Shown here piece after piece: positions 1-64,000 of a stretch of 64,000 nucleotides of DNA. The notes beneath the pieces were generated by a model. That model did not search any database, was not told the DNA's origin, and saw nothing but the letters and a program-made list of their open reading frames with translations. Positions within the stretch are counted from its first letter, which is position 1. The number at the start of each line of letters is the position of its first letter. This DNA comes from a virus, in IMG/VR virus record IMGVR_UViG_3300010334_000001, positions 1-64,000 of that record, one strand, 5' to 3'. The position numbers and the translations under genes are program-made.

Positions 1-745
1 GGTCTTTCCCCCCGATGCTGCCCCATAGGTATGACAAAGAATGCGTCAAAGTACCTAATAGGTCGCTTGAGCGACCCATTGCGGCACGGCCTGCATCATC
101 ATCATCAAAGGCTAGGACGATTACGGAGGGGTTGAGTCGTCGAAGAATGTCGACTTGTGGGGAGTGGATTCCGGCTCCGTAGCAGCCCAAAACTGTCCAG
201 GATTCTGGATGGTCGTGGAGGGCCATGACGTCTCCGGCTCCCTCTACCAGCACGACTACGGGGCGGGGTGTGATGTGCCCGAAGAACGTTGCTGATGTTC
301 GCGATCCGTACGGATAGCGGTATTTGGGGTTGGCGTCCGGGTCACGGACAACAACGCCATTAATCCGTCCAGCTGCGTCCCGAAGCGGGTAGGTCGGGAA
401 ACCTGTGACGGGGTGGGTTCCGCATCTGTAATGGGACGCCACATCTGTGCCGTATCTGGCCGACCAGTAAGGACTGGGTTCGTGGGAGTCGAATAGGTCC
501 AGCCATGATTCCGGATACGTTCGAACAACTGTTTCTCCTTTAAGAGCGTTAATGAGGTCGTCAAGGTTTGGGGCGACGTCTTTACTGTCGACTTGTCCTG
601 CTGCCCCGCACGCGTAACACACCCACACTTTGGATACGACGTTTACCGAAGCCGATGCGTTGGTGTCGTCGTGGACGTGGCATTTGAAAGGGCGTTCAAC
701 TCCTCTTCCTGTGTTGAGTGCTTCCTCAAGGGTGTGTGACTTCAC
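1..745 (-). CDS. DNA primase (zinc-finger plus Toprim), partial, runs off left edge
   Basis: Synthesises RNA primers for phage DNA replication, probably with the helicase upstream. The start is a GTG at 745 that overlaps the TGA of the preceding gene (GTGA). The N-terminus carries a CxxH then CxxC zinc-binding set (near KCHVH and VCYACG), as in CHC2-type primases. Further on there is a Toprim-like stretch: VVLVEGAGDVMAL with the conserved Glu, then VIVLAFDDDDAGR with the Asp cluster. The reading frame is open to base 1, so the C-terminus lies outside the window. Family assignment is from motifs and the DnaB neighbour; the catalytic region is only partly visible. Confidence 0.85.
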   Translation of the reverse strand, partial: MKSHTLEEALNTGRGVERPFKCHVHDDTNASASVNVVSKVWVCYACGAAGQVDSKDVAPNLDDLINALKGETVVRTYPESWLDLFDSHEPSPYWSARYGTDVASHYRCGTHPVTGFPTYPLRDAAGRINGVVVRDPDANPKYRYPYGSRTSATFFGHITPRPVVVLVEGAGDVMALHDHPESWTVLGCYGAGIHSPQVDILRRLNPSVIVLAFDDDDAGRAAMGRSSDLLGTLTHSLSYLWGSIGGKD

Positions 746-1104
746 GACTTGGGTGTCAACGAGCCGTCAGCCAAAGCCTCTGCCAAAGTCTTGCCGACGG
801 GTTTGGGCAGCTTTGTTTGCTTCGGCGCAGGCTCAGGCTCAGGTTCCAAATCGAGGTCATCCCACGCGTCAGCAGATTCACCATCCCCGATGTACTCGTA
901 ATTGACGTACTCCTTGTCGAGGTGTTCTGTTGCGGCAAGAAGCGCTGAACACGCAATTAGTAGTTCTTCAATGTCCTCTTTGAGCATAGAAGTCTCTGCG
1001 CCAGTTGAATGTTTCAAAATTTGCAACGAAAATGCGTCTCCATCGTGACCAATGACCACTTTGTTGCTTGTGTAACCCACGTTAATAATGCAATTAATAT
1101 TCAC
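742..1104 (-). CDS. Hypothetical protein in replication operon
   Basis: About 120 aa, not recognised. I chose the GTG at 1104 because AAGGA lies about six bases upstream and the previous gene stops at 1107. An ATG at 1128 or 1161 in the same frame would overlap the upstream gene and lacks a good ribosome-binding site. The C-terminal half is acidic, with a Glu-Pro repeat (EPEPEPAPK), and ends ALADGSLTPKS, overlapping the primase start. It sits between helicase and primase genes, so a replication-accessory role is possible, but nothing in the sequence proves it. Confidence 0.7.
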   Translation of the reverse strand: MNINCIINVGYTSNKVVIGHDGDAFSLQILKHSTGAETSMLKEDIEELLIACSALLAATEHLDKEYVNYEYIGDGESADAWDDLDLEPEPEPAPKQTKLPKPVGKTLAEALADGSLTPKS

Positions 1105-1106
1105 TC

Positions 1107-1292
1107 TTATTCCTTTTCTGTCTGCCATTGACTTGGTAGGAAACCGCCTTTGGACAGCCATCCGTCCAAAGCGGCAAGATGTTCAATAAGTTCAATCACG
1201 TTGTCGTAATCGATAAGGGAGTGCGTGTCCAGATCGTTTTGGACTTTCTCCAACGCTGTTCTGACGTTGTGTAATGCGACATCAGGGTCCAT
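1107..1292 (-). CDS. Small hypothetical protein
   Basis: About 61 aa starting MDPDVALHNV, with the ATG at 1292 overlapping the last bases of the helicase gene. Predicted to be mostly helical and soluble; no family recognised. A longer reading of the same frame starts at 1364 but would lie well inside the helicase gene. Translationally coupled position in the leftward replication operon. Confidence 0.6.
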   Translation of the reverse strand: MDPDVALHNVRTALEKVQNDLDTHSLIDYDNVIELIEHLAALDGWLSKGGFLPSQWQTEKE

Positions 1293-1296
1293 GGGT

Positions 1297-2565
1297 TCAG
1301 CCTTCGTCTTGGGCAATGTCTTGCTCAATGAGCTCGAATGCCTTATCTCGGTCGATTTCTCCAAACTTCCCGTTGGCCGGGTCGAGGATGACGTGCCATC
1401 TACGGCCGGCGTTTCCGTGCCTGTTTTTGGCCAGATTGCACATCAGTACGCGGCGGGATTCCCGACGCATCGTGATCACTACGTCCGCGTCACGACCTAA
1501 CTGGTCGGATTCAGCCAAATGTTCGGCTCCAGGGGCTTTTTCTGAGTTGGCTCCTGCGCGGTTGATTTGGGCAGCCGAAATGATGGGAATGGAATGGGCA
1601 AGGGCTGTTTGCTTCAGTTCCTTGCTAATTCCTGCCGCGGACTGCCAATGCTCGGCATTACGTGACATGGAAGCAGTGGGCTTCATGAGGGTCGCGTAAT
1701 CGATCACGGTGATGGTTTCTGGGGCGTGACAGGCAGCAATCTCAGTAGCGTCCAAAGGCCCGTAAGAAGGGTCTCTGATGTAGATCGATCCGTTGGTTTG
1801 CTGCCATTCGTTGAGACGTTCCATCCGCTCATCGTTGGGGAGTTGATGGAAGTTCGGCACGTCCCTTAGGGCGATGCGATGTAACCGGTCAGCGACTTCT
1901 TCTTCGGTCATTTCAAGGCTGAAGAAGTTCACGTTCCAGCCTGCTTCGGCTGCTGCGACAGCCATTTGTTGCAGGATCCACGATTTGCCCACGCTGAGGC
2001 GGGCTGCCACGAACCACAGGTTTCCGGGCCTGATGCCGCCCGTGATTTGTTCTAGTGAGTCGTTGTGGTTGAGGCAGACGGGCGCGGGTTGAAAGTCCAT
2101 GCTCGCGCGCGTGTCGATCTCTGAGAAGGACCGCCCCATTTTGGCTCGTGGGGTGGAGGTGCGGATGACTTCGTTGAGTTCCGCGAGGGCCTTGTGGTAG
2201 TCGTCTTCACCAAGGTGCCTGATGGCTGAAAGCATTCCGCTTCGCATGTTTCGGGTCATGGTGTCGATGGACAGTTGTTCGGCCGTCCAGCTGAGATATC
2301 CGTCGTCGACTTGCGGCTCATGGGTGTAGGGGAAGGAAGGGAATCTGCTGGTGATCATCTGCGCCGTGGGCGATTTGCCGGCGTGTGTTTGGTAGTCGGT
2401 GCAGAAGGTGTGGACTTGCTGCCAGGACGTGAAGTGCCTGTCGGAGATTCCGTGTTTTGAGGGCACATAGGTGCCTGAGTCGATGAGGGCCGAGATGTAG
2501 ATGGCCTCCGGGGATAGTTCGTTGGGCTGCCGGGAGGCCATGTCGTAGATGTTTGCTGTGCTCAT
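1297..2565 (-). CDS. DnaB-type replicative helicase
   Basis: A 422-aa RecA-fold helicase, slightly shorter than bacterial DnaB, that would unwind DNA at the phage fork. The N-terminal ~150 residues resemble the DnaB helical domain. GGIRPGNLWFVAARLSVGKS (about residues 177-196) carries the Walker A, in which ARLSVGKS replaces the usual GxxGxGKS. A Walker B-like TITVIDYATLM and the motif NFFSLEM (H1a region) follow. The start is ATG 2565 with AAGGAG just upstream. It is the first gene of the leftward operon that continues into the primase; its promoter must lie in the 2566-3345 gap. Confidence 0.9.
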   Translation of the reverse strand: MSTANIYDMASRQPNELSPEAIYISALIDSGTYVPSKHGISDRHFTSWQQVHTFCTDYQTHAGKSPTAQMITSRFPSFPYTHEPQVDDGYLSWTAEQLSIDTMTRNMRSGMLSAIRHLGEDDYHKALAELNEVIRTSTPRAKMGRSFSEIDTRASMDFQPAPVCLNHNDSLEQITGGIRPGNLWFVAARLSVGKSWILQQMAVAAAEAGWNVNFFSLEMTEEEVADRLHRIALRDVPNFHQLPNDERMERLNEWQQTNGSIYIRDPSYGPLDATEIAACHAPETITVIDYATLMKPTASMSRNAEHWQSAAGISKELKQTALAHSIPIISAAQINRAGANSEKAPGAEHLAESDQLGRDADVVITMRRESRRVLMCNLAKNRHGNAGRRWHVILDPANGKFGEIDRDKAFELIEQDIAQDEG

Positions 2566-2639
2566 GTGGTCTCCTTGATCCGGCTTATGTGGATCTGCAT
2601 GCTGTTTCTAAGTGGACCCCCATCCTGTACCTAGACGTA

Positions 2640-2652
2640 TCAGAATGCCTCA
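2640..2652 (+). promoter_or_regulatory. 13-bp dispersed motif, site 1 (TCAGAATGCCTCA)
   Basis: Exact copy of the consensus found repeatedly in intergenic gaps of this genome. It lies about 75 bp upstream of the helicase start, so on the helicase-sense strand it reads TGAGGCATTCTGA. A regulatory role (operator/stoperator) is inferred from distribution. Confidence 0.6.
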
Positions 2653-2715
2653 TTACCGGGTAACGATTCGGGATCGAGGACATAACAAAGCCCCGGGGGG
2701 TAACCAGGGGTACTT

Positions 2716-2785
2716 GTAACGCGTTACGGAACGCTCAATAAACCCAATGAACCCAATAAGCCCAAGTAGACAGGGTTGTTTGGGA
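2716..2785. repeat. Palindrome plus iteron block, copy 1
   Basis: Begins with the perfect 12-bp palindrome GTAACGCGTTAC (2716-2727). Three CCCAATAAA-like iterons follow, then a GGGTTGTTTGGG arm that can pair imperfectly with the last iterons. The second copy starts exactly 144 bp later and aligns over about 65 bp. Confidence 0.75.
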
Positions 2786-2859
2786 GCTTTCTTCAAAGAC
2801 TTGAGTGGCTTGATTTGCTCGATACTTAGCTGAGCAAAGCGAGGAATCAGGGAGTTCAT

Positions 2860-2932
2860 GTCACGCGTGACGGGACACCCAATAAACCCAATAAACCCAA
2901 CAAACCCTCTAAAACAGGGGTTGGTTGGGAGG
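2860..2932. repeat. Palindrome plus iteron block, copy 2
   Basis: Begins with the perfect 12-bp palindrome GTCACGCGTGAC (2860-2871). CCCAATAAA-type iterons with roughly nine-base period follow, then GGGGTTGGTTGGG, which can fold back on CCCAACAAACCCT. Related to copy 1 at 2716, with palindrome centre and iterons conserved. Confidence 0.75.
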
Positions 2933-3345
2933 TTTAAAAGATTTGCTCAAGACATAAAAAGAGCTGTTACAAGCTTTTGAAGGAAGGCATACGTTCCCCC
3001 TCCCCAGATAGAAGCAATACTAGACCAAAACAGTTGCAGAATGCAACACAAAGTTCACCAAAGACACAATACTAAGACACCGTGATACCACCAGAAACAA
3101 ACTGCACTTGACAACCCCAGTAGACTTCCGTAGCGAAGGCTGAACAAGCCGGCATGCAAACAACAAGAAACAAACACCACACACCAACATAAAAAACACC
3201 CACCCCACCACCAACCACAAACACACCACCCACAAAACACCACGCCAGACAGCCGAGCTACTAACAAACAACCCCCAACACACTCACAAAAACACACCGA
3301 AACACCTAATACCAAAAAGATGCAAAATGTGTCACCATGTAGCAC

Positions 3346-3636
3346 ATGGACAGATGGGAACAGGCCTACCAGGCCTACCACTCACAAAACCCGCAAGTGT
3401 TTACGTACCTCGAGAAGCTCATACGTGAACTAAGAAACGCAGGCGTCACCAAAACCGGTATGAGCCTGTTGTTTGGCCGTCTCAGATGGGACATGGCCCT
3501 CTCCACGAACAAGACCGACGATTTCAAAATCAACGAGAACTTGTCGTGCCTGTATGCCCGAGAACTCATCAAAGCCCACCCCGAATGGGAAGGCATGTTT
3601 GAACTCAGGGCCCGCCGCACTAAGGAGGCAGCATGA
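3346..3636 (+). CDS. Small conserved-looking hypothetical protein, first rightward gene
   Basis: 96 aa, charged and mostly helical, beginning MDRWEQAYQAYHSQ. No domain recognised. It opens the rightward operon and overlaps the next gene by four bases (ATGA). No clear Shine-Dalgarno precedes the ATG, so a leaderless or short-leader transcript is possible. Its place just before terminase might suggest a packaging accessory, but this is only position-based. Confidence 0.75.
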   Translation: MDRWEQAYQAYHSQNPQVFTYLEKLIRELRNAGVTKTGMSLLFGRLRWDMALSTNKTDDFKINENLSCLYARELIKAHPEWEGMFELRARRTKEAA

Positions 3637-3896
3637 GTATCCACGAAATCCCTGCACCGCCTGTCAATGAGATTCCTCAGGTTCCTGCTATCGACTACTC
3701 CCGGGCTGTTGTCCCGTTGGAGTGGTACGAGGACGTCAAGAGTTGGGCGTACATGAAAGGCCGTCAAGACGCTGCTGAAGCGTGGCTGACTTTTGTCAGC
3801 GCCCACACGTGTTTCGAGGACGATGAGATGCTTCAGGTCCTTCGTGGATCAGCAAACACCGTCAGTCAGTGCGTGAGCGTGGAGCCGGGGCTGTGA
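3633..3896 (+). CDS. Small hypothetical protein
   Basis: 87 aa, starting at ATG 3633 after a strong AAGGAGG. The first part is Pro-rich and includes a VPLEWYEDVKSWAYMKGRQDAAEAW stretch that looks like an ordered helix. Not recognised. Overlaps the next gene as GTGA. Confidence 0.75.
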   Translation: MSIHEIPAPPVNEIPQVPAIDYSRAVVPLEWYEDVKSWAYMKGRQDAAEAWLTFVSAHTCFEDDEMLQVLRGSANTVSQCVSVEPGL

Positions 3897-3994
3897 AGCA
3901 GTTTCTTGGTCGCTGGAAGAAGGACAAGAAGACTGGCGATCTTGTGTGGCGTTGGAAGCTGCGTAAAGCCAAGCGATACAAGGTTGACTCGTGA
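3893..3994 (+). CDS. Very small basic protein (33 aa)
   Basis: Short frame from GTG 3893, overlapping the stop of the previous gene and the start of the next one. Extremely rich in Lys, Arg and Trp (WKKDKK, WRWKLRKAKRYK), which suggests nucleic-acid or membrane contact. Support is the tight coupling on both sides; function unknown. Confidence 0.5.
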   Translation: MKQFLGRWKKDKKTGDLVWRWKLRKAKRYKVDS

Positions 3995-4113
3995 GCCGCT
4001 GGCCATATCAAAACGGATATACCAGCGGTTACCGTGATGGCGTCATTCTCGGCGGAATCATGGGTTTTCTTGCCGGTGGCGCCATGGTGGCCATCGGTTT
4101 GCTGGTTTTCTAG
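3991..4113 (+). CDS. 40-aa single-span membrane protein
   Basis: Starts at GTG 3991 (GTGA overlap with the 33-aa gene) and ends directly before the terminase ATG. A short polar N-terminus precedes one long hydrophobic Gly-rich helix (residues about 18-40, VILGGIMGFLAGGAMVAIGLLVF), with no polar tail. Role unknown. Confidence 0.6.
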   Translation: MSRWPYQNGYTSGYRDGVILGGIMGFLAGGAMVAIGLLVF

Positions 4114-5646
4114 ATGACAGAGATCTTGCTGGACGAGAACGACAACAGGGTCTACCCCAGGCTTCATTTGCCGCGGCCTCCCCGGGATAAAGAGGAGTTG
4201 TGGTGGGTGGTCAAGCGTTTGTGGGGCGTGGAAATTCCTCGGGTGAAGGTGTGCCCGGATCACGTAGCACCGTTCGACGCGTTTGCTGAGGGCTATTTCG
4301 GCAATCAGTCAAACTGGGCTTTGTGGTACGGATCTCGAGGTACAGGTAAGTCACTCATGCTGGCATTGCTGGCGTTGACGAAGGCTGCCGTGTTGGAGAT
4401 CAACGTGGCTTTGCTGGGTGGCTCAATGGCGCAGTCGCAGAACGTGCAAGAGCACATTGAGAATTTGCTGTTGTTTCCTGCTGCCCCGGTGTATGCGGTG
4501 GCGTCTCAGATTCAAACCCAGATCACGTTTACGGGCGGTAACTGGATTAGGCCGTTGCCGGCGTCTCAAAAGACTGTTCGTGGCCCTCACCCGCAGATGA
4601 CGGCTTTGGATGAGATCGATGAGATGGAACGCAAGGTGTATGACGCTGCCATGGGGCAGGCGATGGCCAAACCCAATGCGCGGGGGATTGTGATCCCGGA
4701 AATGGTGGTGGCCTCGTCAACGTGGCAGAACCCCGTGGGGACGTTCCAGTCAGTGCGTGACGAGGCGTTGAGTAAGGGCCTACCTGTACGGACGTGGTGT
4801 TTTCGCGAGGTGCTGAAGACCGATGACAATCCTTCGGGCTGGATGGACCCGGCGTTCATTGAACGTAAGAGGGCTTCGGTTCCTGCTGAATTGTTTCGCG
4901 TCGAGTATGAGCTGGGTGAGCCCGCTGGCGGGTCGCGCGCGTTCGATCTGGAGAAACTCAATAAGTGCTTTGTTGATATGGACACAGTTGATGAGCGTCA
5001 TGCCGGTAACGACGACCTGTGGGTATTTGAGGAGCCTCGTAATGATGCCTGGTATGCGGTAGGGGCTGACTGGGCTAAAGAGAAGGACAAGACGGTCATT
5101 GTGGTGGCCCGTACGGATGTTAAGCCTCACAGGATTGTGTATTTGAGGCGGGTAAATAAGCGCCCGTGGCCGGAAATGGCTGACATGTTCAATGACGTAC
5201 TGAATTCATATCAGGCTGTGGCAGCTCATGACGGCACAGGTATCGGCAACGTGGTCAATGACTTGATCGATGAACGTGCCCGCAAAATCCTCATGATTGG
5301 GCGTGCTCGAACCCAATTGCTAGTGGAGTACATCTCGGCTGTGGAAAACGGCGAGTACCTGATGCCGTCAAATACGCCTGCATTTGACTCCCACAAGGGG
5401 ACAACGGTGGAAGAGGTGTATGCCCCTGGCCGGTGGAATTCCCATTTGGCTGACGACGTGGCGGCTTTCGCGATCATGCACAATGCGGCTTCAAAGCAAC
5501 CTCCTCCTGCGGGTATGGAGGGAGTCAAGAAGTCTCCGATGAGGTTTGTGAAGATCCCGGACGCTTCGGAGGCGTTTTATGACACTTCTATTTCGGGAGA
5601 AGTTTCCGTTCAGTCTGAAGGTGACAACCCTTATCTTGTGACGTGA
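4114..5646 (+). CDS. Terminase large subunit (TerL)
   Basis: 510-aa packaging motor and nuclease. Walker A is GSRGTGKS at residues 73-80. Walker B is MTALDEID at about 164-171, with the catalytic acidic pair. The C-terminal nuclease fold shows VGADWAKEKDKT and AAHDGTGIGN, the expected acidic metal-binding positions, and a late DDVAAFAIMH. It cuts the concatemer and drives DNA into the prohead through the portal. The likely small subunit is not next door but about 59 kb away on the minus strand (63110-63589), or a neighbour across the genome ends. Confidence 0.95.
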   Translation: MTEILLDENDNRVYPRLHLPRPPRDKEELWWVVKRLWGVEIPRVKVCPDHVAPFDAFAEGYFGNQSNWALWYGSRGTGKSLMLALLALTKAAVLEINVALLGGSMAQSQNVQEHIENLLLFPAAPVYAVASQIQTQITFTGGNWIRPLPASQKTVRGPHPQMTALDEIDEMERKVYDAAMGQAMAKPNARGIVIPEMVVASSTWQNPVGTFQSVRDEALSKGLPVRTWCFREVLKTDDNPSGWMDPAFIERKRASVPAELFRVEYELGEPAGGSRAFDLEKLNKCFVDMDTVDERHAGNDDLWVFEEPRNDAWYAVGADWAKEKDKTVIVVARTDVKPHRIVYLRRVNKRPWPEMADMFNDVLNSYQAVAAHDGTGIGNVVNDLIDERARKILMIGRARTQLLVEYISAVENGEYLMPSNTPAFDSHKGTTVEEVYAPGRWNSHLADDVAAFAIMHNAASKQPPPAGMEGVKKSPMRFVKIPDASEAFYDTSISGEVSVQSEGDNPYLVT

Positions 5647-5650
5647 TGCC

Positions 5651-5679
5651 TCAGAACGCCTAGTATTGAGGCATCCTGA
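5651..5679. promoter_or_regulatory. 13-bp dispersed motif, sites 2a and 2b (inverted pair)
   Basis: 5651-5663 reads TCAGAACGCCTAG on plus. 5667-5679 reads TCAGGATGCCTCA on minus. Together they make an inverted repeat with TGCCTCA/TGAGGCA arms (5648-5654 and 5667-5673) in the only gap between terminase and the first fibre gene. TAGTAT in the centre could be a -10 element. Confidence 0.6.
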
Positions 5680-5698
5680 ATCATCGTGGAGGGGTTTT

Positions 5699-6007
5699 AT
5701 GCCAGACGCTGGGCATTCCTACACGCCTACCGGCAGGTCGGTGGTGTTCAACGTTCCGGCGTATGCGGACGTCGCCGATCTTCGGGCGCTGTTTCAGCTT
5801 TTTGCTGACACGTCCGCTGGCTTGTATGAGGCCCCCGTGGCGGTGTCAACGGCAAACAGGCCTGCTAGCCCGTTTACAAACCAGTTGATTTTCGACACCA
5901 CGCTGCACCAGATCTTGTACTGGAGCGGATCGGCGTGGGTTCAGGTGACTGGCTCCTCCGGCGGCGGGGCCTCTTTTGGTGACATGTTTCTATTGATGGG
6001 AGCCTGA
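5699..6007 (+). CDS. Small tail-fibre or virion surface protein
   Basis: 102 aa from ATG 5699, chosen over an in-frame start at 5666 because GGAGGGG lies seven bases upstream. The middle (PFTNQLIFDTTLHQILYWSG then AWVQV) is the short repeat-like motif often seen in phage fibre proteins. The C-terminus is Gly-rich and hydrophobic. First gene of the fibre cluster; exact location in the virion unknown. Confidence 0.7.
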   Translation: MPDAGHSYTPTGRSVVFNVPAYADVADLRALFQLFADTSAGLYEAPVAVSTANRPASPFTNQLIFDTTLHQILYWSGSAWVQVTGSSGGGASFGDMFLLMGA

Positions 6008-6008
6008 C

Positions 6009-6353
6009 ATGGCGGCGACATACAAGCAGCTTGGCGCTGCTGCAGGTAACGGTACGATTGGCTCGGCTGTGCAGTTGTACGCAGCTTCAGGTACTGCGGG
6101 AACCTCCACAGTCATTTCTAGCATTGTGATCTGCAATACGTCAGGCTCTAGCGCCACGTACACGATCGCTATCAACACGGCCACAGCCACGTATGCGGCG
6201 GGCAAGTATGTCGTGTATCAGTCCACGATTGCGGGTAACGACACTGTTGCGTTGACCCTTGGTCTGGTGATGGACCCGACCGCCCGCTACCTAAATGTGT
6301 CTACAAGCGCATCGACGGTGAACATCAGCGCGTATGGCGTGGAGAATTCGTAA
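6009..6353 (+). CDS. Small beta-rich virion protein
   Basis: 114 aa, Thr/Ser/Ala-rich with alternating hydrophobic residues (VISSIVICNTSG, ATYTIAINTAT, TARYLNVST), predicted all-beta. This pattern is common in small head or tail decoration proteins of actinobacterial phages. Overlaps the next gene by one base. Family not identified. Confidence 0.7.
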   Translation: MAATYKQLGAAAGNGTIGSAVQLYAASGTAGTSTVISSIVICNTSGSSATYTIAINTATATYAAGKYVVYQSTIAGNDTVALTLGLVMDPTARYLNVSTSASTVNISAYGVENS

Positions 6354-7342
6354 TGACGATTTCTCGACTGGTCACTAATAAGACAGGGTTTTTCCCTGGC
6401 GGAACTATTGGCTGGGATGTTGCGACGACGGCGTCGGGTGACGGCAATGTGACGTTGACGTGGCCTGCTATTCCGAATGCCACGGGTTACTTGGTTCAGG
6501 TTTCGGGCCAGTCTGCAATTGACGTTGGCAACGTGTTGACGTACTCGGTAACTGGCTTGACCGTGGGAAGTTCGTACACGTTCACGGTTGCCGGTTACGA
6601 CGCTAGCAACACTTTCTCGGGCATTTGCTCACCCAAAACTCAAACAGTTACGGCATTCAACGCTGGTTCGGGTGGCACTCTGACGACGGTCACGAATTAC
6701 AACGGCACAGGTCAGACGTGGAACGTGCACAAATTTACATCTTCTGGAGCTTTCACTGTTACACGAGCCGTAAGTGCATTCAATTTGCTACTTGTGGGAG
6801 CCGGATATAACGGAACAGGTTCTTCCACTTCCTCTCAAGTAATCATGTCCGGCGGCAATGGCGGTTATGTTAATAGCACAACTGCCACGTTGTCGGTGGG
6901 TTCAAATACGGTAACTGTTGGTGCCGCTAACGGAAATGCCAGCCTTGTTTCTTCGACATCAAGTGCCAGTGGATCAATTGTTGGTAACGGCGGTGGAGCA
7001 ACCATTATCGGAAATGGCGCGCAATCAGGTGGAAACGGTTATTTGAGCACTATTACCGGTACTTCAACTTATTACGCCGGTGGCGGTGGCGGTGGCGGTG
7101 GCGCAGATGACGGTAACTGCGGATACTCGGGCGCCTCTGGCGGTTCTGGTGGCGGTGGCACTGGAGGGCACGGCTCCGATTTCAATAACAACAATTGCTA
7201 TTCCAGCGGGTCTGCGGGTACCGCAAACACTGGCGGTGGTGGTGGTGGTGGCGGTAGCGCAGGCGACCGTGGATACAACAGTGGTCATTCCGGTGGTGCT
7301 GGCGGTTCGGGCGTTGTCATTATCGCGTACAGGACCGCGTGA
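6353..7342 (+). CDS. Tail-fibre-like protein, FN3 domain plus Gly-rich C-terminus
   Basis: 329 aa. Residues about 30-95 look like a fibronectin type III domain (WPAIPNATGYLVQV, YSVTGLTVGSSYTFTVAGYD). The C-terminal half is a Gly-rich domain with runs of seven or more Gly ending GGSGVVIIAYRTA. That ending is typical of Gly-rich phage tip or fibre proteins and is shared with the protein at 7560. Probably binds the cell surface. Confidence 0.8.
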   Translation: MTISRLVTNKTGFFPGGTIGWDVATTASGDGNVTLTWPAIPNATGYLVQVSGQSAIDVGNVLTYSVTGLTVGSSYTFTVAGYDASNTFSGICSPKTQTVTAFNAGSGGTLTTVTNYNGTGQTWNVHKFTSSGAFTVTRAVSAFNLLLVGAGYNGTGSSTSSQVIMSGGNGGYVNSTTATLSVGSNTVTVGAANGNASLVSSTSSASGSIVGNGGGATIIGNGAQSGGNGYLSTITGTSTYYAGGGGGGGGADDGNCGYSGASGGSGGGGTGGHGSDFNNNNCYSSGSAGTANTGGGGGGGGSAGDRGYNSGHSGGAGGSGVVIIAYRTA

Positions 7343-7557
7343 TGAATCCTGATCTTGATTACGACGATGTCAGTGTCATGACGATGCTGAATCCTTTTGA
7401 GGAGTACCTCAGTAGGGCTGACCGTAAGGCACGTCTTGAGGCGTGTAAGGGATGTGAGTTGTTTAAGTCGTTTACTCGTCAGTGTTCTTCGTGTGGGTGT
7501 TTCATGCCGGCGAAGACGTGGCTGGCTCGAGCTAAGTGTCCTCAAGGGGTGTGGTGA
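7342..7557 (+). CDS. Small Cys-rich (zinc-binding) protein
   Basis: About 71 aa. Cysteines are arranged CxxC, CxxCxC and a final C (EACKGCELF, QCSSCGCFMPAKTWL, KCPQGVW). This pattern is frequent in small phage proteins found among tail genes and probably binds a metal ion. Translation may start at GTG 7339 or ATG 7342, both overlapping the previous stop. Confidence 0.75.
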   Translation: MNPDLDYDDVSVMTMLNPFEEYLSRADRKARLEACKGCELFKSFTRQCSSCGCFMPAKTWLARAKCPQGVW

Positions 7558-7559
7558 TT

Positions 7560-9266
7560 GTGGCTATTCAGAAGCTTTCAACAACGTTGAGTACTGGTCC
7601 TACGGTGCCTTCGCCTGGTAGTTATGCAGCTATTTCTGGTGGGACGGCTTCTTCGTATACGTCGAGTGGTGTGACATATAACGTCCAGACTTTTACTGCG
7701 TCGGGCACGTTGACTGTCGCTAATTCGGGTGTGGTTGATGTGCTGGTTGTCGGCGGCGGCGGTGGCGGCTGGACATATGGCAACTCGTCATACCAAGGCG
7801 GCGGTGGCGGTGCTGGCGGAATGTGGGACACCACGCAGTCAGGTGGACAACCGATTTTTCTGGCGGCTGGAAGTTACACGGTTACCGTTGGAGCGGGTGG
7901 ACCATACGTTCTTGGCTCAGGAACAATAGTGGTAAATAATGGAACGTATTCTGCATTGGGAACTTACACGGTTCCCGGCGGCGGAGGCGGCGGCAATCTT
8001 GCTGCCTATGGTCCGGCTCCGGCTGGCGGTTCTGGTGGCGGCACGGGTTCAGGCAATGGTCCCTATTTGAGTGGATCTGCTATTTCTGGCACTTCTATCG
8101 GAAATGCCGGTGGTATTGGTGTGACTGCTGCTGGTGGTGGCGGTGGCGGCGCTGGATCTGTCGGCGGCAATGGGTCTTCTACTACTGGTGGCGCTGGTGG
8201 TTCCGGTAAAGCGTCTTCGATAACTGGCTCCTCTGTCACTTATGCCGGTGGCGGTGGCGGTTGTGGTTCTGGTGCTGGTGGCGCGGCTGGTTCTGGTGGC
8301 GGTAGTGCTGGCGCGGTCGGAAGTGCTGCTTCTAATGCGACTGTGAATACAGGTGGCGGTGGCGGCGCTGCGACTTACAACAATGCTTCTGGCAACGGCG
8401 GCTCTGGCATTGTCATCGTTCGCACGATCACTGGCATCAGCGGTGCTGGCCCTGTCGCGTCGGGTGGAACAAGCTCGACGTATGTGGGTAATGGCACGAA
8501 TGGCGTGAATGGCCGTTCTTATTCGGTGGCGTCGTTTACTGCTTCTGGGACGTTTACGGTTACTGCTCCCGGGTTCTTTGATGTGTGCGTTGTGGGCGGA
8601 GCGGGAGCCGGTGGTCAACAGTCCACAGGTGCTGGCGCTGGCGGTGGCGGAGCCGGTGGGATGCTCGACACGACGCAGGCCGGAAACTCGTCGGTGTATT
8701 TGGCGACTGGCTCGTACACGGTGATTGTGGGCGCTGGCGGCTCCGGTCAGTCCTCCAATTACAACGGACAGAACGGCCTCAGCAGCCGCATCGGACCTTT
8801 TTATGGCGTTGGAGGTGGAGCAGGTGTGGCGAACGGCAACACAACAGGCATGTCTGGCGGCTCTGGTGGTGGTGGAGCGTGGACGCTCGCTGGCGGGACT
8901 GGCACAAGCGGACAGGGCAACAACGGCGCTACTGGCGTAAATGTCAGCAGCACCAACTGGGCCGGTGGTGGTGGTGGTGGAGCGAGCGCCGCAGGCGCAG
9001 CAGGCACAGGCACGACGGGCGGCGCTGGCGGTGCTGGACTGGCTTCCTACATCACAGGCACAAGCACAACGTATGCCGGTGGCGGTGGAGGCACGGGCTA
9101 CACCGTCAATGGAGCCGGTGGGACTGGTGGCGGCGGTGCAGCAACTTCCAGCGGATCGGGCACGGCGGGCACGACAAACACGGGCGGCGGTGGCGGTGCT
9201 ACTGCTGGAACGACCGGCGGTAACGGTGGCTCGGGCGTCGTCATTATCCGCTGGGCAACCTCGTAA
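7560..9266 (+). CDS. Gly-rich tail-fibre protein with internal duplication
   Basis: About 568 aa from GTG 7560 (MAIQKLSTTL); an in-frame start at 7536 overlaps the previous gene. It has two copies of the same ~250-residue module. Each starts with a beta strand set (TFTASGTLTVANSG and SFTASGTFTVTAPG), runs through GGAGGMxDTTQ and SYTVTVGAGG, then a Gly-rich region with TYAGGGGG, and ends GGSGIVIVR or GGSGVVIIRW. Likely a trimeric receptor-binding or spacer fibre. The C-terminus matches that of the 6353-7342 protein. Confidence 0.8.
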   Translation: MAIQKLSTTLSTGPTVPSPGSYAAISGGTASSYTSSGVTYNVQTFTASGTLTVANSGVVDVLVVGGGGGGWTYGNSSYQGGGGGAGGMWDTTQSGGQPIFLAAGSYTVTVGAGGPYVLGSGTIVVNNGTYSALGTYTVPGGGGGGNLAAYGPAPAGGSGGGTGSGNGPYLSGSAISGTSIGNAGGIGVTAAGGGGGGAGSVGGNGSSTTGGAGGSGKASSITGSSVTYAGGGGGCGSGAGGAAGSGGGSAGAVGSAASNATVNTGGGGGAATYNNASGNGGSGIVIVRTITGISGAGPVASGGTSSTYVGNGTNGVNGRSYSVASFTASGTFTVTAPGFFDVCVVGGAGAGGQQSTGAGAGGGGAGGMLDTTQAGNSSVYLATGSYTVIVGAGGSGQSSNYNGQNGLSSRIGPFYGVGGGAGVANGNTTGMSGGSGGGGAWTLAGGTGTSGQGNNGATGVNVSSTNWAGGGGGGASAAGAAGTGTTGGAGGAGLASYITGTSTTYAGGGGGTGYTVNGAGGTGGGGAATSSGSGTAGTTNTGGGGGATAGTTGGNGGSGVVIIRWATS

Positions 9267-9301
9267 ACAATCCAACAATCTACCTAAGAAAGGAAACAGT
9301 T

Positions 9302-9586
9302 ATGCCATTTCACAACGCGCACGCGGCCAAGGTCAACGAGGACGGGATCGTTGAGCAGGTCATCGTGATCCCTTACTGCAACGACAATGATGATGAGGTC
9401 ACGGAGTACTGCAACGCTAACGGTATTCCGGGTCGCTGGCTGGATACCTCGTTCTTGGGGTCTCGCCGCGGAAAGTACGCCGGGGTTGGGGATCGTTACG
9501 ACGCGGAGCTTGACGAGTTCGTCAGCCCCGCTCTTCCTGACGATTTCGTTCCTGCTTCTGCGCCGTCAAAGACGTCAAAGTCGTAA
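9302..9586 (+). CDS. Fibre-cluster accessory protein
   Basis: 94 aa after AGAAAGGAAACAGTT. Begins MPFHNAHAAKVNEDGIVEQVIVIP and has KYAGVGDRYDAELDEFVSP near the end. I recognise this pattern from small proteins encoded beside tail-fibre genes in many phages (the YAGIGxxYDxxxDxF type). Function is unknown; a virion role is inferred from context. Confidence 0.75.
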   Translation: MPFHNAHAAKVNEDGIVEQVIVIPYCNDNDDEVTEYCNANGIPGRWLDTSFLGSRRGKYAGVGDRYDAELDEFVSPALPDDFVPASAPSKTSKS

Positions 9587-9603
9587 CGTGACGGGATTTT
9601 GCC

Positions 9604-9897
9604 ATGACAACTATTCAGGCCTTATTTGAAGTAAGCAGCCAAGGTTTCGATATGAACGCGGCATCGTCGGTGGCAACTGTTGCCGCTGGTGTTGTCGCAG
9701 TTATTGCTGCTGTGTTTCAAATGGTCAGGTTGGCGTCGGCGAAGTTTACGCGTGAAGTGACTGAGATTGTGCGGGAGGAGATCGCGAAGGCGACTCAACC
9801 TATTCAGCCGGGGTACCGCAATGGCGGGGAGTCGTTGGCTGATATTTCGCACAACATTGCTCGGCTCCTTGAGCATGCCGGTTTGGACAAGGAGTAG
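9604..9897 (+). CDS. Single-span membrane protein
   Basis: 97 aa. One transmembrane segment at about residues 19-40 (SSVATVAAGVVAVIAAVFQMV) is followed by a helical, charged cytoplasmic tail (KFTREVTEIVREEIAK). It resembles short one-span phage proteins of the DUF2746 type. It may be a second holin-like or tail-associated protein. An internal ATG at 9652 is also possible. Confidence 0.65.
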   Translation: MTTIQALFEVSSQGFDMNAASSVATVAAGVVAVIAAVFQMVRLASAKFTREVTEIVREEIAKATQPIQPGYRNGGESLADISHNIARLLEHAGLDKE

Positions 9898-9899
9898 TT

Positions 9900-10268
9900 A
9901 TGCAAGAGCCGGCGTTGATGGACATCACGATTTATCAGGGTGCTTCGTGGGATTTGTTTTTGACGTGGACTGCTGGTGCTGATCCGGGTGTGCCTGTTGA
10001 TTTGACGGGCTGGATGGCGGAGATGCAGATCCGTGCGTTGGCGGCAAGTCGCACGGTGTTACTGACGTTGACCACCAGTAACGATCGCATTGTTCTTGGT
10101 GGTGTTGAGGGGACGATTCTGTTGCAGCTTGATGCTGAGACAACAGAGTCCTTGGAGCAAGGGGTTTTTGTGTACGACCTGGAGTTGAAGGCCGGTAACG
10201 GCGGTCAGGTAACACGGCTTCTTGAAGGTTCGGTGACTGTCGATCCGGAGGTTACGCGGTGGCATTAG
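9900..10268 (+). CDS. Beta-rich fibre-region protein
   Basis: 122 aa, starting MQEPALMDITIYQGASWDLFLTW. This N-terminal pattern (dIxxxqGatw.l.ltw) and the VPVDLTGWMAEMQIR stretch are familiar from short phage proteins next to collagen-like fibres. Probably a baseplate or fibre-attachment part. Overlaps the next gene by ten bases. Confidence 0.75.
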   Translation: MQEPALMDITIYQGASWDLFLTWTAGADPGVPVDLTGWMAEMQIRALAASRTVLLTLTTSNDRIVLGGVEGTILLQLDAETTESLEQGVFVYDLELKAGNGGQVTRLLEGSVTVDPEVTRWH

Positions 10269-10489
10269 TCAGTTTTCCGCAGAACAGGCGTTCGCTTGTT
10301 GAGGTTGAGCAGGCGTTCGTTATTTCACTATCCAATGTTGGTCCTCAGGGCATTCCAGGTGTGCCCGGGGGTACGGGTCCTACGGGCCCAACGGGGCCTA
10401 CGGGTCCTGCGTTTTATGCACCAGCTCAAACAGAAACTCCTACTGCACCGCGCGATCCCCAACCCGGTGATCGTTGGATCGTTCCCTAA
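10259..10489 (+). CDS. Short collagen-like fibre protein
   Basis: 76 aa from GTG 10259. The N-terminal ~25 residues are ordered, followed by a Gly-X-Y run (about residues 28-50, [19 protein letters not shown]) and a Pro-rich end. Forms or extends a collagen-like triple helix. First of four collagen-type genes. Confidence 0.8.
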   Translation: MALVSFPQNRRSLVEVEQAFVISLSNVGPQGIPGVPGGTGPTGPTGPTGPAFYAPAQTETPTAPRDPQPGDRWIVP

Positions 10490-10493
10490 ATAG

Positions 10494-11333
<840 letters not shown>

Positions 11334-11360
11334 TTCGTTGCTTCTGGGTGAGGAAGTGCA

Positions 11361-11516
11361 GTGAGCGATATTCGCTTCTGGGACGGGACCGGTTGGGTCA
11401 GCCTTATAGGCCCAACCGGTCCTACCGGACCAATTTTTCAGAACGTTGATGCAGGTTCGCCTACCAGTTCCTATGGCGGAGCTCCTGTAATTGATTGCGG
11501 AGGAGTTTCAGGCTAA
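11361..11516 (+). CDS. Mini collagen-like fibre protein (51 aa)
   Basis: From GTG 11361 to TAA 11514-11516, after AGGAAGTGCA. It repeats the N-terminal module of the previous fibre ([19 protein letters not shown]), has only three Gly-X-Y triplets, and ends with [21 protein letters not shown], a motif seen in phage fibre stalks. The ATG of the next gene overlaps its stop (TAATG). It may be a remnant or a genuine short subunit. Confidence 0.6.
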
Positions 11517-12976
11517 TGGCTGTCAAAGTTCAGTTCCGTCGAGGAACATCAGGAGATTGGTCGGGAAGCAATCCGTTGCTTGCCGAAGGCGAAATGGGCC
11601 TTGAAACTGACACAGGAAAGTTCAAGGTCGGTAACGGTTCACTGTTGTGGAATGCGTTGCCGTATTCCTCTGGAGTGACTGGTCCTACGGGTGCAACTGG
11701 AGCGACTGGGCCCACGGGTCCTACAGGTCCTACGGGAGCTCAAGGAGTTACTGGGCCTACAGGTTCGACTGGGCCCACGGGTCCTACCGGTGCTCAAGGA
11801 GTTACCGGTCCTACTGGTCCTACGGGTGATACTGGTCCTTTAGGTAATCAAGGTCCTCGAGGTTTTACTGGACCTACAGGTTCTACTGGTGACACGGGTC
11901 CTACGGGTCCGCAAGGCAACGTAGGTCCTACGGGTGCTACGGGCCCTCAAGGAAATCTTGGGCCGCAGGGGTACACAGGTCCGACGGGCGCTCAGGGAGT
12001 AACAGGACCTACGGGACCTCAAGGCGTTACTGGCCCGCAAGGAAATCAGGGATACACCGGTCCCACTGGTGATACGGGACCTCAAGGTGCAGCTGGTACG
12101 TCGGTCACAATTAAAGGCTCGTACGCAACGTATGCGGCGCTTGTCGCTGCTCATCCCACCGGTAGTCGAGGGGATGCGTACATTATTGATCCTGATTTGT
12201 GGGTGTGGGATGGGTCTGCTTGGCAGAACGTAGGCCAGGTTCAAGGTCCTACTGGTCCTACTGGTGCTCAAGGTAATCAGGGCGTGACCGGACCTCAGGG
12301 CGCTGTTGGAGCGACTGGCCCTACAGGTGCTGGTGGTTCTCAAGGTCCTACTGGTCCTCAGGGTGTAACGGGCCCCACGGGTCCGACAGGTCCTCAAGGC
12401 AGCGCATCGACGGTTACTGGTCCTACTGGTCCTACGGGTGCTGCTTCAACAGTGACAGGCCCTACTGGACCTACTGGGGCAACGGGTTTGACAGGTGCAA
12501 CTGGTCCGACGGGACCTACTGGTGCGGCATCCACGGTTACTGGTCCTACGGGCCCAACAGGTGCTGCTTCTACCGTAACCGGTCCTACAGGTCCAACAGG
12601 TCCTCAAGGAGCAGCTTCAACGGTTACGGGGCCCACTGGTCCTACAGGTGCAGCGTCTACTGTCACCGGTCCTACCGGACCTACCGGTCCTACCGGTCCT
12701 CAGGGTGCCGCTAGCACAGTGACTGGCCCTACGGGACCGACTGGTGCTCAGGGCGCTGCATCAACTGTCACGGGACCAACGGGTCCGACTGGCGCAACTG
12801 GTGCCGCTAGCACAGTAACTGGACCTACTGGTCCGACAGGTCCTACGGGTGCTACTGGTGCGGCGTCAACGGTGACAGGTCCTACAGGCCCTACCGGTGC
12901 CACTGGTGCTACGGGTCCTGCGGGTTCGTCGTCTGTTGATCCGACGGTGACCGTGATGTTGCTGGGCGGAATGTAG
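11516..12976 (+). CDS. Collagen-like tail-fibre protein 2
   Basis: 486 aa from ATG 11516, preceded by GGAGGAG. The N-terminal ~45 residues ([20 protein letters not shown], then [17 protein letters not shown]) are the fibre head domain common in phage tail fibres. Next come Gly-X-Y repeats, an ordered module [20 protein letters not shown] with [10 protein letters not shown], and a long tail of the near-perfect repeat [13 protein letters not shown]. The C-terminal [15 protein letters not shown] is hydrophobic. Likely host-contact fibre. Confidence 0.9.
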
Positions 12977-13050
12977 TGCGTTTGTGGGGGTTTGCGGGTG
13001 TCGCCTTGCTTGTGGTGGCGGCTGTCCGCATTGTTTTTCCGTGCTGCTAG
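12976..13050 (+). CDS. 24-residue hydrophobic peptide
   Basis: GTG 12976 overlaps the TAG of the fibre gene and the frame ends at TAG 13050, just before the glycosyltransferase Shine-Dalgarno. The peptide ([20 protein letters not shown] then FPCC) would be one membrane helix. Support is only the coupled start and hydrophobicity. Confidence 0.3.
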   Translation: MRLWGFAGVALLVVAAVRIVFPCC

Positions 13051-13060
13051 GAGGGGTGTA

Positions 13061-14101
13061 ATGAAGATTGCTGTGTACACGATTGCTAAGAATGAAGAGC
13101 AGTTTGTGAGTAGGTGGGCTCAGTCGTGCCAGGACGCTGACTACCGGATCATTTTGGATACCGGTTCAACGGATGGGACGGTCGCTGCAGCTGAGGCTGA
13201 GGGTGTGTCTGTTTCTGTGCAGACGTTTAGCCCGTGGCGGTTTGATGTGGCCCGTAACGCCTCGTTGGCGTTGGTGCCTGAAGACGCCGATATTTGTATT
13301 GCTTTGGACATGGACGAGGTCATACAACCGGGGTGGCGGGCGCACGTGGAGAAGGCGTTTGCTGAGGGCGCTACCCGTCCTCGCTACCAGTACACGTGGA
13401 GTTGGGTCCGGGAGGGCGTTCCGGGGTTGGTGTATGGCGGGGACAAGATGCACGCACGTCATGGCTATTTCTGGCGTCATCCGGTCCATGAGGTTATTAC
13501 TCCGGCTGGTGTGGAAAAGCAGGTGTGGTGTGGTGCGGAGATTCACCATCATCCTGATCACACGAAGTCGCGTAGCCAGTATTTGCCGCTGTTAGAGATG
13601 GCGGTGGAAGAAGACCCTACGGATGACCGCAATACCTATTACTTGGCTCGGGAGTATTTCTATAACCAGCGCATGGACGAAGCCAAGGGTCTGTTTTTGC
13701 GGCATTTGGACCTTCCGAAGGCGACATGGAAGCCCGAGCGTGCGGCCTCGATGAGGTGGTTGTTCAAGATCACCAATGACCAGGAGTGGTTGTTGAAGGC
13801 GGCTGCGGAGTGCCCTAATCGTCGGGAGGCGTGGGTGGAGTTGGCTCAGGTGGCAATGAAGGCCCAAGAGTGGGAATCGTGTTTGCGTTATGCCACTCGA
13901 GCGTTGGCGATTAAAGAGCGTCCCTTGGAGTATTTGTCGGAGGCGTTTGCGTGGGGTGCGGCTCCTCATGATCTGGCTGCGTTGGCGGCATATAAGTGTG
14001 GCTATTTTGCTGAGGCTCGACATCAGGGCGTGAAGGCCCTGTGCATGGACCCGTACAACAGCAGGCTCGTGGACAACTTGCGCTGGTACGAAGCGGCCTA
14101 A
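13061..14101 (+). CDS. Glycosyltransferase (GT2-type) with TPR-like C-terminus
   Basis: 346 aa from ATG 13061 after AGGAGGGG. The N-terminus MKIAVYTIAKNEEQFVSRW and ILDTGSTDGT are the nucleotide-sugar site of family 2 transferases, and IALDMDEVI supplies the DxD-type metal motif. The C-terminal ~150 residues are helical repeats (tetratricopeptide-like). It lies at the end of the fibre cluster, so it may glycosylate fibre or capsid proteins; modification of the host surface is the alternative. Confidence 0.85.
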   Translation: MKIAVYTIAKNEEQFVSRWAQSCQDADYRIILDTGSTDGTVAAAEAEGVSVSVQTFSPWRFDVARNASLALVPEDADICIALDMDEVIQPGWRAHVEKAFAEGATRPRYQYTWSWVREGVPGLVYGGDKMHARHGYFWRHPVHEVITPAGVEKQVWCGAEIHHHPDHTKSRSQYLPLLEMAVEEDPTDDRNTYYLAREYFYNQRMDEAKGLFLRHLDLPKATWKPERAASMRWLFKITNDQEWLLKAAAECPNRREAWVELAQVAMKAQEWESCLRYATRALAIKERPLEYLSEAFAWGAAPHDLAALAAYKCGYFAEARHQGVKALCMDPYNSRLVDNLRWYEAA

Positions 14102-14153
14102 AAGGAGCCTCACTTCTCAGCAGGCACGGTGCTTCACTTGGTACTCTCGTGTA

Positions 14154-14166
14154 TCAGAACGCTTCA
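14154..14166 (+). promoter_or_regulatory. 13-bp dispersed motif, site 3 (TCAGAACGCTTCA)
   Basis: Lies in the gap between the glycosyltransferase and holin genes, 16 bp before the holin start. It matches the consensus except for two pyrimidine transitions. Confidence 0.5.
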
Positions 14167-14181
14167 CGAGAGGGCATCACA

Positions 14182-14409
14182 ATGCTTGATAAGTTCTCAC
14201 CGCAGTTGCGGCACTTCCTGATCGGTCTGCTGGCGGCGCTTCTTGCTGCCGCATCTCAGCACATTGGTGATCTGAACCTCAATCCTGCCGTGGGCGCCCT
14301 TGTGGGTGCAGCAATCGGTTATGGGTTGCTGTGGATCACTCCTCTGACCAAGCAGTACGGAGTGGACTCAAACAAGGCCGATGCCCCTAACCAGGGAGAT
14401 CAGTCATGA
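14182..14409 (+). CDS. Holin (two transmembrane segments)
   Basis: 75 aa from ATG 14182; an in-frame start at 14041 would read through the glycosyltransferase end. Two hydrophobic helices (HFLIGLLAALLAAASQHIG and PAVGALVGAAIGYGLLWI) are joined by a short turn, with a charged C-terminal tail. This topology and its place three genes ahead of the endolysin fit a class II holin, which would make holes in the cytoplasmic membrane at lysis. Confidence 0.8.
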   Translation: MLDKFSPQLRHFLIGLLAALLAAASQHIGDLNLNPAVGALVGAAIGYGLLWITPLTKQYGVDSNKADAPNQGDQS

Positions 14410-14600
14410 AGGTGTACACCACCGAAAGCACCCCCGCTGACGCACCGGAGCCGGTAGAGGTCGTTGAGCATGCAGCTGAGCACGTGGAAGCAGTTGCCGA
14501 AATTCACGAGCACGTTGTTGCTGACTCTGCATCTGACGAGGACGCACCCCTGACGGACAAGGGCGTAGGACAGTTTTTCGACATTGTTGAGGAGATCTGA
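14406..14600 (+). CDS. Small acidic protein in lysis cassette
   Basis: 64 aa, very acidic, with His-Glu-Val repeats (VEVVEHAAEHVEAVAEIHEHVV). Probably disordered or a single helix. Overlaps the holin gene by four bases. Not recognised; a lysis-timing role would be guesswork. Confidence 0.65.
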   Translation: MKVYTTESTPADAPEPVEVVEHAAEHVEAVAEIHEHVVADSASDEDAPLTDKGVGQFFDIVEEI

Positions 14601-14601
14601 C

Positions 14602-15012
14602 ATGTCTAATTTCCTTGACAAGACCGTTGATCAGGTCATGGCGTTTTCTACCGGCCAAATCACGCATCCCACCCAGTCGTGGCAAGGCATGTGCCAGTCC
14701 CATTGCCGGCACGCTTATGGCGTTCCTGCGTGGGCCCCGAGCGCTATTGCCGCGTGGAAGCGCATTCCGAATGAGTTCAAGCACCGCGGGAAGCCAGAAG
14801 ATGCTCCTCGAGGCGCAATTCTGTATTACTCAGGCGGAAAGTACGGTCACGTGGCGCTGGCAGCAGGCAAGACCACAAAGGACAAGTGCCTGTCGAATGA
14901 CTACATGCGCCCCACCAAGATCGATTACGCCCCGCGCACATTTCCGCGTTGGGGACTGACGTATCTGGGATGGTCCAATTGGACCCCGTATGGAGTGTTG
15001 AAGCTGTCGTGA
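14602..15012 (+). CDS. Endolysin, cysteine-peptidase (CHAP/NlpC-like)
   Basis: 136 aa from ATG 14602 after GAGGAGATC. SWQGMCQSHCRHAYGVPA holds the probable catalytic Cys (C31), GKYGHVALAAG the probable catalytic His, and LTYLGWSNWTPYG is the typical end of this actinophage endolysin type. It would cut cell-wall peptide links after the holin opens the membrane. No separate wall-binding domain is visible. Confidence 0.8.
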   Translation: MSNFLDKTVDQVMAFSTGQITHPTQSWQGMCQSHCRHAYGVPAWAPSAIAAWKRIPNEFKHRGKPEDAPRGAILYYSGGKYGHVALAAGKTTKDKCLSNDYMRPTKIDYAPRTFPRWGLTYLGWSNWTPYGVLKLS

Positions 15013-15242
15013 GCCTTCTTGACGAGATTCGCACTCAACAGGCTGAGCATCGCAAGGGTCCACGTTGCAGTGTGTGTGTACTGCTGTCTGGCATGAGTAA
15101 AGAAGATCGAGAGGATCTGGAGAAGGCTTTTGCTGATTCCAGTTTGTACACGTCGGTTATTTCTCGTGCTCTTGCCAAGCGTGATGTGAATTTGAAGGAT
15201 CACGCGATTTCTCGTCATCGGTCCGGTAGGTGCGCGGGCTGA
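15009..15242 (+). CDS. Small protein, possible DNA-binding
   Basis: 77 aa from GTG 15009 (GTGA overlap with endolysin). GPRCSVCVLLSGMSKEDREDLEKAF and a C-terminus with HAISRHRSGRCAG resemble short helix-turn-helix proteins often placed before phosphoesterases in actinophages. Function not established. Confidence 0.65.
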   Translation: MSLLDEIRTQQAEHRKGPRCSVCVLLSGMSKEDREDLEKAFADSSLYTSVISRALAKRDVNLKDHAISRHRSGRCAG

Positions 15243-16267
15243 TGGGGGCTTTGGCTGACGACATTGTTGAGCAGGCTGATAGTGACCAGTTGCGGGTGGC
15301 GCTTGAGCGTACGCAACGCCAGTTGGCTCAGGCGCGTCAGCGCAATGACCGATTGGCTTCTGTCGTGGTGGAGTCTGTTCGTGACGCTGTTTTGGCTCAC
15401 CCGTTGGACAGGGTTATCAAACCTGCGGCGGACCGCCGTAAGAAGAATGCGGAAACGGCCCTGTGGCATATGACGGACTGGCAGGGAGCCAAGCTCACTC
15501 CTTCCTATAACTCTCAGGTCATGCGCGAGCGTGTTCTGCGGTTTGTGGATAAGGCTGAGCGGATCACTGAGATTCAGCGCGCCGATCATCCCGTCAATGA
15601 TTGTGTGATTGCTTTCGGTGGGGACATGATCGAGGGGCTGTTCAATTTCCCAACGCAGCCGTTTGAGATTGATGCGACGTTGTTTGAGCAGTTCGTGCGG
15701 GTATCGAATTTGATGGTGGAAGTTGTCCGCCGTGCTTTGTCTATTTACGACAAGGTTGAGGTCGTGGCTGAGTGGGGTAACCATGGGCGCCTGGGCTCGA
15801 AGCGAGACGCGGTTCCCCGTCACGATAACGCGGATCGTATGACGTACGAGTTGGCTCGTCAGGTGTTGATTGCGTCAGGCACAGACCGGCTGGTGTGGCA
15901 TGACTGCCCGGAAGATATTCAACGCATTGAAATAGGTAACTATCGTGCGCTGCTCATTCATGGCGACGAGATCGGTCGTAACGGGTATGCCAGCGGCAAT
16001 ACCATCGTCAATCACGTCAATCGATGGCGGTCAGGTTCGTACGCGTGGGACTTCCGTGACGTCTACGTCGGGCACTATCACACCCATTACCAGTCCAGTT
16101 TGGCTGATGGTTCAGGGGCTGTGTACGGGACGGGGTCAACGGAGAGCGATAACCGGTACGCATCGGTCGGGTTAGCGTCGTCTGCTATTCCGTCTCAAAG
16201 GCTCCATTTTGTGGACCCGAAAGGTGGGCGAGTGAGCGCCCAGTACCAGGTGTGGCTTGATGTCTGA
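15242..16267 (+). CDS. Calcineurin-like metallophosphoesterase
   Basis: About 341 aa (ATG 15242; GTG 15230 is an alternative). Metal-binding motifs appear in order: FGGDMIEG, WGNHGR, LIHGDEIG and VGHYHTHY, the GD, GNH, GH and GHxH signature of the family. The N-terminal ~60 residues form a coiled-coil-like helix (RVALERTQRQLAQARQRNDR). It probably hydrolyses a phosphodiester, perhaps in nucleic acid; the substrate is unknown. It overlaps both neighbours. Confidence 0.85.
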   Translation: MGALADDIVEQADSDQLRVALERTQRQLAQARQRNDRLASVVVESVRDAVLAHPLDRVIKPAADRRKKNAETALWHMTDWQGAKLTPSYNSQVMRERVLRFVDKAERITEIQRADHPVNDCVIAFGGDMIEGLFNFPTQPFEIDATLFEQFVRVSNLMVEVVRRALSIYDKVEVVAEWGNHGRLGSKRDAVPRHDNADRMTYELARQVLIASGTDRLVWHDCPEDIQRIEIGNYRALLIHGDEIGRNGYASGNTIVNHVNRWRSGSYAWDFRDVYVGHYHTHYQSSLADGSGAVYGTGSTESDNRYASVGLASSAIPSQRLHFVDPKGGRVSAQYQVWLDV

Positions 16268-16496
16268 GGATGTTGTGGCTACGAGAGCCCAGTCGTATGG
16301 GGATGCGCGTCCCAACATGGTGAGGACGGCCAAGTTGTGGTCGGCCTATTTGGGTGTGCCGGTGTCAGCTCATGACGTGGCCATGTGCATGATTTTGGTG
16401 AAATGCTCACGGGCGTCGGTCAGCCATCATGCTGATAATTACCTCGATATTCGGGGGTATTCCGTGATTGCTGAGTCTCTTTCCGAGGGCCGGTGA
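16260..16496 (+). CDS. DUF6378-like small protein
   Basis: 78 aa from ATG 16260. RAQSYGDARPNM, AKLWSAYLGVPVSAHDVAMCMILVKCSR and DNYLDIRGYSVIAE match the small helical family found across phages in which Tyr-Gly and a final Asp-x-x-Gly-Tyr are conserved. Biochemical role unknown to me. Confidence 0.7.
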   Translation: MSEDVVATRAQSYGDARPNMVRTAKLWSAYLGVPVSAHDVAMCMILVKCSRASVSHHADNYLDIRGYSVIAESLSEGR

Positions 16497-16499
16497 GGT

Positions 16500-16733
16500 G
16501 TGGCTCGGGTCAAGATCGTGGCGGGAGCGATTCAGGTCACGGTCGATGGGATTGAGTACACGCGCCGGCAGGTAACGGCGCTACTGGATCACACGGTTGC
16601 TTTGGCGGCGGTTCTTGAGGTGAGTGAAGAGCTCGCAAGTTCTGAATCTTCTGGGACACCGATTGGGTTTACGGCCACGGTGGAAAGGGCTACGGAGTTC
16701 GTGGAGCCGTTGTGGTTTGACAATGAGGAATAG
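16500..16733 (+). CDS. Small hypothetical protein
   Basis: 77 aa from GTG 16500. Starts with a beta-hairpin-like IQVTVDGIEYTRRQ, followed by a helix and an acidic tail. Not recognised. Last gene before a regulatory gap. Confidence 0.65.
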   Translation: MARVKIVAGAIQVTVDGIEYTRRQVTALLDHTVALAAVLEVSEELASSESSGTPIGFTATVERATEFVEPLWFDNEE

Positions 16734-16757
16734 GTTTACCGATACCTAGTCTGTGTC

Positions 16758-16785
16758 TCAGGATGCCTTTTATGGGGCATTGTGA
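16758..16785. promoter_or_regulatory. 13-bp dispersed motif, sites 4a and 4b
   Basis: 16758-16770 (TCAGGATGCCTTT, plus) and 16773-16785 (TCACAATGCCCCA on minus) are opposed. They lie upstream of the Dps gene. The stretch ATTGTGAGGCACTAC recurs before the gene at 17360, so the two gaps share more than the core motif. Confidence 0.55.
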
Positions 16786-16821
16786 GGCACTACTCTTGTC
16801 TTTGAGACGAGGAGGGTTCTG

Positions 16822-17265
16822 ATGGACGAGCTTGTGGAGTGCCTGCGCCGGCTGTTAGCCAGCAACGTGGCGTTCGCCTACAAGGCCAAGGGCTACCACT
16901 GGAATGTCATGGGGCCGAATTTTCCCCAGTTTCATGAGTTCTACGGCAACTTGTATGAGGACTTAGACGAAGCCGTGGACCCTATTGCGGAGAACATTCG
17001 CAAGTGCGGTGCTTTGGTGGCCCCCACGGTTCAGGAAATCGTTGCGCCCTCAATCGTGGGGTCGTTGGACCCGGGTACCGATCCGATCAAGATGGCTGAG
17101 GATGCGCTGGCGGCTAATCAGGCAGTGGTTGATTGCCTGTATGAGGCTTTTGATGCAGCCGAGGACGTCAATCTTGAGGGGTTAATGAATTTCCTTGCGG
17201 ACCGTATTGATACCCACAGTAAGCATGCCTGGATGCTGTCGTCGATTGTGGGTCGTCAAGTTTAG
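16822..17265 (+). CDS. Dps-like ferritin
   Basis: 147 aa, close to the usual Dps length. The ferroxidase residues are all in place: H26 (YHWNVMGPNF), H38, D53 and E57, with the same 12-, 15- and 4-residue spacing as H31, H43, D58 and E62 of E. coli-type Dps. Known family members form 12-subunit shells that store iron, remove peroxide and often coat DNA. The N-terminus has no Lys-rich DNA-binding tail, so antioxidant or virion-related roles are as likely as DNA compaction. Preceded by GAGGAGGG. Confidence 0.88.
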   Translation: MDELVECLRRLLASNVAFAYKAKGYHWNVMGPNFPQFHEFYGNLYEDLDEAVDPIAENIRKCGALVAPTVQEIVAPSIVGSLDPGTDPIKMAEDALAANQAVVDCLYEAFDAAEDVNLEGLMNFLADRIDTHSKHAWMLSSIVGRQV

Positions 17266-17268
17266 TAA

Positions 17269-17284
17269 TGTTTCACGTGGAACA
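17269..17284. promoter_or_regulatory. parS: parS-type ParB-binding site
   Basis: TGTTTCACGTGGAACA is exactly the bacterial chromosomal parS sequence (its complement is TGTTCCACGTGAAACA), embedded in a 20-bp near-perfect palindrome. It lies four bases after the Dps stop in a non-coding gap. No ParA or ParB gene is in the window, so a host ParB is the likely ligand. No second copy was found here. Confidence 0.8.
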
Positions 17285-17329
17285 TTAATGCTGCATCGTG
17301 ACCATTTCGTTACACATGGTTAGTCGCTT

Positions 17330-17342
17330 TGAGGCATTGTGA
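17330..17342 (-). promoter_or_regulatory. 13-bp dispersed motif, site 5 (TCACAATGCCTCA)
   Basis: On plus it reads TGAGGCATTGTGA and is followed at once by GGCACTACGCT, repeating the arrangement before the Dps gene. About 17 bp upstream of the next start. Confidence 0.55.
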
Positions 17343-17359
17343 GGCACTACGCTTCCTTT

Positions 17360-17764
17360 ATGGACCGAGAAGTGATCCGGCGCGCATATGCCTGCTCCAT
17401 CATGCTCGGAATCAGAGCCGGTGGCCATGCCGTGAACGTAAAAATTGATGATTTCAGCGTTGATTACGAAACGGTCTCGTGGCGCTGTTTTGCCGTAGCC
17501 AAGGGGCTTCGGGCCGTCATGGCTGACCTTGATATTGCTGCCCCTGTCACTCTTGATGAGCTGGCTGCGTGTGCGCGGGTTGAGGACCGCATGTGCGGTT
17601 CAGATCTTGAGGTCATTGAAAGCGATCTTGACGAGATGAAGAAGGCCGTGGGGGAGTCGATTGTGGATGCCCTGGCGGAACTGGTGGATAACCAGCCGTT
17701 ATTGGAAATGGTTGCGGAGTTCCCCGTGAGCGACTTGATTGAGGAGATTTCATGGGCAGCCTAA
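17360..17764 (+). CDS. Hypothetical protein
   Basis: 134 aa from ATG 17360 (MDREVIRRAYACSIM). There is no Shine-Dalgarno; the ATG may be near the transcript start given the regulatory site just upstream. Mostly helical and acidic, with a long C-terminal helix pair. Not recognised. Overlaps the next gene by 13 bases. Confidence 0.65.
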   Translation: MDREVIRRAYACSIMLGIRAGGHAVNVKIDDFSVDYETVSWRCFAVAKGLRAVMADLDIAAPVTLDELAACARVEDRMCGSDLEVIESDLDEMKKAVGESIVDALAELVDNQPLLEMVAEFPVSDLIEEISWAA

Positions 17765-18183
17765 GTGACCTGAAGCGTTTCTTGATTTCTAAGGACGACA
17801 CTGTTCCTGCGTATTTTCCTGCCGGTAAGGCGGCGACGGCTGCTGGTGTGGGTTCTGCTGGGCTTGGCGCTCTTTTGCTGCAGTCATCTAGACGACTTCC
17901 TGAGCGCACGGTAGACGCCCGTAATTCAGTACAAGGTGCTTACAACTACCGCAGGGCCGTTTTAGCCAACACCACAGGTAAGAAAGCCACTCAGCGCGCG
18001 GCAATCAATGTGACGCAAGCGAAGAACTCTTTGATGCACGCCGACCGTCTTGTGGCCAGTGCACCTCATCGCCAAAAGCTGCTGCGTTCACGCGGGGCTC
18101 TTATGGCTTCAGCAGGCGCAGGGCTGGTGGGTTATGGCGCTTATGCCAAGAAGAAGAACCGCCAGGCGGGGTATCAGTCGTGA
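17752..18183 (+). CDS. Basic Gly/Ala-rich membrane-like protein A
   Basis: 143 aa. Two hydrophobic Gly/Ala helices, at about residues 28-48 (AATAAGVGSAGLGALLLQS) and 115-132 (GALMASAGAGLVGYGAYA), enclose a basic helical middle. The C-terminus is KKKNRQAGYQS. Belongs to a set of similar proteins between the Dps gene and the connectors. Likely a virion-internal or ejected protein, inferred from position and composition only. Confidence 0.7.
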   Translation: MGSLSDLKRFLISKDDTVPAYFPAGKAATAAGVGSAGLGALLLQSSRRLPERTVDARNSVQGAYNYRRAVLANTTGKKATQRAAINVTQAKNSLMHADRLVASAPHRQKLLRSRGALMASAGAGLVGYGAYAKKKNRQAGYQS

Positions 18184-18962
18184 GTCAGAACACTGCAGAC
18201 AAGTATTCGTCGGCCGCGGCTGGTTCAGCAGTAGCGGGTGCTGCGGGTGGGTTTGCGTGGCGTAACGCTGCCAAGCGTAAGAATGCGGCTCGTGTGACAG
18301 TGGCAGAGCACGCCAATTGGCCGGCTGACCAGCGTTTGTCTGAGGTCAATGCAGCGGCTGCCGCGGGAAAGACACGTGAGATCAGGAATCTGCGATCGGT
18401 TGCCTCTCGGCGTGAAACCCTAGCCGCCCGTACGCGCGCGCGACTTGTCCCCAAAGCAACCAAATCCAAGGTAGAGCGCTACACCGAGCCGGGCCGTTCA
18501 GGGTTCTATCCCGTGAATCGGCTTCGAGCTATGGACGCGTCTGCTGAAGGAAACAGGATGCAGGCGCGTGCGTTGGAGTTTGGCGTCAAGGCAAATCAGC
18601 GTGATTCCAGCAGGCTGGGTGCTCAAGCGGCTCATTCAAAGGCCAAGCATGCGGCAGGGCTTAAAGACGTGGCTCGCAGTAGTCGAATGCTTCGTGCGGG
18701 ACGAGTAGGGGCTCTCGCTGGTGCTGCAGGTGCTGTGGGGTTTGGTGTAGCCGCGGAGCGTTCCAAAGATCGTAAGAACAAGGCTCCAGTAGTGGAATTG
18801 AAGCGGATGCGTCCGAATGTGATTGATATGGACCGGTATCGGTCTGCTCGACCGTCTGCCGATGAACGTGGTTCCACGTTGGTTGATTTTCAGGGGTATC
18901 GCAAGCCGCTTTCGGCTAATGCCGGATCTACGTGGCTGAAGAACCACGGGAGGCAGTCGTGA
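18180..18962 (+). CDS. Basic Gly/Ala-rich protein B
   Basis: 260 aa from GTG 18180 (GTGA coupling). An N-terminal Ala/Gly helix (AAAGSAVAGAAGGFAW) is followed by a very basic stretch (NAAKRKNAARV). A second helix at about residues 180-197 (GALAGAAGAVGFGVAAE) is again followed by Lys/Arg. C-terminus polar. Same architecture as its neighbour at 17752; just before the portal gene. Confidence 0.7.
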   Translation: MSQNTADKYSSAAAGSAVAGAAGGFAWRNAAKRKNAARVTVAEHANWPADQRLSEVNAAAAAGKTREIRNLRSVASRRETLAARTRARLVPKATKSKVERYTEPGRSGFYPVNRLRAMDASAEGNRMQARALEFGVKANQRDSSRLGAQAAHSKAKHAAGLKDVARSSRMLRAGRVGALAGAAGAVGFGVAAERSKDRKNKAPVVELKRMRPNVIDMDRYRSARPSADERGSTLVDFQGYRKPLSANAGSTWLKNHGRQS

Positions 18963-20506
18963 GCATTGATTCATCAAGGCCCGTTGAGTACAACGGGTTT
19001 ACTGACACGAATGGCGCTGATGATGAGTCGCTGAAGGAAGCCCTCAAGCTCGGCCCGTTTGTAGAGCTGGGTTCCACGGGTCTGCGTCGCGCCTCGGGCT
19101 ATTTGGATGAGGAGTTCCTGCCTCAGTTGCGTGGCCGTAAGGCTGTGCAGATTTTCAAGGAGATGAGTGACAACGACCCGATGGTCGGTGCGCTTTTGTT
19201 CACCATCACCAATTTGATTCGTAACGTGGAATGGAATGTTAAGCCTGGTGGTAAGAGTGCTCAGGACGCTAAGGCTGCGGAGTTTCTTGAGTCGTGCCGC
19301 GATGACATGACCAACCCGTGGAGTGATTTCATTACAGAAATCCTCACCATGTTGTCGTTTGGTTGGTCGTGGCACGAGATCGTGTATAAGCGCCGCGGCG
19401 GCATGTGGGACCGGGATCCTCGTCGCAGGTCCAAGCACAACGATGACCTCATTGGTTGGCGCAAAATGCCTATCCGCGCGCAGGAGACTTTGCTGCGATG
19501 GGTGTTTAATGATTCAGGCGACGTGCAGGCCATGATCCAGTTGGCCCCGCCTATTTACCGCATGACCACGCTTCCCATTGATCGAAGCCTGCTGTTTCGT
19601 TACCGCCATTACAAGGGCTCCCCTGAAGGCGTAAGTATGCTGCGTAACGCTTACCGGCCGTGGTACATGAAGAAGCGCCTTGAAGAGTTTGAGGCTGTGG
19701 GAGTGGAACGTGATCTTGCTGGCCTTCCGGTAGTGAAGGTTCCTGCGGAGATGCTGCGTGCGAAGGCGGGCACAGAGCAGGCGAAAGCTTTGGATGCGTT
19801 TAAGAAGATGGTTAAGAGCGTGCGCCGCGATGAGCAAGAGGGCGTTGTGTTCCCGATGGCGTATGACCAGGACACGAAGCAGCCGCTGTATTCGTTTGAG
19901 TTGATGGGTGGCGGTGGTGGCCGCCAGTTCAATACGGACGCGATCATTAAGCGTTATGAGGAGCGCATCCTCATGACGGTCCTTGCTGATTTCATTTTGG
20001 TTGGGCATCAGTCAGTTGGCTCCTACAGCCTGCACACGGACAAGACTGGCATCTTCCGTACGTCCTTGAACACGATCGCGAAGTCCATTGCAGACGTACT
20101 GAACCGCTACGCAGTTCCTCGCCTGTTTATGGTGAACGGCTGGAAGCCGGAAACGCTGCCTTATTTTGAGCCTACGGACGTGGATTCACCTGATATCGCG
20201 CAGTTGGCTGGGTTCATGCAGGCCATGGCCGGCACCGGTGTTACGTGGTTCCCGGATGGTGATTTGGAGAACTTCGTGCGTGAGGCCGCGCGTCTGCCCA
20301 AGCTTGATAAGGATCAGGTGGAGATGCGGCGCATGCTGCAGCTGCGGTCGGAAGCAACGGAGTTTGCGACGGCCAATACCGAGTATTTGATGGCCCAGAA
20401 CAATCAAGCCATGGCTGCCGCTGGCCAAGACCCGATGCAGGCGCAGGGCGCTACGGGCCAGCAACAGGAATCTGGCAAAGACGAGAAGCCGGGGAGGTCG
20501 CAGTGA
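18959..20506 (+). CDS. Portal protein (Mu gp29/DUF935-like)
   Basis: 515 aa from GTG 18959, preceded by GGGAGGCAG. The pattern IFKEMSDNDPMVGALLFTI then VEWNVKPGG and LLRWVFNDSGDVQ fits the portal family of this phage type; ILVGHQSVGSYSL and the late helical region also agree. Forms the dodecameric ring at the capsid vertex through which TerL pumps DNA. The C-terminus is Gln/Gly-rich and disordered. Confidence 0.88.
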   Translation: MSIDSSRPVEYNGFTDTNGADDESLKEALKLGPFVELGSTGLRRASGYLDEEFLPQLRGRKAVQIFKEMSDNDPMVGALLFTITNLIRNVEWNVKPGGKSAQDAKAAEFLESCRDDMTNPWSDFITEILTMLSFGWSWHEIVYKRRGGMWDRDPRRRSKHNDDLIGWRKMPIRAQETLLRWVFNDSGDVQAMIQLAPPIYRMTTLPIDRSLLFRYRHYKGSPEGVSMLRNAYRPWYMKKRLEEFEAVGVERDLAGLPVVKVPAEMLRAKAGTEQAKALDAFKKMVKSVRRDEQEGVVFPMAYDQDTKQPLYSFELMGGGGGRQFNTDAIIKRYEERILMTVLADFILVGHQSVGSYSLHTDKTGIFRTSLNTIAKSIADVLNRYAVPRLFMVNGWKPETLPYFEPTDVDSPDIAQLAGFMQAMAGTGVTWFPDGDLENFVREAARLPKLDKDQVEMRRMLQLRSEATEFATANTEYLMAQNNQAMAAAGQDPMQAQGATGQQQESGKDEKPGRSQ

Positions 20507-20763
20507 CGTACCGCATTCATGAGGCGTCCCGTCGTGCTGGCGTGGGCATGTGCGCTCTGGTGATGGAGGGTGATGAGTTCTCAGCCAATCAGTTGCTTCG
20601 CATGTACGTCACGGAGGCATCAGATCATGGGGTAGGGCTTCAAGACGCGCTTGTCATGTTGGCGAAATCAGCATGCGGTATTGCGGTTGGGCTTGCTGCT
20701 GACACGAACACAGGCACGGAGTGGTTTCATCGGGTGGGCTTGGGATTGGCGGCACGCTCATGA
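20503..20763 (+). CDS. Small hypothetical protein
   Basis: 86 aa from GTG 20503, coupled at both ends (GTGA and ATGA). An alpha-helical protein, possibly with one weak membrane-prone helix (ALVMLAKSACGIAVGLAAD). No recognised domain. Position between portal and the 715-aa protein suggests a head role. Confidence 0.65.
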   Translation: MTYRIHEASRRAGVGMCALVMEGDEFSANQLLRMYVTEASDHGVGLQDALVMLAKSACGIAVGLAADTNTGTEWFHRVGLGLAARS

Positions 20764-22907
20764 GTAACGACCGTTTGCATGCTGCTGAGGCGACAGCTAT
20801 TGGTGCAGGAATGATTGGTGGCGCGTCTGCTGCCAATTACGGCCTTGACCGCATGTTGGAGCGTAAGAAGGTTAAAACGCCTCCTCGCGCCATTCTTCAC
20901 GAGGCAAAAAGGCTTGTGCGCGGTGGCGGTAAGACTGCTGCGCATCCGCTTCATGTGCCTTATGTGGCGGGCAAGGTGGCTACGACGTCAGTGCGCGCGG
21001 TGGGTTTGCCGCTGGCAGCGTACGGGGCGTTCAATTTGGTTTCTCCTGGGGACAGGGTTGCGCGTGTCCGCCTTAAGGATGATGTGGTGAAGCCGACGGT
21101 GCGTACGGCTACGGGTTTTGAGCAGGCTAATCGGGCTAAGTCTCGGATCAAGACCAATCGCGAGGCCCGTAAGCGCACTCAGATGGTGAAGTCTGCTTTG
21201 ACTGATAAGGAATACAACCAGTTACAACATCGCAAGACAACTGGTCGAAACATCTCTCTTGCAGCAGGAACAATGGGGCTAACAGCGTTGAGTTTGCGCG
21301 CTCCTGAACTTGCTAGAGCCACGTCAAAGGTCCCTCGCGTTGGTAAGTTGAAGGTTTTGCAGAATCTTGCTCGACGAGAGAAGGGCGCCACACAAGCATC
21401 CAATGCGCTGGGTATTGCCGCAATTGGTACGGGAAGCGTCGGGTCATTCAACTATGCCGCGCAGCAGAAGCTTGAGCAGAAGAAGTTTGCCAAGGGACTG
21501 CCGAGAGTATTGAAAGTTCCCAACACAAAGAACCTAGATCGGCGGTTGCAGCATTATGCCCAAGTCCCGGCAAATGATTACGCACTTCGTCGTATTGAGT
21601 CGGTGCGCAACGGCAGGTCGATTGCGCGAAACATGAGCAGGAAGGGCACTCCGAATATTGAAAGTCTGGAGCCGTTTGATCGCACAAAGTTGACGACAGC
21701 CCGACGATTCCGTACACAGTCGCGAAATGCTCTTGCTGGTAAGCCGTATTCGGGTCCAGAGTCTGGGCAGTACAAACGATGGAATCCGGTTGCTAAGGCT
21801 CAACTGCCCTTGCCGGGTATGCCAGACAAGCCTTTGCGCGCTTTGCGTACCGGTAAGCGAGTGTGGGTGAGTCCTGTGGGTCGTCAAGAGGTAGTGACTG
21901 ATCACGGTCCTACCGTTAATGGGTTGCACAAGATCACCCGGCTTCATCCAAAGACAGGTGCGGAGACTGCTTATGTCACTGATCCTAAGAAGCTTGGGGC
22001 GTGGGTGAAGTTTGGTAAGTCTGCTGCGTGGGAGCGTGCTGCGGGTAAGAACCCTAAGGGTGGTTTGAACGAGAAGGGCCGGGAGTCGTATCACGCACAG
22101 ACGGGCGGGACGCTGAAGGCTCCGGTGAAGTCGGGTGACAATCCGCGTCGGGCGTCGTTCTTGGCTCGGATGGGCAATATGCCTGGCCCAGAGTTCAAGC
22201 CCAATGGTGAACCGACACGTCTGTTGCTGTCTCTTCGTGCGTGGGGTGCGTCAAGTAAGGACGATGCTCGACGCAAGGCGAAGGCTATTTCTGGGCGTGA
22301 TGGTGTGGGTAAGGCGTTGACGAGTGAGCAGAAGGCTCGTGCGAAGGCTCGTGCGCGTGCGGCTGGTCGGCCGTATCCGAATGCTTTTGACAACATGGTG
22401 GCTGGTGGCGCGCCGTGGCGTAAGGGCGTGCACAAGGCTGATGATCGGTTTTTGAGCAAGTATCGGGAGAGGATTTCTCCTGAGGCCGAAGCCGGATACA
22501 AGTATTTGAAGAGAGGCCGTAACCGGGCTACCGGTAATGCTGCACTAAATGCTGCACTTACGCCCATTAATGCTCATGCCGCAGTTAACGGGTTCCGTCA
22601 CGGTGGCAAGGCGGGTGTTGCGTGGGGCGCAACAGGTGCGGGTTTGACGGCGTTGACGGGCATGGGTGCGGTTACACAGGGACGTAAGGCTGTCCGTTGG
22701 GACAAGCGGATGGCCGGTATTGAATCAAAGGCTAAAGAGCGCGCTGCTGCTGGCGTGTACGGCCGTGGACGTGTGGTGGAAAAAGGGCTGATTCCGGTGA
22801 TCAAGCCGCGTATCCCTTTGGCTGCACGTAAGCCGGCTATTAGATCGGGTCATGTCGCCACGAGCGTTCTTGGCCGCAAATACACCGTTCGTGGATCAGT
22901 GAGGTAG
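20760..22907 (+). CDS. 715-aa basic protein with DUF6321-like region
   Basis: From ATG 20760. It starts with a Gly/Ala helix followed by RMLERKKVK, then more hydrophobic segments (VRAVGLPLAAYGAFNLV, ISLAAGTMGLTALSL, GVAWGATGAGLTALTGMG) separated by very basic regions. Residues about 420-510 carry GGLNEKGRESYHAQTGG, LKAPVKSG, RRASFLARMGNM and LSLRAWG, which resembles DUF6321-type phage proteins of unknown function. Strongly positive charge suits contact with packaged DNA. Probably a virion component; not proven. Confidence 0.7.
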   Translation: MSNDRLHAAEATAIGAGMIGGASAANYGLDRMLERKKVKTPPRAILHEAKRLVRGGGKTAAHPLHVPYVAGKVATTSVRAVGLPLAAYGAFNLVSPGDRVARVRLKDDVVKPTVRTATGFEQANRAKSRIKTNREARKRTQMVKSALTDKEYNQLQHRKTTGRNISLAAGTMGLTALSLRAPELARATSKVPRVGKLKVLQNLARREKGATQASNALGIAAIGTGSVGSFNYAAQQKLEQKKFAKGLPRVLKVPNTKNLDRRLQHYAQVPANDYALRRIESVRNGRSIARNMSRKGTPNIESLEPFDRTKLTTARRFRTQSRNALAGKPYSGPESGQYKRWNPVAKAQLPLPGMPDKPLRALRTGKRVWVSPVGRQEVVTDHGPTVNGLHKITRLHPKTGAETAYVTDPKKLGAWVKFGKSAAWERAAGKNPKGGLNEKGRESYHAQTGGTLKAPVKSGDNPRRASFLARMGNMPGPEFKPNGEPTRLLLSLRAWGASSKDDARRKAKAISGRDGVGKALTSEQKARAKARARAAGRPYPNAFDNMVAGGAPWRKGVHKADDRFLSKYRERISPEAEAGYKYLKRGRNRATGNAALNAALTPINAHAAVNGFRHGGKAGVAWGATGAGLTALTGMGAVTQGRKAVRWDKRMAGIESKAKERAAAGVYGRGRVVEKGLIPVIKPRIPLAARKPAIRSGHVATSVLGRKYTVRGSVR

Positions 22908-22916
22908 GGGCAGGCT

Positions 22917-25900
22917 ATGGGCGTGCTGAGTGTTGTGTCGAAGGTCTTCCGTGAGGATGAGGAGGCTGGTTCTGCGCTGGTGGAAATGGTGGTTTATGAC
23001 TACCTGACTGATCTGGCAAAGCAGTATCGGCCCGTGTTTGACGCGGTTGTGGGCCCGTGGGCTTTGGATCGTGTGCAGGTTGCTAAGCGTCAGCTTGCTC
23101 GAGGTTACGTATCGAAAGCGGTACAGGGGACGTATCCGGATGAGGAAGTACAGCAGGTTGCCCAGTGGCTTGCTGGTCTGGAGCAATTCCTTGTGGCTGC
23201 CGTGGAGCCAGAACCTGTGGGCAAGGCGTTTGAGTGGTGGACGTTCAATGGAAACAGTCAGCAACGGTCAGTCAACCGAGATGCTCTGGGGCGCTTTTCT
23301 CAAAGCATTTCACAGGATCCTGTAGGACGTAGCACGGCTGGACTCAGCACGGCGGATTTGCATCCTGAGATTCGCGGGCTTGTTGACACGGACGGAAGCA
23401 TTAAACCGTCTAGCCTGTCGGGCACGGCCCAAGAGCAGGCTGACCAGGTCGAGCGCATTAAGTTTGCTCAGGCGCAGTGGCAGGAAGCCGAGCAGTTCAT
23501 TGGTGAACTTCAGCGAGGTCTCCCTAAAAGTGTCCGCGATGAAGCTGAAGCGACGCTGTGGGTGCGTAATGGCAATGGTCTTCGAGCCATTCGTATTCCT
23601 TTGAAGGATGTCAAGAACGGCAAGATCCCCAATCTTGGAACGCAACGCCCGGATATCACGGAGACGCTTTCTCACGTTGATATTAATCCGGGGCCTGATG
23701 CTGGCCGGGAGACGATTCAGCAGATTGCTGCTTTGAACATGTTGGGGTCGACTGGGTCAAAGGCTGCTATTGGTGTGGCAATGACTGACCGCGCCAAGTG
23801 GAATGCTTTGGCGTCGTCTCTTAATGTGGATCCGAAGTCGCGTGACTCTAAGCTGACTCGATTCTTTAATCAAATGGCTGCAGGCGGCGGTGTTTTGACG
23901 GGTGTGCCTGGTGCTGGCCAGTACGGCCGTTTCGCGCAGTTTGTGGGCGAGATGGGTCCTGAGGCAGAGAAGGTGCTGGGCCCGTACGTGCAACGTGCGG
24001 CTTATCGTTACCGGGGCACGGAGACCAGTCCGGACAAGAATCTTGTGCGCATGTTCAACGGCGCGGAGATGGGACAGGTTGATGCTCTTGCTTCGGGACG
24101 TTTTAGCCGTGAGCAGGAAGCGGCCGCCGCTGCTGCAGTGAATGGTCCTCGCGCAGCGGAGAAGCTGGGTTCGCGTCTGATGATTGACGCTGTTCAGCGT
24201 CGCCAAGAGGGTTTGACCAGTGATTCGTTGAAGATGCAGGTGCGGGCGGATATGGCTGGCGCGGAGCTTGCCCAGACGTTGCCGAAGGATCCGATCATTG
24301 CGCGCTTGTCTCAAAAGGCGGGCACGATTCTGCCAAGCCAAGGCATTTTGATTAACGCGGACGGAAAGATTGTTTCTCAGGCTGTGGGGTATGCCGATGA
24401 CCATTATTTGCCTTTTGATTTGAAGAATCTTTCGGCTTTGCGTGGCGGTCAGTTTGTGCGTACTCGTCAGGCGGGTGGCCTTACGGGCGAGGACGTGTAT
24501 TCGGCTGTGACCATGGGTGCTCGGATGGTGACGGTGGTGTCTCCTTCTGGCGTGTTCACGTTGGAGATGAGCCCTGATTTCCGTGGCGCTCGAGCGATGA
24601 GTGATAAGGCTCGTGGCATGTACGACCGGTACTTGAAGATTCTTGACGCGGTTGAAGGGTCAGGAATGTACCTTGAGGATATTCCGGCTGCTGACAAGTT
24701 GAAGATTGAGCAGGATGTTAGGTCGCTTCGCTTGGATAAGGACCGCACGAAGGAACTGATTGACGAGCGGTTGAATGAGGCTCGTGAGAACGCTCAGCGC
24801 CTTAGTCCGGAAGAGATTGAGGGCATTGAGAGTGACCTTCTGGCCGATCGCTATAACGGTGCGCCGCGCGCGCGACTGCAGGGTGCTGATGCGCGACGTT
24901 TCGCTGATGAATTGGCTGAGGCTGTTGATGTTGCTCAGTCTACGAAGGCAAACAAACTGCGCCTGAATGGTCAGGGGTATGCGGTGGCGTTGCAGACTTT
25001 GCAACAGCAGTATCCGTATTTCATTCGCCGTGCTGGGTACGAGACTCTTAATGATTTTGCGTCCAAGCAGGGTCTGCAGGGGGTTAAGGGTCGCCAGTTT
25101 GCGTCTGATCAGGGTTATGTGCGCCCAGGTGGTTTGAAGGCGAACTCAACGCAAGAGGGTTTTTATAAGCCTGCTGGTCCGCGTTCATTCAAGAGCGGTG
25201 ATTCCGAATCGGTTGGTACCGGATCCGGTACCGTTCCTGCTTCGGCTGCTGCGGCAATTGCTGCTGAATCCAAGCCTAAATCGGAAAGCGCTTCGGATGC
25301 AGTTGCTCCTTTGAGCAGCCCTTTGCAGCAGCGGTTGTCTGACCGTGCGGAAGAGCTGTCGAAGGTGAGGGATAAGGCTGCGACGGATTTGGCTCACGAG
25401 TTCGGCAAAATTCCCATGGGCCTGAAGATAGACCCTAATCGGATACCGGGTAATGCCTTGACAATTATTGATGCCCTGTCAGGTACTAATACCGAGATCG
25501 TGGACTGGCTGGTGTCGCAGCCCGACAGCGATTTGAAAGACGCCATGGCTAATCCAAAGGGTTTTTTGAAATTGGTAGCGGCATTGTCGGATAGGGACGC
25601 TGTCACCTCGGTTCTTGCCAGACGCCTTTCTGAGGGCCAGGGGGTCCAAGACTTCTTTGCGGGCGGAAATGATCTTGGCGGAGCAAGAAATTACGACGAC
25701 GCAGTTGAGTGGACTGTCCGCACAGCTCGTCTCGCGGCTGACGCTCAGTTGATGCAGCAGCCTTTCTCTGGCTCTCCGATTGCGGACAAGAACTCGTGGC
25801 GTGCTCCTACGGTGGATCCCATTGTGGCTGGCATTTCTGACAAGGACCAGTTGCTGGCTTATGCCTCAAGTGAGCCAGAGGTGTGGAATCGGGCTGTTGA

Positions 25901-26372
25901 ACTTGCTACTGCGGGTGATGATTACGACTCTTTGACTGGTGTGGCTCAGAAGGCGCGGGAGCAATTGGCGTCTCTTGACCGTCTTGCTGACACTAAGAAG
26001 CGCGTGGAAGCCGCTCTCAATGACAAAGATCGCAAAGTCCTCCCTAAGGCGTCGGATTTTGCTGCTGAGGTTGCGCCGGCTTTGGGCAAGCCTGTGGATC
26101 AAGTCACTCTGGAAGACATTAGGAGCGTTAATCCTGATGATTTGAAGAAACCTATTCTTGTTGCGTGGCAGTTAGCTGCGATGGGTCGGGCTCTGCAGTT
26201 TTTGGGAGAAGGTGAGGTGTTCCCAAAAGAGTCGGGCCAGCGTTGGCTGGTCAAAAAGTCTCAGAGTCGAGTCAGAGTTCTGAAGGCGAGCGACCCGTTG
26301 AGCCTGGCAGTGCAGGAGAGGGTTCGCAAGGGGATTCCGTTCGTCCCGAGCCGGAGACCTTTGACGAAATAA
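22917..26372 (+). CDS. Large head-module protein (1151 aa), AAA+ partner candidate
   Basis: The N-terminal ~90 residues are helical. A short RSVNRDALGRFSQS at about residue 117 matches a motif repeated in the 854-aa protein downstream. The middle includes GILINADGKIVSQAVGYADDHY and a long charged helix region. Near residue 700 is LRLNGQGYAVALQTLQQQYP, a motif I associate loosely with phage proteins paired with AAA+ ATPases. A Ser/Ala linker at about 770-800 separates a helical C-terminal domain. It shares 130 bp with the ATPase gene. Function unknown; likely virion assembly or ejected protein. Confidence 0.6.
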   Translation: MGVLSVVSKVFREDEEAGSALVEMVVYDYLTDLAKQYRPVFDAVVGPWALDRVQVAKRQLARGYVSKAVQGTYPDEEVQQVAQWLAGLEQFLVAAVEPEPVGKAFEWWTFNGNSQQRSVNRDALGRFSQSISQDPVGRSTAGLSTADLHPEIRGLVDTDGSIKPSSLSGTAQEQADQVERIKFAQAQWQEAEQFIGELQRGLPKSVRDEAEATLWVRNGNGLRAIRIPLKDVKNGKIPNLGTQRPDITETLSHVDINPGPDAGRETIQQIAALNMLGSTGSKAAIGVAMTDRAKWNALASSLNVDPKSRDSKLTRFFNQMAAGGGVLTGVPGAGQYGRFAQFVGEMGPEAEKVLGPYVQRAAYRYRGTETSPDKNLVRMFNGAEMGQVDALASGRFSREQEAAAAAAVNGPRAAEKLGSRLMIDAVQRRQEGLTSDSLKMQVRADMAGAELAQTLPKDPIIARLSQKAGTILPSQGILINADGKIVSQAVGYADDHYLPFDLKNLSALRGGQFVRTRQAGGLTGEDVYSAVTMGARMVTVVSPSGVFTLEMSPDFRGARAMSDKARGMYDRYLKILDAVEGSGMYLEDIPAADKLKIEQDVRSLRLDKDRTKELIDERLNEARENAQRLSPEEIEGIESDLLADRYNGAPRARLQGADARRFADELAEAVDVAQSTKANKLRLNGQGYAVALQTLQQQYPYFIRRAGYETLNDFASKQGLQGVKGRQFASDQGYVRPGGLKANSTQEGFYKPAGPRSFKSGDSESVGTGSGTVPASAAAAIAAESKPKSESASDAVAPLSSPLQQRLSDRAEELSKVRDKAATDLAHEFGKIPMGLKIDPNRIPGNALTIIDALSGTNTEIVDWLVSQPDSDLKDAMANPKGFLKLVAALSDRDAVTSVLARRLSEGQGVQDFFAGGNDLGGARNYDDAVEWTVRTARLAADAQLMQQPFSGSPIADKNSWRAPTVDPIVAGISDKDQLLAYASSEPEVWNRAVELATAGDDYDSLTGVAQKAREQLASLDRLADTKKRVEAALNDKDRKVLPKASDFAAEVAPALGKPVDQVTLEDIRSVNPDDLKKPILVAWQLAAMGRALQFLGEGEVFPKESGQRWLVKKSQSRVRVLKASDPLSLAVQERVRKGIPFVPSRRPLTK

Positions 26373-27322
26373 AAGAGCGTATTAATCGGTACCCGGGGCT
26401 TAAGCCTTTGAAAAGTGAGATTGATTCCCTATATGCGCAGGCTCTTAATGAGCAGCGCCGTGCGTCTTTGGGCCTTCCTGCATCCGATTCCACTATGCAC
26501 CTTGTGTTTGCTGGTCCTCCCGGGACGGGCAAAACAACCATGGCGCGTGAAGTTGGTCGCTTGTACTACTCGCTGGGTTTGATCGACAAAGACCCGGAAA
26601 CTGATGCAGGGTTTAAAGAAGTGTCTGTTCCTGACCTGATTGCTGAGTATCAAGGCCAAACACCCCAGCGGGTGAAGGAATTGTTTGAGGGTAATGCCGA
26701 AAAAGGCATTGTTGGTGGTGCTGGTGGCGTAATCTTTATTGACGAGGCTTATGGCCTTGTGTCAGGTAAGGATGACGTGTACGGCAAGCAGGCTGTGGCT
26801 GAGCTGCTGCGTCAGGCTGAAAACCATCGCAATGACACGGTGGTGATCATGGCTGGTTACGACAAGGAGATGGAAAACCTGTTCCAAGCCAATCCAGGTC
26901 TTCCTCGTCGTTTCCCCAAAACGTTGCATTTCACGTCGTACAACGCTGATGAGCGGTTCGAAATCATGCGCAAGTTTATGACTGAGGGCAATTACACCAT
27001 TGGTCGTGGTCGAGCGGCAGAGAACGTTCGTATGGCTATGAAGGATGCTATTCAGGAAACTGGCAGTGGCAATGCTGGTGATGTGCGTAACTTGTGGGAG
27101 CAAATTAGGGCCGCTCAGGCGATGAGGCTTTCTTCGCTCAATATTGAGGAAATGCCGGAGGCCCGTCAGAACAGGATTTTGTCCACGATTTCGGTGGCGG
27201 ACGTTAAAGCCGGTGCTCGCATGTTTGCTTCGGGCGCGCGTGTTGAGCAGCCCCTGAAGGGTTCTCTTGTTCCTATGGGTACGTCTCGTAAGAATCCGGC
27301 GAGGAAGCGCAGGGTGGCGTGA
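26243..27322 (+). CDS. AAA+ ATPase (CbbX/SpoVK/EccA type)
   Basis: 359 aa if the TTG at 26243 is used; the first ~40 residues then overlap the previous gene in another frame, and no later ATG or GTG exists before the ATPase core. Walker A is GPPGTGKTT (about residues 92-100), Walker B is GVIFIDEA, sensor 1 is VVIMAGYD, and NPGLPRRF supplies the arginine finger region. Such ATPases remodel protein complexes as hexameric rings. A AAA+ protein between portal and capsid genes is unusual; it may act on the large neighbouring proteins. Confidence 0.85.
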   Translation: MAGQKVSESSQSSEGERPVEPGSAGEGSQGDSVRPEPETFDEIKERINRYPGLKPLKSEIDSLYAQALNEQRRASLGLPASDSTMHLVFAGPPGTGKTTMAREVGRLYYSLGLIDKDPETDAGFKEVSVPDLIAEYQGQTPQRVKELFEGNAEKGIVGGAGGVIFIDEAYGLVSGKDDVYGKQAVAELLRQAENHRNDTVVIMAGYDKEMENLFQANPGLPRRFPKTLHFTSYNADERFEIMRKFMTEGNYTIGRGRAAENVRMAMKDAIQETGSGNAGDVRNLWEQIRAAQAMRLSSLNIEEMPEARQNRILSTISVADVKAGARMFASGARVEQPLKGSLVPMGTSRKNPARKRRVA

Positions 27323-29883
27323 ACCGTTGGTGGACTGACCCAGAGAAGTCCCGATGGGCTCTTGGGCTAGTGGGCGATACGGACGTCAGCATGGGCGTGG
27401 GTACGGCCGTGTTGGCGTATCACGGGCTTGCGCTGGAGCATTTGAGGCCGCTAGCAGAGAGCACGCTTGTTGACGGCGGTGAGTTGATTAGCCGCTTAGA
27501 CAGGGTTGATTTGACTCCCGTTGCTACTGCGGTGGCAAAGGCTGTGGCTCCGGTGATGGGGGAGGCGTCTGCTTCGTACGGTCACATGTGGGCGCAGGAC
27601 TTGCATGATAGGTCTTTGGGTACGAGCGTGGATTTGTTTACGTCGTTGACGCGTTCAGGGATGGCGTTCCCGCATGCGATTGACCGGGTTATTGCGGTTC
27701 ATGGGATTCCGTCGGAGCGTTTGGGTCCTGTGGCTAAGCATTTGCGTGAGCCTCGGGTTACTCCTCGAGTTCTTGATGATTACGCGGATCGCGCGCTGAT
27801 GGAGTATGCGGCGTATCGGGGCAAGTTAGAGTCGAGTGACGTCACTATTTCTAAGTCTGGGGCTTTTCAAGAACGGGAACATCCTCGGGATTCGTCAGGG
27901 AAGTTCAGTGATAAGCCGTCAGCTTCTGGCGGCAAGACACCCGATAAGGCGTTTGAGGATCGTCAGGATCGCCGTGGCCGTCGCTTGAGGCGCATGAAGC
28001 GTCTGGTGGTTCAGCAGAATCAGATTGAGCAAGCTCAGCGTGAGGCTGAGAAGCTGAAGGCTTCTGCTGGTCAGAAGATGAAGCAGGTGGTGGCCCCTGT
28101 TAAGCCGAAGTTGAAGCAGCGGCCTGTGAACGCGTTGATGACGGGTTCGCCTTTTGGTGATGCGATACGCCGGCAGGCAATGGGCATGCAGCAGGCTCGT
28201 CGTCAGGCCGTGAATGAGGGAATCATTGTTGAGGAGATTCCGTTTGAGCATACGCCTGCGTCAGACGAAGAGGTGTATGAGCAGTTGACGTCTCAGCGCT
28301 CGCAACGACTACCTGAGCATTCGATGCTGGGGGAGCGCTTTTATATTCTTACAAACGATGAGTTTGAAATGCTTGCTAGTTCAGGTGTGGACGAGTGGTC
28401 TGCGGCGGGTTTCAAAGCGCTGACAGGAAATGGCTTATACGGGTATACGGCCCAAGATGCTTTGGCTGATCTTCAAAGTCAAGTAAATGACAATTTGGCT
28501 TCTGCGGATGATTTTGTGATTCTCCGCGCCGATGGCCGTATTCCGTTGAATTTTGGCGAGAGCCTTCATGAAGATGAGGGCAGCGGTCAGATTATTCCTG
28601 ATTCTGCCATGTTGTCTTTAGGGGACGAACTCAATTTCTTTGATTACGATGACCGTTTTCATTTGGAGCAGTACACCAACAATCCTTCATGGGGCGAAAA
28701 AGGATTACGCCCTGTCAGAGTTGTGGATATCCAGCTTGTGAATCAGAAAATGTTTCCTTTGACAAAGCAAGACAAGGTAACCCCGCTGCGAAGGTATTCA
28801 CCCAGCGACGTGGACGAAGACGGTTACCCGGGTATCTCTAAGGCCGACGCGTTCCTTGAGCGGGAACATCCACGCGATTCTGAGGGGCGTTTTAAAGATA
28901 AGGACGTTCAGCCGAAGCCTCCGGTGAATCAGGCTTTTTTGGATCGTCAGGATCGCCGGCGTAGGCGCATGAACCGCCAGGTGAAAGTGTTGGCTCAGTT
29001 AGAGCAGATTCAGCACATGCGTGATGTTCAGGCGGCTCAAGAGGCCCAAGCGCGTGAGGCAGAAAGTCGACAGGCGGCAAGGAAACTGTCAGCGTTGAAG
29101 CCTCAGGCAATGGAACGTCCGAAGAATGCGCTTGCTGCTCGCGACGCGGTGATGCAGCGTATGCGGGCTTTGGGTGCTGCTCAGGTGGCTGACGTACCAG
29201 AGGGCGCATGGGAAAGTTTGGGGGCTCTCACGTTTGATTCTGAAGATTTCTGGACTTTTTACGAGATTACTGGCGGCGATGTTGTCGGTAACAAGGTCGA
29301 TGATTCTTTTGACATGACCAGCATGGCAAGCATTATGAGTGACCACGACGACACCGAACTGTTAGCAAATAAGAACGTAACGTCTGCTAGTGACTCATTG
29401 AACAGAATTCTTCGTATTGCCCAAGTCAGCGACAACAGAATTACTAAAGTAATAAATCCTGTCAACGGGCGAAACGCGTTGTTGAGCCTTGAGGAAGCAG
29501 AAGCCGTCGCCGAAAAGGCGGCTATGTTGCTGGAAAGCAAGGATGATCGAGGAAGTCTTCAACTTCCTTTCCTTGAATACGTGAGCGAAGGCTCAAATAA
29601 AGACAATCCGGTGATGAGGGCGCGAGTATTGACGTACCCCAACGAGCCCGCCGGCTACCAAATTCTTGGCGACCCACAAGCGCTTGCCGCGCTCCAACGA
29701 GGTGACAGGCACTTACTGGATTTTGAGGATCAGAGCGTTATTGGGGCTCGAGATCTTGCTGTTCGCACAGGAAACCTTGACGAATCAGGCATCGGTTTGG
29801 AAGAAATTCCTGATCTTCCGATTGGCGTGGTGCTTGTGAAAATGAAGGATAATGCTTCACAAAGGAGGAAAAGTGAACTCTGA
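27319..29883 (+). CDS. 854-aa minor capsid-type protein with duplicated basic module
   Basis: From GTG 27319. N-terminal ~170 residues are helical. Then a module of about 110 residues occurs twice, at about 184-295 and 513-625: EREHPRDSxGKF or GRF, DRQDRRxRRxxR, a coiled-coil, and RPxNAL. Each copy is followed by a different globular alpha/beta domain (about 335-505 and 635-854). The arrangement suggests a DNA- or protein-binding spacer carrying two effector-like domains. It occupies the place of a MuF-like minor head protein; no catalytic motif recognised. Confidence 0.6.
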   Translation: MNRWWTDPEKSRWALGLVGDTDVSMGVGTAVLAYHGLALEHLRPLAESTLVDGGELISRLDRVDLTPVATAVAKAVAPVMGEASASYGHMWAQDLHDRSLGTSVDLFTSLTRSGMAFPHAIDRVIAVHGIPSERLGPVAKHLREPRVTPRVLDDYADRALMEYAAYRGKLESSDVTISKSGAFQEREHPRDSSGKFSDKPSASGGKTPDKAFEDRQDRRGRRLRRMKRLVVQQNQIEQAQREAEKLKASAGQKMKQVVAPVKPKLKQRPVNALMTGSPFGDAIRRQAMGMQQARRQAVNEGIIVEEIPFEHTPASDEEVYEQLTSQRSQRLPEHSMLGERFYILTNDEFEMLASSGVDEWSAAGFKALTGNGLYGYTAQDALADLQSQVNDNLASADDFVILRADGRIPLNFGESLHEDEGSGQIIPDSAMLSLGDELNFFDYDDRFHLEQYTNNPSWGEKGLRPVRVVDIQLVNQKMFPLTKQDKVTPLRRYSPSDVDEDGYPGISKADAFLEREHPRDSEGRFKDKDVQPKPPVNQAFLDRQDRRRRRMNRQVKVLAQLEQIQHMRDVQAAQEAQAREAESRQAARKLSALKPQAMERPKNALAARDAVMQRMRALGAAQVADVPEGAWESLGALTFDSEDFWTFYEITGGDVVGNKVDDSFDMTSMASIMSDHDDTELLANKNVTSASDSLNRILRIAQVSDNRITKVINPVNGRNALLSLEEAEAVAEKAAMLLESKDDRGSLQLPFLEYVSEGSNKDNPVMRARVLTYPNEPAGYQILGDPQALAALQRGDRHLLDFEDQSVIGARDLAVRTGNLDESGIGLEEIPDLPIGVVLVKMKDNASQRRKSEL

Positions 29884-30556
29884 GGTAGCAGTTGACGCGC
29901 TCATGAACGTCGATCCCGGCTTTACCCAGCTGGTCGAGACGCTCTTTGGTGATGTCGTGGACTCCCGCGAAGCCTGGGCGTACCTGTACGGGCCCAATGA
30001 CGTGGTCAAGATGAGCCCCGATATGTCCTCCGTTCACGTTCCCGGATCAATGGGCAAGGCCAAGCGCGGCCGGTTTGTGAAGAAGACCGTGGCCATGGAC
30101 GTTCGTGGTATTTCGTCTCCGATGGCTAAGTCTGATCGCCCCATGGTGACGTGGGACGTGGAATTTTCCAAGGTTGATGAGGACAAGCACGAGGTTTTTG
30201 GCTGGGCTTCTGTCGTGGAGATGGACGGCAAGCCGGTCGTGGATCGTCAGGGCGACTGGATCACGCCTGACGAGATTGAGAAGGCCGCGTACAAGTATGT
30301 TCTGGATTCCCGTAAGGGTGGCCATCAACACAAGCGCGAGGGCGACGCAGCTTTCCATGCCTCAAACATGATTGAGTCAATCGTTTTTACTCCGGAAAAG
30401 ATCGCCAAGATGGGTCTTCCTGAGGATTTCCCTGTCGGTTGGTGGGTTGGTTACAAGGTTCATGACGGCGAGACGTGGAACAAGGTCAAGTCTGGAGAAG
30501 TGACGGGTTTTTCCATTCATGGCTCGGGTAAGCGTGTCCAGGTAGGGCAGGCGTGA
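29873..30556 (+). CDS. Capsid maturation protease (XkdF-like)
   Basis: 227 aa from GTG 29873, which has AAAGGAGG six bases upstream (a start at 29852 lacks this). The core EVFGWASVVEMDGKPVVDRQ, ITPDEIEKAAY, GGHQHKREGDAAFHAS and VTGFSIHGSG matches the XkdF-type serine protease of PBSX/Mu-like heads; His in the GHQH region and Ser in FSIHG are the probable catalytic residues. Cleaves scaffold and capsid precursors during head maturation. Confidence 0.85.
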   Translation: MNSEVAVDALMNVDPGFTQLVETLFGDVVDSREAWAYLYGPNDVVKMSPDMSSVHVPGSMGKAKRGRFVKKTVAMDVRGISSPMAKSDRPMVTWDVEFSKVDEDKHEVFGWASVVEMDGKPVVDRQGDWITPDEIEKAAYKYVLDSRKGGHQHKREGDAAFHASNMIESIVFTPEKIAKMGLPEDFPVGWWVGYKVHDGETWNKVKSGEVTGFSIHGSGKRVQVGQA

Positions 30557-30557
30557 C

Positions 30558-30842
30558 ATGTTTCCTAATGGCGACGCGGTGAGCGTGGGTAAGGCGGATC
30601 AGGTGAAGGACCTGCCTATTCCTGAATGGGCGCGTACGTCGTTTTCTACAAGTCATCCTGCTGTGGCTAACCCACTGGACATGTACGCAGGCGCCCGCAT
30701 GATGGCGTTTGGCGGAAACAATATGCGGGGAAAGATCAACTGGCCTTGGCGGCGTAGCCGCATGGTGCGTGGTGCGCAACAGTACGTGCAAGGCCGGGCA
30801 ACGGTGTATTCACCCATTGGTGAGGGTAGGGGATCGTTGTGA
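30558..30842 (+). CDS. Small hypothetical head protein
   Basis: 94 aa from ATG 30558. N-terminus polar, C-terminus basic (MRGKINWPWRRSRMVRGAQQY). No family recognised. Coupled to the next gene by four bases. Confidence 0.65.
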   Translation: MFPNGDAVSVGKADQVKDLPIPEWARTSFSTSHPAVANPLDMYAGARMMAFGGNNMRGKINWPWRRSRMVRGAQQYVQGRATVYSPIGEGRGSL

Positions 30843-31948
30843 GTTCTCAACCGGCCAAGGGCCAGTCCAAGGGTGAGTTGAAGACTGCTCGTACGTTGAA
30901 CACTGTCGCGATTATTGGCGCGACCCATCCGATGTACACGGCTGCGCGTAATTTGGCATCGCAGGCTCCGGAGGGTGTTAAGGCGGCTGCTGGCCGGTTT
31001 GTTCCTAAGAAGGCCGTGTCGGCTGTTCGCGGTGGAGTTGATCGGGTGGTGACTCGTAATCCTGGTACGAAGGCTGCGGCGAAGTTTGCGGCTAAGCACG
31101 GGAAAGTTGCTGGCGCTGCTGCCGCGACGGGGTGGTTGGGTTTTCATGGTGCTGAGCTGGCGGGTGACGTGTTGGGCCGGCGTAGTATTAATTCTCAGTT
31201 GAGGCAGAAGCAGGCTCAGGAGGCTGGCGTGAAAAAGGCGATGACCAATAACCACAAGCGCATGATTGCTGGTGGTGCTTCTAGTGCAGCGCTGGGTGCC
31301 GGTGTGGGTTACTTCCTCGCTCCGGTGTTTGAGACGGATCGGGCTAATCGTGTCAAGGTTGCTCGGACAATGGGCCGGGGAGCGTTTGGTGCTAAGAACA
31401 TGAAGGCGTTTGAGCGGGCTGAGCGGGCAGCGTTGAGTGCTGAGATGAAGTTTGCGCCGCACAAGGCAGCAGCAACGATGTTGAAGAAGGTTCCTTCGCG
31501 TGCGCGATGGGTTGCTGGAGGCGCAGCTGCTATGGGCGCTTTTGGCGCTAAGTCAGCCGTTGCTAAGTCGATTGAGCAGTCGTTTATGTCCAAGGCGGAG
31601 ACCGCTCCGGTGACAGGTCACGGGACTAGTATCGAGAAGCGATACTACGACTCTGAAGCGGACCGTCAGCGCCGTATTGGTATGGCTACGGGCTTGCTGG
31701 GTGGTACGTCAATCGTGACCGGTGCTGCTGCCGCTAATGGTGTAAAAGCCGAGCGTGGATTGAGTGAGGCCGCTGGCGGAGCACGGCGTGCTGGTGTGCA
31801 GGCCGGTTACCTGATTCCTAAGGGTGCGAATGCAAAGAAGGTTTTGGGCCGCAAGGCTGGTTTGGCAGCGGTTGCTGCCGCCTCGGGTGTGGGTGCGGTG
31901 GCGTCATATAAGCGCGGTATTTCTCGCCGTAATCAAACTTGGCAGTAG
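30839..31948 (+). CDS. Basic Gly/Ala-rich membrane-like protein C
   Basis: 369 aa from GTG 30839. At least four Gly/Ala hydrophobic segments (KVAGAAAATGWLGFHGAELAG, GGASSAALGAGVGYFLAPVF, WVAGGAAAMGAFGAKSAV, GLAAVAAASGVGAVASY) are each followed by Lys/Arg clusters. Ends GISRRNQTWQ. Same plan as proteins at 17752, 18180 and 20760. No enzyme motif. Possibly forms a membrane channel when ejected; inference only. Confidence 0.65.
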   Translation: MSSQPAKGQSKGELKTARTLNTVAIIGATHPMYTAARNLASQAPEGVKAAAGRFVPKKAVSAVRGGVDRVVTRNPGTKAAAKFAAKHGKVAGAAAATGWLGFHGAELAGDVLGRRSINSQLRQKQAQEAGVKKAMTNNHKRMIAGGASSAALGAGVGYFLAPVFETDRANRVKVARTMGRGAFGAKNMKAFERAERAALSAEMKFAPHKAAATMLKKVPSRARWVAGGAAAMGAFGAKSAVAKSIEQSFMSKAETAPVTGHGTSIEKRYYDSEADRQRRIGMATGLLGGTSIVTGAAAANGVKAERGLSEAAGGARRAGVQAGYLIPKGANAKKVLGRKAGLAAVAAASGVGAVASYKRGISRRNQTWQ

Positions 31949-31966
31949 GTCAGATAAAGCATGCCG

Positions 31967-31986
31967 GGGCCACCTTCGGGTGGCCC
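31967..31986 (+). terminator. Hairpin after protein C (GGGCCACC-TTCG-GGTGGCCC)
   Basis: Perfect 8-bp stem with a stable TTCG loop in the gap before the scaffold-like gene. No T-run follows, so it may be a weak terminator, an RNA-processing site or an mRNA-stabilising hairpin. Confidence 0.55.
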
Positions 31987-32001
31987 TACTGCGTTAGGTG
32001 A

Positions 32002-32060
32002 TCAAAATGCCTAATTTCGTAGAAAATGACGCTCAACTTTTCTGCGGTGAAGCATTCTGA
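32002..32060. promoter_or_regulatory. 13-bp dispersed motif, sites 6a and 6b
   Basis: 32002-32014 reads TCAAAATGCCTAA on plus; 32048-32060 reads TCAGAATGCTTCA on minus. They bracket a 33-bp AT-rich stretch ahead of the capsid operon. With the hairpin just upstream, this looks like a new transcription start point. Confidence 0.55.
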
Positions 32061-32080
32061 TGCCCCATGATGGGAACATC

Positions 32081-33055
32081 ATGAGTAGGCCAGTAAGCAA
32101 GTTGATCGACCTCGACATCGACGAGGTCTCCGTTGTTGACCGCGGAGCAAACCAGCATTCGCTTATTGCCTTCTCCAAGAGCCTCCAATCCGGGGGCGAC
32201 GATATGTCGGAGGAACCCATGGCTGATGACGTTCTCGTGTTTGACGAGGCAGGTCAGGAAGTCGCTGTTGACGAGCTGGAGCACGGTGACACCGTGTTTG
32301 ACTCTGAAGGCAACGAGTACGTTTTTGTTGAGGACGGCGACGACGAGAACGTCGAGAAGGCCGTTCGCTGGGGAAGCATCGCTGGCGCCATGAAGGCCGG
32401 ACGCAAGGGCTTTAATCGCGAAATGGCTTTTGGCTCCCAGAACCCGATGAAGGCAGGCGTTCGCGCTGGCCGTTCAGCATTCCGTTCAGCACCGGGCAGC
32501 CTTACTGCCGCTGGCGCTGGTCTTGGTGCTGGCGCGGTTGGCGCAGGTTACGCCGCTGACAAGATGAAAAAGTCCATGGGCGACTCCATCATTGAAGAGC
32601 TCAGCAAGGCCGTGACCGACGCTGATCGCGACGAAGTCATTGCCAAGGCCCTCAACGAGGTTGAGGTCTACAAGGCTCAGGCCGCCGAGGCACTCGCGTG
32701 GGCCGAGCAGGAACACGACACTCGCGTCACCGAGGCGTTCATCTCCAAGGCCGCTGAGTACAACCTTCCGGTTTCTCCCGAGGTGCTTGGCCCGATCCTG
32801 AAGGCCGTTGCCGAGGTCCTCACGGAGGAAGAGCTGGATGTCATCGACGAGATCTTCAACGCTGTTGGAGACGCTCTGTACGAGGAGATCGGCTACATCG
32901 GCGAGTCCAGCAACAGCTCGGTCATGGACCAGGTTGACGCGATGGCAAACGAATACGTGGGTAAGTCCGACTTCTCCCACGCACAGATGACCACGGCAAT
33001 GTTCTCGGAGAACCCCTCCGCGTACGACGCCTACATTTCAGAGATGGGACGGTGA
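32081..33055 (+). CDS. Scaffold-like head protein
   Basis: 324 aa from ATG 32081; an ATG at 32060 is also in frame. MSRPVSKLIDLDIDEVSVVDRGANQH is the typical N-terminus of proteins next to XkdF-like proteases. An acidic region follows, then a Gly/Ala helix with basic end (LGAGAVGAGYAADKMKKSMG), and a long acidic helical C-terminus. Probably the internal scaffold for capsid assembly, perhaps cut by the protease upstream. The Gly/Ala-basic element links it to the other membrane-like proteins. Confidence 0.75.
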   Translation: MSRPVSKLIDLDIDEVSVVDRGANQHSLIAFSKSLQSGGDDMSEEPMADDVLVFDEAGQEVAVDELEHGDTVFDSEGNEYVFVEDGDDENVEKAVRWGSIAGAMKAGRKGFNREMAFGSQNPMKAGVRAGRSAFRSAPGSLTAAGAGLGAGAVGAGYAADKMKKSMGDSIIEELSKAVTDADRDEVIAKALNEVEVYKAQAAEALAWAEQEHDTRVTEAFISKAAEYNLPVSPEVLGPILKAVAEVLTEEELDVIDEIFNAVGDALYEEIGYIGESSNSSVMDQVDAMANEYVGKSDFSHAQMTTAMFSENPSAYDAYISEMGR

Positions 33056-33059
33056 CGTC

Positions 33060-33473
33060 ATGGCTTTTGACGAGAGCCTACGGTCGATCAGCCTGAACGC
33101 TGATTCTTCCATTGCCACGTACACGGGCGTTCCGGGCCTTCCTGGCTCCGCTGACCCGAACTACGGCAAGCAGTACCGGTTTGTGAAGGTTACCGGCGTT
33201 CAGACCGCTGGCCTGTGCACCGCCAACACTGACCATTCGATCGGCGTGCTTCAGTCGAAGCCGCAGGTTGTGAATCAGGCAGCCACTGTCGCTATCCGTG
33301 GCGTTTCTTTCGTAATGGCGGGTGCAGCGGTTACTGCCGGCGCTCGTGTCACGACTGACGCTCAGGGTCGCGCCATTACGGTCCCGGGTTCGGGCACCCC
33401 GATTACCTACGGGATCGCCCTCACGTCGACGGATGCGGCAGGGGAGCTTGTCTCCGTCCTGCTCAAGAGCTGA
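33060..33473 (+). CDS. Head decoration (capsid cement) protein
   Basis: 137 aa, beta-rich, directly before the major capsid gene. YRFVKVTGVQTAGLCTAN, IGVLQSKPQ and AVTAGARVTTDAQGRAIT with a C-terminal AGELVSVLLKS match the DUF2190-like capsid cement fold. Stabilises the expanded capsid. Confidence 0.8.
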   Translation: MAFDESLRSISLNADSSIATYTGVPGLPGSADPNYGKQYRFVKVTGVQTAGLCTANTDHSIGVLQSKPQVVNQAATVAIRGVSFVMAGAAVTAGARVTTDAQGRAITVPGSGTPITYGIALTSTDAAGELVSVLLKS

Positions 33474-33491
33474 GAAGGAAGGAACTAAGTC

Positions 33492-34472
33492 ATGCCGTCT
33501 CCATCACAGTCAGATCTACACGTCAACGTTCCGTTGACCAACGTGTCGATCGCTTACATGCAGTCTTCGGCTGCTTACATTTCGGACAAGATCTTCCCAA
33601 AGGTCCCTGTCCAGAAGCAGTCTGACCTGTACTGGCGTTACAGCAAGTCCGATTGGCGTCGTACCGACGTTGCCCGTCGCGCTCCTTCGACTGAGTCCAA
33701 GGGCGTCGGCTGGACGATGGACACTGATTCGTACTTCGCCCACGTGTACGCCGTACACAAGGACATTGACGATCAGCTCCGCTCGAACGCTGATTCCAAT
33801 TTCAATCTGGATCGCGACGCTACCGAGTTCATCACCAACCAGATGCTGCTCAAGCGCGACATCGACTGGAACTCTAAGTTCTTCGCTCAGTCGGTGTGGA
33901 ATACCCAGTACGAGGGTGGCGATGACTTCACTAAGTGGAGTGACGCTGGCTCGAACCCGGTGCAGGATGTGGCTAACTGGGTGCTTCAGTTCCGTCGCGA
34001 GACGGGCTTTGCCCCCAACAAGATGGTTCTTGGCGCTGAGGTCATGCTGTACCTCAAGCAGCACCCAGACATCATCGACCGCATCAAGTACACCCAGAAG
34101 GGCATCGTCACCGAGGACCTGATTGCGACGCTGTTCAACATCGAGCAGATCTACACCTCGTACGCGACTGTCGCCACGACTCCGCAGATTCCGGACGCTA
34201 AGGCTCAGGATGCTGCTGCTTCGTACGACTTCATCGCTAACTCCAAGTCGATTCTGCTGGCTTACGCGCCTGCGGGACCGTCGCTGATGACTCCTTCTGC
34301 TGGTTACACGTTTACGTGGAACGGCTACCTCGGCGGCAACGCTCAGGGGATCCGCGTGAAGCGTTTCCGTATGGAGCACATTGCGTCGGATCGCGTTGAG
34401 TCGGAGATGACCTACGACATGAAGGTTGTCTGCCCGGATCTTGGCATCTTCGCTTACAACGTGGTCGAGTAA
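33492..34472 (+). CDS. Major capsid protein
   Basis: 326 aa, preceded by GAAGGAAC. VNVPLTNVSIAYMQSSAAYISDKIFPKVPVQ, then LLAYAPAGPSLMTPSAGYTFTWNG and IRVKRFRMEHIASDRVE, is the gpE/Mu-type capsid fold common in this phage group. Codons here are more C-ending than in neighbours, as often seen for highly expressed genes. Builds the icosahedral shell with the cement protein. Confidence 0.92.
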   Translation: MPSPSQSDLHVNVPLTNVSIAYMQSSAAYISDKIFPKVPVQKQSDLYWRYSKSDWRRTDVARRAPSTESKGVGWTMDTDSYFAHVYAVHKDIDDQLRSNADSNFNLDRDATEFITNQMLLKRDIDWNSKFFAQSVWNTQYEGGDDFTKWSDAGSNPVQDVANWVLQFRRETGFAPNKMVLGAEVMLYLKQHPDIIDRIKYTQKGIVTEDLIATLFNIEQIYTSYATVATTPQIPDAKAQDAAASYDFIANSKSILLAYAPAGPSLMTPSAGYTFTWNGYLGGNAQGIRVKRFRMEHIASDRVESEMTYDMKVVCPDLGIFAYNVVE

Positions 34473-34474
34473 CA

Positions 34475-34999
34475 ATGATTCGAGTTCCTTCGGGATTGGT
34501 CACGACCCGCGATCTAACGATCGCGGGCGTGGCCGTTCCTGCTGGTACAACGCTTGAGGATGTCCAAATTGAGGCTCTGCACGACTTGCAGGCCCTTTTG
34601 GGTAAAGGCTGGGTTGCGCCGGCGGAGGATATTTACGCTCGTAAGACGCGGCTAGGGAATCCCCAGCCGACGTATCTTGCACCCGTAATCTATAAGGCTG
34701 TTATTACTGCCAACGCTCCGTCGGTACCCGGCGCTCCCACGAATCTTGTGGCGACTCCAGGTAATACGACTGCTTCGATTGCGTTTACGGCTGGTGCCGC
34801 GAATCATTCCCACATTTTGAATTACCAGTACAAGGTGGGTTCGGGTTCGTGGACGGCGTTGAGTCCTGCTGATGCGTCTAGCCCGGTCACGATTACTGGC
34901 CTGACTAACGGTTCTCAGGTGGCTATCAAGCTGCGTGCAGTTAATGCTGCGGGTGCCGGGGCTGAGTCGGCATCAGTGAACGTGACGCCGCGCGCATAA
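34475..34999 (+). CDS. Head protein with FN3/Ig-like domain
   Basis: 174 aa. An N-terminal ~70 residues of head-connector type is followed by a fibronectin type III domain (VPGAPTNLVATPGNTTASIAF, YQYKVGSGSWTAL, ITGLTNGSQVAIKLRAVN). Ig-like domains on head proteins often add weak surface binding. Follows the capsid gene by two bases. Confidence 0.75.
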   Translation: MIRVPSGLVTTRDLTIAGVAVPAGTTLEDVQIEALHDLQALLGKGWVAPAEDIYARKTRLGNPQPTYLAPVIYKAVITANAPSVPGAPTNLVATPGNTTASIAFTAGAANHSHILNYQYKVGSGSWTALSPADASSPVTITGLTNGSQVAIKLRAVNAAGAGAESASVNVTPRA

Positions 35000-35215
35000 A
35001 TGTCTGATCCGGTGATGACGGTGCGCGCGTTTGCGGGGGCTGTGAGCGTGGAGGTTGCTCAGGGGCATCCGCCTTTCACGGTTTCGTTGGCGGGAATGTC
35101 TCAGTCGAAGCCGTCTCGGACGTTCGGTTTCATGAATGTGAGGCCGGGGGATTACGTGGTTTCTGCTGTGGATGGCAGTGGCCGTTGTTCTGAGGTGGAG
35201 GTCGTGGTTCCGTGA
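35000..35215 (+). CDS. Small Ig-like head protein
   Basis: 71 aa from ATG 35000. AVSVEVAQGHPPFTVSLAGM and GDYVVSAVDGSGRCSEVEVVV look like a single beta-sandwich of bacterial Ig type. Coupled to the next gene (GTGA). Confidence 0.65.
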   Translation: MSDPVMTVRAFAGAVSVEVAQGHPPFTVSLAGMSQSKPSRTFGFMNVRPGDYVVSAVDGSGRCSEVEVVVP

Positions 35216-35442
35216 CTACTGACATGTTTGAGCTTGCTGATCCGGCTCTTGTGAAGCGCCGTAAGCCTCGTGAGGCTAAGGCTGCTCCTGTGGTTGCGGG
35301 ACCTTCGTATGTGGCTCGTAAGACTCTTCGTTTGAATGGTCGGTTGATTAAGCCGGGGACTGTGGTTCCTGAGGCTGGGTCGTGGCCTCGTGTGGAGTCG
35401 TGGGTTCGTGCTGGCTATATCGATTTGGTGAAGGAGTCGTAG
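35212..35442 (+). CDS. Small hypothetical head/connector protein
   Basis: 76 aa from GTG 35212. ARKTLRLNGRLIKPGTVVPEA then SWVRAGYIDLV is a short beta-barrel-like pattern seen in proteins between capsid and connector genes. Not assigned to a family. Confidence 0.65.
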   Translation: MTTDMFELADPALVKRRKPREAKAAPVVAGPSYVARKTLRLNGRLIKPGTVVPEAGSWPRVESWVRAGYIDLVKES

Positions 35443-35444
35443 TT

Positions 35445-36062
35445 ATGTGTGCTTCGTGTAAGTGTGGCTGTAAGCCGGGTAAGCCTGCTAAGGGTTGCGA
35501 TTGCCAGTGCAAGGAGTGTCGTGCGGCTCGCGAATCGGTGGGGAAGTCGTTTTCGGATTTGTCTTTGATTGCTAAGGCGTCATGGAAAGAGGCAGTAAAT
35601 CTTTCCAAGGCCATGAAGATGAAGAGCCGTGAAAACTATGTTGCGAATGCTGGGGCGCTTTCTGGTGCTATCGGTGGTTCGGTACTGGGTGCTCACGCGA
35701 CTCGTCGTCTACGCCGTCGTCCCGCGGTAATGCTCGGTACTACCGTTGCAGGGAGCCTTGCTGGGGCTGTTGCTGGTACTGCTGCTACTGGTCCTCTTCG
35801 TCGCAAAATGGCGAATAAGAAGGCTGCTCAAATGAATGTGGGTAAGTCTCTTTCTGACCTTGGTGTTGTGGCGAAGGCTTCCCCGTTTGGTTCTATGGGT
35901 AATGCTTTTAAGGGCGTTGGCTCGTTGAAGCCGGTGGGTGGCGACATGAAGCGTCGCATGACGAACAATGCGGCTGTGGCGTCGGTGCAGCGTAAGCGCC
36001 GGATGAATGATTCTGTGAGCCCGTTTAAGGACATGTCGAATCCGCTTCGGCGAATAATGTAG
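35445..36062 (+). CDS. Cys-rich plus Gly/Ala membrane-like protein D
   Basis: 205 aa from ATG 35445 after AAGGAG. The first 30 residues carry seven Cys (CASCKCGCKPGK, CDCQCKECR), probably a zinc cluster. Two Gly/Ala helices follow (GALSGAIGGSVLGAHA, GTTVAGSLAGAVAGTAATG) with basic flanks. VGKSxSDLxxxAKAS occurs twice (about residues 31-45 and 137-152). The fusion of a metal knuckle with the Gly/Ala-basic unit is odd. Function unknown. Confidence 0.65.
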   Translation: MCASCKCGCKPGKPAKGCDCQCKECRAARESVGKSFSDLSLIAKASWKEAVNLSKAMKMKSRENYVANAGALSGAIGGSVLGAHATRRLRRRPAVMLGTTVAGSLAGAVAGTAATGPLRRKMANKKAAQMNVGKSLSDLGVVAKASPFGSMGNAFKGVGSLKPVGGDMKRRMTNNAAVASVQRKRRMNDSVSPFKDMSNPLRRIM

Positions 36063-36071
36063 TAGGCGGCC

Positions 36072-36566
36072 ATGTCTTGGTCGTATTCAGGTGATCCGTC
36101 GTCTAGTGATCGTGACGCGATCCGTTTCCTCATTCAGGATGTGGATCATGAGCGTCCGTTGCTGTCCAATGAAGATATTGGTTATTTGATTTCTTTGTGG
36201 ATGCCGAAGTATGACTCGGTTTTGTTGACGGCTGCTCAGTGTTGTGAGGTTGTTGCTGGTTCGTTTGCCCGTGAGGTGAGCGTGTCGGCTGATGGTGTGT
36301 CTGTGGCGGTGTCTGAGCTGCAGGAGAAGTACAACGCTCTTGCGGAGTCGTTGCGGGATCAGTGGAAAATTGAGCAGGCGGGCCTTCCGATTGTGGAGGG
36401 TGTTTTGTTTGATGAGTATCCGGATCCGTCTATTAAGCCGCTTCGTTTTGGTGTTGGGTTTATGGACAATTTTCGGGCTGGTCGTGAGGATTACGGTGAT
36501 TATGATCCGGGGTCTCAGCCTCAGGTGCCGTATCCGGATGATCCGGCCTGGTGGCCGACGGAGTAG
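36072..36566 (+). CDS. Head-to-tail adaptor
   Basis: 164 aa. YSGDPSSSDRDAIRFLIQDVDHERPLLSNEDI with AAQCCEVVAGSFAREVSVS is the head-tail connector pattern common in actinophages. It would sit below the portal ring. Ends with a Pro-rich tail. Confidence 0.82.
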   Translation: MSWSYSGDPSSSDRDAIRFLIQDVDHERPLLSNEDIGYLISLWMPKYDSVLLTAAQCCEVVAGSFAREVSVSADGVSVAVSELQEKYNALAESLRDQWKIEQAGLPIVEGVLFDEYPDPSIKPLRFGVGFMDNFRAGREDYGDYDPGSQPQVPYPDDPAWWPTE

Positions 36567-36570
36567 GGCT

Positions 36571-37038
36571 GTGACGTATCCGAAGCCGTTTTCTACGTAT
36601 ATGGCGTTGCAGGTGGCGCGTCGTTATGTGGAGCGGAATATGAACACTCTTGTGCGGGTCTCTCATATGGCGGCGCCTACGCCTCATGTGGATGGTTCGA
36701 GTACGGCTACTTCTGACAATGTGGTGTATGAGGGCCGTGGTCATTTGGCTGTGTTGTCTGGGCCGATGACGGTGGGTTTGGGTGATGTGCCTCAGTTTTT
36801 TGCTACGACGGTGTTGTCGATTCCGGTGGTGACGTCGCTTGGCACGGTGGATCCGATGATTAACGACATGGTGGAGGTTCTTCGTCAGGAGGACCGGATG
36901 GTGGTTGATCGGGTTTTTCGGGTGATGCACGTGGAGACGGCGGGTTTGCTTCCTGTGGTGCATCGGTTGCAGTTGACGGGTTGGGAGCAGGTTAATTTGA
37001 ATCAGGATTCGACGATTCCGCCTGAGTGGTTGGTGTGA
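36571..37038 (+). CDS. Head-to-tail stopper-like protein
   Basis: 155 aa from GTG 36571, five bases after the adaptor stop (an in-frame start at 36292 would lie inside it). Beta-rich, with VVYEGRGHLAVLSGPMTVG and EDRMVVDRVFRVMHVET. The pattern fits the small connector family (DUF6093-like) that closes the head. Confidence 0.72.
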   Translation: MTYPKPFSTYMALQVARRYVERNMNTLVRVSHMAAPTPHVDGSSTATSDNVVYEGRGHLAVLSGPMTVGLGDVPQFFATTVLSIPVVTSLGTVDPMINDMVEVLRQEDRMVVDRVFRVMHVETAGLLPVVHRLQLTGWEQVNLNQDSTIPPEWLV

Positions 37039-37039
37039 T

Positions 37040-37282
37040 GTGAAGCCTGATGAATTTGCTGTGCGTATGCAGCAGCTTGCGGACCGTGGCCATTTCGCTG
37101 AGTCACAGGCGAAGGCTGCCGGGTTACAGGCGATGGCTCGCACGAAGGTGTATGGGCATCAGATTTATGGCAATTACACGACGGTTCGAGTGTCGGGTCC
37201 TCGAGCGCGCACGGTTGCTCGCTCGTTGACTCGTAGGGCTTCTGTGGCTGTTGTGAGGGCGTTGAGAGGGGCGTTCAAATGA
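37040..37282 (+). CDS. Small connector/tail-completion protein
   Basis: 80 aa from GTG 37040. Helical N-terminus and basic C-terminus (SGPRARTVARSLTRRASVAVVRALRG). It occupies the place of HK97 gp10-type proteins between stopper and tail terminator, though shorter. Overlaps the terminator gene by four bases. Confidence 0.65.
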   Translation: MKPDEFAVRMQQLADRGHFAESQAKAAGLQAMARTKVYGHQIYGNYTTVRVSGPRARTVARSLTRRASVAVVRALRGAFK

Positions 37283-37716
37283 TTGACACAGGTCGTGTTC
37301 TTGTGGACGTTTTGGAAGGTTTCAGGGTTCTGAGTGAGCAGCAGGTGGGGGACGGTATTCGTCCCGAGAATGTGGGTTGGTTGAATGGTGAACCAAATAC
37401 AGGTGTGTTTGTGCCGTATTCGGTAGTGACGATTGCCGGCGCCACTACCAGGGATATGCCGCTGTCGTATGACCAGCTCGTAAAGTCGTGGCAGGTGACG
37501 TTTCGGCTGACCCATTATGGGGCGTCTCGTGCTCAGACTGATTTCGTGGCGACCAAAGTGCGCGGTGCCGTTAGTGGCTTTATGAGGCAGCCGGCTGGTG
37601 GGTTTGAGGTCACGGGTGCCCGGTGGGCTGGTTTGGGGTCGATGACGCGTGACGATTCGATTAACCCGCCCCTGTGGAGTGTGTCAGATACCCTCATTTT
37701 GATGCTTGACTCTTGA
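37279..37716 (+). CDS. Tail terminator
   Basis: 145 aa. The order after the connectors and before the tube gene, and the pattern PYSVVTIAGATTRDMPL, SWQVTFRLTHYGASRAQTDF and DTLILMLDS, fit the tail terminator family that caps the tube and joins it to the head. Confidence 0.8.
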   Translation: MIDTGRVLVDVLEGFRVLSEQQVGDGIRPENVGWLNGEPNTGVFVPYSVVTIAGATTRDMPLSYDQLVKSWQVTFRLTHYGASRAQTDFVATKVRGAVSGFMRQPAGGFEVTGARWAGLGSMTRDDSINPPLWSVSDTLILMLDS

Positions 37717-37739
37717 GCAGAATGCCTCAAAATGCCTCT
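37717..37739 (+). promoter_or_regulatory. 13-bp dispersed motif, sites 7a and 7b (tandem)
   Basis: GCAGAATGCCTCA (37717-37729) and TCAAAATGCCTCT (37727-37739) overlap by three bases, a direct repeat with ten-base period, in front of the tail tube gene. Confidence 0.55.
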
Positions 37740-37789
37740 AGACTGAGAGGAAAGTTTCTCGCGCGAGTAACTACCAGGAAGGCACCACC

Positions 37790-38272
37790 ATGGCACGCAT
37801 TATTCCCAATGAGAAGAGCTGGATTGCTTTTTCTCTGACCAAGCCGGTCAGCCTGTCGGGTCCTACGGATGCCGAGCTTGCGGCATCCACCGTTCTGACT
37901 GCATACGTTGTGTCCATCAACGCTCAGACTCAGGGCAACACGGTCCCCACCCCAAGCCTTGCTTCGCTGTTCGAGACGAACATCCCGGGCACCGTTCAGG
38001 CATCGTTCACGGGCGACTTCTACCGTGATGATGCGGACGACATTGCGTGGGAGGCCCTGACTCGCGGCACTGTCGGCTACTTCTACATCTCCCGCTTCGG
38101 CGGCACCGGCACGGGCCACATGCCTATTGCCGGTGAGTACGTCGAGGTGTGGCCCGTGGCCATCACCGCACGTACTGCGTCGGCGATGACGAACAACACT
38201 GTTCAGACGTTCACCCTTACTGCTGCTGTGCCGGTTGAGCCGGTTGAGCACGCAACTGTTGTTGCTGACTAG
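37790..38272 (+). CDS. Major tail tube protein
   Basis: 160 aa after CCAGGAAGG. WIAFSLTKPVSLSGPTDAEL, IPGTVQASFTGDFYRDDADD and GTVGYFYISRFGGTGTGH fit the tail tube family. C-terminal Val/Glu-rich extension. It has its own upstream regulatory gap and a downstream hairpin, as expected for a highly expressed gene. Confidence 0.88.
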   Translation: MARIIPNEKSWIAFSLTKPVSLSGPTDAELAASTVLTAYVVSINAQTQGNTVPTPSLASLFETNIPGTVQASFTGDFYRDDADDIAWEALTRGTVGYFYISRFGGTGTGHMPIAGEYVEVWPVAITARTASAMTNNTVQTFTLTAAVPVEPVEHATVVAD

Positions 38273-38287
38273 TAATTGTGATCGTTG

Positions 38288-38330
38288 GTGACGGCCCTGA
38301 TGGGCTGGGGAAGTCGGACGGGGCCGTCAC
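38288..38330 (+). terminator. Hairpin downstream of tail tube gene
   Basis: Perfect 10-bp stem GTGACGGCCC (38288-38297) with GGGCCGTCAC (38321-38330) and a 23-base loop. No T-run. Likely a partial terminator or RNA 3'-end stabiliser that sets tube expression above downstream genes. Confidence 0.6.
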
Positions 38331-38379
38331 TAGCAAGCCAAACCGAGGCCGTAAGGCCAGACCAGTCGGAAAGGACACC

Positions 38380-38799
38380 ATGAGCACGCAAACCCGCAGG
38401 CCCGCCACGTTCGCGGACCTTAAGCACAAGCCTCCGCGCACCAAGGAGGTTGTCCTGGCTGTCCCAGATCAGGACGGCAATGTTATTGAGTACGTTTTCA
38501 CGCTGCGCGCCATTGGCTCTAAGGCCTATGACGTGCTGGTGGGCCTTCATCCTCCGACGTCGGAGCAGAAGAAGGAACAGATGACGTACAACCCCGATTC
38601 CTTCGGTCCCGCCCTTATTGCTGCTTGTTCGGTGACCCCGCATCTGACGCCTAACGAGGCGAAGGAACTGTGGGATTCGGACGAGTGGAGCCGAGGCGAA
38701 GTGATGGCGTTGTTCGCGGCGTCGGTTGAGGTGAATTCCAAGGGCCTTGATGTCCCTTTCACCGAGCCCGCCTCCGATACGACGCCGCCTTCGCCTTAG
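38380..38799 (+). CDS. Tail assembly chaperone, short form (gpG-like)
   Basis: 139 aa from ATG 38380 after GGAAAGGA. FADLKHKPPRTKEVVLAVPDQ, LRAIGSKAYDVLVGLHPP and WSRGEVMALFAAS are typical of this family. Binds the tape measure protein during tail assembly. It ends PASDTTPPSP; a canonical slippery heptamer (38754-38760) just before allows a longer product. Confidence 0.88.
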   Translation: MSTQTRRPATFADLKHKPPRTKEVVLAVPDQDGNVIEYVFTLRAIGSKAYDVLVGLHPPTSEQKKEQMTYNPDSFGPALIAACSVTPHLTPNEAKELWDSDEWSRGEVMALFAASVEVNSKGLDVPFTEPASDTTPPSP

Positions 38800-39113
38800 A
38801 GGTTTCTTGGTGCGCTGATCACGGCCTGCCCCATTCGCAGTTATTGGACTGGGACGCGGAGGACCGGGCAAAGCTCGTCGCTTGGCTTTTGGAGTCAGGC
38901 AGCAAGTGCCCGTCTTGTGGGACGGCGCAGTGGGAATGGGAGGAGGATCGCTTTGCGTACGAGCCGTCAACGCTGCAGTGCCATGGCTGTTACCTCAAAG
39001 AAGTCTCCAACGAGACTCAAGAGTCCCTCCCGGGTTCTCGTATCGTCTTGTTGCCTAAAGACACGGTCGAGCAGTTGCGCTCACAAGCTTCCCGTCTTCC
39101 GGGGGGTTTGTAA
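38380..39113 (+). CDS. Tail assembly chaperone, -1 frameshift product (gpGT-like)
   Basis: Ribosomes that slip back one base on CCCTTTC continue in the overlapping frame, giving HRARLRYDAAFALEVSWCADH then GLPHSQLLDWDAEDRAKLVAW and a zinc-ribbon-like CPSCGTAQWEWEEDR with a second CxxC. These are the hallmarks of the T extension in actinophages, and the frame has no convincing independent start (only a TTG at 38844). The extension ends one base before the tape measure ATG. Confidence 0.88.
38754..38760 (+). promoter_or_regulatory. Programmed -1 frameshift site CCCTTTC
   Basis: Fits X-XXY-YYZ in the chaperone frame (codons CCT and TTC). A -1 slip re-pairs with CCC and TTT and enters the extension frame. 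Only 39 bases remain before the short-form stop at 38799. Confidence 0.85.
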
Positions 39114-42100
39114 ATGAGCGAGATGATGGTTGATATCGGCTTGAATGTCGATGCAACCCAATATTTGCAGACCATGGGGCAGGCTGTTGCTGTCACCAAG
39201 CAGTACACGAATGTGGCGTCGGGCCTTAATGGTCGTGTTGCTGACCTAAATAAGGGTTTTGTAGGCCTGACGAACCGCATGACGGGGTTCAACAAGGTCA
39301 ATACGGTTGCTGTCGATACTGCTGCCGCCTACCAGAAGCAGTTGGCTGGTATTGAGGCTAAGGCCGCTATCACGGGTAAGTCATTTGCGTCTTTGGAGAA
39401 GACGACTAAGTCACTTGCGCGTAACTTCCCCATTGGTATGGGCGAGGCCGTGGATGTGGTCGAGTCGCTCATGAAGTCTGGCGTTAAGTCCGAGAAGCAG
39501 ATTGATTCCCTTGGGAAGTCGTTTGTTCGTTTGGGCGCGGCAACGGGAACTGCGGCGTCCGTGGTGGGCACGGAGCTGCTGCAGCTGAACAAGGCCATGG
39601 GTAATGGCATCAGCCAGTTTGACGCGTTGTCAGATTCCGTGGTGGGCGCTACCGCCAAACTGGGCGGTACGGCCCCAAGTGTGATTGCCTTTTCTAAGGC
39701 TTTGGCACCTGTTGCTGCCACAGTGGGCATATCTCAGACTGCTGTGATCGGTTTGTCGACCGCCATGTCCAGCCTTGGCGAGGACGGCTATCGGGCCGCT
39801 AACACGTTTAACAAGGTCATGTTGGATATGAACCGGTCTATTCGCGACGGCGGTCCTGACCTGAAGGCGTACGCGGATCTTTTGGGCACGACGACGGATC
39901 GTTTGTCGGCTGCCTTTAAGAAGGATCCCACGGAGGTGTTGAATCGGTTTGCTGATGCTGTGGCGAAGCAGGGGCCGAATATTTCTCGCCAGTTGGATGC
40001 TCTTGGTTTTGATTCGGTGCGTGATACGAGGTCGTTGACGGCTTTGGCTCGTGCGGGTGGTCCTCGAGCAGCCATCAACCAGGCTGTTGCTTCGTACGGG
40101 TCTGGTGCTACGTCACAGGCTGCTGAAATTGCTATGGGTGGCGTGGTGGATGAGGCCACCAAGCTCAAGGAGTCCATGAGCCAGGTTGTGGCAAATGTGG
40201 GCAAGCCTTTGCTGGGTATTGCGAAGACTCAGTTGCAGATTGCTGGCGCGGTGTCAAACACAATGGCGTCGTTGACTGAATCGGGGCCGGGGCAAGCCGC
40301 GTTGGGTGTGGCCGGTGGTGCGGGGGTTGCTGGGTCTCTTGCTATGGGTGCCGTGCAGACCGGTGGAATTATTGCTTTAAGCAAATTTGCTGGCAGCAAA
40401 CTCTTTGGCAAGGAGTCAGGGTTTGCTGCGGGCCGCGGCCTTGCGATGTCTGGTGGCGAATACGGGGCTGCTGCTGGTGGAGGTCAGCGCGTTGGCTACT
40501 TGGCTCAGGCCGCCATGATGGGTTTGCGTCCAGGCGGTGGAGTGGATCCTCTTGCCGCTAGCCAGCAATCTTCAGTCAGAAGATTGGCTGGTGCTTCAGC
40601 CAGATTTACTTTGTCTGGTGCTGAAAAGCTTTTTAACGCATCAAGCACAAATTACATTTCCACTGCCGCAGGCCTTCCTCCTGTTGGCAGGACGGTGGAG
40701 GGTCAAGCATTCTTGCGGACAATCCAAGAGTCGTCTCGCACCATGGGTACTGCGGCGCTTACGGGTAACCGTGAGGCTTTTGCTGCAGCGCAGAAAGCTG
40801 CGGATGCGGCTAAACAATCATTTAGTGCACTAGTGAAGTCCGGTGCGGAAACACCGCTTACGCGTAGTGCTGGTTTGATTGCTCGAGGTGCAGGGCAAGC
40901 CGTAATTGGTTCTGCCGAGCTTATTAGAGGCGCAGGTTATAGAGCGGGCGCATTGGGGTTGGCTGGTCTTGGTTCTTTAGGCCTGACCGGCCCAATGCTT
41001 GGTTTGGTTGCCGCTGGCGGTACTGCCTATGCGGGTTACAAGATGTACCAGGGTCAGCAAGAGAATCTTGGAAAGATTCGCGTTTCCCGTGAGGACATCT
41101 ATTCCCAGTACAACAGTTTTGCTGAGTCTGTAGGTAAGGCCGGCAAGGGATTGGTGTCGTTTTCTGCTCAAGTTGAGGCCAATACAAATGTGTTGTCTGA
41201 TCAGAACTCCACTATGAAGCAGGCTTTGAGCCTGACTAACAGTGAGTTGAATCAGGCGACTCAGCCAGGTTACGAAGCGCGGTTCAAAATCCAAGGCGAC
41301 ACAAAGACGCGTCAATCTATTGGTGCGCAGTTGCAGGCAACGCTGGGTCCCAATGCCTCACCTGATCTTGTTGCCCGCGCTTTGTCGGATGTTGCTAGTC
41401 AGGTTGGCGCACCTATGGCGCAGCAAGTGGCAAAGGATATGGAAAGCTTTTTCCAGCCTAGGTCACAAGGTGGCGGAAACGTCGATTACACGAGCCTTCT
41501 AAGAAGCATGGAAGCGAACAAGCCAGCGCTGTCTGGAATTGGTTCGCTTATGCAAAAGGGAAGCATGATCCTCCCCTTGGTTGGTCCTCACCTTGCTGTT
41601 GCAGGTCAGTTGCTTTCTGGTCAAACAAATGAAGCCCAAACAAATATGGCTATTCAAATGGCGACTTCTGCACAGCAGCGTGCTACCGAAATTGGAGGCA
41701 TTTACGGAGGAACAGCCAAAATTGGCGGCAGAGATATTTCTGCTACCTCTGTGTCAACTATTGAAGAAGCACAGAAAATCTACAACGCGGCCTTGAACGG
41801 GTCCGTAGCGGATAGAAAGGCTGCAGCTGAAGCAATCGGTGGATTGTTTGGATTTTCTGAGGATAAAGCGAACGCAACCGGTATGTCTACTGGCCTGATG
41901 GGCCCGGCTGCACTCAACAACAAAATGTCGTTTACGGACTTCATGTCTGGTGTTGCCGGATACGACGGAGGCGACGGCAAGATCACTGCAGGACTTGATT
42001 ATCAGGCTCTTGTAGCATCAAATTACAAGTTTGGTTCAAACAACTTTTCCATGTTTGGCACTAAGGCTCCTGAAAGTGAAACTGCAGCCAAGAGCCTTGA

Positions 42101-45100
42101 GTCATCTTTTAATGCTCTATCGGGGTCGGCAGCGAAACTTGTTGATGGCATGTTTGAAGCCGAGAAGGCCGCTCGTACATACGGAACTACTGTTGCGGAT
42201 CTGTCAGCAGAACAGTCAAAGGGCTTGAGCGCTTTAGGCAAAGCGCAGCGAGCATACGACACTTATGGCGGCGATAATCAACGTTATGTTGCTGGCCAGG
42301 CATATGCCGCTAATGCTCGAGCGGGTACTAAAACAGGCGCGGAAGCGCTATTTGCTTTGCAATTGGCTGAAGTTGCTGCGCCTACAGATTCAAATAAGCA
42401 GCGAGCCGTAAATACGGCTATTGGGTTGCAGCAACAGCAAATGCAACTGCAATATGCAGGCCGCCCTCAGGCTTTGCAAATTCTTGAAGGTATGCGCGTC
42501 GGGCAAATTGCTACAAGCATGCCTATGGGTACTGATAGGAATCAGAACGGCGTAATCCAGTCAGGCCGAGACTTGGGTGTTCAGTCGCAAGCTCAGGGCA
42601 AGGAACTTGTGGCAAGCCTTAACCGTGCTTATGGGGCGATGACGGCACAGATTGGTTCCATCAATCGGTCCTCGGGTATTCAGATTGGTTCCATTCGTCG
42701 TGATGCCCGTTTGAATGAGGGTTATGCACGTCAAGATTTTGGTATCCAACGCCAGTACGCGTCTGAGGATATTGGTATTACGCGTCAGCGTATGGCTCGA
42801 GATTTTGGTATCAGCGTGCAAAGGTCGGAAGCAGATTTCCGGCGTTCGTCTTTGTACGCTGAGGAAGATTTCAACAGAACTAAGACGCGAGCTTATGAGG
42901 ATTACGACCGGCAGGCATTGCGCGCTCAGGCAGATTTCAACGTGCAGAAGTCGCGCGCTGAAGATGATTATCAGGTGGGGCGCACTCGGGCTTCCCGTGA
43001 TTTCTTCCTAGGTCAAAGGCGCGCTGAGGAAGACTTCAATAAGTCTCGCACTCGCATGGTTGAGGATTTCAATAAGCAGACAGCTCGTATGGTTGAGGAT
43101 TCTGCTAAGTCGATGTACGACCCGTTTAAGCGTATGAGTGTTCAGATGGTGATGGACGCCGGGCAACTGGTGACGAATCTGAAAGATCAGACGGCTGCTA
43201 TGCAAAAGCAGGTTGGCAACCTTGCGACGGCTCGTTCCATGGGCTTAAGTGAAGAAGCAATCAAGGCCTTGAATTTGTCGGACTCAACAAATGCCCAGCA
43301 ATTACAACGCCTGGTGTCAGATTTGCAAGGTAACAGCGCTCTTGTGGGTCAAATCAATGCCTCTGTTAATGCTCGCGGTGCTGCTGCGGGGGCATTGGCG
43401 ACGGATATGGGTAATACGTCTTACCAGCGTTCTCTTGAAGATTTCAATACGGCTTTGGCTCGTTCGGATGCCGATTTTGCTACAAGCATGAGTCGAGCTA
43501 CGACCGATTTCAATACGAGCATGTCTGACTCACAGGCTGATTTTGATAAGCAAATGGCTCGCGCTGACGAAGATTTTAAGAGAAGCGTTAGTAGGTCACT
43601 GGAGGACTTCAATACAGGTATCACGCGCTTGGACGCGGATTACCAAACTGGTGTCCTGCGCGCTAATGACGCTCACGCTATTGAGATGGCTCGAGCCACG
43701 GAGGAGTACAACAAAACCCTTCAAGATATGGCCGATGATTTTAACAAGAACATGTTGCGCTCGGAAAAGGCTCTAAATCTGAGTATTGAGCGCATGAAGG
43801 TTCGTACGGCTAATGCGATTAAAGACGTGGGTGCTCAGGCCGGCGCAAATATTCAGTCGATGAAAGAGCAGTTTGTTCAGTTGCTGCAGCAGTCAAGTTC
43901 TAATGAGGTGGAAGCCGCTAACACTCTTATTGGCAATATTACTGGTTTAACTAAAGATCCTAGAGAGTGGGGCGACGACATTAAGGCTGCCCTTGCCATT
44001 GCCTACAATTCGGCTAAGAAGGATTTGCCTCCGTATTTGCAGGAGTTTGACGTCAATTTCAAAACAAATAAATTGCCGCCGCACGGGGCTCAAGCAGGGG
44101 CAGAAGCCACCGGCACGTATACAGATTCGAACAACGTGAGCCCCTACAAGGACATGGCTGACAATCCGATCTCAGCCTTGGTTGATGTGGGCAAGGCAGC
44201 ATGGCAAGGATTCTTGGAAGGGTTTACTTCTTCTCTGAAGTCAGATCAAAACGTGTTTCTGGCTGCATGGAACGGTCTAGTTGGCAGCGTTAAGGGCGCG
44301 TTAGGAATTGCTTCGCCATCAAAAGTGTTCATTGAGATCGGAAAAAATGTTATTGAAGGCCTTGTTTTTGGAATCACGGACACCATTGGTGGCGTGTGGG
44401 AACGGATTACCGCGCCTCTGATGAATTTGGACGTTGCCGGCAAAACTATCGCAGCTTTTGATGACGTCAAGAGGTGGCTGAGCGGTCTTGGCGGTTCAAT
44501 CAGTGATTGGGTTGGGGATGCTTGGGACTCTCTTAAGCAGGTTCCAGGAGATATTGGCAATGTAGTGCTGCATGCTTTTGATGACGCAAAAGCTTGGCTG
44601 TCCAATTTGGGTACAAACATTGTTTCGTGGGTAGATGACGCATGGAAAAACATTCTCTCCATGATGCCTACAGTCCAAGACGTTCTTAAATCTGTAGAGG
44701 ACGCCTTTGGTGTTGGTGGCGATGATGCTGGTGCTGCTGGTTGGCTCATGGGCTTAGGTGACACCGTTACTGAGTGGGTTGGTGACGCATGGCATCACAT
44801 CACAGATGATCTTCCTAAGCCTGAGGATGTTTTGAACAAGGTCATGAGCGTGTTTGGGACTGCTGGTAAGGACGGTAAGGCTGGCACGGGCGTTGTGGGT
44901 TTCTTTGGCGATTTGATTAAAACGTTTGGTACATGGCTCCCAGATGTTTCGGAATTCACAGACTTCTTCACTAAGAGAATCGTGAATCCTTTCATTGAAG
45001 CGATGAACCGAATTATCGATAAATGGAATGATCTTTCGTTCAATATTATTGGTGGTGATTTCTTAGGTGTTCATTACGACGGCTTGACGTTAAGCACTCC

Positions 45101-45452
45101 AGATATCCCTCGTATAACTCCGTTTGCTTTGGGCGGTATCGCTACTCGTCAGATGAACGCCCTGATTGGTGAGGCCGGTTACCCCGAGGCCGTTATTCCT
45201 TTGAACGCTCGTGGCGCAGATGTTCTAGCAGCCACTATGGCTCGTTACTTGGACAACTCCACTGTGCGCGGATCCCAGACAATGGCTAATTCCAGCCAAG
45301 TGGTCAACCATTTCTCCAGCTCGTACGACTATCGCACGCAGTTCTCTGGGGCTATCACTGTTCAGGCTAATGATCCGGATGCTATGGCGGCGAAACTGGC
45401 GGCGCGTCAAAGGATGCAGCGTTTGTCTCAGCCCATTGGTGGTGCTCGATGA
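39114..45452 (+). CDS. Tape measure protein
   Basis: 2112 aa, the longest gene; sets tail length and is ejected ahead of DNA. A hydrophobic segment lies at about residues 618-645 (GLGSLGLTGPMLGLVAAGGTAYAGY). Two blocks of 11-residue repeats of the form xxEDFxxxxxR occur at about 1203-1335 (12 repeats) and 1441-1565 (11 repeats). The C-terminal part has GIASPSKVFIEIGKNVIEGL and GGIATRQMNALIGEAGYPE, both typical of tape measure proteins. Overlaps the next gene by four bases. Confidence 0.93.
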   Translation: MSEMMVDIGLNVDATQYLQTMGQAVAVTKQYTNVASGLNGRVADLNKGFVGLTNRMTGFNKVNTVAVDTAAAYQKQLAGIEAKAAITGKSFASLEKTTKSLARNFPIGMGEAVDVVESLMKSGVKSEKQIDSLGKSFVRLGAATGTAASVVGTELLQLNKAMGNGISQFDALSDSVVGATAKLGGTAPSVIAFSKALAPVAATVGISQTAVIGLSTAMSSLGEDGYRAANTFNKVMLDMNRSIRDGGPDLKAYADLLGTTTDRLSAAFKKDPTEVLNRFADAVAKQGPNISRQLDALGFDSVRDTRSLTALARAGGPRAAINQAVASYGSGATSQAAEIAMGGVVDEATKLKESMSQVVANVGKPLLGIAKTQLQIAGAVSNTMASLTESGPGQAALGVAGGAGVAGSLAMGAVQTGGIIALSKFAGSKLFGKESGFAAGRGLAMSGGEYGAAAGGGQRVGYLAQAAMMGLRPGGGVDPLAASQQSSVRRLAGASARFTLSGAEKLFNASSTNYISTAAGLPPVGRTVEGQAFLRTIQESSRTMGTAALTGNREAFAAAQKAADAAKQSFSALVKSGAETPLTRSAGLIARGAGQAVIGSAELIRGAGYRAGALGLAGLGSLGLTGPMLGLVAAGGTAYAGYKMYQGQQENLGKIRVSREDIYSQYNSFAESVGKAGKGLVSFSAQVEANTNVLSDQNSTMKQALSLTNSELNQATQPGYEARFKIQGDTKTRQSIGAQLQATLGPNASPDLVARALSDVASQVGAPMAQQVAKDMESFFQPRSQGGGNVDYTSLLRSMEANKPALSGIGSLMQKGSMILPLVGPHLAVAGQLLSGQTNEAQTNMAIQMATSAQQRATEIGGIYGGTAKIGGRDISATSVSTIEEAQKIYNAALNGSVADRKAAAEAIGGLFGFSEDKANATGMSTGLMGPAALNNKMSFTDFMSGVAGYDGGDGKITAGLDYQALVASNYKFGSNNFSMFGTKAPESETAAKSLESSFNALSGSAAKLVDGMFEAEKAARTYGTTVADLSAEQSKGLSALGKAQRAYDTYGGDNQRYVAGQAYAANARAGTKTGAEALFALQLAEVAAPTDSNKQRAVNTAIGLQQQQMQLQYAGRPQALQILEGMRVGQIATSMPMGTDRNQNGVIQSGRDLGVQSQAQGKELVASLNRAYGAMTAQIGSINRSSGIQIGSIRRDARLNEGYARQDFGIQRQYASEDIGITRQRMARDFGISVQRSEADFRRSSLYAEEDFNRTKTRAYEDYDRQALRAQADFNVQKSRAEDDYQVGRTRASRDFFLGQRRAEEDFNKSRTRMVEDFNKQTARMVEDSAKSMYDPFKRMSVQMVMDAGQLVTNLKDQTAAMQKQVGNLATARSMGLSEEAIKALNLSDSTNAQQLQRLVSDLQGNSALVGQINASVNARGAAAGALATDMGNTSYQRSLEDFNTALARSDADFATSMSRATTDFNTSMSDSQADFDKQMARADEDFKRSVSRSLEDFNTGITRLDADYQTGVLRANDAHAIEMARATEEYNKTLQDMADDFNKNMLRSEKALNLSIERMKVRTANAIKDVGAQAGANIQSMKEQFVQLLQQSSSNEVEAANTLIGNITGLTKDPREWGDDIKAALAIAYNSAKKDLPPYLQEFDVNFKTNKLPPHGAQAGAEATGTYTDSNNVSPYKDMADNPISALVDVGKAAWQGFLEGFTSSLKSDQNVFLAAWNGLVGSVKGALGIASPSKVFIEIGKNVIEGLVFGITDTIGGVWERITAPLMNLDVAGKTIAAFDDVKRWLSGLGGSISDWVGDAWDSLKQVPGDIGNVVLHAFDDAKAWLSNLGTNIVSWVDDAWKNILSMMPTVQDVLKSVEDAFGVGGDDAGAAGWLMGLGDTVTEWVGDAWHHITDDLPKPEDVLNKVMSVFGTAGKDGKAGTGVVGFFGDLIKTFGTWLPDVSEFTDFFTKRIVNPFIEAMNRIIDKWNDLSFNIIGGDFLGVHYDGLTLSTPDIPRITPFALGGIATRQMNALIGEAGYPEAVIPLNARGADVLAATMARYLDNSTVRGSQTMANSSQVVNHFSSSYDYRTQFSGAITVQANDPDAMAAKLAARQRMQRLSQPIGGAR

Positions 45453-45883
45453 GCAATCTTGAGGTGGCGTGCAGGGTGACGACCCAGTCGGGGTGGCTGG
45501 ATATCAATTCTGGCGTGTACACCCTTGGCCGGGATTCGTTTGCGTCGGAGGGTACGACGTGGCGTCGCCAGGAGGCCGCTAACCCGTTTGTGGAGGGCTC
45601 GTGGACGGTGGCTGCTGTCCGGGAGAACACCGTGGTGAATTTGACGGTGTTTATTCGGGGTACGGAGGCTACGCCGACGTTTGTGGCGTTGCAGGCGTTG
45701 ACGGATGCTATTTCTCAGCGCAATTTTGTGATCGAGTTCACGGTCAATGGGGTTAAGCGCACCTATACGTGCAATATGGGTGAGTTTCAGGTGCAGTTGA
45801 CGACTGAGTTGCGGTCGTCGTCGATGGCTCAGGTGATTGCTCAGATTCCTCGTAATCCGTCGTTCACGGAGGAGGTGGTCTGA
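45449..45883 (+). CDS. Distal tail / minor tail protein
   Basis: 144 aa directly after the tape measure. VACRVTTQSGWLDINSG, GTTWRRQEAANPFVEGSWTV and ENTVVNLTVFIRG are beta-rich patterns of the small tail-tip proteins found in this position. Likely links tube and tip. Confidence 0.75.
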   Translation: MSNLEVACRVTTQSGWLDINSGVYTLGRDSFASEGTTWRRQEAANPFVEGSWTVAAVRENTVVNLTVFIRGTEATPTFVALQALTDAISQRNFVIEFTVNGVKRTYTCNMGEFQVQLTTELRSSSMAQVIAQIPRNPSFTEEVV

Positions 45884-45884
45884 C

Positions 45885-46295
45885 ATGGGTGCGTTGTCGA
45901 CGTGGGGTCGGTCCACGCTAGTGAATGCCTTGTTTAGGCCTGATGCCGCTCCCGTGCTGGGGACGCTGTGGATTGCTTTGACATCGACTGTTCCAACTTC
46001 TACGGACACGGGCGCGTCGTTGTCGGAGCCTTCTGCTTCAAGTTATGAACGTACCGCTTTTGGTACTGGTTCGTACTGGTGGTCTCTCACCGGGCCGGGT
46101 CAGTTAGTTAATTCAAAGAACGTGGACTGGAGAATTCCAAATGACGACTGGGGTCAGGTGACCGGATGGGCATTGTGTACGGAGTCGATGTCAGGGATGG
46201 TGGTGGCGTACGGCCCTCTTCTGCGAACTATGACGGTAACGGCGGGTATGCGCTTGCGGATGCCACCGGGGTCTATTCGCCTCAGCTGCCTGTAA
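45885..46295 (+). CDS. Minor tail protein
   Basis: 136 aa from ATG 45885 after GGAGG. LWIALTSTVPTSTDTGASLSEP, YERTAFGTG and a C-terminal VAYGPLLRTMTVTAGMRLRMP match a small tail-tip family in which the last strand pattern (yGpLttpktV..GdtlrfpaG) is conserved. It appears complete, although the next reading frame begins inside it. Confidence 0.75.
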   Translation: MGALSTWGRSTLVNALFRPDAAPVLGTLWIALTSTVPTSTDTGASLSEPSASSYERTAFGTGSYWWSLTGPGQLVNSKNVDWRIPNDDWGQVTGWALCTESMSGMVVAYGPLLRTMTVTAGMRLRMPPGSIRLSCL

Positions 46296-47512
46296 CTCGG
46301 ACGGAAGCGTTTGAGGGGATCGTCAATACCCAGTTGCCGTTGTTGGTGGGGGATTCGGCGGGTCAGTTGCCTCCGTCTGCCCAGGTGCCTGTGGTGACGT
46401 TGACGTTGTTGACGGTTGAGGAGCTGATCAACAATCTGACGATTGATTTGGCGTTCCTTGCCCCTGACGGGGTGGATGCGATTGTGTCGATGGACGCGGC
46501 GTTGACCGTGGAGCCGTCTGTCACTCCCGACGATCGTGTCATTCCGCTGGAAACTCTTGGGTTCACTATCCCGGACTGGTATGCGGTGTCGGGGATGCCT
46601 CGGGCAGTGTCTGGGTTAGTGGTGCGTTCGGAAGCAACAGCGACAGTGGATGCGTTGCGTCCTTTGGAGACGTATCCAGATCCTAAAGACGTGCTAATTC
46701 CGGCATCGTTGAGGTGGATCCCCACTGATCCCACTCTTAACCCGTTGAACACGGAGTGGGTGCCGTATTCAAAGGTGACCCCAGAATACGGGTTGACGGT
46801 GTGGCAGTTGTCCGAGAAAACCGTGACGCAAGCACAGCAGTACACCGTTGACGAACTGGCCTTTGGCGAATTCATTGTGCTTCCTAACACACGTAACTAC
46901 GTGTACTCAGAACCAGGAGTCAACCCGTCTTTCCTCGGCGAATACACGTACTGGCGCGGTGGGGACTACGTCAGGTCCCCCGCGTTGGCTTTCCGACGAG
47001 GCGACCACATGTGGTGCGATGCCATCAACTGGAACGCTGAACAATTGACCGTCATCGCCGTAGCAGTTCTACACCGGCCCTCCACAGGCTGGTATGGGGT
47101 ACTAGAAACTCAAGGCACTGACGCAACCGGCCTTGACCCGTTCTTCGGCCTTCGCTACGAAGCAGGAGGCTCCCTTGTGCTGTGGGCTGATTCAGCCCTC
47201 CTGCGCATCCCGCTAGATACCGGCGAATCCCGACCCTCCCAACCAGTCGTCATCGGATTCAGCATCGACATGGCCGCAAACACATGCTCCCTGCTCAGCG
47301 TCGACCAAGTCGTCAAAGTGCAAACCACAGCTCTGCCCCACCGATACGACAACCGTTCACGACTGTGGCTGGGCCGTTCACCCAAGGGCGAAAAAGCAAC
47401 AGCCAACCTAGACCTGCTCGAATTCGGCGTCTTTGACTACAAAATGGTCACAGGAGAGCTGCAGTACATGCTGGGCCTGTACGACCGGATGTACGGGGTG
47501 AGTTCCTCATGA
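46166..47512 (+). CDS. Minor tail protein, start uncertain
   Basis: Up to 448 aa. The only ATG upstream of the obvious protein body is at 46166, inside the previous gene; TTG 46334 or GTG 46346 are later possibilities without a good ribosome-binding site. The body is beta-rich, with a lectin/LamG-like pattern in the second half (GWYGVLETQG, LVLWADSALLRIPL, VVIGFSIDMAANTCSLL, NRSRLWLGRSP). Codon use shifts from G/T-ending to C-ending at about 46850. Probably tail-tip or receptor-contact protein. Confidence 0.7.
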   Translation: MGIVYGVDVRDGGGVRPSSANYDGNGGYALADATGVYSPQLPVTRTEAFEGIVNTQLPLLVGDSAGQLPPSAQVPVVTLTLLTVEELINNLTIDLAFLAPDGVDAIVSMDAALTVEPSVTPDDRVIPLETLGFTIPDWYAVSGMPRAVSGLVVRSEATATVDALRPLETYPDPKDVLIPASLRWIPTDPTLNPLNTEWVPYSKVTPEYGLTVWQLSEKTVTQAQQYTVDELAFGEFIVLPNTRNYVYSEPGVNPSFLGEYTYWRGGDYVRSPALAFRRGDHMWCDAINWNAEQLTVIAVAVLHRPSTGWYGVLETQGTDATGLDPFFGLRYEAGGSLVLWADSALLRIPLDTGESRPSQPVVIGFSIDMAANTCSLLSVDQVVKVQTTALPHRYDNRSRLWLGRSPKGEKATANLDLLEFGVFDYKMVTGELQYMLGLYDRMYGVSSS

Positions 47513-49686
47513 CATTCCCTGTGCCCCGCATGATCGACGTCGACACGACACTCGGCTATTGGAGAGTGTGGTTCTACCCCAACGGCGCCGGCGGCGAAGT
47601 CAAAGACGTCACCTTCTACCGAGACACACCCACATTGGTGTCCTCCCTGTCCACATCCGACCCATTCGGCCCATCCACGGCATCAATAGAGTTCCCCGCC
47701 ATCACCCTGCTAGACCAGATCGGCGCCCAAGACCTGTGGTGGCTACGCCCAGAAACAGATATCGACATCGTCTGGCTGGACTACGACAATGAACAAGTCC
47801 TCTACCGGTGGAGCGGATACGCAGAATCCTTCGAATTCGCCTCCACAGACGTCGGGGGAGGCCTCACCGTCACCTGCCGAGGAGCCCTCTTCCAAGCCGA
47901 CTCCTGGCTAGCCAAACCAGAATACGTCTACCAACCATTCCCCTACGAAACAGCCATCGCACGCCAATTCGCCGGACACCCCGACTCACGGCTAGGCACC
48001 CTCAGCGTCCAATGGCCCACATGGTGGACCAAACGATTCGCCATCGAGGACTACACCAACAAACCCAACTACCTACGCCCCGTAGGACTCCAAGACGGAC
48101 AAGCATGGAGCGGATACGTCACAAGATCCACAGGATCCTTCGACCCAGCCCTCACCAGCTACATCCAAGGCCTCCTGAGCAACATGCACACCGAATATGG
48201 GCAATTCACCGTAATGCTTGACGACGGGCGTAAGCCCGTTCTGCGGCACCGCGATCACATCGCGGCACCAGATGCGTCTACGTTCATCGTGAACGTGCTT
48301 CAACCGGGCGTAAAGGTCGACGCAACCATTGACTATTCCCAGCGTCTCAACGTCGTCTACGGGCAGGGAAAAGCCCTCAACGGGGCAACGTTTTCTGGAA
48401 TGCGCGTGTCGGCAGATGGTCTGCGCATCACTCACGAACCGTTCGCTTACCGGAACGCTGTGCATCCTCTGGAATTGAATGACTGGTATGACCGCAAGGT
48501 CATGCGCCGGGAAGTGAACCTGTCCTTTCATGAGGGTGTGTCGGAGGCTGAGGCGCGCCAGATTGCTAAGTCTCACTTGCAGAGGTTTGCTGATCCTGGC
48601 GTGACGGGGTCGATTACGTTGACTACGGACCCGTGGCAAAACCATTACGTGGTGTCTCGGCATTTGGTGACTGCCGGTGCCAGCATTCAGGTGCAGGGTT
48701 TGTTTGGGATGCCTGAAGGTGTGTTGTTTCATGTCACGCAAGCCACGACTGGTCCGACGGAAACTACGTTGACAATTGATTCAAAGTACCGGGATCAGTT
48801 GACGGTTCAGGAAGTTCGGGCTCGTACGAGGGATTCTCTTGCCCCGGTGCGTCTTTTGACGGTGGGTCAGTACAAGCCAAACATTCCCGACATGCTGTTT
48901 CCGTGGTCGTATGCGGATGGGTCGGGGTTTGTGCCCAAGTCCAGCGTGCCGTTGTTTCAGGGTGCTCCTGACAATTTGGCGTTTCCGTGGCAGGACTGGA
49001 CGCGTCAACGACCGCCACGTGATCCTCAGTGGCGTAACTGCTACATCCGTATCGGACCGGCAAGTGAAAACGCGGACGATAACTGGGCGAACATGCAGGG
49101 CACCCGTACTGATTTCAAACCATTCCCGGTGCGTATGGCGCAAGCCGGTGAAGCGTCCCTGCTTCAAGTAGCAGCGTTTGACCAGAACGGGTCAATTTTG
49201 AAGATCCCGTTCCATGTGTCCATTTACCGTACGAATGGTGTGTCGTACTCGAGCATGCCCATGATGGGTATTGATGACCAAGCAGATAACCCGCCGTATT
49301 TGGCTGGGCAGCATTACCCGTTCTTTAAGCGTGCGTGGGAGCAGTTTGACGAGAATGGTGTGGCGCTGAATCCTGAGACGGGCCGAGCCGTGACGACTGC
49401 CCAGTTGATTGTGGGTTATGGCAACTGGTACGAGAAGGCTGGCTTTTGGCCGTCAACGAGCGCTAATTCAACAGCCATTGCAACGGGGTTGCTCGTGGAT
49501 GAAGCAGGGTTTTCGTGGGATTTGACGGATGCCGTGTATGGGGTGGATCCGCAAAGGAGCGCGGATGAGAATTTGCGTGACCCGAATCGTGCTGATTTGC
49601 AGGTCATGGTTTATGCGGATGCGCAGTTGGAACAGGAAGTGTTTTTCCTTGGGCGGATTTACCGCAAGGAACCAGGTACGGCGTAG
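47509..49686 (+). CDS. Baseplate hub / tail-associated protein
   Basis: 725 aa. The N-terminal half has the pattern of siphophage hub proteins (WRVWFYPNGAGGEVKDVTF, GPSTASIEFPAITLLDQIG, YRWSGYAESFEF), then VNVLQPGVKVDATIDYSQRL and YDRKVMRREVNLSF. The C-terminal region looks like an added beta domain. The first ~230 codons are C-ending and the rest G/T-ending, so it looks like a recombination mosaic. Overlaps the preceding gene by four bases. Confidence 0.75.
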   Translation: MTFPVPRMIDVDTTLGYWRVWFYPNGAGGEVKDVTFYRDTPTLVSSLSTSDPFGPSTASIEFPAITLLDQIGAQDLWWLRPETDIDIVWLDYDNEQVLYRWSGYAESFEFASTDVGGGLTVTCRGALFQADSWLAKPEYVYQPFPYETAIARQFAGHPDSRLGTLSVQWPTWWTKRFAIEDYTNKPNYLRPVGLQDGQAWSGYVTRSTGSFDPALTSYIQGLLSNMHTEYGQFTVMLDDGRKPVLRHRDHIAAPDASTFIVNVLQPGVKVDATIDYSQRLNVVYGQGKALNGATFSGMRVSADGLRITHEPFAYRNAVHPLELNDWYDRKVMRREVNLSFHEGVSEAEARQIAKSHLQRFADPGVTGSITLTTDPWQNHYVVSRHLVTAGASIQVQGLFGMPEGVLFHVTQATTGPTETTLTIDSKYRDQLTVQEVRARTRDSLAPVRLLTVGQYKPNIPDMLFPWSYADGSGFVPKSSVPLFQGAPDNLAFPWQDWTRQRPPRDPQWRNCYIRIGPASENADDNWANMQGTRTDFKPFPVRMAQAGEASLLQVAAFDQNGSILKIPFHVSIYRTNGVSYSSMPMMGIDDQADNPPYLAGQHYPFFKRAWEQFDENGVALNPETGRAVTTAQLIVGYGNWYEKAGFWPSTSANSTAIATGLLVDEAGFSWDLTDAVYGVDPQRSADENLRDPNRADLQVMVYADAQLEQEVFFLGRIYRKEPGTA

Positions 49687-49695
49687 GAGGATGAC

Positions 49696-50061
49696 GTGAG
49701 TTCGAAAATTTATGACGCGTTGGCTGCCCAGTGGGCTCAAGTGCTGCTGGCTGATAACACATATGCGTCGTTGCATTATGAGGTGCCGTCACAAACGGAG
49801 CCGGGTGATTCTGAGGTGTCGGGGCCTTCGTATTCGCGGGCTATTTTGTCGTGGGACGATTCGACCAGTCCGCGGTTGTTGAGCAATGTGCAGCAGTTGG
49901 TGTGGCAGAACTTGGATGCCGTGACCATTGTTGGGGTGGGTGTGTGGAGTCAGCCTACGTCGGGGGACTTATGGGTTTTTGCGCAGCTTGATGCCCCGGT
50001 GGTGGTGGCGGAGCGGGGTTCGTATTCGTTGGATGTTGGTTCACTGTGGGTGTCGATTTAG
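49696..50061 (+). CDS. Small tail protein, last rightward gene
   Basis: 121 aa from GTG 49696 after AGGAGGATGAC. Beta-rich (YSRAILSWDD, LVWQNLDAVTIVGVGVWS, VVVAERGSYSLDVGSL). It ends the structural operon and is followed by a strong hairpin. Family not certain. Confidence 0.7.
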   Translation: MSSKIYDALAAQWAQVLLADNTYASLHYEVPSQTEPGDSEVSGPSYSRAILSWDDSTSPRLLSNVQQLVWQNLDAVTIVGVGVWSQPTSGDLWVFAQLDAPVVVAERGSYSLDVGSLWVSI

Positions 50062-50080
50062 TGCCGTAAAACGCAAAAAA

Positions 50081-50120
50081 TTCCCGTAGTGGGGCCACCC
50101 GAAGGTGACCCCACTGGGAA
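50081..50120. terminator. Bidirectional terminator between converging operons
   Basis: Long hairpin TTCCCGTAGTGGGGCCACC / GGTGACCCCACTGGGAA with a CGAA loop. Six A's at 50075-50080 give a U-tract for leftward transcripts. Placed between the last rightward gene and the stop of the leftward gene at 50225, as expected for converging transcription. Confidence 0.85.
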
Positions 50121-50224
50121 TGTCGTGTTGGGCGCAGGTGCGCCTACCGGTCAGGAGACATATCGTTTCCGGGTCATGAGCGTCCTTGGGCTGTGCGTGA
50201 TGCCGTTGACGCTCAACACGACGG

Positions 50225-51277
50225 TTAATGGGCCGACGTAGCGGCTTCCTCATAGAGGAGTTTTCTTGGGATGGAATTGAGAAATTGATAGTGTTGGCGA
50301 CTAGCAAAGTCCCTTAATTGCCCCTTTTTCGACACGTTGTTAATAGCGTGTTGAACCCAAAACGGGGAGAACGAATAGCCCATATCCGTGGATGGCTCGT
50401 CTTGCTCAATGGCATGTTGACTGCACAACTTCCATCCTTGTTGCCACCGTTCGCGCGCGTATGCGTACGTTTCCTCCCATAAAGAGCGGTGTTCCTCAAT
50501 GCCATCGTCAAACGGTTTTGTTTCGTGATCTGTCCACATTTGCGATGCCATGTCTTGAATCCCGCACACGCACGAGTATCTGGCTTGAGTTTCGTTCCAG
50601 TCCATAGCCAGTTCGTCTACTTCATCCTCTGTTTCAAGTCCGAAGCACTCAGGATGGTGTGATTCGTAGGACGTTGATCCTTCGATCAGGCTGGCGTAGC
50701 GATTGAGCCACGGAAGTTCGTGATTCCAGTAGTTTTTAATTTCTTTGGACCACGTTCTCCAGTATTGGCCGTCAATGGGTGTGACGGACCACGCAGGAAC
50801 GAGAAGAGATTCAGTCCAAATAGGCAGACCGTGTTCGTCTTGTCTGTTCAAATCTCCTGGTACTCCCTGATTTGCAGGAGTTACTGGGTCTTCTTGATCC
50901 GCGTAAATTGAACGGGTGACCAATAGGAGGGGCATGGTCATTTGCTCAACTCGATACTGCTCGGGCGTGATATTTTCGTCAAAAGCGATTTCGACATCTG
51001 GCCGGGGTTCTTCACTGTTATCTAACGGTGATTCCCACGTGACGAAAGCCGGGGCCACATACGGATCTCCTTCAGTTGCTTCGAAGAGCGGGTGAATTTG
51101 TCCGCAGTCCATGTCGCAGCCAGCGTTGCCCATAACCCACGGAATAATTCCGTAACCTTTTGTGCCGGGCTTGATCATGGTTGCTGATGATCCGTCGTCT
51201 GATGGCGCGACGTACTTGCGCCAGGTGCTGAGCAGGGACCGGGAGTATGTGCTCCCGGTCCCCTTGCCTGCAGTCAC
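50225..51277 (-). CDS. Hypothetical protein (350 aa)
   Basis: From GTG 51277, overlapping the stop of the upstream gene. Acidic, Trp-rich, with several Cys (AGCDMDCGQIHPLFE, YSCVCGIQDM). No transmembrane segment, signal peptide or known motif. Last gene of the leftward right-arm block; translationally coupled with the hydrophobic protein upstream, so the two may act together. Confidence 0.75.
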   Translation of the reverse strand: MTAGKGTGSTYSRSLLSTWRKYVAPSDDGSSATMIKPGTKGYGIIPWVMGNAGCDMDCGQIHPLFEATEGDPYVAPAFVTWESPLDNSEEPRPDVEIAFDENITPEQYRVEQMTMPLLLVTRSIYADQEDPVTPANQGVPGDLNRQDEHGLPIWTESLLVPAWSVTPIDGQYWRTWSKEIKNYWNHELPWLNRYASLIEGSTSYESHHPECFGLETEDEVDELAMDWNETQARYSCVCGIQDMASQMWTDHETKPFDDGIEEHRSLWEETYAYARERWQQGWKLCSQHAIEQDEPSTDMGYSFSPFWVQHAINNVSKKGQLRDFASRQHYQFLNSIPRKLLYEEAATSAH

Positions 51278-52302
51278 GAAGCCCGCCGGCGGTTGTTGCG
51301 GTTACGGCTGCGCTGGCGCGGCTGGTTGCTGGTGGGGCGACGCAGCTCACGCACGATTGAGTCAGCCTCAGCAGTCATGGCCGCAGCAACAATGGTTTCT
51401 TCGGGATCAGTGACGATCTCGATGATCTCTTCAGCCGTGTCCGTTGACTGGTGGTCGGTCTTGGGATCGTGCTGGGCGGCATCAGCAAGTGCCTCTTCGG
51501 TTTCCTCAATGAGGGTTTTGGCTGCCTTACGGAAGCCGAACTCACTCAAGATCTCTTCCTTGAAGGACGGTACCGGGGTCTTTCCTTCGTACACGGCCGT
51601 CATTTCTACGGGACGCATAATCCAGCCCCACAAAGTGGACAGCGCGATGACGGTGCGAATGGTCAGCCACACGGCACGTCCACCAAGGGACACTGCTGCA
51701 AGGTAGGGGCCCACGACGGGGATGCGTGCCAGCAGCATTGCGGAGCGTCCTCGCGTGATGAACTGCAGGAGCATCAGCCAGCCGATGCTGGTGCTTACTC
51801 GCGTGACGGCGCGCGTCACGGTCGGGCTGACCAGAGTGGAGTAGGTAAGGTTGATAGCGTGGACTGTCAGGCTTTCGAACTGGACAGCGCCAGTAGCGAT
51901 GAGGTCTGTTGCTGACCACGTAAGCGACTGGATGAACTTCCCGCCTGCGGGGAACAGGTAGCCCACCAGTTTGGCTGCCACGTGTCCGACGGTGCCTACT
52001 GCCTTGCTGACTGCATGAACAGTCAACGCGGCAATACCCACGGTGCACTTGGCTGCGACGGCAGTGGCCTTGACCATGCCGTGGTAGATCGCAGGGCTGG
52101 AAAACGCCGTGGCGAGGAGGCCACCTGCGTGACCGGGGTGCTTGCGGGCTGCACCTGCTGCTGCCTTACCGGCAATGGTTGCCTTGGTGCGAGCAATGCG
52201 GGTTGCCTTGATGGCCTGAGCCATGTGCAACTTGTTCTTCGCTAACTGTATCTCTCTTCCGAACAAGGCGGTTACCTGCCCAATTGTGCCTGTAGCACTC
52301 AT
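51274..52302 (-). CDS. Large hydrophobic/basic membrane protein
   Basis: 342 aa from ATG 52302 (AAGGAGAT upstream; an in-frame start at 52362 lacks one). A basic N-terminus (AIKATRIARTKATIAGK) is followed by six or so hydrophobic helices between residues 60 and 240 (VGIAALTVHAVSKAVGTVGH, SIGWLMLLQFI, AVWLTIRTVIALSTLWGWI). Then comes an acidic helical region and a very basic C-terminus (RQRSRNRNNRRRAS). Could be an envelope-modifying protein; function unknown. Confidence 0.75.
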   Translation of the reverse strand: MSATGTIGQVTALFGREIQLAKNKLHMAQAIKATRIARTKATIAGKAAAGAARKHPGHAGGLLATAFSSPAIYHGMVKATAVAAKCTVGIAALTVHAVSKAVGTVGHVAAKLVGYLFPAGGKFIQSLTWSATDLIATGAVQFESLTVHAINLTYSTLVSPTVTRAVTRVSTSIGWLMLLQFITRGRSAMLLARIPVVGPYLAAVSLGGRAVWLTIRTVIALSTLWGWIMRPVEMTAVYEGKTPVPSFKEEILSEFGFRKAAKTLIEETEEALADAAQHDPKTDHQSTDTAEEIIEIVTDPEETIVAAAMTAEADSIVRELRRPTSNQPRQRSRNRNNRRRAS

Positions 52303-52348
52303 CGCGCTATCTCCTTGGGTTGAATGGTCGGGGTATTTCCACGCGACC

Positions 52349-52387
52349 AAAAAGCCCACCAAGCAGGGAATTGTTGGTGGACTTTTT
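52349..52387 (-). terminator. Leftward intrinsic terminator
   Basis: AAAAAG-C-CCACCAA pairs with TTGGTGG-A-CTTTTT around an 11-base loop. On the minus strand it ends in five U. It lies downstream of the gene at 52460 and before the next ribosome-binding site. Confidence 0.85.
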
Positions 52388-52459
52388 GCTAGCGTGGTTT
52401 GGCGCAGGTCCCCCGGACTACGGGGGCCCGGGGGAGCCTGCGTCCATTCGGTGATCTAG

Positions 52460-52636
52460 TTACATGGCCCGGTAGCAGTTGGGGCACATGTGGACGTTCA
52501 TGCCGTTGCTGTGGATGTCCCACGCGTTGTATGCGCCTGTAGCGAATAGTTGTTTTCGTGTTTCTTGCAGGATGGCGTTTTGCTTGATGAGCCTGTAGCC
52601 GAGGTATCCGGAAAGCCCTGCGAAGAAGAACCACAT
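52460..52636 (-). CDS. Small membrane-anchored protein with Cys pair
   Basis: 58 aa from ATG 52636, overlapping the TGA of the upstream gene. MWFFFAGLSGYLGYRLI is an N-terminal membrane anchor. The C-terminus MNVHMCPNCYRAM has a CxxC. Function unknown. Confidence 0.65.
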   Translation of the reverse strand: MWFFFAGLSGYLGYRLIKQNAILQETRKQLFATGAYNAWDIHSNGMNVHMCPNCYRAM

Positions 52637-52863
52637 CACTTCTTCCTCGATTCGGTGATTGCTGCAGTGACCGCTAACGCCAGTCCGCTGATGGCTCTTC
52701 CGAGGCGTTCGGGTGCTCCTACGGGGGTTGACCTCATGAGGTCGGAGAAGGTGCGTTGACTGGATGTCCATGTGGTGTTGTAAGCAACGCCTTTCATAAA
52801 CAGGCCTGTCATGTCGGTGGCGGTGGTGATCTGGTCACCGGTGGGCAGTTTGAGCTTTTTCAC
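52636..52863 (-). CDS. Small hypothetical protein
   Basis: 75 aa with a possible C-terminal hydrophobic helix (AISGLALAVTAAITES). Coupled to both neighbours. Not recognised. Confidence 0.65.
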   Translation of the reverse strand: MKKLKLPTGDQITTATDMTGLFMKGVAYNTTWTSSQRTFSDLMRSTPVGAPERLGRAISGLALAVTAAITESRKK

Positions 52864-53033
52864 TGCTGTGTCTCCTTGGTTTGTGAGGCGTCAATGGTGT
52901 TGTGGCAGGCGCCGTATCCGTGTCCGGTCCAGCACACGTTGCTAGTGGCTGTTGTAAAAGCAGCGATGGCGATAAGCCACGCGACAGCAATAACGACTTT
53001 TCCTCTGCGAGTGAGTTTGATTTGGTTCTTCAT
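52860..53033 (-). CDS. Small membrane or secreted protein
   Basis: 57 aa from ATG 53033, with GGAG nine bases upstream. A basic N-terminus and hydrophobic helix (VVIAVAWLIAIAAFTTATS) act as signal anchor or signal peptide. The rest has two Cys (VCWTGHGYGACHN), possibly a disulphide. Function unknown. Confidence 0.65.
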   Translation of the reverse strand: MKNQIKLTRRGKVVIAVAWLIAIAAFTTATSNVCWTGHGYGACHNTIDASQTKETQQ

Positions 53034-53057
53034 TCGTTGGTCTCCTAAAACAACAAA

Positions 53058-53082
53058 GCCCCCTAGCTTTTTGCTAGGGGGC
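53058..53082 (-). terminator. Leftward intrinsic terminator
   Basis: Perfect 10-bp stem GCCCCCTAGC/GCTAGGGGGC with a five-base loop, followed on the minus strand by TTTGTTGTTTT. Ends transcription of the phosphatase-like gene upstream. Confidence 0.88.
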
Positions 53083-53095
53083 AATACGGATGTGT

Positions 53096-53719
53096 TTAAA
53101 GGCACAACAGCCAATTTTTGAAACTGTCGTTGCTGAGGCATCGTTCATCGCGCTTGCTGCGGATCGTGTCTATCGCCTGTTTTGGTTCCATGCCTCTGTT
53201 TATGAGCACAAGAGCCGTGACTAAACTTGATCTGTTGATGCCGGCTTGGCAGCGCATTAAAACGGTGGCTCCGTTATCTAATGCAGCGCAGGCTTCGGTT
53301 GCAGCCCGGATTGCTTTGTCTTTCACTGTGGGAGTGCAATACCCGTCGTGAAATTCAAAGCGCCTGTCAACCAGCGGTTGAATCCAGTTTCCGCTGCTTG
53401 CTTTAGGTGCCATTGCGTACATAGTGAAAACGATGTCGAACCGATCAAAAATTGGCGTGTGATCTTCAGGGGTTCCTGATTGCCACAGACCAGGGATTAT
53501 TTCGTCCTGTCGAGCAATCAACTGGTCTGTCTCATGCCAAGTCAGTGATTCTGGTCGGACATTTGTTAAGACCTTGCCTTGGTGACAACCACGAGAAACG
53601 CGGAGTCTGTAGCGGCCTTCATGCCTGTATTCTTTTCGTACATATACGGCCGTTCCATACAACTCGCGGATGGAACCGTGGTATACAGCTTCGTCAGTTT
53701 CTCTGATTGTGAAACTCAT
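53096..53719 (-). CDS. Dual-specificity phosphatase-like protein
   Basis: 207 aa. The active-site loop TVLMRCQAGINRSSLVTALV gives C157-x5-R163-S164, the signature of cysteine phosphatases. The usual His before the Cys is Arg (RC rather than HC). FEFHDGY (D125) is a plausible general acid. The N-terminal ~60 residues are extra. It could remove phosphate from host proteins or nucleotides in lysogeny or infection. Flanked by terminators, so it may form its own unit with the gene at 53716. Confidence 0.8.
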   Translation of the reverse strand: MSFTIRETDEAVYHGSIRELYGTAVYVRKEYRHEGRYRLRVSRGCHQGKVLTNVRPESLTWHETDQLIARQDEIIPGLWQSGTPEDHTPIFDRFDIVFTMYAMAPKASSGNWIQPLVDRRFEFHDGYCTPTVKDKAIRAATEACAALDNGATVLMRCQAGINRSSLVTALVLINRGMEPKQAIDTIRSKRDERCLSNDSFKNWLLCL

Positions 53720-54120
53720 TCAGTCACCAGCCGAAGGACAGGCGCTGCCTTGTATGCGAGATGCAGCTGCAGGTCGCGTACTTGTGAGGCGATGAGCCAG
53801 TTGTTGACGATGGACTTGGCTATGACCATGAAGTTGGCCCAGCAGACGGTGCCGGCGATGGGGCCGGGGGAGTTGTGGCAGGTACAGCGTTTGTGCCACG
53901 CGGATGCCCGATAGCGGTCAAAGCACCCGAGTTTGTTGTCTTCTTCGACGTCGGCGAGGATGTCTTGCCAGGTAAAGGCCCGCGCGCTTGGAGGGGCGTA
54001 GTGGTGCGTGCGGAGTGTTTCGCGGGGCGGGATGATGCCGAATGTTTCGTAGTCGGACAGGTCAAATGGGTCGTAGACGTGGTCCGGTATGTGTGTGCCG
54101 GGGAATTGAATGACGGTCAT
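53716..54120 (-). CDS. Hypothetical protein upstream of phosphatase
   Basis: 134 aa, overlapping the phosphatase gene by four bases. Two Cys (KRCTCHNSPG) plus WANFMVIAKSIVNNWLIAS. No known domain. A promoter at 54272-54300 and a terminator at 54144-54174 precede it, so expression may be attenuated. Confidence 0.7.
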   Translation of the reverse strand: MTVIQFPGTHIPDHVYDPFDLSDYETFGIIPPRETLRTHHYAPPSARAFTWQDILADVEEDNKLGCFDRYRASAWHKRCTCHNSPGPIAGTVCWANFMVIAKSIVNNWLIASQVRDLQLHLAYKAAPVLRLVTE

Positions 54121-54143
54121 GGTGTCTCCTGTTTTTGGGCATG

Positions 54144-54174
54144 AAAAAAAGCCCCTCGGCGGGTGCCGGGGGGC
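54144..54174 (-). terminator. Leftward terminator ahead of gene at 53716
   Basis: On minus, GCCCCCCGGC and GCCGAGGGGC form the stem and seven U's follow. It lies between the promoter at 54272-54300 and the next gene start (54120), the layout of an attenuator or of a short non-coding RNA. Confidence 0.8.
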
Positions 54175-54210
54175 TGTGTTGCGGGGTCTCTTCGCGGGCT
54201 CTCTGGCCTG

Positions 54211-54246
54211 CTACTTTGTGAGGAAATGTGCTGCGGCGCGGGGCAT
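54211..54246 (-). CDS. Possible 11-residue leader peptide
   Basis: ATG 54246 follows GGGAG by six bases and lies about 20 bases after the expected transcript start. It reads MPRAAAHFLTK then TAG, then the terminator. A leader-peptide role is inferred from layout alone. Confidence 0.35.
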   Translation of the reverse strand: MPRAAAHFLTK

Positions 54247-54271
54247 AGTTCTCCCGTTACCGTATGACTTA

Positions 54272-54300
54272 ATGATACACGCTGAAACTATTTGATGCAA
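54272..54300 (-). promoter_or_regulatory. Leftward sigma-70-type promoter
   Basis: TTGCAT (complement of 54295-54300) and TATCAT (complement of 54272-54277) with exactly 17 bases between. The -10 differs from TATAAT at one position. Probably drives the 54120-53096 genes or a short RNA. Confidence 0.6.
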
Positions 54301-54483
54301 CGTGTTACATGAGATTTAGGACCCGGGAGCCAATGACGGGGGAGACATCAGCCCCCGGGTACCTAAAACCTATCAAAAAGAGTCACAACACCGTTGTATT
54401 GGCACGTAATACGGTGTCACGCATCCCTGCGAGCCCTAGAAAGGGTCTCTAGGCTTGTTTCTTGAAGGCCTGGTCTCCTTCCG

Positions 54484-54518
54484 CTGGAGGGCGCCACACC
54501 CCCTCAGGCGCCCTCCAG
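54484..54518 (-). terminator. Hairpin downstream of DUF932 gene
   Basis: Perfect 12-bp stem CTGGAGGGCGCC/GGCGCCCTCCAG with an 11-base loop, eight bases after the stop of the DUF932 gene. No U-tract; probably a terminator or 3' stabiliser. Confidence 0.6.
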
Positions 54519-54526
54519 TCGCCCCT

Positions 54527-55537
54527 TCACAGCAGTTGTAGGACCCGGCTAGACAGCCCTGCGGGCGGATCAAACACGTTCCTTGTGGCCACGTTTCTAT
54601 TTCGATCCACAGAACCAATGGCTCCACGTGAGGGAGCCAGCCACTGCTCGTACTCACTAACGGCGTTCCACATGCCGTAGGCGGTACCTGACCATTCCCC
54701 TACCGTGGGGGACCCGAAATACAGGTCAGCAATCTGCTCACGCTTAGCTGTGCGCACGGTGATCAGACCCGGCTTGTCCTTCTCCTTATCGAAAGGAAGG
54801 AGCTTCTCAATCACTTTGTCTGCCTGCTCAGTGGTCAGCGTCGTGTGCATGAGCCGGTCGATTTCCTTGGCAAAAGCATCCTGCCCATCCCACGCCAAGC
54901 CGATTGCCTCACGGGCGTCGGTCACTCGAGCGCGCGAATTGGTGGTGTGCTTGACGCGATAGGACGTTTTCGCGCCTTGCAGACTCCACGTGAGGGTGTT
55001 GGCACATACGACGCGGGTGCGGGTGATGTACACGGTCAACGGCATGGTGCCGTCGTGACTGGAGGCCACGACCATGTACGTGTCGATCTTGTCCCCGGAA
55101 CCTTCAAACGTGAACTCGTCACCCAGTTTGATGGTCATGAAGAATTGCTTGCCTGATCGGATGGAGCCGCCGGTCTCCCAGATGGCTTGGTTGTTTTGGT
55201 CTGTGATGGCTTCGACCAGTTCGGCCGCTTCATGGGTCTGCATGACCATGTAGTTGCTGCCTACTGCTCCTAGGCCGTTGATGCGCCCGTCAGGCCAAAT
55301 ACGGTACGTGCCGTAAGCGCTGGGAATAGAAACCTGAACCGTGGCGTCGACGCCATTCCAGTGACGAAAGGACAGTGGGTCGTTGGTCTTGAACACGGTG
55401 TAGTTCAGGCCGGCTAGTTCAAGGGCGTCTTGAATTGTTTGTGCTTCACTAACGATTGTGCCGAGTTGGTGCCATGCGGTGTCTCGTGCGGCAAAAAATG
55501 ATGCCTTGCCGTCTATTACTTCGAGCTCGTGTGCCAT
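54527..55537 (-). CDS. DUF932 (TIGR03299-type) phage/plasmid protein
   Basis: 336 aa from ATG 55537 with AGGAAA upstream. HELEVIDGKASFFAARDTAWH at the N-terminus, then LGAVGSNYMVMQTHEAAELV, TRTRVVCANTLTWSL and TARYR-like segments, match the DUF932 family found on phages and plasmids. Biochemical role is not settled to my knowledge. Placed in the accessory region near the excisionase. Confidence 0.85.
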   Translation of the reverse strand: MAHELEVIDGKASFFAARDTAWHQLGTIVSEAQTIQDALELAGLNYTVFKTNDPLSFRHWNGVDATVQVSIPSAYGTYRIWPDGRINGLGAVGSNYMVMQTHEAAELVEAITDQNNQAIWETGGSIRSGKQFFMTIKLGDEFTFEGSGDKIDTYMVVASSHDGTMPLTVYITRTRVVCANTLTWSLQGAKTSYRVKHTTNSRARVTDAREAIGLAWDGQDAFAKEIDRLMHTTLTTEQADKVIEKLLPFDKEKDKPGLITVRTAKREQIADLYFGSPTVGEWSGTAYGMWNAVSEYEQWLAPSRGAIGSVDRNRNVATRNVFDPPAGLSSRVLQLL

Positions 55538-55565
55538 GCTGTTTCCTGTCTCTTGTTGTGGGACA

Positions 55566-55610
55566 GGGGCAGGCCGCGGTTGCACCCGCATTGGCCTGCC
55601 CCTCTTTTTT
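55566..55610 (+). terminator. Rightward-oriented intrinsic terminator
   Basis: GGGGCAGGCC (55566-55575) pairs perfectly with GGCCTGCCCC (55593-55602), followed by TCTTTTTT on plus. Flanking genes are leftward, so it would stop rightward (antisense) transcripts; leftward it is a hairpin without U-tract. Confidence 0.7.
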
Positions 55611-55896
55611 ATTCCTCGACCGCCTCCCTGGTGAATTGGTCGAGTGCCTGTCCGAGAGCAATGTCGGACAGGAGTGTGGGGATGGGTACTTCGGCGGCGC
55701 CTGCCCAGCAGGAAAGGAAGGCGGCAGCGACCAGCCCTAAGTCAAGGGACAGGTCGATTAGGTCCGGGACGCTGTCAGGCATGATGCCTTCGGGCAGCCT
55801 TTCGGCTCCTAAAGCCCAAGCGGAGATGATTGCTAGGGCGCGCTGGCGTACCTCAGGACCGTTTGATGGAATTGGTGATGAAGTCATTGAGGTCAT
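55609..55896 (-). CDS. Small hypothetical protein beside excisionase
   Basis: 95 aa, starting at 55896 within the end of the excisionase gene. Helical with a hydrophobic centre (DLGLVAAAFLSCWAGAA). Not recognised. May be co-expressed with excisionase. Confidence 0.6.
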   Translation of the reverse strand: MTSMTSSPIPSNGPEVRQRALAIISAWALGAERLPEGIMPDSVPDLIDLSLDLGLVAAAFLSCWAGAAEVPIPTLLSDIALGQALDQFTREAVEE

Positions 55897-56095
55897 CTAC
55901 GAGGATTCTGTGACGGGGCTCAAGACTTCCCGGACGTGATACGTCGGCCGTTGGAAGTGCCCCCGATTTGATGAGTCGATACACGTGTGTACGCGAGCAG
56001 CCTATGAAATCTGCTGCTTGGTTCACGGTCATAAGCTTGATGAGCGGTGTGTCAGCCTGAGTCATAATGGGGATTGTAATGACATCTTGACTCAT
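55853..56095 (-). CDS. xis: Excisionase / MerR-type HTH protein
   Basis: About 80 aa. MTVNQAADFIGCSRTHVYRLIKSGALPTAD, then RHRILVDDLNDFI, is the winged helix-turn-helix of the excisionase family. Start uncertain: 56119 (GTG), 56095 or 56065 (ATG); none has a good ribosome-binding site. Divergent from the repressor, behind a promoter at 56194-56222. It would bend attachment-site DNA to direct integrase to excision, or act as a Cro-like regulator. Confidence 0.78.
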   Translation of the reverse strand: MSQDVITIPIMTQADTPLIKLMTVNQAADFIGCSRTHVYRLIKSGALPTADVSRPGSLEPRHRILVDDLNDFITNSIKRS

Positions 56096-56193
56096 CCTGC
56101 AACTACTTTGGTTGTACACGAAACTGCCCCGTTCTTCCCCCGTTTGATGTGGATTGGTTTGTCGTGCCGTTTGTTACCTGTGAGTACCGTCAC

Positions 56194-56222
56194 ATTCTGC
56201 TGAGAATGCCTCACAACGTCAA
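56194..56222 (-). promoter_or_regulatory. Leftward promoter of excisionase, with motif sites 8a/8b inside
   Basis: TTGACG (complement of 56217-56222) and CAGAAT (complement of 56194-56199) with exactly 17 bases between. The 13-bp motif TGAGAATGCCTCA (56201-56213) fills the spacer, and a second weaker copy (56211-56223) covers the -35. A repressor bound here would block the promoter. Confidence 0.65.
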
Positions 56223-56252
56223 CTCTGTTTGCAAAATGCTCGAACAATGTGT

Positions 56253-56265
56253 GTCACGGTGTGAC
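56253..56265. promoter_or_regulatory. Palindrome GTCACGGTGTGAC, candidate operator
   Basis: Inverted repeat GTCAC-N3-GTGAC in the repressor-excisionase gap, with GTGTGTCA repeated just downstream. It lies about 20 bp before TGATATT, a possible -10 of the repressor gene. The arms recall the GTCACGCGTGAC palindrome at 2860. Confidence 0.45.
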
Positions 56266-56333
56266 TATGTGTGTCATGATGTTTGATATTCGCCGCTAGA
56301 TAGGCCTAGTGGCACTGGCACGGAGGATTGATA

Positions 56334-56723
56334 ATGACTCAAAAGGACATTCAGCTTTCTGAAGACGCAGCCAGAAAGCTCGGGGGAGCAATAGTCCGTC
56401 ATCGCGTTGAACGTGGATACCGAAGCGCACGAAAGTTGGGTCTTGAGTCCAATTTGGATTACCGCACTATCACCTCACTTGAAAGTGCTCGCCGAGCCAG
56501 CGTTTCAAGAAGCACGCTTGCTGTTCTGGAGCTGTGCCTTGACCTTCCGTCTGGCTATTTCCTCAGTCTTGTAGACGGGGATGACATGCCTGCAGACACC
56601 GTCGAGCTTGATATTCCAGTTGGAGTTTCGGCTAGTGCGGTGCAGCAAGCGCGCGTAGTTGCCCAGGCTGCTTTTGAGGCAGCATTACAGCAGTTGAAAG
56701 CTGCCGGCCTTCAGAAGGCATAG
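56334..56723 (+). CDS. Immunity repressor-like HTH protein
   Basis: 129 aa from ATG 56334 with GGAGG seven bases upstream. Residues about 10-60 form an Xre-like helix-turn-helix (RKLGGAIVRHRVERGYRSAR, KLGLESNLDYRTITSLESAR), followed by a C-terminal helical region likely for dimerisation. Divergent from the excisionase, next to attP, the usual place of the lysogeny repressor. The stop lies 117 bases before the attP core, so integration would not truncate it. Confidence 0.8.
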   Translation: MTQKDIQLSEDAARKLGGAIVRHRVERGYRSARKLGLESNLDYRTITSLESARRASVSRSTLAVLELCLDLPSGYFLSLVDGDDMPADTVELDIPVGVSASAVQQARVVAQAAFEAALQQLKAAGLQKA

Positions 56724-56757
56724 GCGTCTAACAGCACGCCAGTACCAGCCAGTCACA

Positions 56758-56832
56758 CGGTGTTGCAGAGTGACACAGGTGGTCGAGAAAATGCGCCGAG
56801 AAAGTCGCATTTTGAGCCACTCTGCAACACCG
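56758..56832. repeat. Nested inverted repeat beside attP
   Basis: CGGTGTTGCAGAGTG (56758-56772) is a perfect 15-base inverted copy of 56818-56832. Inside it AAAATGCG (56788-56795) pairs with CGCATTTT (56806-56813). It may be the repressor terminator, integrase arm sites, or both. Confidence 0.7.
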
Positions 56833-56840
56833 GACTGGAT

Positions 56841-56885
56841 CTCATAATCTGGTCGTCGTCGGTTCGAGCCCGACCCGCCCCACCA
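56841..56885 (+). other. attP: attP core: 3' half of a tRNA-Met(CAU)
   Basis: From the anticodon loop CTCATAA through the T arm (GTCGG-TTCGAGC-CCGAC), the acceptor strand CCGCCCC, A and CCA. The 5' half of a tRNA is absent, so this is not a working gene but the segment that would rebuild a host tRNA-Met gene after integration. The integrase gene is 1 kb to the right. Confidence 0.85.
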
Positions 56886-56980
56886 CGAAAAGTCGTTGCA
56901 AGACATAAGTAAAAGCCACAGCGCAGTGACTAGTCGATAGGAATTTGGACGTCATATCTAACATTTCATCTAACAGGGAG

Positions 56981-57106
56981 TTAGATGCAACCATCCGGTA
57001 GCTCGGGAGTTGCGGAATCATTTTCTGGCTTGAGTGAGCCGCACTCGCGGCACACTTGCCAGTCGTAAATAGAACTTCCGTAGGTCCACTCATGGCTGTG
57101 ATTCAT
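56981..57106 (-). CDS. 41-aa protein with CxxC
   Basis: From ATG 57106, three bases after the upstream stop. MNHSHEWTYGSSIYDWQVCRE then CGSLK has one CxxC. Not recognised. Last gene of the integrase operon before attP. Confidence 0.5.
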   Translation of the reverse strand: MNHSHEWTYGSSIYDWQVCRECGSLKPENDSATPELPDGCI

Positions 57107-57108
57107 GG

Positions 57109-57243
57109 CTAGTTCTCCCCCAGATCGTCGGGCACATGAGTCCAGCAGTAACGAGCACCGGCATCTGTGATACCCGCTTTGTTCTGGCAGTAGTCACACT
57201 TGAGCCAGTTCTTGCGAAGTGGCGGTAGTTCTGATTTCTTCAT
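57109..57243 (-). CDS. 44-aa protein with CxxC
   Basis: From ATG 57243 with AGGAGAAC upstream. NWLKCDYCQNKAGITDAGARY then CWTHV gives three Cys and one His, a plausible small zinc site. The leader GGAGAACTAGCCATG is repeated before neighbouring genes. Confidence 0.55.
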   Translation of the reverse strand: MKKSELPPLRKNWLKCDYCQNKAGITDAGARYCWTHVPDDLGEN

Positions 57244-57245
57244 GG

Positions 57246-57386
57246 CTAGTTCTCCTGTTCCGTGATGTCTACGTTGTCGGCCATATACGGCAGCGCTGTA
57301 GCCAGAAGAGTCATCACCGCGTGGGTGACGTGTCGGTCATTCTCATCTTCGTCCGTGTCGTATGACACTTCGATTGTTACTCGCAT
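57246..57386 (-). CDS. 46-aa acidic protein
   Basis: From ATG 57386, preceded by AAAGGAGAACTGAG. MRVTIEVSYDTDEDENDRH begins with a beta strand and an acidic loop, followed by a helix (VTHAVMTLLATALPYM). Not recognised. Confidence 0.55.
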   Translation of the reverse strand: MRVTIEVSYDTDEDENDRHVTHAVMTLLATALPYMADNVDITEQEN

Positions 57387-57387
57387 C

Positions 57388-57555
57388 TCAGTTCTCCTTT
57401 ACGGCTGCTGTTTCGCAAGCAACATGGTTGCCTGTATCGCCATTCCATTCCAGTGATTCGTCGGCATATTGCATTACCCCACAGATATCGCAGGTTGGGG
57501 TACTGCATGTGTCGCATACGGTGTCATCTGTCCAGCAGATGTGTTCCTGATTCAT
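57388..57555 (-). CDS. 55-aa Cys-rich zinc-binding protein
   Basis: From ATG 57555 (AGGAGAAGCC upstream; a start at 57597 overlaps the previous gene). ICWTDDTVCDTCSTPTCDIC has five Cys with two CxxC pairs, followed by a further Cys. Possibly a zinc ribbon that binds protein or DNA. Confidence 0.62.
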   Translation of the reverse strand: MNQEHICWTDDTVCDTCSTPTCDICGVMQYADESLEWNGDTGNHVACETAAVKEN

Positions 57556-57857
57556 GGCTTCTCCTGTAGGGCACGCAATGCAGTAACGGCTTTCCATAGC
57601 GCGGCACGTTGGTCGCCATACGCTTCACCAAACACGTAGTCGTGCAGATACTCAACCGTTTCGATGCACTTGGCGAGCATGTCCCGCTGGCCCTGTTCGT
57701 AGGCCCGCTTGTTCGTGTCAGACAGGACGGCCTGCCAGGTGGCGTTCATCTTGGAGATCTGCAAACTGACACCGGTGTCGATTAGATTGCACTCGCAGTG
57801 AACGGTTATGTCGCCACCGTTGGTGACGCATAGAACATGATGATGAAGGTTGCTCAT
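57552..57857 (-). CDS. Small hypothetical protein downstream of integrase
   Basis: 101 aa, from ATG 57857. N-terminal His/Cys residues (LHHHVLCVTNGGDITVHCEC), then helical. Coupled to the next gene by ATGA. Not recognised. Confidence 0.65.
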   Translation of the reverse strand: MSNLHHHVLCVTNGGDITVHCECNLIDTGVSLQISKMNATWQAVLSDTNKRAYEQGQRDMLAKCIETVEYLHDYVFGEAYGDQRAALWKAVTALRALQEKP

Positions 57858-57878
57858 TGTGCTCCTCCATATTGAGGG

Positions 57879-59039
57879 TTAGGGCTGCCCTGATGACAGC
57901 CATTTAGCGTAGGCGTCAGCGGCCTCGTCTTGTTGTTTAGCGGTTACGTGCGCATAAACCTTGAATGTTGTTGTGACGTCTTTGTGACCTAATCGTTCTG
58001 CCACTACGTGCGCCGGCACGCCTGCTTCCAGCAGCAGTGTTGCGTGGGTATGACGAAGTGCGTGAGGTTTGATGTAGGTCACGTTGGCTTGCTCAATGAT
58101 GGTTTTCCAATACCGAGCCATGTTGGAAGGGTTCAGTGGGCCACCGAACACGTTCGGGAAAACGTAATCGGCATCTAGCCATCGAGCGCCAGCTCGTAAA
58201 CGATCTTCTTTTTGTTTAACTCTGTGTTCTTTCAAAAGGAGGACAGTCGCCGGGTCAATTGTTACTCGCTTAGACAAGCCACTTTTCAAACTGTGCTCAA
58301 CCATGCCGCCGTGCACTTTGACCCTGTTGGTGTGGAAAGTAATCACTCCGGCTTCTAGATCAATGTCGCTCCAACGGAGCCCCAACATTTCGCCTCGCCT
58401 AGCGCCTGTTGCCGATTGGACGACGAACATTCGGCCGTATCGATCTTGCCGAATAACGTTGATAAGCCTGCTCATTTCATCAGGCGACCAGATTTTGGTT
58501 TCGGTGTGACGTGGCCGAGGGATAGCAATGTGTTCTGCTGGTGAATCTCCTCTGAGCCCGTATTCAGTCATGGCATCACGGAAGGCCTTCTTCAGCAATG
58601 TGCCTACGAATTCAACGGTACGTTTGCTTAAACCAGTCTTGTTAACCCCACCTTTGGTCAATAGGTCGCTGTAGAAGCGCTTGATGTCGATTGGCTTGAC
58701 TAGCTGTAGTTGCATCTGACCAAGAGTGTGATTACTTACGTATGAGATTTTTTCTTTGTAGGAGTCAATTGTTGAGGTTTTTAGGTCTTTTGTTAGTGCG
58801 TGGGCGGGCAGCCATTCGCTCAAGTAGTCACTTACGGTGATCTTGTCTCGAGCTGCTGCCCGCCCTACGCGCAAATCTTGGCGGCGTTGGTCACGCCATG
58901 CCAGGGCGGATTCTTCATCGTTGAAGCCGTAGGTTGTTCCTGCGTGCCATACGACTTTCTTCCGGCTTGGGTTGAGTGGGTCTGGTTCGCGCAATACGAC
59001 GTAAACCCGGTCGCCTCTCCAATGAATTCCTTCTGGCAT
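57879..59039 (-). CDS. int: Tyrosine integrase
   Basis: 386 aa, usual length. An N-terminal arm-binding domain, a SAM-like core-binding domain (about residues 65-165, VSDYLSEWLPAHA) and the catalytic domain are in order. Catalytic residues: R214 (SATGARRGE), H326 and R329 (HALRHTH), H352 (LGH) and Tyr362 (FKVYAH). Recombines attP with the host tRNA-Met site. It reads leftward toward attP, with five small genes between. Confidence 0.95.
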   Translation of the reverse strand: MPEGIHWRGDRVYVVLREPDPLNPSRKKVVWHAGTTYGFNDEESALAWRDQRRQDLRVGRAAARDKITVSDYLSEWLPAHALTKDLKTSTIDSYKEKISYVSNHTLGQMQLQLVKPIDIKRFYSDLLTKGGVNKTGLSKRTVEFVGTLLKKAFRDAMTEYGLRGDSPAEHIAIPRPRHTETKIWSPDEMSRLINVIRQDRYGRMFVVQSATGARRGEMLGLRWSDIDLEAGVITFHTNRVKVHGGMVEHSLKSGLSKRVTIDPATVLLLKEHRVKQKEDRLRAGARWLDADYVFPNVFGGPLNPSNMARYWKTIIEQANVTYIKPHALRHTHATLLLEAGVPAHVVAERLGHKDVTTTFKVYAHVTAKQQDEAADAYAKWLSSGQP

Positions 59040-59048
59040 GGCGTCAGG

Positions 59049-59297
59049 CTACCCAGCCAAGCGGGCTTTGGATATGAAATGTTCGTCTATGTGATTCATG
59101 ACGATGTTTCTGTAATTGTTTAGAAGTGACGTTGCCCTGCAGTCATAGCAATATGTCCCTATGGCAGGCGAATGGTCCCCGTAATCGGTGTCACCCGTAT
59201 AGTCAATGGTCTCTCCGGCCCAACAATCAGACGTGTTGATTGAAATGTTGACTTCGATGGCTCTTACGCTGTTGCATTCGGGGTTATGGCATTTCAT
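59049..59297 (-). CDS. Small Cys-rich protein
   Basis: 82 aa, MKCHNPECNSVRAIEV at the N-terminus and GTYCYDCRATSLLNNY later: four Cys in two pairs, a probable zinc ribbon. Overlaps the upstream gene by 14 bases. Confidence 0.68.
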   Translation of the reverse strand: MKCHNPECNSVRAIEVNISINTSDCWAGETIDYTGDTDYGDHSPAIGTYCYDCRATSLLNNYRNIVMNHIDEHFISKARLAG

Positions 59298-59541
59298 TGG
59301 CGGCCGCCTTTGCGCAAATATTGATGCAATCAGCCATGAGTTCCACGAAGCTTTCCACGCTAATCATGGAGCCTTCCATGGACGTTCGTGCTAGGTCAGC
59401 TGCTTCTGATTGAAGCCAGCTAGTTCCGTGGGTGAAGACGCGCTCTTTGGCGTTGACGCGCTCAATATCCACGATGCCCTGGCTTAGATTCTTAACGATC
59501 TGGCTAGCAGATTCTTCCGTTATTAGCTCTTCTGCAGTCAC
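59284..59541 (-). CDS. Small helical protein
   Basis: 85 aa, acidic and helical, starting MTAEELITEESASQIVKN. No motif recognised. Coupled to the upstream gene. Confidence 0.65.
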   Translation of the reverse strand: MTAEELITEESASQIVKNLSQGIVDIERVNAKERVFTHGTSWLQSEAADLARTSMEGSMISVESFVELMADCINICAKAAANEMP

Positions 59542-59747
59542 TTAACTGGTCTCCTTGTAGGGCAGGGGGCTAGAGATTCCACAGCAATCCCAGCCACGAC
59601 CGGGTTGCTGCTTCGTACGGCTTGAAACATCTCCTCTCGCAGGTCAGGATCAACAACGTGATGAATTAGGCATCTACATCCGTCTTGCCGCTTGAGGTAT
59701 TCACGCTGGCGAGCAAGCTGCTCCTCGTGATCTTTGATTACTGTCAT
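59538..59747 (-). CDS. Small hypothetical protein
   Basis: 69 aa, starting MTVIKDHEEQLARQREYLKR (helical), then CRCLIHHV. Not recognised; coupled to the downstream gene. Confidence 0.62.
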   Translation of the reverse strand: MTVIKDHEEQLARQREYLKRQDGCRCLIHHVVDPDLREEMFQAVRSSNPVVAGIAVESLAPCPTRRPVK

Positions 59748-59748
59748 G

Positions 59749-60015
59749 TCACTCCCAACTGTGGATTAGCCATCCGCGTTTTTGAGCCTCCTCGGGCTCT
59801 CGGGTAATGAGGTCGTGGCAAGGACGGCACAGACACACCAGGTTGGTTTCGTCAGTAATGGAACCGCCTCGTGCTCGACTTTTGCGCTCATGCACATCAA
59901 CTGAGCGTTGTTTCCAGCATCGCTGACAAATGGGATGCTGGGTCAGCAACCGTACGACTAAGGGAATGCGTTCCTTGTCGTAGATTCGTTGCCTCTTGGC
60001 GCTGCGATATTTCAC
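59749..60015 (-). CDS. HNH endonuclease
   Basis: 88 aa from GTG 60015 (GTGA overlap with the upstream stop). PICQRCWKQRSVDVHERKSR, then TNLVCLCRPCHDLIT: two CxxC pairs, DVHE with the first His, N, and PCHDLIT with the final His. A compact nuclease, often linked to packaging or recombination in phages; here far from TerL but within 4 kb of the small-terminase-like gene. Confidence 0.85.
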   Translation of the reverse strand: MKYRSAKRQRIYDKERIPLVVRLLTQHPICQRCWKQRSVDVHERKSRARGGSITDETNLVCLCRPCHDLITREPEEAQKRGWLIHSWE

Positions 60016-60173
60016 ATAGCACCTTCGGGAACCATGTACGTTGCCCTGCGGACGCACGCATCACACAGCTCTCTTTCGGTCCATGAGTCTTTCCACACAT
60101 GACCGGTTGGCACCAAGCACTCATCGCAGTACACGATGTCAAGGCCGCTTGCTTGCGACGCGTTCTCGCTCAT
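60012..60173 (-). CDS. 53-aa zinc-ribbon protein
   Basis: From ATG 60173 (ATGA coupling); a longer frame from 60266 would run inside the upstream gene. VYCDECLVPTGHVW and ELCDACVRRATY give two CxxC pairs. Probably a zinc-binding adaptor; function unknown. Confidence 0.65.
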   Translation of the reverse strand: MSENASQASGLDIVYCDECLVPTGHVWKDSWTERELCDACVRRATYMVPEGAM

Positions 60174-60967
60174 CGCACTGTTCTGATCGTTGATGCACGG
60201 GCCGCCCCTGTGTTTGCGTTGGTCACAATGCAGACACCGGTCTTCGTAGTTGTACGCGTGGGGCATGTCTTTCCTTTGTTAGGTGTCGGTCTACTAAGTG
60301 CCGGTGTGGGGTTCTTTGTGATGCGGCCGGTTGTAACTACAGGGATGGTGGGAGTTGGCTCAGGTGATGCAGACGGCTCCAGAGTTACTGTTGGCGTTGG
60401 TGTTGGTGTAGGTGTTGGTGTAGGTGTTGGGCATGCTGCTACGCATGTGGGCCTGTTATTTGCGTCTGGGTACGCCAAGGGAATTTCAAGAGTTGTTCCG
60501 TTTGCTCCTGGCATGGTCCATTGGCCTGAGGTGAAGTTGTAAGAGCCACCTGAGTAGCCCGCAACGTTTCCTACGCCATTCGCCGCTCGTGCTGCCTCAG
60601 CAGGATCTTGAAGTGTTTGCAAAACAACACGCATGCCAGCAAACCAGCCGCTGCCGCACACTTCGGGCGTGCACACAATCACTCCGCCTGTTTGACGGCC
60701 AGTAGTGGGATCAACAATTGCCCAACCGCCATGCTCGCCGGGGGACATTCCTGGCGCGTAAGTGGCGGATGCTAACGGTGTCGGCGTGGGAATTGGAGTT
60801 GCAACTGGGGTAGGTGTCGGCGATGGTGATGGTGCCGTTGATGCGCTTACCGACGGTGTTGGGGTGGGTACCGGGTCTGCTGAGCTGACAGCAGCGTTTG
60901 ATACGGCAACAAGTGATGCGATTGTGGTGAGTGCTGCTGTGGTGGTGGCAATGATTGATTTCTTCAT
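60170..60967 (-). CDS. Secreted Pro/Thr-repeat protein
   Basis: 265 aa. The signal peptide MKKSIIATTTAALTTIASLV is cleaved probably after an Ala-rich site near residue 25-30. Two Pro-Thr-Ser spacer regions (about 33-67 and 178-213) flank a ~100-residue domain with GGWAIVDPTTGRQTGGVIVC and SGSYNF-like stretches with three Cys. The C-terminus is basic. Such proteins cross the membrane and are exposed at the cell surface, so lysogenic conversion or superinfection control is possible; not shown. Confidence 0.7.
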   Translation of the reverse strand: MKKSIIATTTAALTTIASLVAVSNAAVSSADPVPTPTPSVSASTAPSPSPTPTPVATPIPTPTPLASATYAPGMSPGEHGGWAIVDPTTGRQTGGVIVCTPEVCGSGWFAGMRVVLQTLQDPAEAARAANGVGNVAGYSGGSYNFTSGQWTMPGANGTTLEIPLAYPDANNRPTCVAACPTPTPTPTPTPTPTVTLEPSASPEPTPTIPVVTTGRITKNPTPALSRPTPNKGKTCPTRTTTKTGVCIVTNANTGAARASTIRTVR

Positions 60968-60980
60968 GCGGTTTTCCCCT

Positions 60981-61331
60981 CTAACTCCACTGTCCAGTGG
61001 GTTCTGCCATGAATTGGACGCGTTGTCCTGCGGCGGTCGTACGCAGGATTTCCATTTGATCGCGCAAAGTTCTCAAGCGCTCTTTGATTGCTCGCACCTT
61101 GGCTTCGCTTAGTTCGCGATCTCGCAGAGACAATATGGTTTCGTCGTCTGCCGTGTATCGACGCAAGTCCATAGAACCGGTTGCGTCCAAGAAGGCGCGA
61201 GCGTATGCCTTGATGTACTCAACCTTGGCTTCCACCGATTCGTTGTCTGCTAACGCCAAATCGTCTGTTGCTGTGTCTAATAGACGACTGACGTCAGCAA
61301 GTTGGGTGAGCGTTTGCTCTAGTGAATTCAT
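60981..61331 (-). CDS. Small helical protein
   Basis: 116 aa from ATG 61331 after AGGAGACC. An all-helical, coiled-coil-like protein (LEQTLTQLADVSRLLDTATD, AKVEYIKAYARAFLDATGSM, KVRAIKERLRTLRDQMEIL). I recognise the pattern from small phage genes near recombination functions; no function known. Confidence 0.72.
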   Translation of the reverse strand: MNSLEQTLTQLADVSRLLDTATDDLALADNESVEAKVEYIKAYARAFLDATGSMDLRRYTADDETILSLRDRELSEAKVRAIKERLRTLRDQMEILRTTAAGQRVQFMAEPTGQWS

Positions 61332-61340
61332 CTGGTCTCC

Positions 61341-61805
61341 TTACGGCGTGCATGTCCACCGGCCCCCAGCCCAATGGCGTGCACCTGAATTTTTTCCATT
61401 CCAATTGAGCACCGTGGCAAAAGCCATGTGCTGATAGAAAGGTCCCCACTTCTGCATTGGGGTCTTTCGAAGAGTCACAGCAATGTCGTGACCTGTCGTC
61501 TTGCCAAACATGGTTTTTAGCTCAGGTTCGATCATCCACGACGCACCTTTTGTCAATGCGTAAGAGAATTGGAAACCACCTGCGTAGCCGCCTGATCTGT
61601 TTGTAGAAAACCAATGGTTGTTGGATTCTCTTTTCAATACACATAACGTGAATTCGCGTTGACCGGGTAGTGCGTACTTGCCGTTGTAGAGCAAGACAGG
61701 CGCGCTCATCTCTGGCGCAGACTTCGACATGGTGATTGCCGGAGGTGCTGGAAGGGACGGGGTTGTAATGCTCAACATCAAGCCAATGGCAAGTACAGGG
61801 ATCAT
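61341..61805 (-). CDS. Secreted Rpf/lysozyme-like cell-wall enzyme
   Basis: 154 aa from ATG 61805 with GGGAGG upstream. A signal peptide (MIPVLAIGLMLSITTPSLPA) is followed by FTLCVLKRESNNHWFSTN with the probable catalytic Glu, then SGGYAGGFQFSYALTKGASW, the resuscitation-promoting-factor/transglycosylase pattern. It could cleave peptidoglycan from outside. Together with the fibre-like gene next to it, a virion- or wall-degrading role in entry is possible, though the signal peptide argues for secretion. Confidence 0.72.
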   Translation of the reverse strand: MIPVLAIGLMLSITTPSLPAPPAITMSKSAPEMSAPVLLYNGKYALPGQREFTLCVLKRESNNHWFSTNRSGGYAGGFQFSYALTKGASWMIEPELKTMFGKTTGHDIAVTLRKTPMQKWGPFYQHMAFATVLNWNGKNSGARHWAGGRWTCTP

Positions 61806-61876
61806 GAGACCTCCCTTAACGCAGTTCGTGGTGTTGACCAACACACCACCGGAATATTCAGTTGTGATGCGGTTAT

Positions 61877-62065
61877 TTACTGTTCAGCGATCCAGTTTTG
61901 GATGGCTGTCTTCAGGGCAGCAAGCGTGTCGGCTGCTGCAATCTGGCCTTGCACGCTCTGACTTGGGACCTTCATGAGCGTGTCTACGTTGAACAGGTCT
62001 GTGAGTGCGTGACCGTGTCCTTTAAGTCCTCCGGTAGGGCTGATGCGCCCCTTGTTCATGTCCAT
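61877..62065 (-). CDS. Small hypothetical protein next to fibre gene
   Basis: 62 aa from ATG 62065, overlapping the fibre gene's stop (TGATG). ISPTGGLKGHGHALTDLFNV and a helical C-terminus. Possibly a fibre accessory; not recognised. Confidence 0.62.
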   Translation of the reverse strand: MDMNKGRISPTGGLKGHGHALTDLFNVDTLMKVPSQSVQGQIAAADTLAALKTAIQNWIAEQ

Positions 62066-63108
62066 CACGACACCGTGATCTTCAGGTCTCCTACTCGAGG
62101 AGACACGGTGATGTCGGCGTAAAGACTGGACTGGTATCGCTCGGGTGTGCCGCCCCATGTGATGCCGCAGGCGTAAGTACCGTCTACAAGCGTTTGACCC
62201 ATGGAAGTTGGGAGGTCAACCCATCCGTACGCTCCGCGGGCAAATTGGCCAACATCTGTTGTAGCTGCGGGGGCTTCCGGTTCTGAACCAGGCTTATCGG
62301 TGTAGTTATGCAGTCCCCATTGGGATAGGACAACGCCCGGATCTCCTGTGGGACCGTTGCGGTCAAGGTAAACCTGTATGCGCGTCACAGTTCCGCCGGC
62401 AAGGGCAATAAAGGGGTTTGGGCTTCCGAAGAAAAAGTAGGTGGTCATGACTCCGCGGTTATCGCCCCACGCGCTTCCTTCACCCGCGTACCAGTCACTT
62501 ACTGACGACAGCCACGCCGGGTCTGTGGACCCTGCTTTTCCTGCGGACCAGGTGTAAATGTTGGAAGGGCTGAAGTCATATGTGCCGGGGGTGACGGTCG
62601 TCGACGCGTTGGTGAAAAACGTCACGGGCGCACTCCACGAGGAGCGAATGTTGTTGTAAACCGTGCGCACAGCTCTGGAATAGCGCGTGGATGGAGTTAG
62701 TCCTGTTAAAGCCTGTGTTGTAGGTGAAATGGTGTCAAGAACTGCGTACGACTGCGCTACGTCAGCGATTTCATATGACGTGGCCCCTGAGACTGCAGTC
62801 CAAGACAACGATGCTGTTGTGCTGGTGATGGAACCAGCAGCTAGTCCAACGGGGGCGGGAAGGGTTGACGTGTAGGTCATGATGGTTTGTGAATACGTGG
62901 TTCCGTCTACCGTTGTTTCTAAGCGGTAGTCACCTCGCGTATTTGGGGTAGAGGTGATCTCGTAGGTGTAGTTAGCACCTGTGTAGAGAGGCGTTGGGTT
63001 GTTGACCTGATACAGCGTCCAGTTAGTTCCGGTGCCACCCCATGCGAGCACGATGTCTTTCCACGGGCTGGTTCCGTAATACGAAATGAAATAGTCAAGG
63101 GGATTCAT
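62065..63108 (-). CDS. FN3-containing fibre-like protein
   Basis: 347 aa. One fibronectin type III domain at about residues 84-168 (APVGLAAGSITSTTASLSW, YEIADVAQSYAV, LTPSTRYSRAVRTV), then a beta-rich domain with FFFGSPNPFIALAGGTVTRI, YGWVDLP and DGTYACGITWG. It looks like a surface-binding virion protein but is encoded leftward, far from the other tail genes. Confidence 0.72.
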   Translation of the reverse strand: MNPLDYFISYYGTSPWKDIVLAWGGTGTNWTLYQVNNPTPLYTGANYTYEITSTPNTRGDYRLETTVDGTTYSQTIMTYTSTLPAPVGLAAGSITSTTASLSWTAVSGATSYEIADVAQSYAVLDTISPTTQALTGLTPSTRYSRAVRTVYNNIRSSWSAPVTFFTNASTTVTPGTYDFSPSNIYTWSAGKAGSTDPAWLSSVSDWYAGEGSAWGDNRGVMTTYFFFGSPNPFIALAGGTVTRIQVYLDRNGPTGDPGVVLSQWGLHNYTDKPGSEPEAPAATTDVGQFARGAYGWVDLPTSMGQTLVDGTYACGITWGGTPERYQSSLYADITVSPRVGDLKITVS

Positions 63109-63109
63109 G

Positions 63110-63589
63110 TCAGACTCCTGTCATGGCTTGAAGCGCGGCCACGTATTCGGCCGGGTTTCCGGGCACGACGATGGTGTTGTTGGTGATTTGCTTTCCTGTT
63201 GTTGCGTCCTCAAGTCCCAGCAGTTTGGATCGATGGGTCATGATTTTTAGGACGCTTTCAACTGAACGCGAGTCGCCTGCCATGGCGGCCGGCCACACAG
63301 CCCTTTGCAGGGCATCTAGCCTGTTGAGTTCCACTGTCAACATTTGATGCTTTGCGCTTTCATCTACAAGCGTGGCTGCATATCGAATAGCTTCAGAAAC
63401 AAGCCCGGCAGCTGCTGTCTCAGTGATCTTTAGGGCTTCGGCTATCTGCCACCACGTTTGGCCTTCAAGACGCAGGTCGTGGGCCTTCTTAGCAAGCTTT
63501 GCTCGCTGCTCGGCTTCGTTGGCTTCAGACAGAGCTTTGTTTGTACGAGCCAATGCTTTGGAGGTGGTGGTGCTTTTTCTGGCCGTCAT
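63110..63589 (-). CDS. Small terminase-like protein (TerS candidate)
   Basis: 159 aa from ATG 63589 (ATGA coupling; ATG 63598 is an alternative). A Lys-rich N-terminus precedes a helix-turn-helix (DLRLEGQTWWQIAEALKITE). A helical core (LNRLDALQRAVWPAAMAGDS, VESVLKIMTHRSKLLGLED) follows, as in small terminase subunits of actinophages. It would recognise pac/cos DNA and hand it to TerL. Confidence 0.7.
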   Translation of the reverse strand: MTARKSTTTSKALARTNKALSEANEAEQRAKLAKKAHDLRLEGQTWWQIAEALKITETAAAGLVSEAIRYAATLVDESAKHQMLTVELNRLDALQRAVWPAAMAGDSRSVESVLKIMTHRSKLLGLEDATTGKQITNNTIVVPGNPAEYVAALQAMTGV

Positions 63590-63891
63590 GCTGGCCATCC
63601 GTCTTTTACAGCCTGTATGGCTGCTTTGATGGTTTTGTATTCCTTCATGACTGCGCGTCGCTCACGCTCGTCAAGACCACCCCAAATTCCCCAATATTCG
63701 CGGGTAATGAGGCTGTGCTCAAGGCAATTGAATTGCACAGGGCATTTCTTGCAGATGTCTTTTGCTTGAGCTCTTTCAGTATGGGTGAGGGGGTGTTCTT
63801 CGGTGCCGTAGAAGACTTCTACGGGGACGGTGGTGCATCCTGCGTCGTCAAGCCATGAGTCCCTTGGCGTGGAGGGCAAGGCAAGTAGCAT
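63586..63891 (-). CDS. WhiB-family iron-sulphur regulator
   Basis: About 101 aa from ATG 63891; a GTG at 63980 is possible but would overlap the upstream gene heavily. The four cluster-binding Cys are C19, C47, C50 and C56 (CKKCPVQFNC), followed by the G(I)WGG turn (YWGIWGGLDERERR) and a basic C-terminus. WhiB proteins bind sigma factors and are specific to actinobacteria and their phages. Phage versions can block host WhiB function or superinfection. Confidence 0.93.
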   Translation of the reverse strand: MLLALPSTPRDSWLDDAGCTTVPVEVFYGTEEHPLTHTERAQAKDICKKCPVQFNCLEHSLITREYWGIWGGLDERERRAVMKEYKTIKAAIQAVKDGWPA

Positions 63892-64000
63892 CGATGGCGT
63901 CTTGGCTGGTGCACTTGGCGTACCAGATCGGGTGATGAAGAAGGAGCCAGGATGCGACTTCTTCTTTGTTCGAGTTGCCACGTCCGGTTACCGCCTTTTT
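63848..64000 (-). CDS. RuvC-like Holliday junction resolvase, C-terminal part
   Basis: Only the last ~50 residues are in the window (frame open at the right edge). KAVTGRGNSNKEEVASWLLL and SQDAIDATCLALHA correspond to the VTGRGxAxKxQV and DAxDAxAxAxxH end of RuvC. Would resolve branched DNA before packaging. Overlaps the WhiB gene. Confidence 0.75.
   Translation of the reverse strand, partial: KKAVTGRGNSNKEEVASWLLLHHPIWYAKCTSQDAIDATCLALHAKGLMA

What the first reader, a model, noticed from the sequence alone, without database searches (positions are those of the whole stretch)
17269..17284. Canonical bacterial parS site in a phage genome
TGTTTCACGTGGAACA is identical to the chromosomal parS consensus bound by ParB in most bacteria, including actinobacteria, and sits in a near-perfect 20-bp palindrome in a 94-bp gap. 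No parA/parB is in the window and the phage integrates by a tyrosine integrase, so ordinary plasmid-type partition is not the obvious reason. Host ParB could load here and spread along phage DNA. It might condense it, position it at the cell pole, or silence or activate the flanking genes.
Basis: partly seen in the sequence, partly recalled or inferred. Interest (0 to 1): 0.82.

Follow-up and report, generated by a model that had tools for sequence, protein, structure and literature searches.

The report
Host centromere site in phage DNA
This bacterial virus carries, just upstream of its particle-building genes, an exact copy of the site that its host's chromosome-segregation protein ParB recognises; related viruses keep the site although none encodes ParB, so the virus probably borrows the host's segregation protein, as the Bacillus phage phi29 is reported to do.

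Summary
TGTTTCACGTGGAACA lies once at 17269-17284, in a 22-bp near-palindrome, in a 94-bp gap between a Dps-like gene and the virion operon. A Markov estimate gives 5e-5 expected copies. The record (70,449 bp) and two collinear ~69-kb relatives have no ParB_N, HTH_ParB or ParA-type match, but each encodes an integrase and WhiB, which points to an actinobacterial host.

Five diverged sequence versions from one clade keep a parS-like site at the same place, always 54-55 bp upstream of a conserved promoter-like GTGARGC motif. It is the best-conserved stretch of the gap, and every version keeps at least one intact half-site GTTTCAC. Sister phages lack it there, but 4 of 27 carry a perfect parS core elsewhere (0.014 expected). 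ParS is also strongly enriched in viral contigs and cultured phages, usually without ParB.

I conclude that it is a genuine parS recruiting host ParB. Binding itself is untested. Whether its main role is DNA positioning or control of the virion promoter is open. The closest precedent is phage phi29, which has four copies of the identical 16-mer and whose DNA is reported to enter spores through host ParB (Spo0J). New variant of a known kind.

The parts
17269..17284 (+). parS 16-mer TGTTTCACGTGGAACA; contains both half-sites GTTTCAC (+) and GTTCCAC (-)
   Evidence: sole copy in the 70,449-bp record
17266..17287 (.). 22-bp near-palindrome TAATGTTTCACGTGGAACATTA around the parS; the flanks beyond the 16-mer are not conserved in relatives
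   Evidence: sequence; alignment
17339..17353 (+). promoter-like motif GTGAGGCACTACGCT (extended -10 of TAnnnT type, no -35 consensus); conserved 54-55 bp after the parS in five sequence versions
   Evidence: no sigma-70 consensus; promoter role inferred
16782..16796 (+). second copy of the promoter-like motif (GTGAGGCACTACTCT), upstream of the Dps gene, without a parS
16822..17265 (+). Dps-like ferritin gene directly upstream of the site; present at this place in L179 but not in L180, L182 or L230
   Evidence: Pfam PF00210, E 4.5e-22
17360..17764 (+). first gene downstream (start ATG 17360; homologue in L179)
17752..18183 (+). small gene of the virion operon; relatives have a comparable gene at this place
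18932..20506 (+). portal protein, used to find relatives and build the tree
   Evidence: PF06074, E 1.9e-33
57879..59039 (-). tyrosine integrase (45-46% identical in G002 and G004)
63586..63981 (-). WhiB-family regulator: evidence for an actinobacterial host, and one candidate phage-encoded regulator
55853..56119 (-). small HTH_17 protein conserved in G002 and G004; the other candidate phage-encoded binder

Best explanation
The 16-mer is a functional parS. After the phage DNA enters an actinobacterial cell, the host's own chromosomal ParB, a CTP-dependent sliding clamp, loads here and spreads over the neighbouring phage DNA, including the promoter of the virion operon. This brings the phage genome into the host's ParB/ParA and SMC-loading system. 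Shown here: the site is exact, is kept at one place and spacing across a diverged clade, recurs in relatives, and the phage has no recognisable ParB of its own. Inferred: ParB binding, loading and spreading. For the main benefit I give about 0.45 to handling of phage DNA (placement, condensation, inheritance, as for phi29 and SGI1), about 0.40 to control of the adjacent virion promoter, and 0.15 to something else.
For: Exact 16-mer against 5e-5 expected. Syntenic versions in L178, L179, L180, L181/L182 and L230. Thirteen of the 16 columns ATGTTTCACGTGGAAC are invariant, the best window of the gap. Spacing of 54-55 bp to the promoter-like motif in all. The bearers form one clade, support 90/93, 0 of 500 shuffles. 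At least one intact GTTTCAC half-site in every version; several chromosomal ParBs bind such half-sites (PMC7022226). No ParB or ParA domains in the phage. Four of 27 non-clade relatives carry a perfect 14-mer core elsewhere, 0.014 expected. Cultured phages: 241 records against 7 for a control. phi29 has four identical 16-mers and is reported to be entrapped in spores by Spo0J. WhiB supports an actinobacterial host; C. glutamicum ParB uses B. subtilis-like parS, and one site suffices (PMC7083940).
Against: No binding data and no identified host, so the host's own parS sequence is unknown. G002, G004 and L179 have one mismatch in the inner CACGTG of the 14-bp core, which might weaken ParB binding. 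Most phages in the wider portal family lack any site. Ectopic parS sites disturb chromosome segregation (PMC7083940), so a strong site in an integrated prophage should be costly. Absence of ParB rests on HMM searches; a very diverged ParB could be missed.
Confidence: 0.75

Rival explanations
1. Same binding, but the selected function is transcriptional: host ParB at about -83 regulates the virion-operon promoter. A likely form is a copy-number switch: ParB clamps repress the promoter on a single prophage or early genome, and replication raises the number of parS copies, dilutes ParB and releases the promoter.
For: Spacing to the promoter motif fixed at 54-55 bp in diverged lineages while the upstream gene changes; the motif has no -35 consensus; only one of its two intergenic copies has a parS; P. 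aeruginosa ParB represses the promoters next to parS3 and parS4 (PMC5521831; PMC7022226).
Against: ParB effects on transcription are small or absent in B. subtilis and S. pneumoniae. Sites in other relatives lie inside genes (G016, G074) or at other genes (G084, G071). The direction of the effect is unknown.
Confidence: 0.35
2. The element is the operator of a phage-encoded regulator (the conserved HTH_17 protein, WhiB or an unrecognised protein) of the virion promoter, and its identity with parS is incidental.
For: Promoter-linked position and fixed spacing; conserved phage regulators exist; variants depart from parS in the inner CACGTG in three versions.
Against: The window version is identical to the 16-mer found four times in phi29 and enriched across unrelated phages; each genome of the clade has a single site, not the repeated operators usual for phage repressors; perfect cores occur elsewhere in relatives.
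Confidence: 0.15
3. It acts in RNA or as coding sequence: a terminator hairpin, or a short leader peptide starting at ATG 17268 (MFHVEH).
For: The window sequence can form a hairpin, and ATGTTTCA is invariant.
Against: Folding is no better than shuffles in any of five versions (z between -1.1 and +0.8); no terminator-like site; the pairing flanks are not conserved and substitutions are mostly non-synonymous (sequence).
Confidence: 0.03
4. Chance occurrence or assembly contamination with host DNA.
For: Metagenomic contig with no isolate.
Against: Expected 5e-5 copies; syntenic in independent contigs among phage genes; one clade.
Confidence: 0.02

Closest known systems
Bacillus phage phi29 and its relatives with host Spo0J (ParB)
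   Same: Phage without ParB carrying the identical 16-mer; phi29 has four exact copies plus one near match. Spore entrapment of its chromosome by Spo0J is reported (Meijer et al. 2005, cited in PMC9437464).
   Different: phi29 is virulent, 19 kb, with several sites, at least one inside a virion gene, in a sporulating Firmicute. Here there is a single intergenic site at a fixed distance from a virion promoter, in a ~70-kb integrase-bearing phage of a probable actinobacterium.
SGI1 parS-like sites hijacking the IncC plasmid ParABS (PMC10954446)
   Same: A mobile element carries mimics of another replicon's parS and uses that replicon's ParB for its own stability.
   Different: Target is a helper plasmid's ParB, not the chromosomal ParB; SGI1 is an integrative mobilizable island, not a phage.
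P. aeruginosa chromosomal parS3/parS4 promoter repression by ParB (PMC5521831)
   Same: Intergenic parS upstream of promoters that ParB represses.
   Different: Chromosomal genes, not phage.
Chromosomal parS of Corynebacterium glutamicum (PMC7083940)
   Same: Actinobacterial ParB with B. subtilis-like 16-bp parS; a single site is enough for segregation and a broad ParB zone.
   Different: Clustered near oriC in the chromosome.

Membership tests
Chromosomal-type parS site | Match to the TGTTNCACGTGNAACA-type 16-bp consensus | tested here: met
   Exact 16-mer, identical to the phi29 copies; one substitution from TGTTTCACGTGAAACA (consensus in PMC10197239)
Chromosomal-type parS site | Bound by ParB with CTP-dependent loading and spreading | not testable with these tools
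   Needs biochemistry or ChIP
Chromosomal-type parS site | Maintained by selection | tested here: met
   Kept in all seven examined clade members; best-conserved window of the gap
Self-contained phage or plasmid parABS cassette | parA and parB encoded on the same element | tested here: not met
   No PF02195, PF17762 or PF13614 match in G000, G002 or G004
phi29-type phage use of host ParB | Exact parS in a phage lacking ParB | tested here: met
phi29-type phage use of host ParB | Host ParB needed for the fate of phage DNA in the cell | not testable with these tools
   Needs a host delta-parB infection assay
phi29-type phage use of host ParB | Several sites spread over the genome | tested here: not met
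   Single site in G000, G002 and G004
Phage promoter operator for a phage-encoded regulator | Repeated copies at several phage promoters | tested here: not met
   One copy per genome; the second promoter-like motif copy has none

The most novel reading that the evidence does not exclude
The phage uses host ParB as a transcription factor for its virion operon: a single parS at a fixed position near -83 makes the late promoter respond to the ratio of ParB to phage genome copies, or to host cell-cycle state, so that structural genes are tied to replication of the phage genome through a host segregation protein.
Probability: 0.3. Interest if true: 0.8.

Novelty: new variant of a known kind. Interest (0 to 1): 0.62.

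Why it matters
Phages depend on where their DNA sits in the cell and on when late genes fire. A conserved parS in phages without ParB implies that the host's chromosome-segregation clamp is a host factor for many phages, including ones without spores to hide in. The work gives a defined site, a defined promoter and several natural sequence variants to test. Together with the enrichment in viral contigs and cultured phages, it turns the single phi29 case into a testable general question: why do so many phages carry the host's centromere?

Tried and rejected
Chance and host contamination: rejected. Own parABS cassette: no ParA or ParB domains. Terminator or RNA structure: not supported. Nucleotide search of the window against cultured phages: no match. 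Terminase protein against cultured phages: no match. Host finding by portal in genome contigs gave only two MAG contigs labelled Acidobacteria and Bryobacteraceae at 61% and 44% identity; set aside because WhiB and the Gordonia-phage-like DnaE polymerase point to Actinobacteria. The genome search does not draw kin of a virus record, so actinobacterial chromosomes could not be scanned for their own parS. Arthrobacter and Microbacterium phages with the nearest cultured portals have no parS in the stretches read. The two intragenic sites in relatives (G016, G074) were kept as counts but not used to argue promoter linkage. Literature searches found no study of parS in actinobacteriophages; the library lacks most subscription journals and all preprints.

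Full report
Observation. TGTTTCACGTGGAACA is present exactly once, at 17269-17284 (+), with no other site up to 3 mismatches in the window and none up to 2 mismatches in the whole 70,449-bp IMG/VR record. It is the core of a 22-bp palindrome with one mismatched pair (17266-17287) and sits 3 bp after the stop codon of a Dps-like ferritin gene (PF00210) and 75 bp before ATG 17360 of the next gene, in a 94-bp gap. A third-order Markov model of the window predicts 5e-5 exact copies.

The record. It is a tailed phage: terminase, Mu-type portal, major head protein and tape measure, a DnaB-type helicase, a DnaE-type polymerase and a tyrosine integrase. A WhiB protein points to an actinobacterial host: in the control genomes WhiB rang only in Corynebacterium. 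The nearest cultured polymerase is from Gordonia phages (34.8%) and, apart from one human faecal metagenomic record (45.5%), the nearest portals in the phage collection are from Arthrobacter phages (about 44%). The host species is unknown. No ParB_N, HTH_ParB or ParA-type AAA_31 match was found in the record.

Conservation. Portal homologues from viral contigs were scanned for parS. Versions occur at the same place in L178 (identical), L179 (TGTTTCATGTGAAACC), L180 (TGTTTCACGGGGAACC), L181/L182 (TGTTTCACGAGGAACC) and L230 (TGTTTCACGTGGAACC). The gene upstream differs (Dps in the window and L179, others in the rest), yet the distance from the site to a conserved GTGARGC motif is 54 or 55 bp in all (L179 reads ATGAGGC). 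In the alignment of the gap, 13 of 16 columns of ATGTTTCACGTGGAAC are invariant among five versions, the highest of any window; 37 of all 180 columns are. Every version keeps at least one intact GTTTCAC half-site. Two relatives are near-complete and collinear, circularly permuted genomes of 69,238 and 68,413 bp with 60-62.5% G+C against 55%, with integrases only 45-46% identical, so the site has survived large divergence. On a portal tree the seven bearers form one clade (90/93; 1 change; 0 of 500 shuffles).

Wider family and wider phages. At most one mismatch in the 14-bp core: 9 of 30 records, of which three belong to the clade; four of the 27 others have perfect cores elsewhere (G016, G071, G074, G084), against 0.014 expected. 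Two of these are inside genes; the one in G084 lies about 10 bp upstream of the dnaE-type polymerase gene. Of 48 such contigs, 44 have no ParB_N match and 17 of those 44 have a large terminase by one profile. Some may be host fragments, and many sites are intragenic, so these counts are an upper view of phage use. Among cultured phages a padded 22-mer matched 241 records, a reversed control 7; records include duplicates and families, so the number is not independent events. phi29 itself has four exact copies and one near copy.

Mechanism. The identity with the widely shared chromosomal site, the absence of phage ParB and the recurrence of the site in unrelated phages make host ParB the likely ligand. 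Binding is not shown. If the motif GTGAGGCACTACGCT is an extended -10 (TAnnnT), transcription would start near ATG 17360, a leaderless message of the kind common in actinobacteria (general knowledge); the parS is then centred near -83, and the same holds for L179 (sequence; inference). Two uses remain open. DNA handling is favoured by phi29, whose entrapment in spores is attributed to Spo0J (PMC9437464), by SGI1 (PMC10954446), by ParB-dependent SMC loading in C. glutamicum (PMC7083940) and by variable positions elsewhere in the family. Promoter control is favoured by the fixed spacing, the lack of a -35 consensus and ParB repression of parS3/parS4 promoters in P. aeruginosa (PMC5521831). An ectopic parS in an integrated prophage should be costly, which would favour use during infection, weak sites, or integration near oriC.

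Verdict. A genuine, conserved phage-borne parS without ParB: a new variant of the phi29-type kind, with an unusual fixed link to the virion promoter.

Noticed in passing
L045 / G043 (IMGVR_UViG_3300037518_000322, 116,662 bp), 91,700-112,400: 24 perfect parS cores in about 21 kb, mostly in the short gaps between consecutive reverse-strand genes, just before the ribosome-binding site of the next gene. A Soj-like ParA gene lies beside the first copy, but no ParB_N or HTH_ParB match was found. It looks like a phage or phage-plasmid with its own ParA and a parS array but no recognised ParB.
   Followed up: partly
L368 (Pseudomonas phage phiPsa374, 388-407) and other listed Otagovirus-like records: An extended parS lies inside the direct terminal repeat, so the linear genome carries one copy near each end.
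   Followed up: no
L369 (phi29): Four exact TGTTTCACGTGGAACA copies at 10445, 15903, 17243 and 18760 in a 19.3-kb genome.
   Followed up: partly
L363 (G084) 2950-2963 and L364 (G077) 2007-2020: A perfect parS about 10 bp upstream of a dnaE-type polymerase gene in one relative, and a one-mismatch site (GTTTCCCGTGAAAC) about 10 bp upstream of the large terminase gene in another.
   Followed up: no
window 16822-17265 and L123-L177: Dps-like ferritin genes recur in viral contigs and, in several portal relatives, lie a few kilobases upstream of the portal.
   Followed up: no
window 16782 and 17339; G002 16186 and 20131; G004 30498 and 35077: Promoter-like motif RTGARGCNYTA recurs at two intergenic places per genome; only the copy before the virion operon has a parS.
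   Followed up: partly
window 53096-53719 (-): Dual-specificity-phosphatase-like protein in the phage.
   Followed up: no
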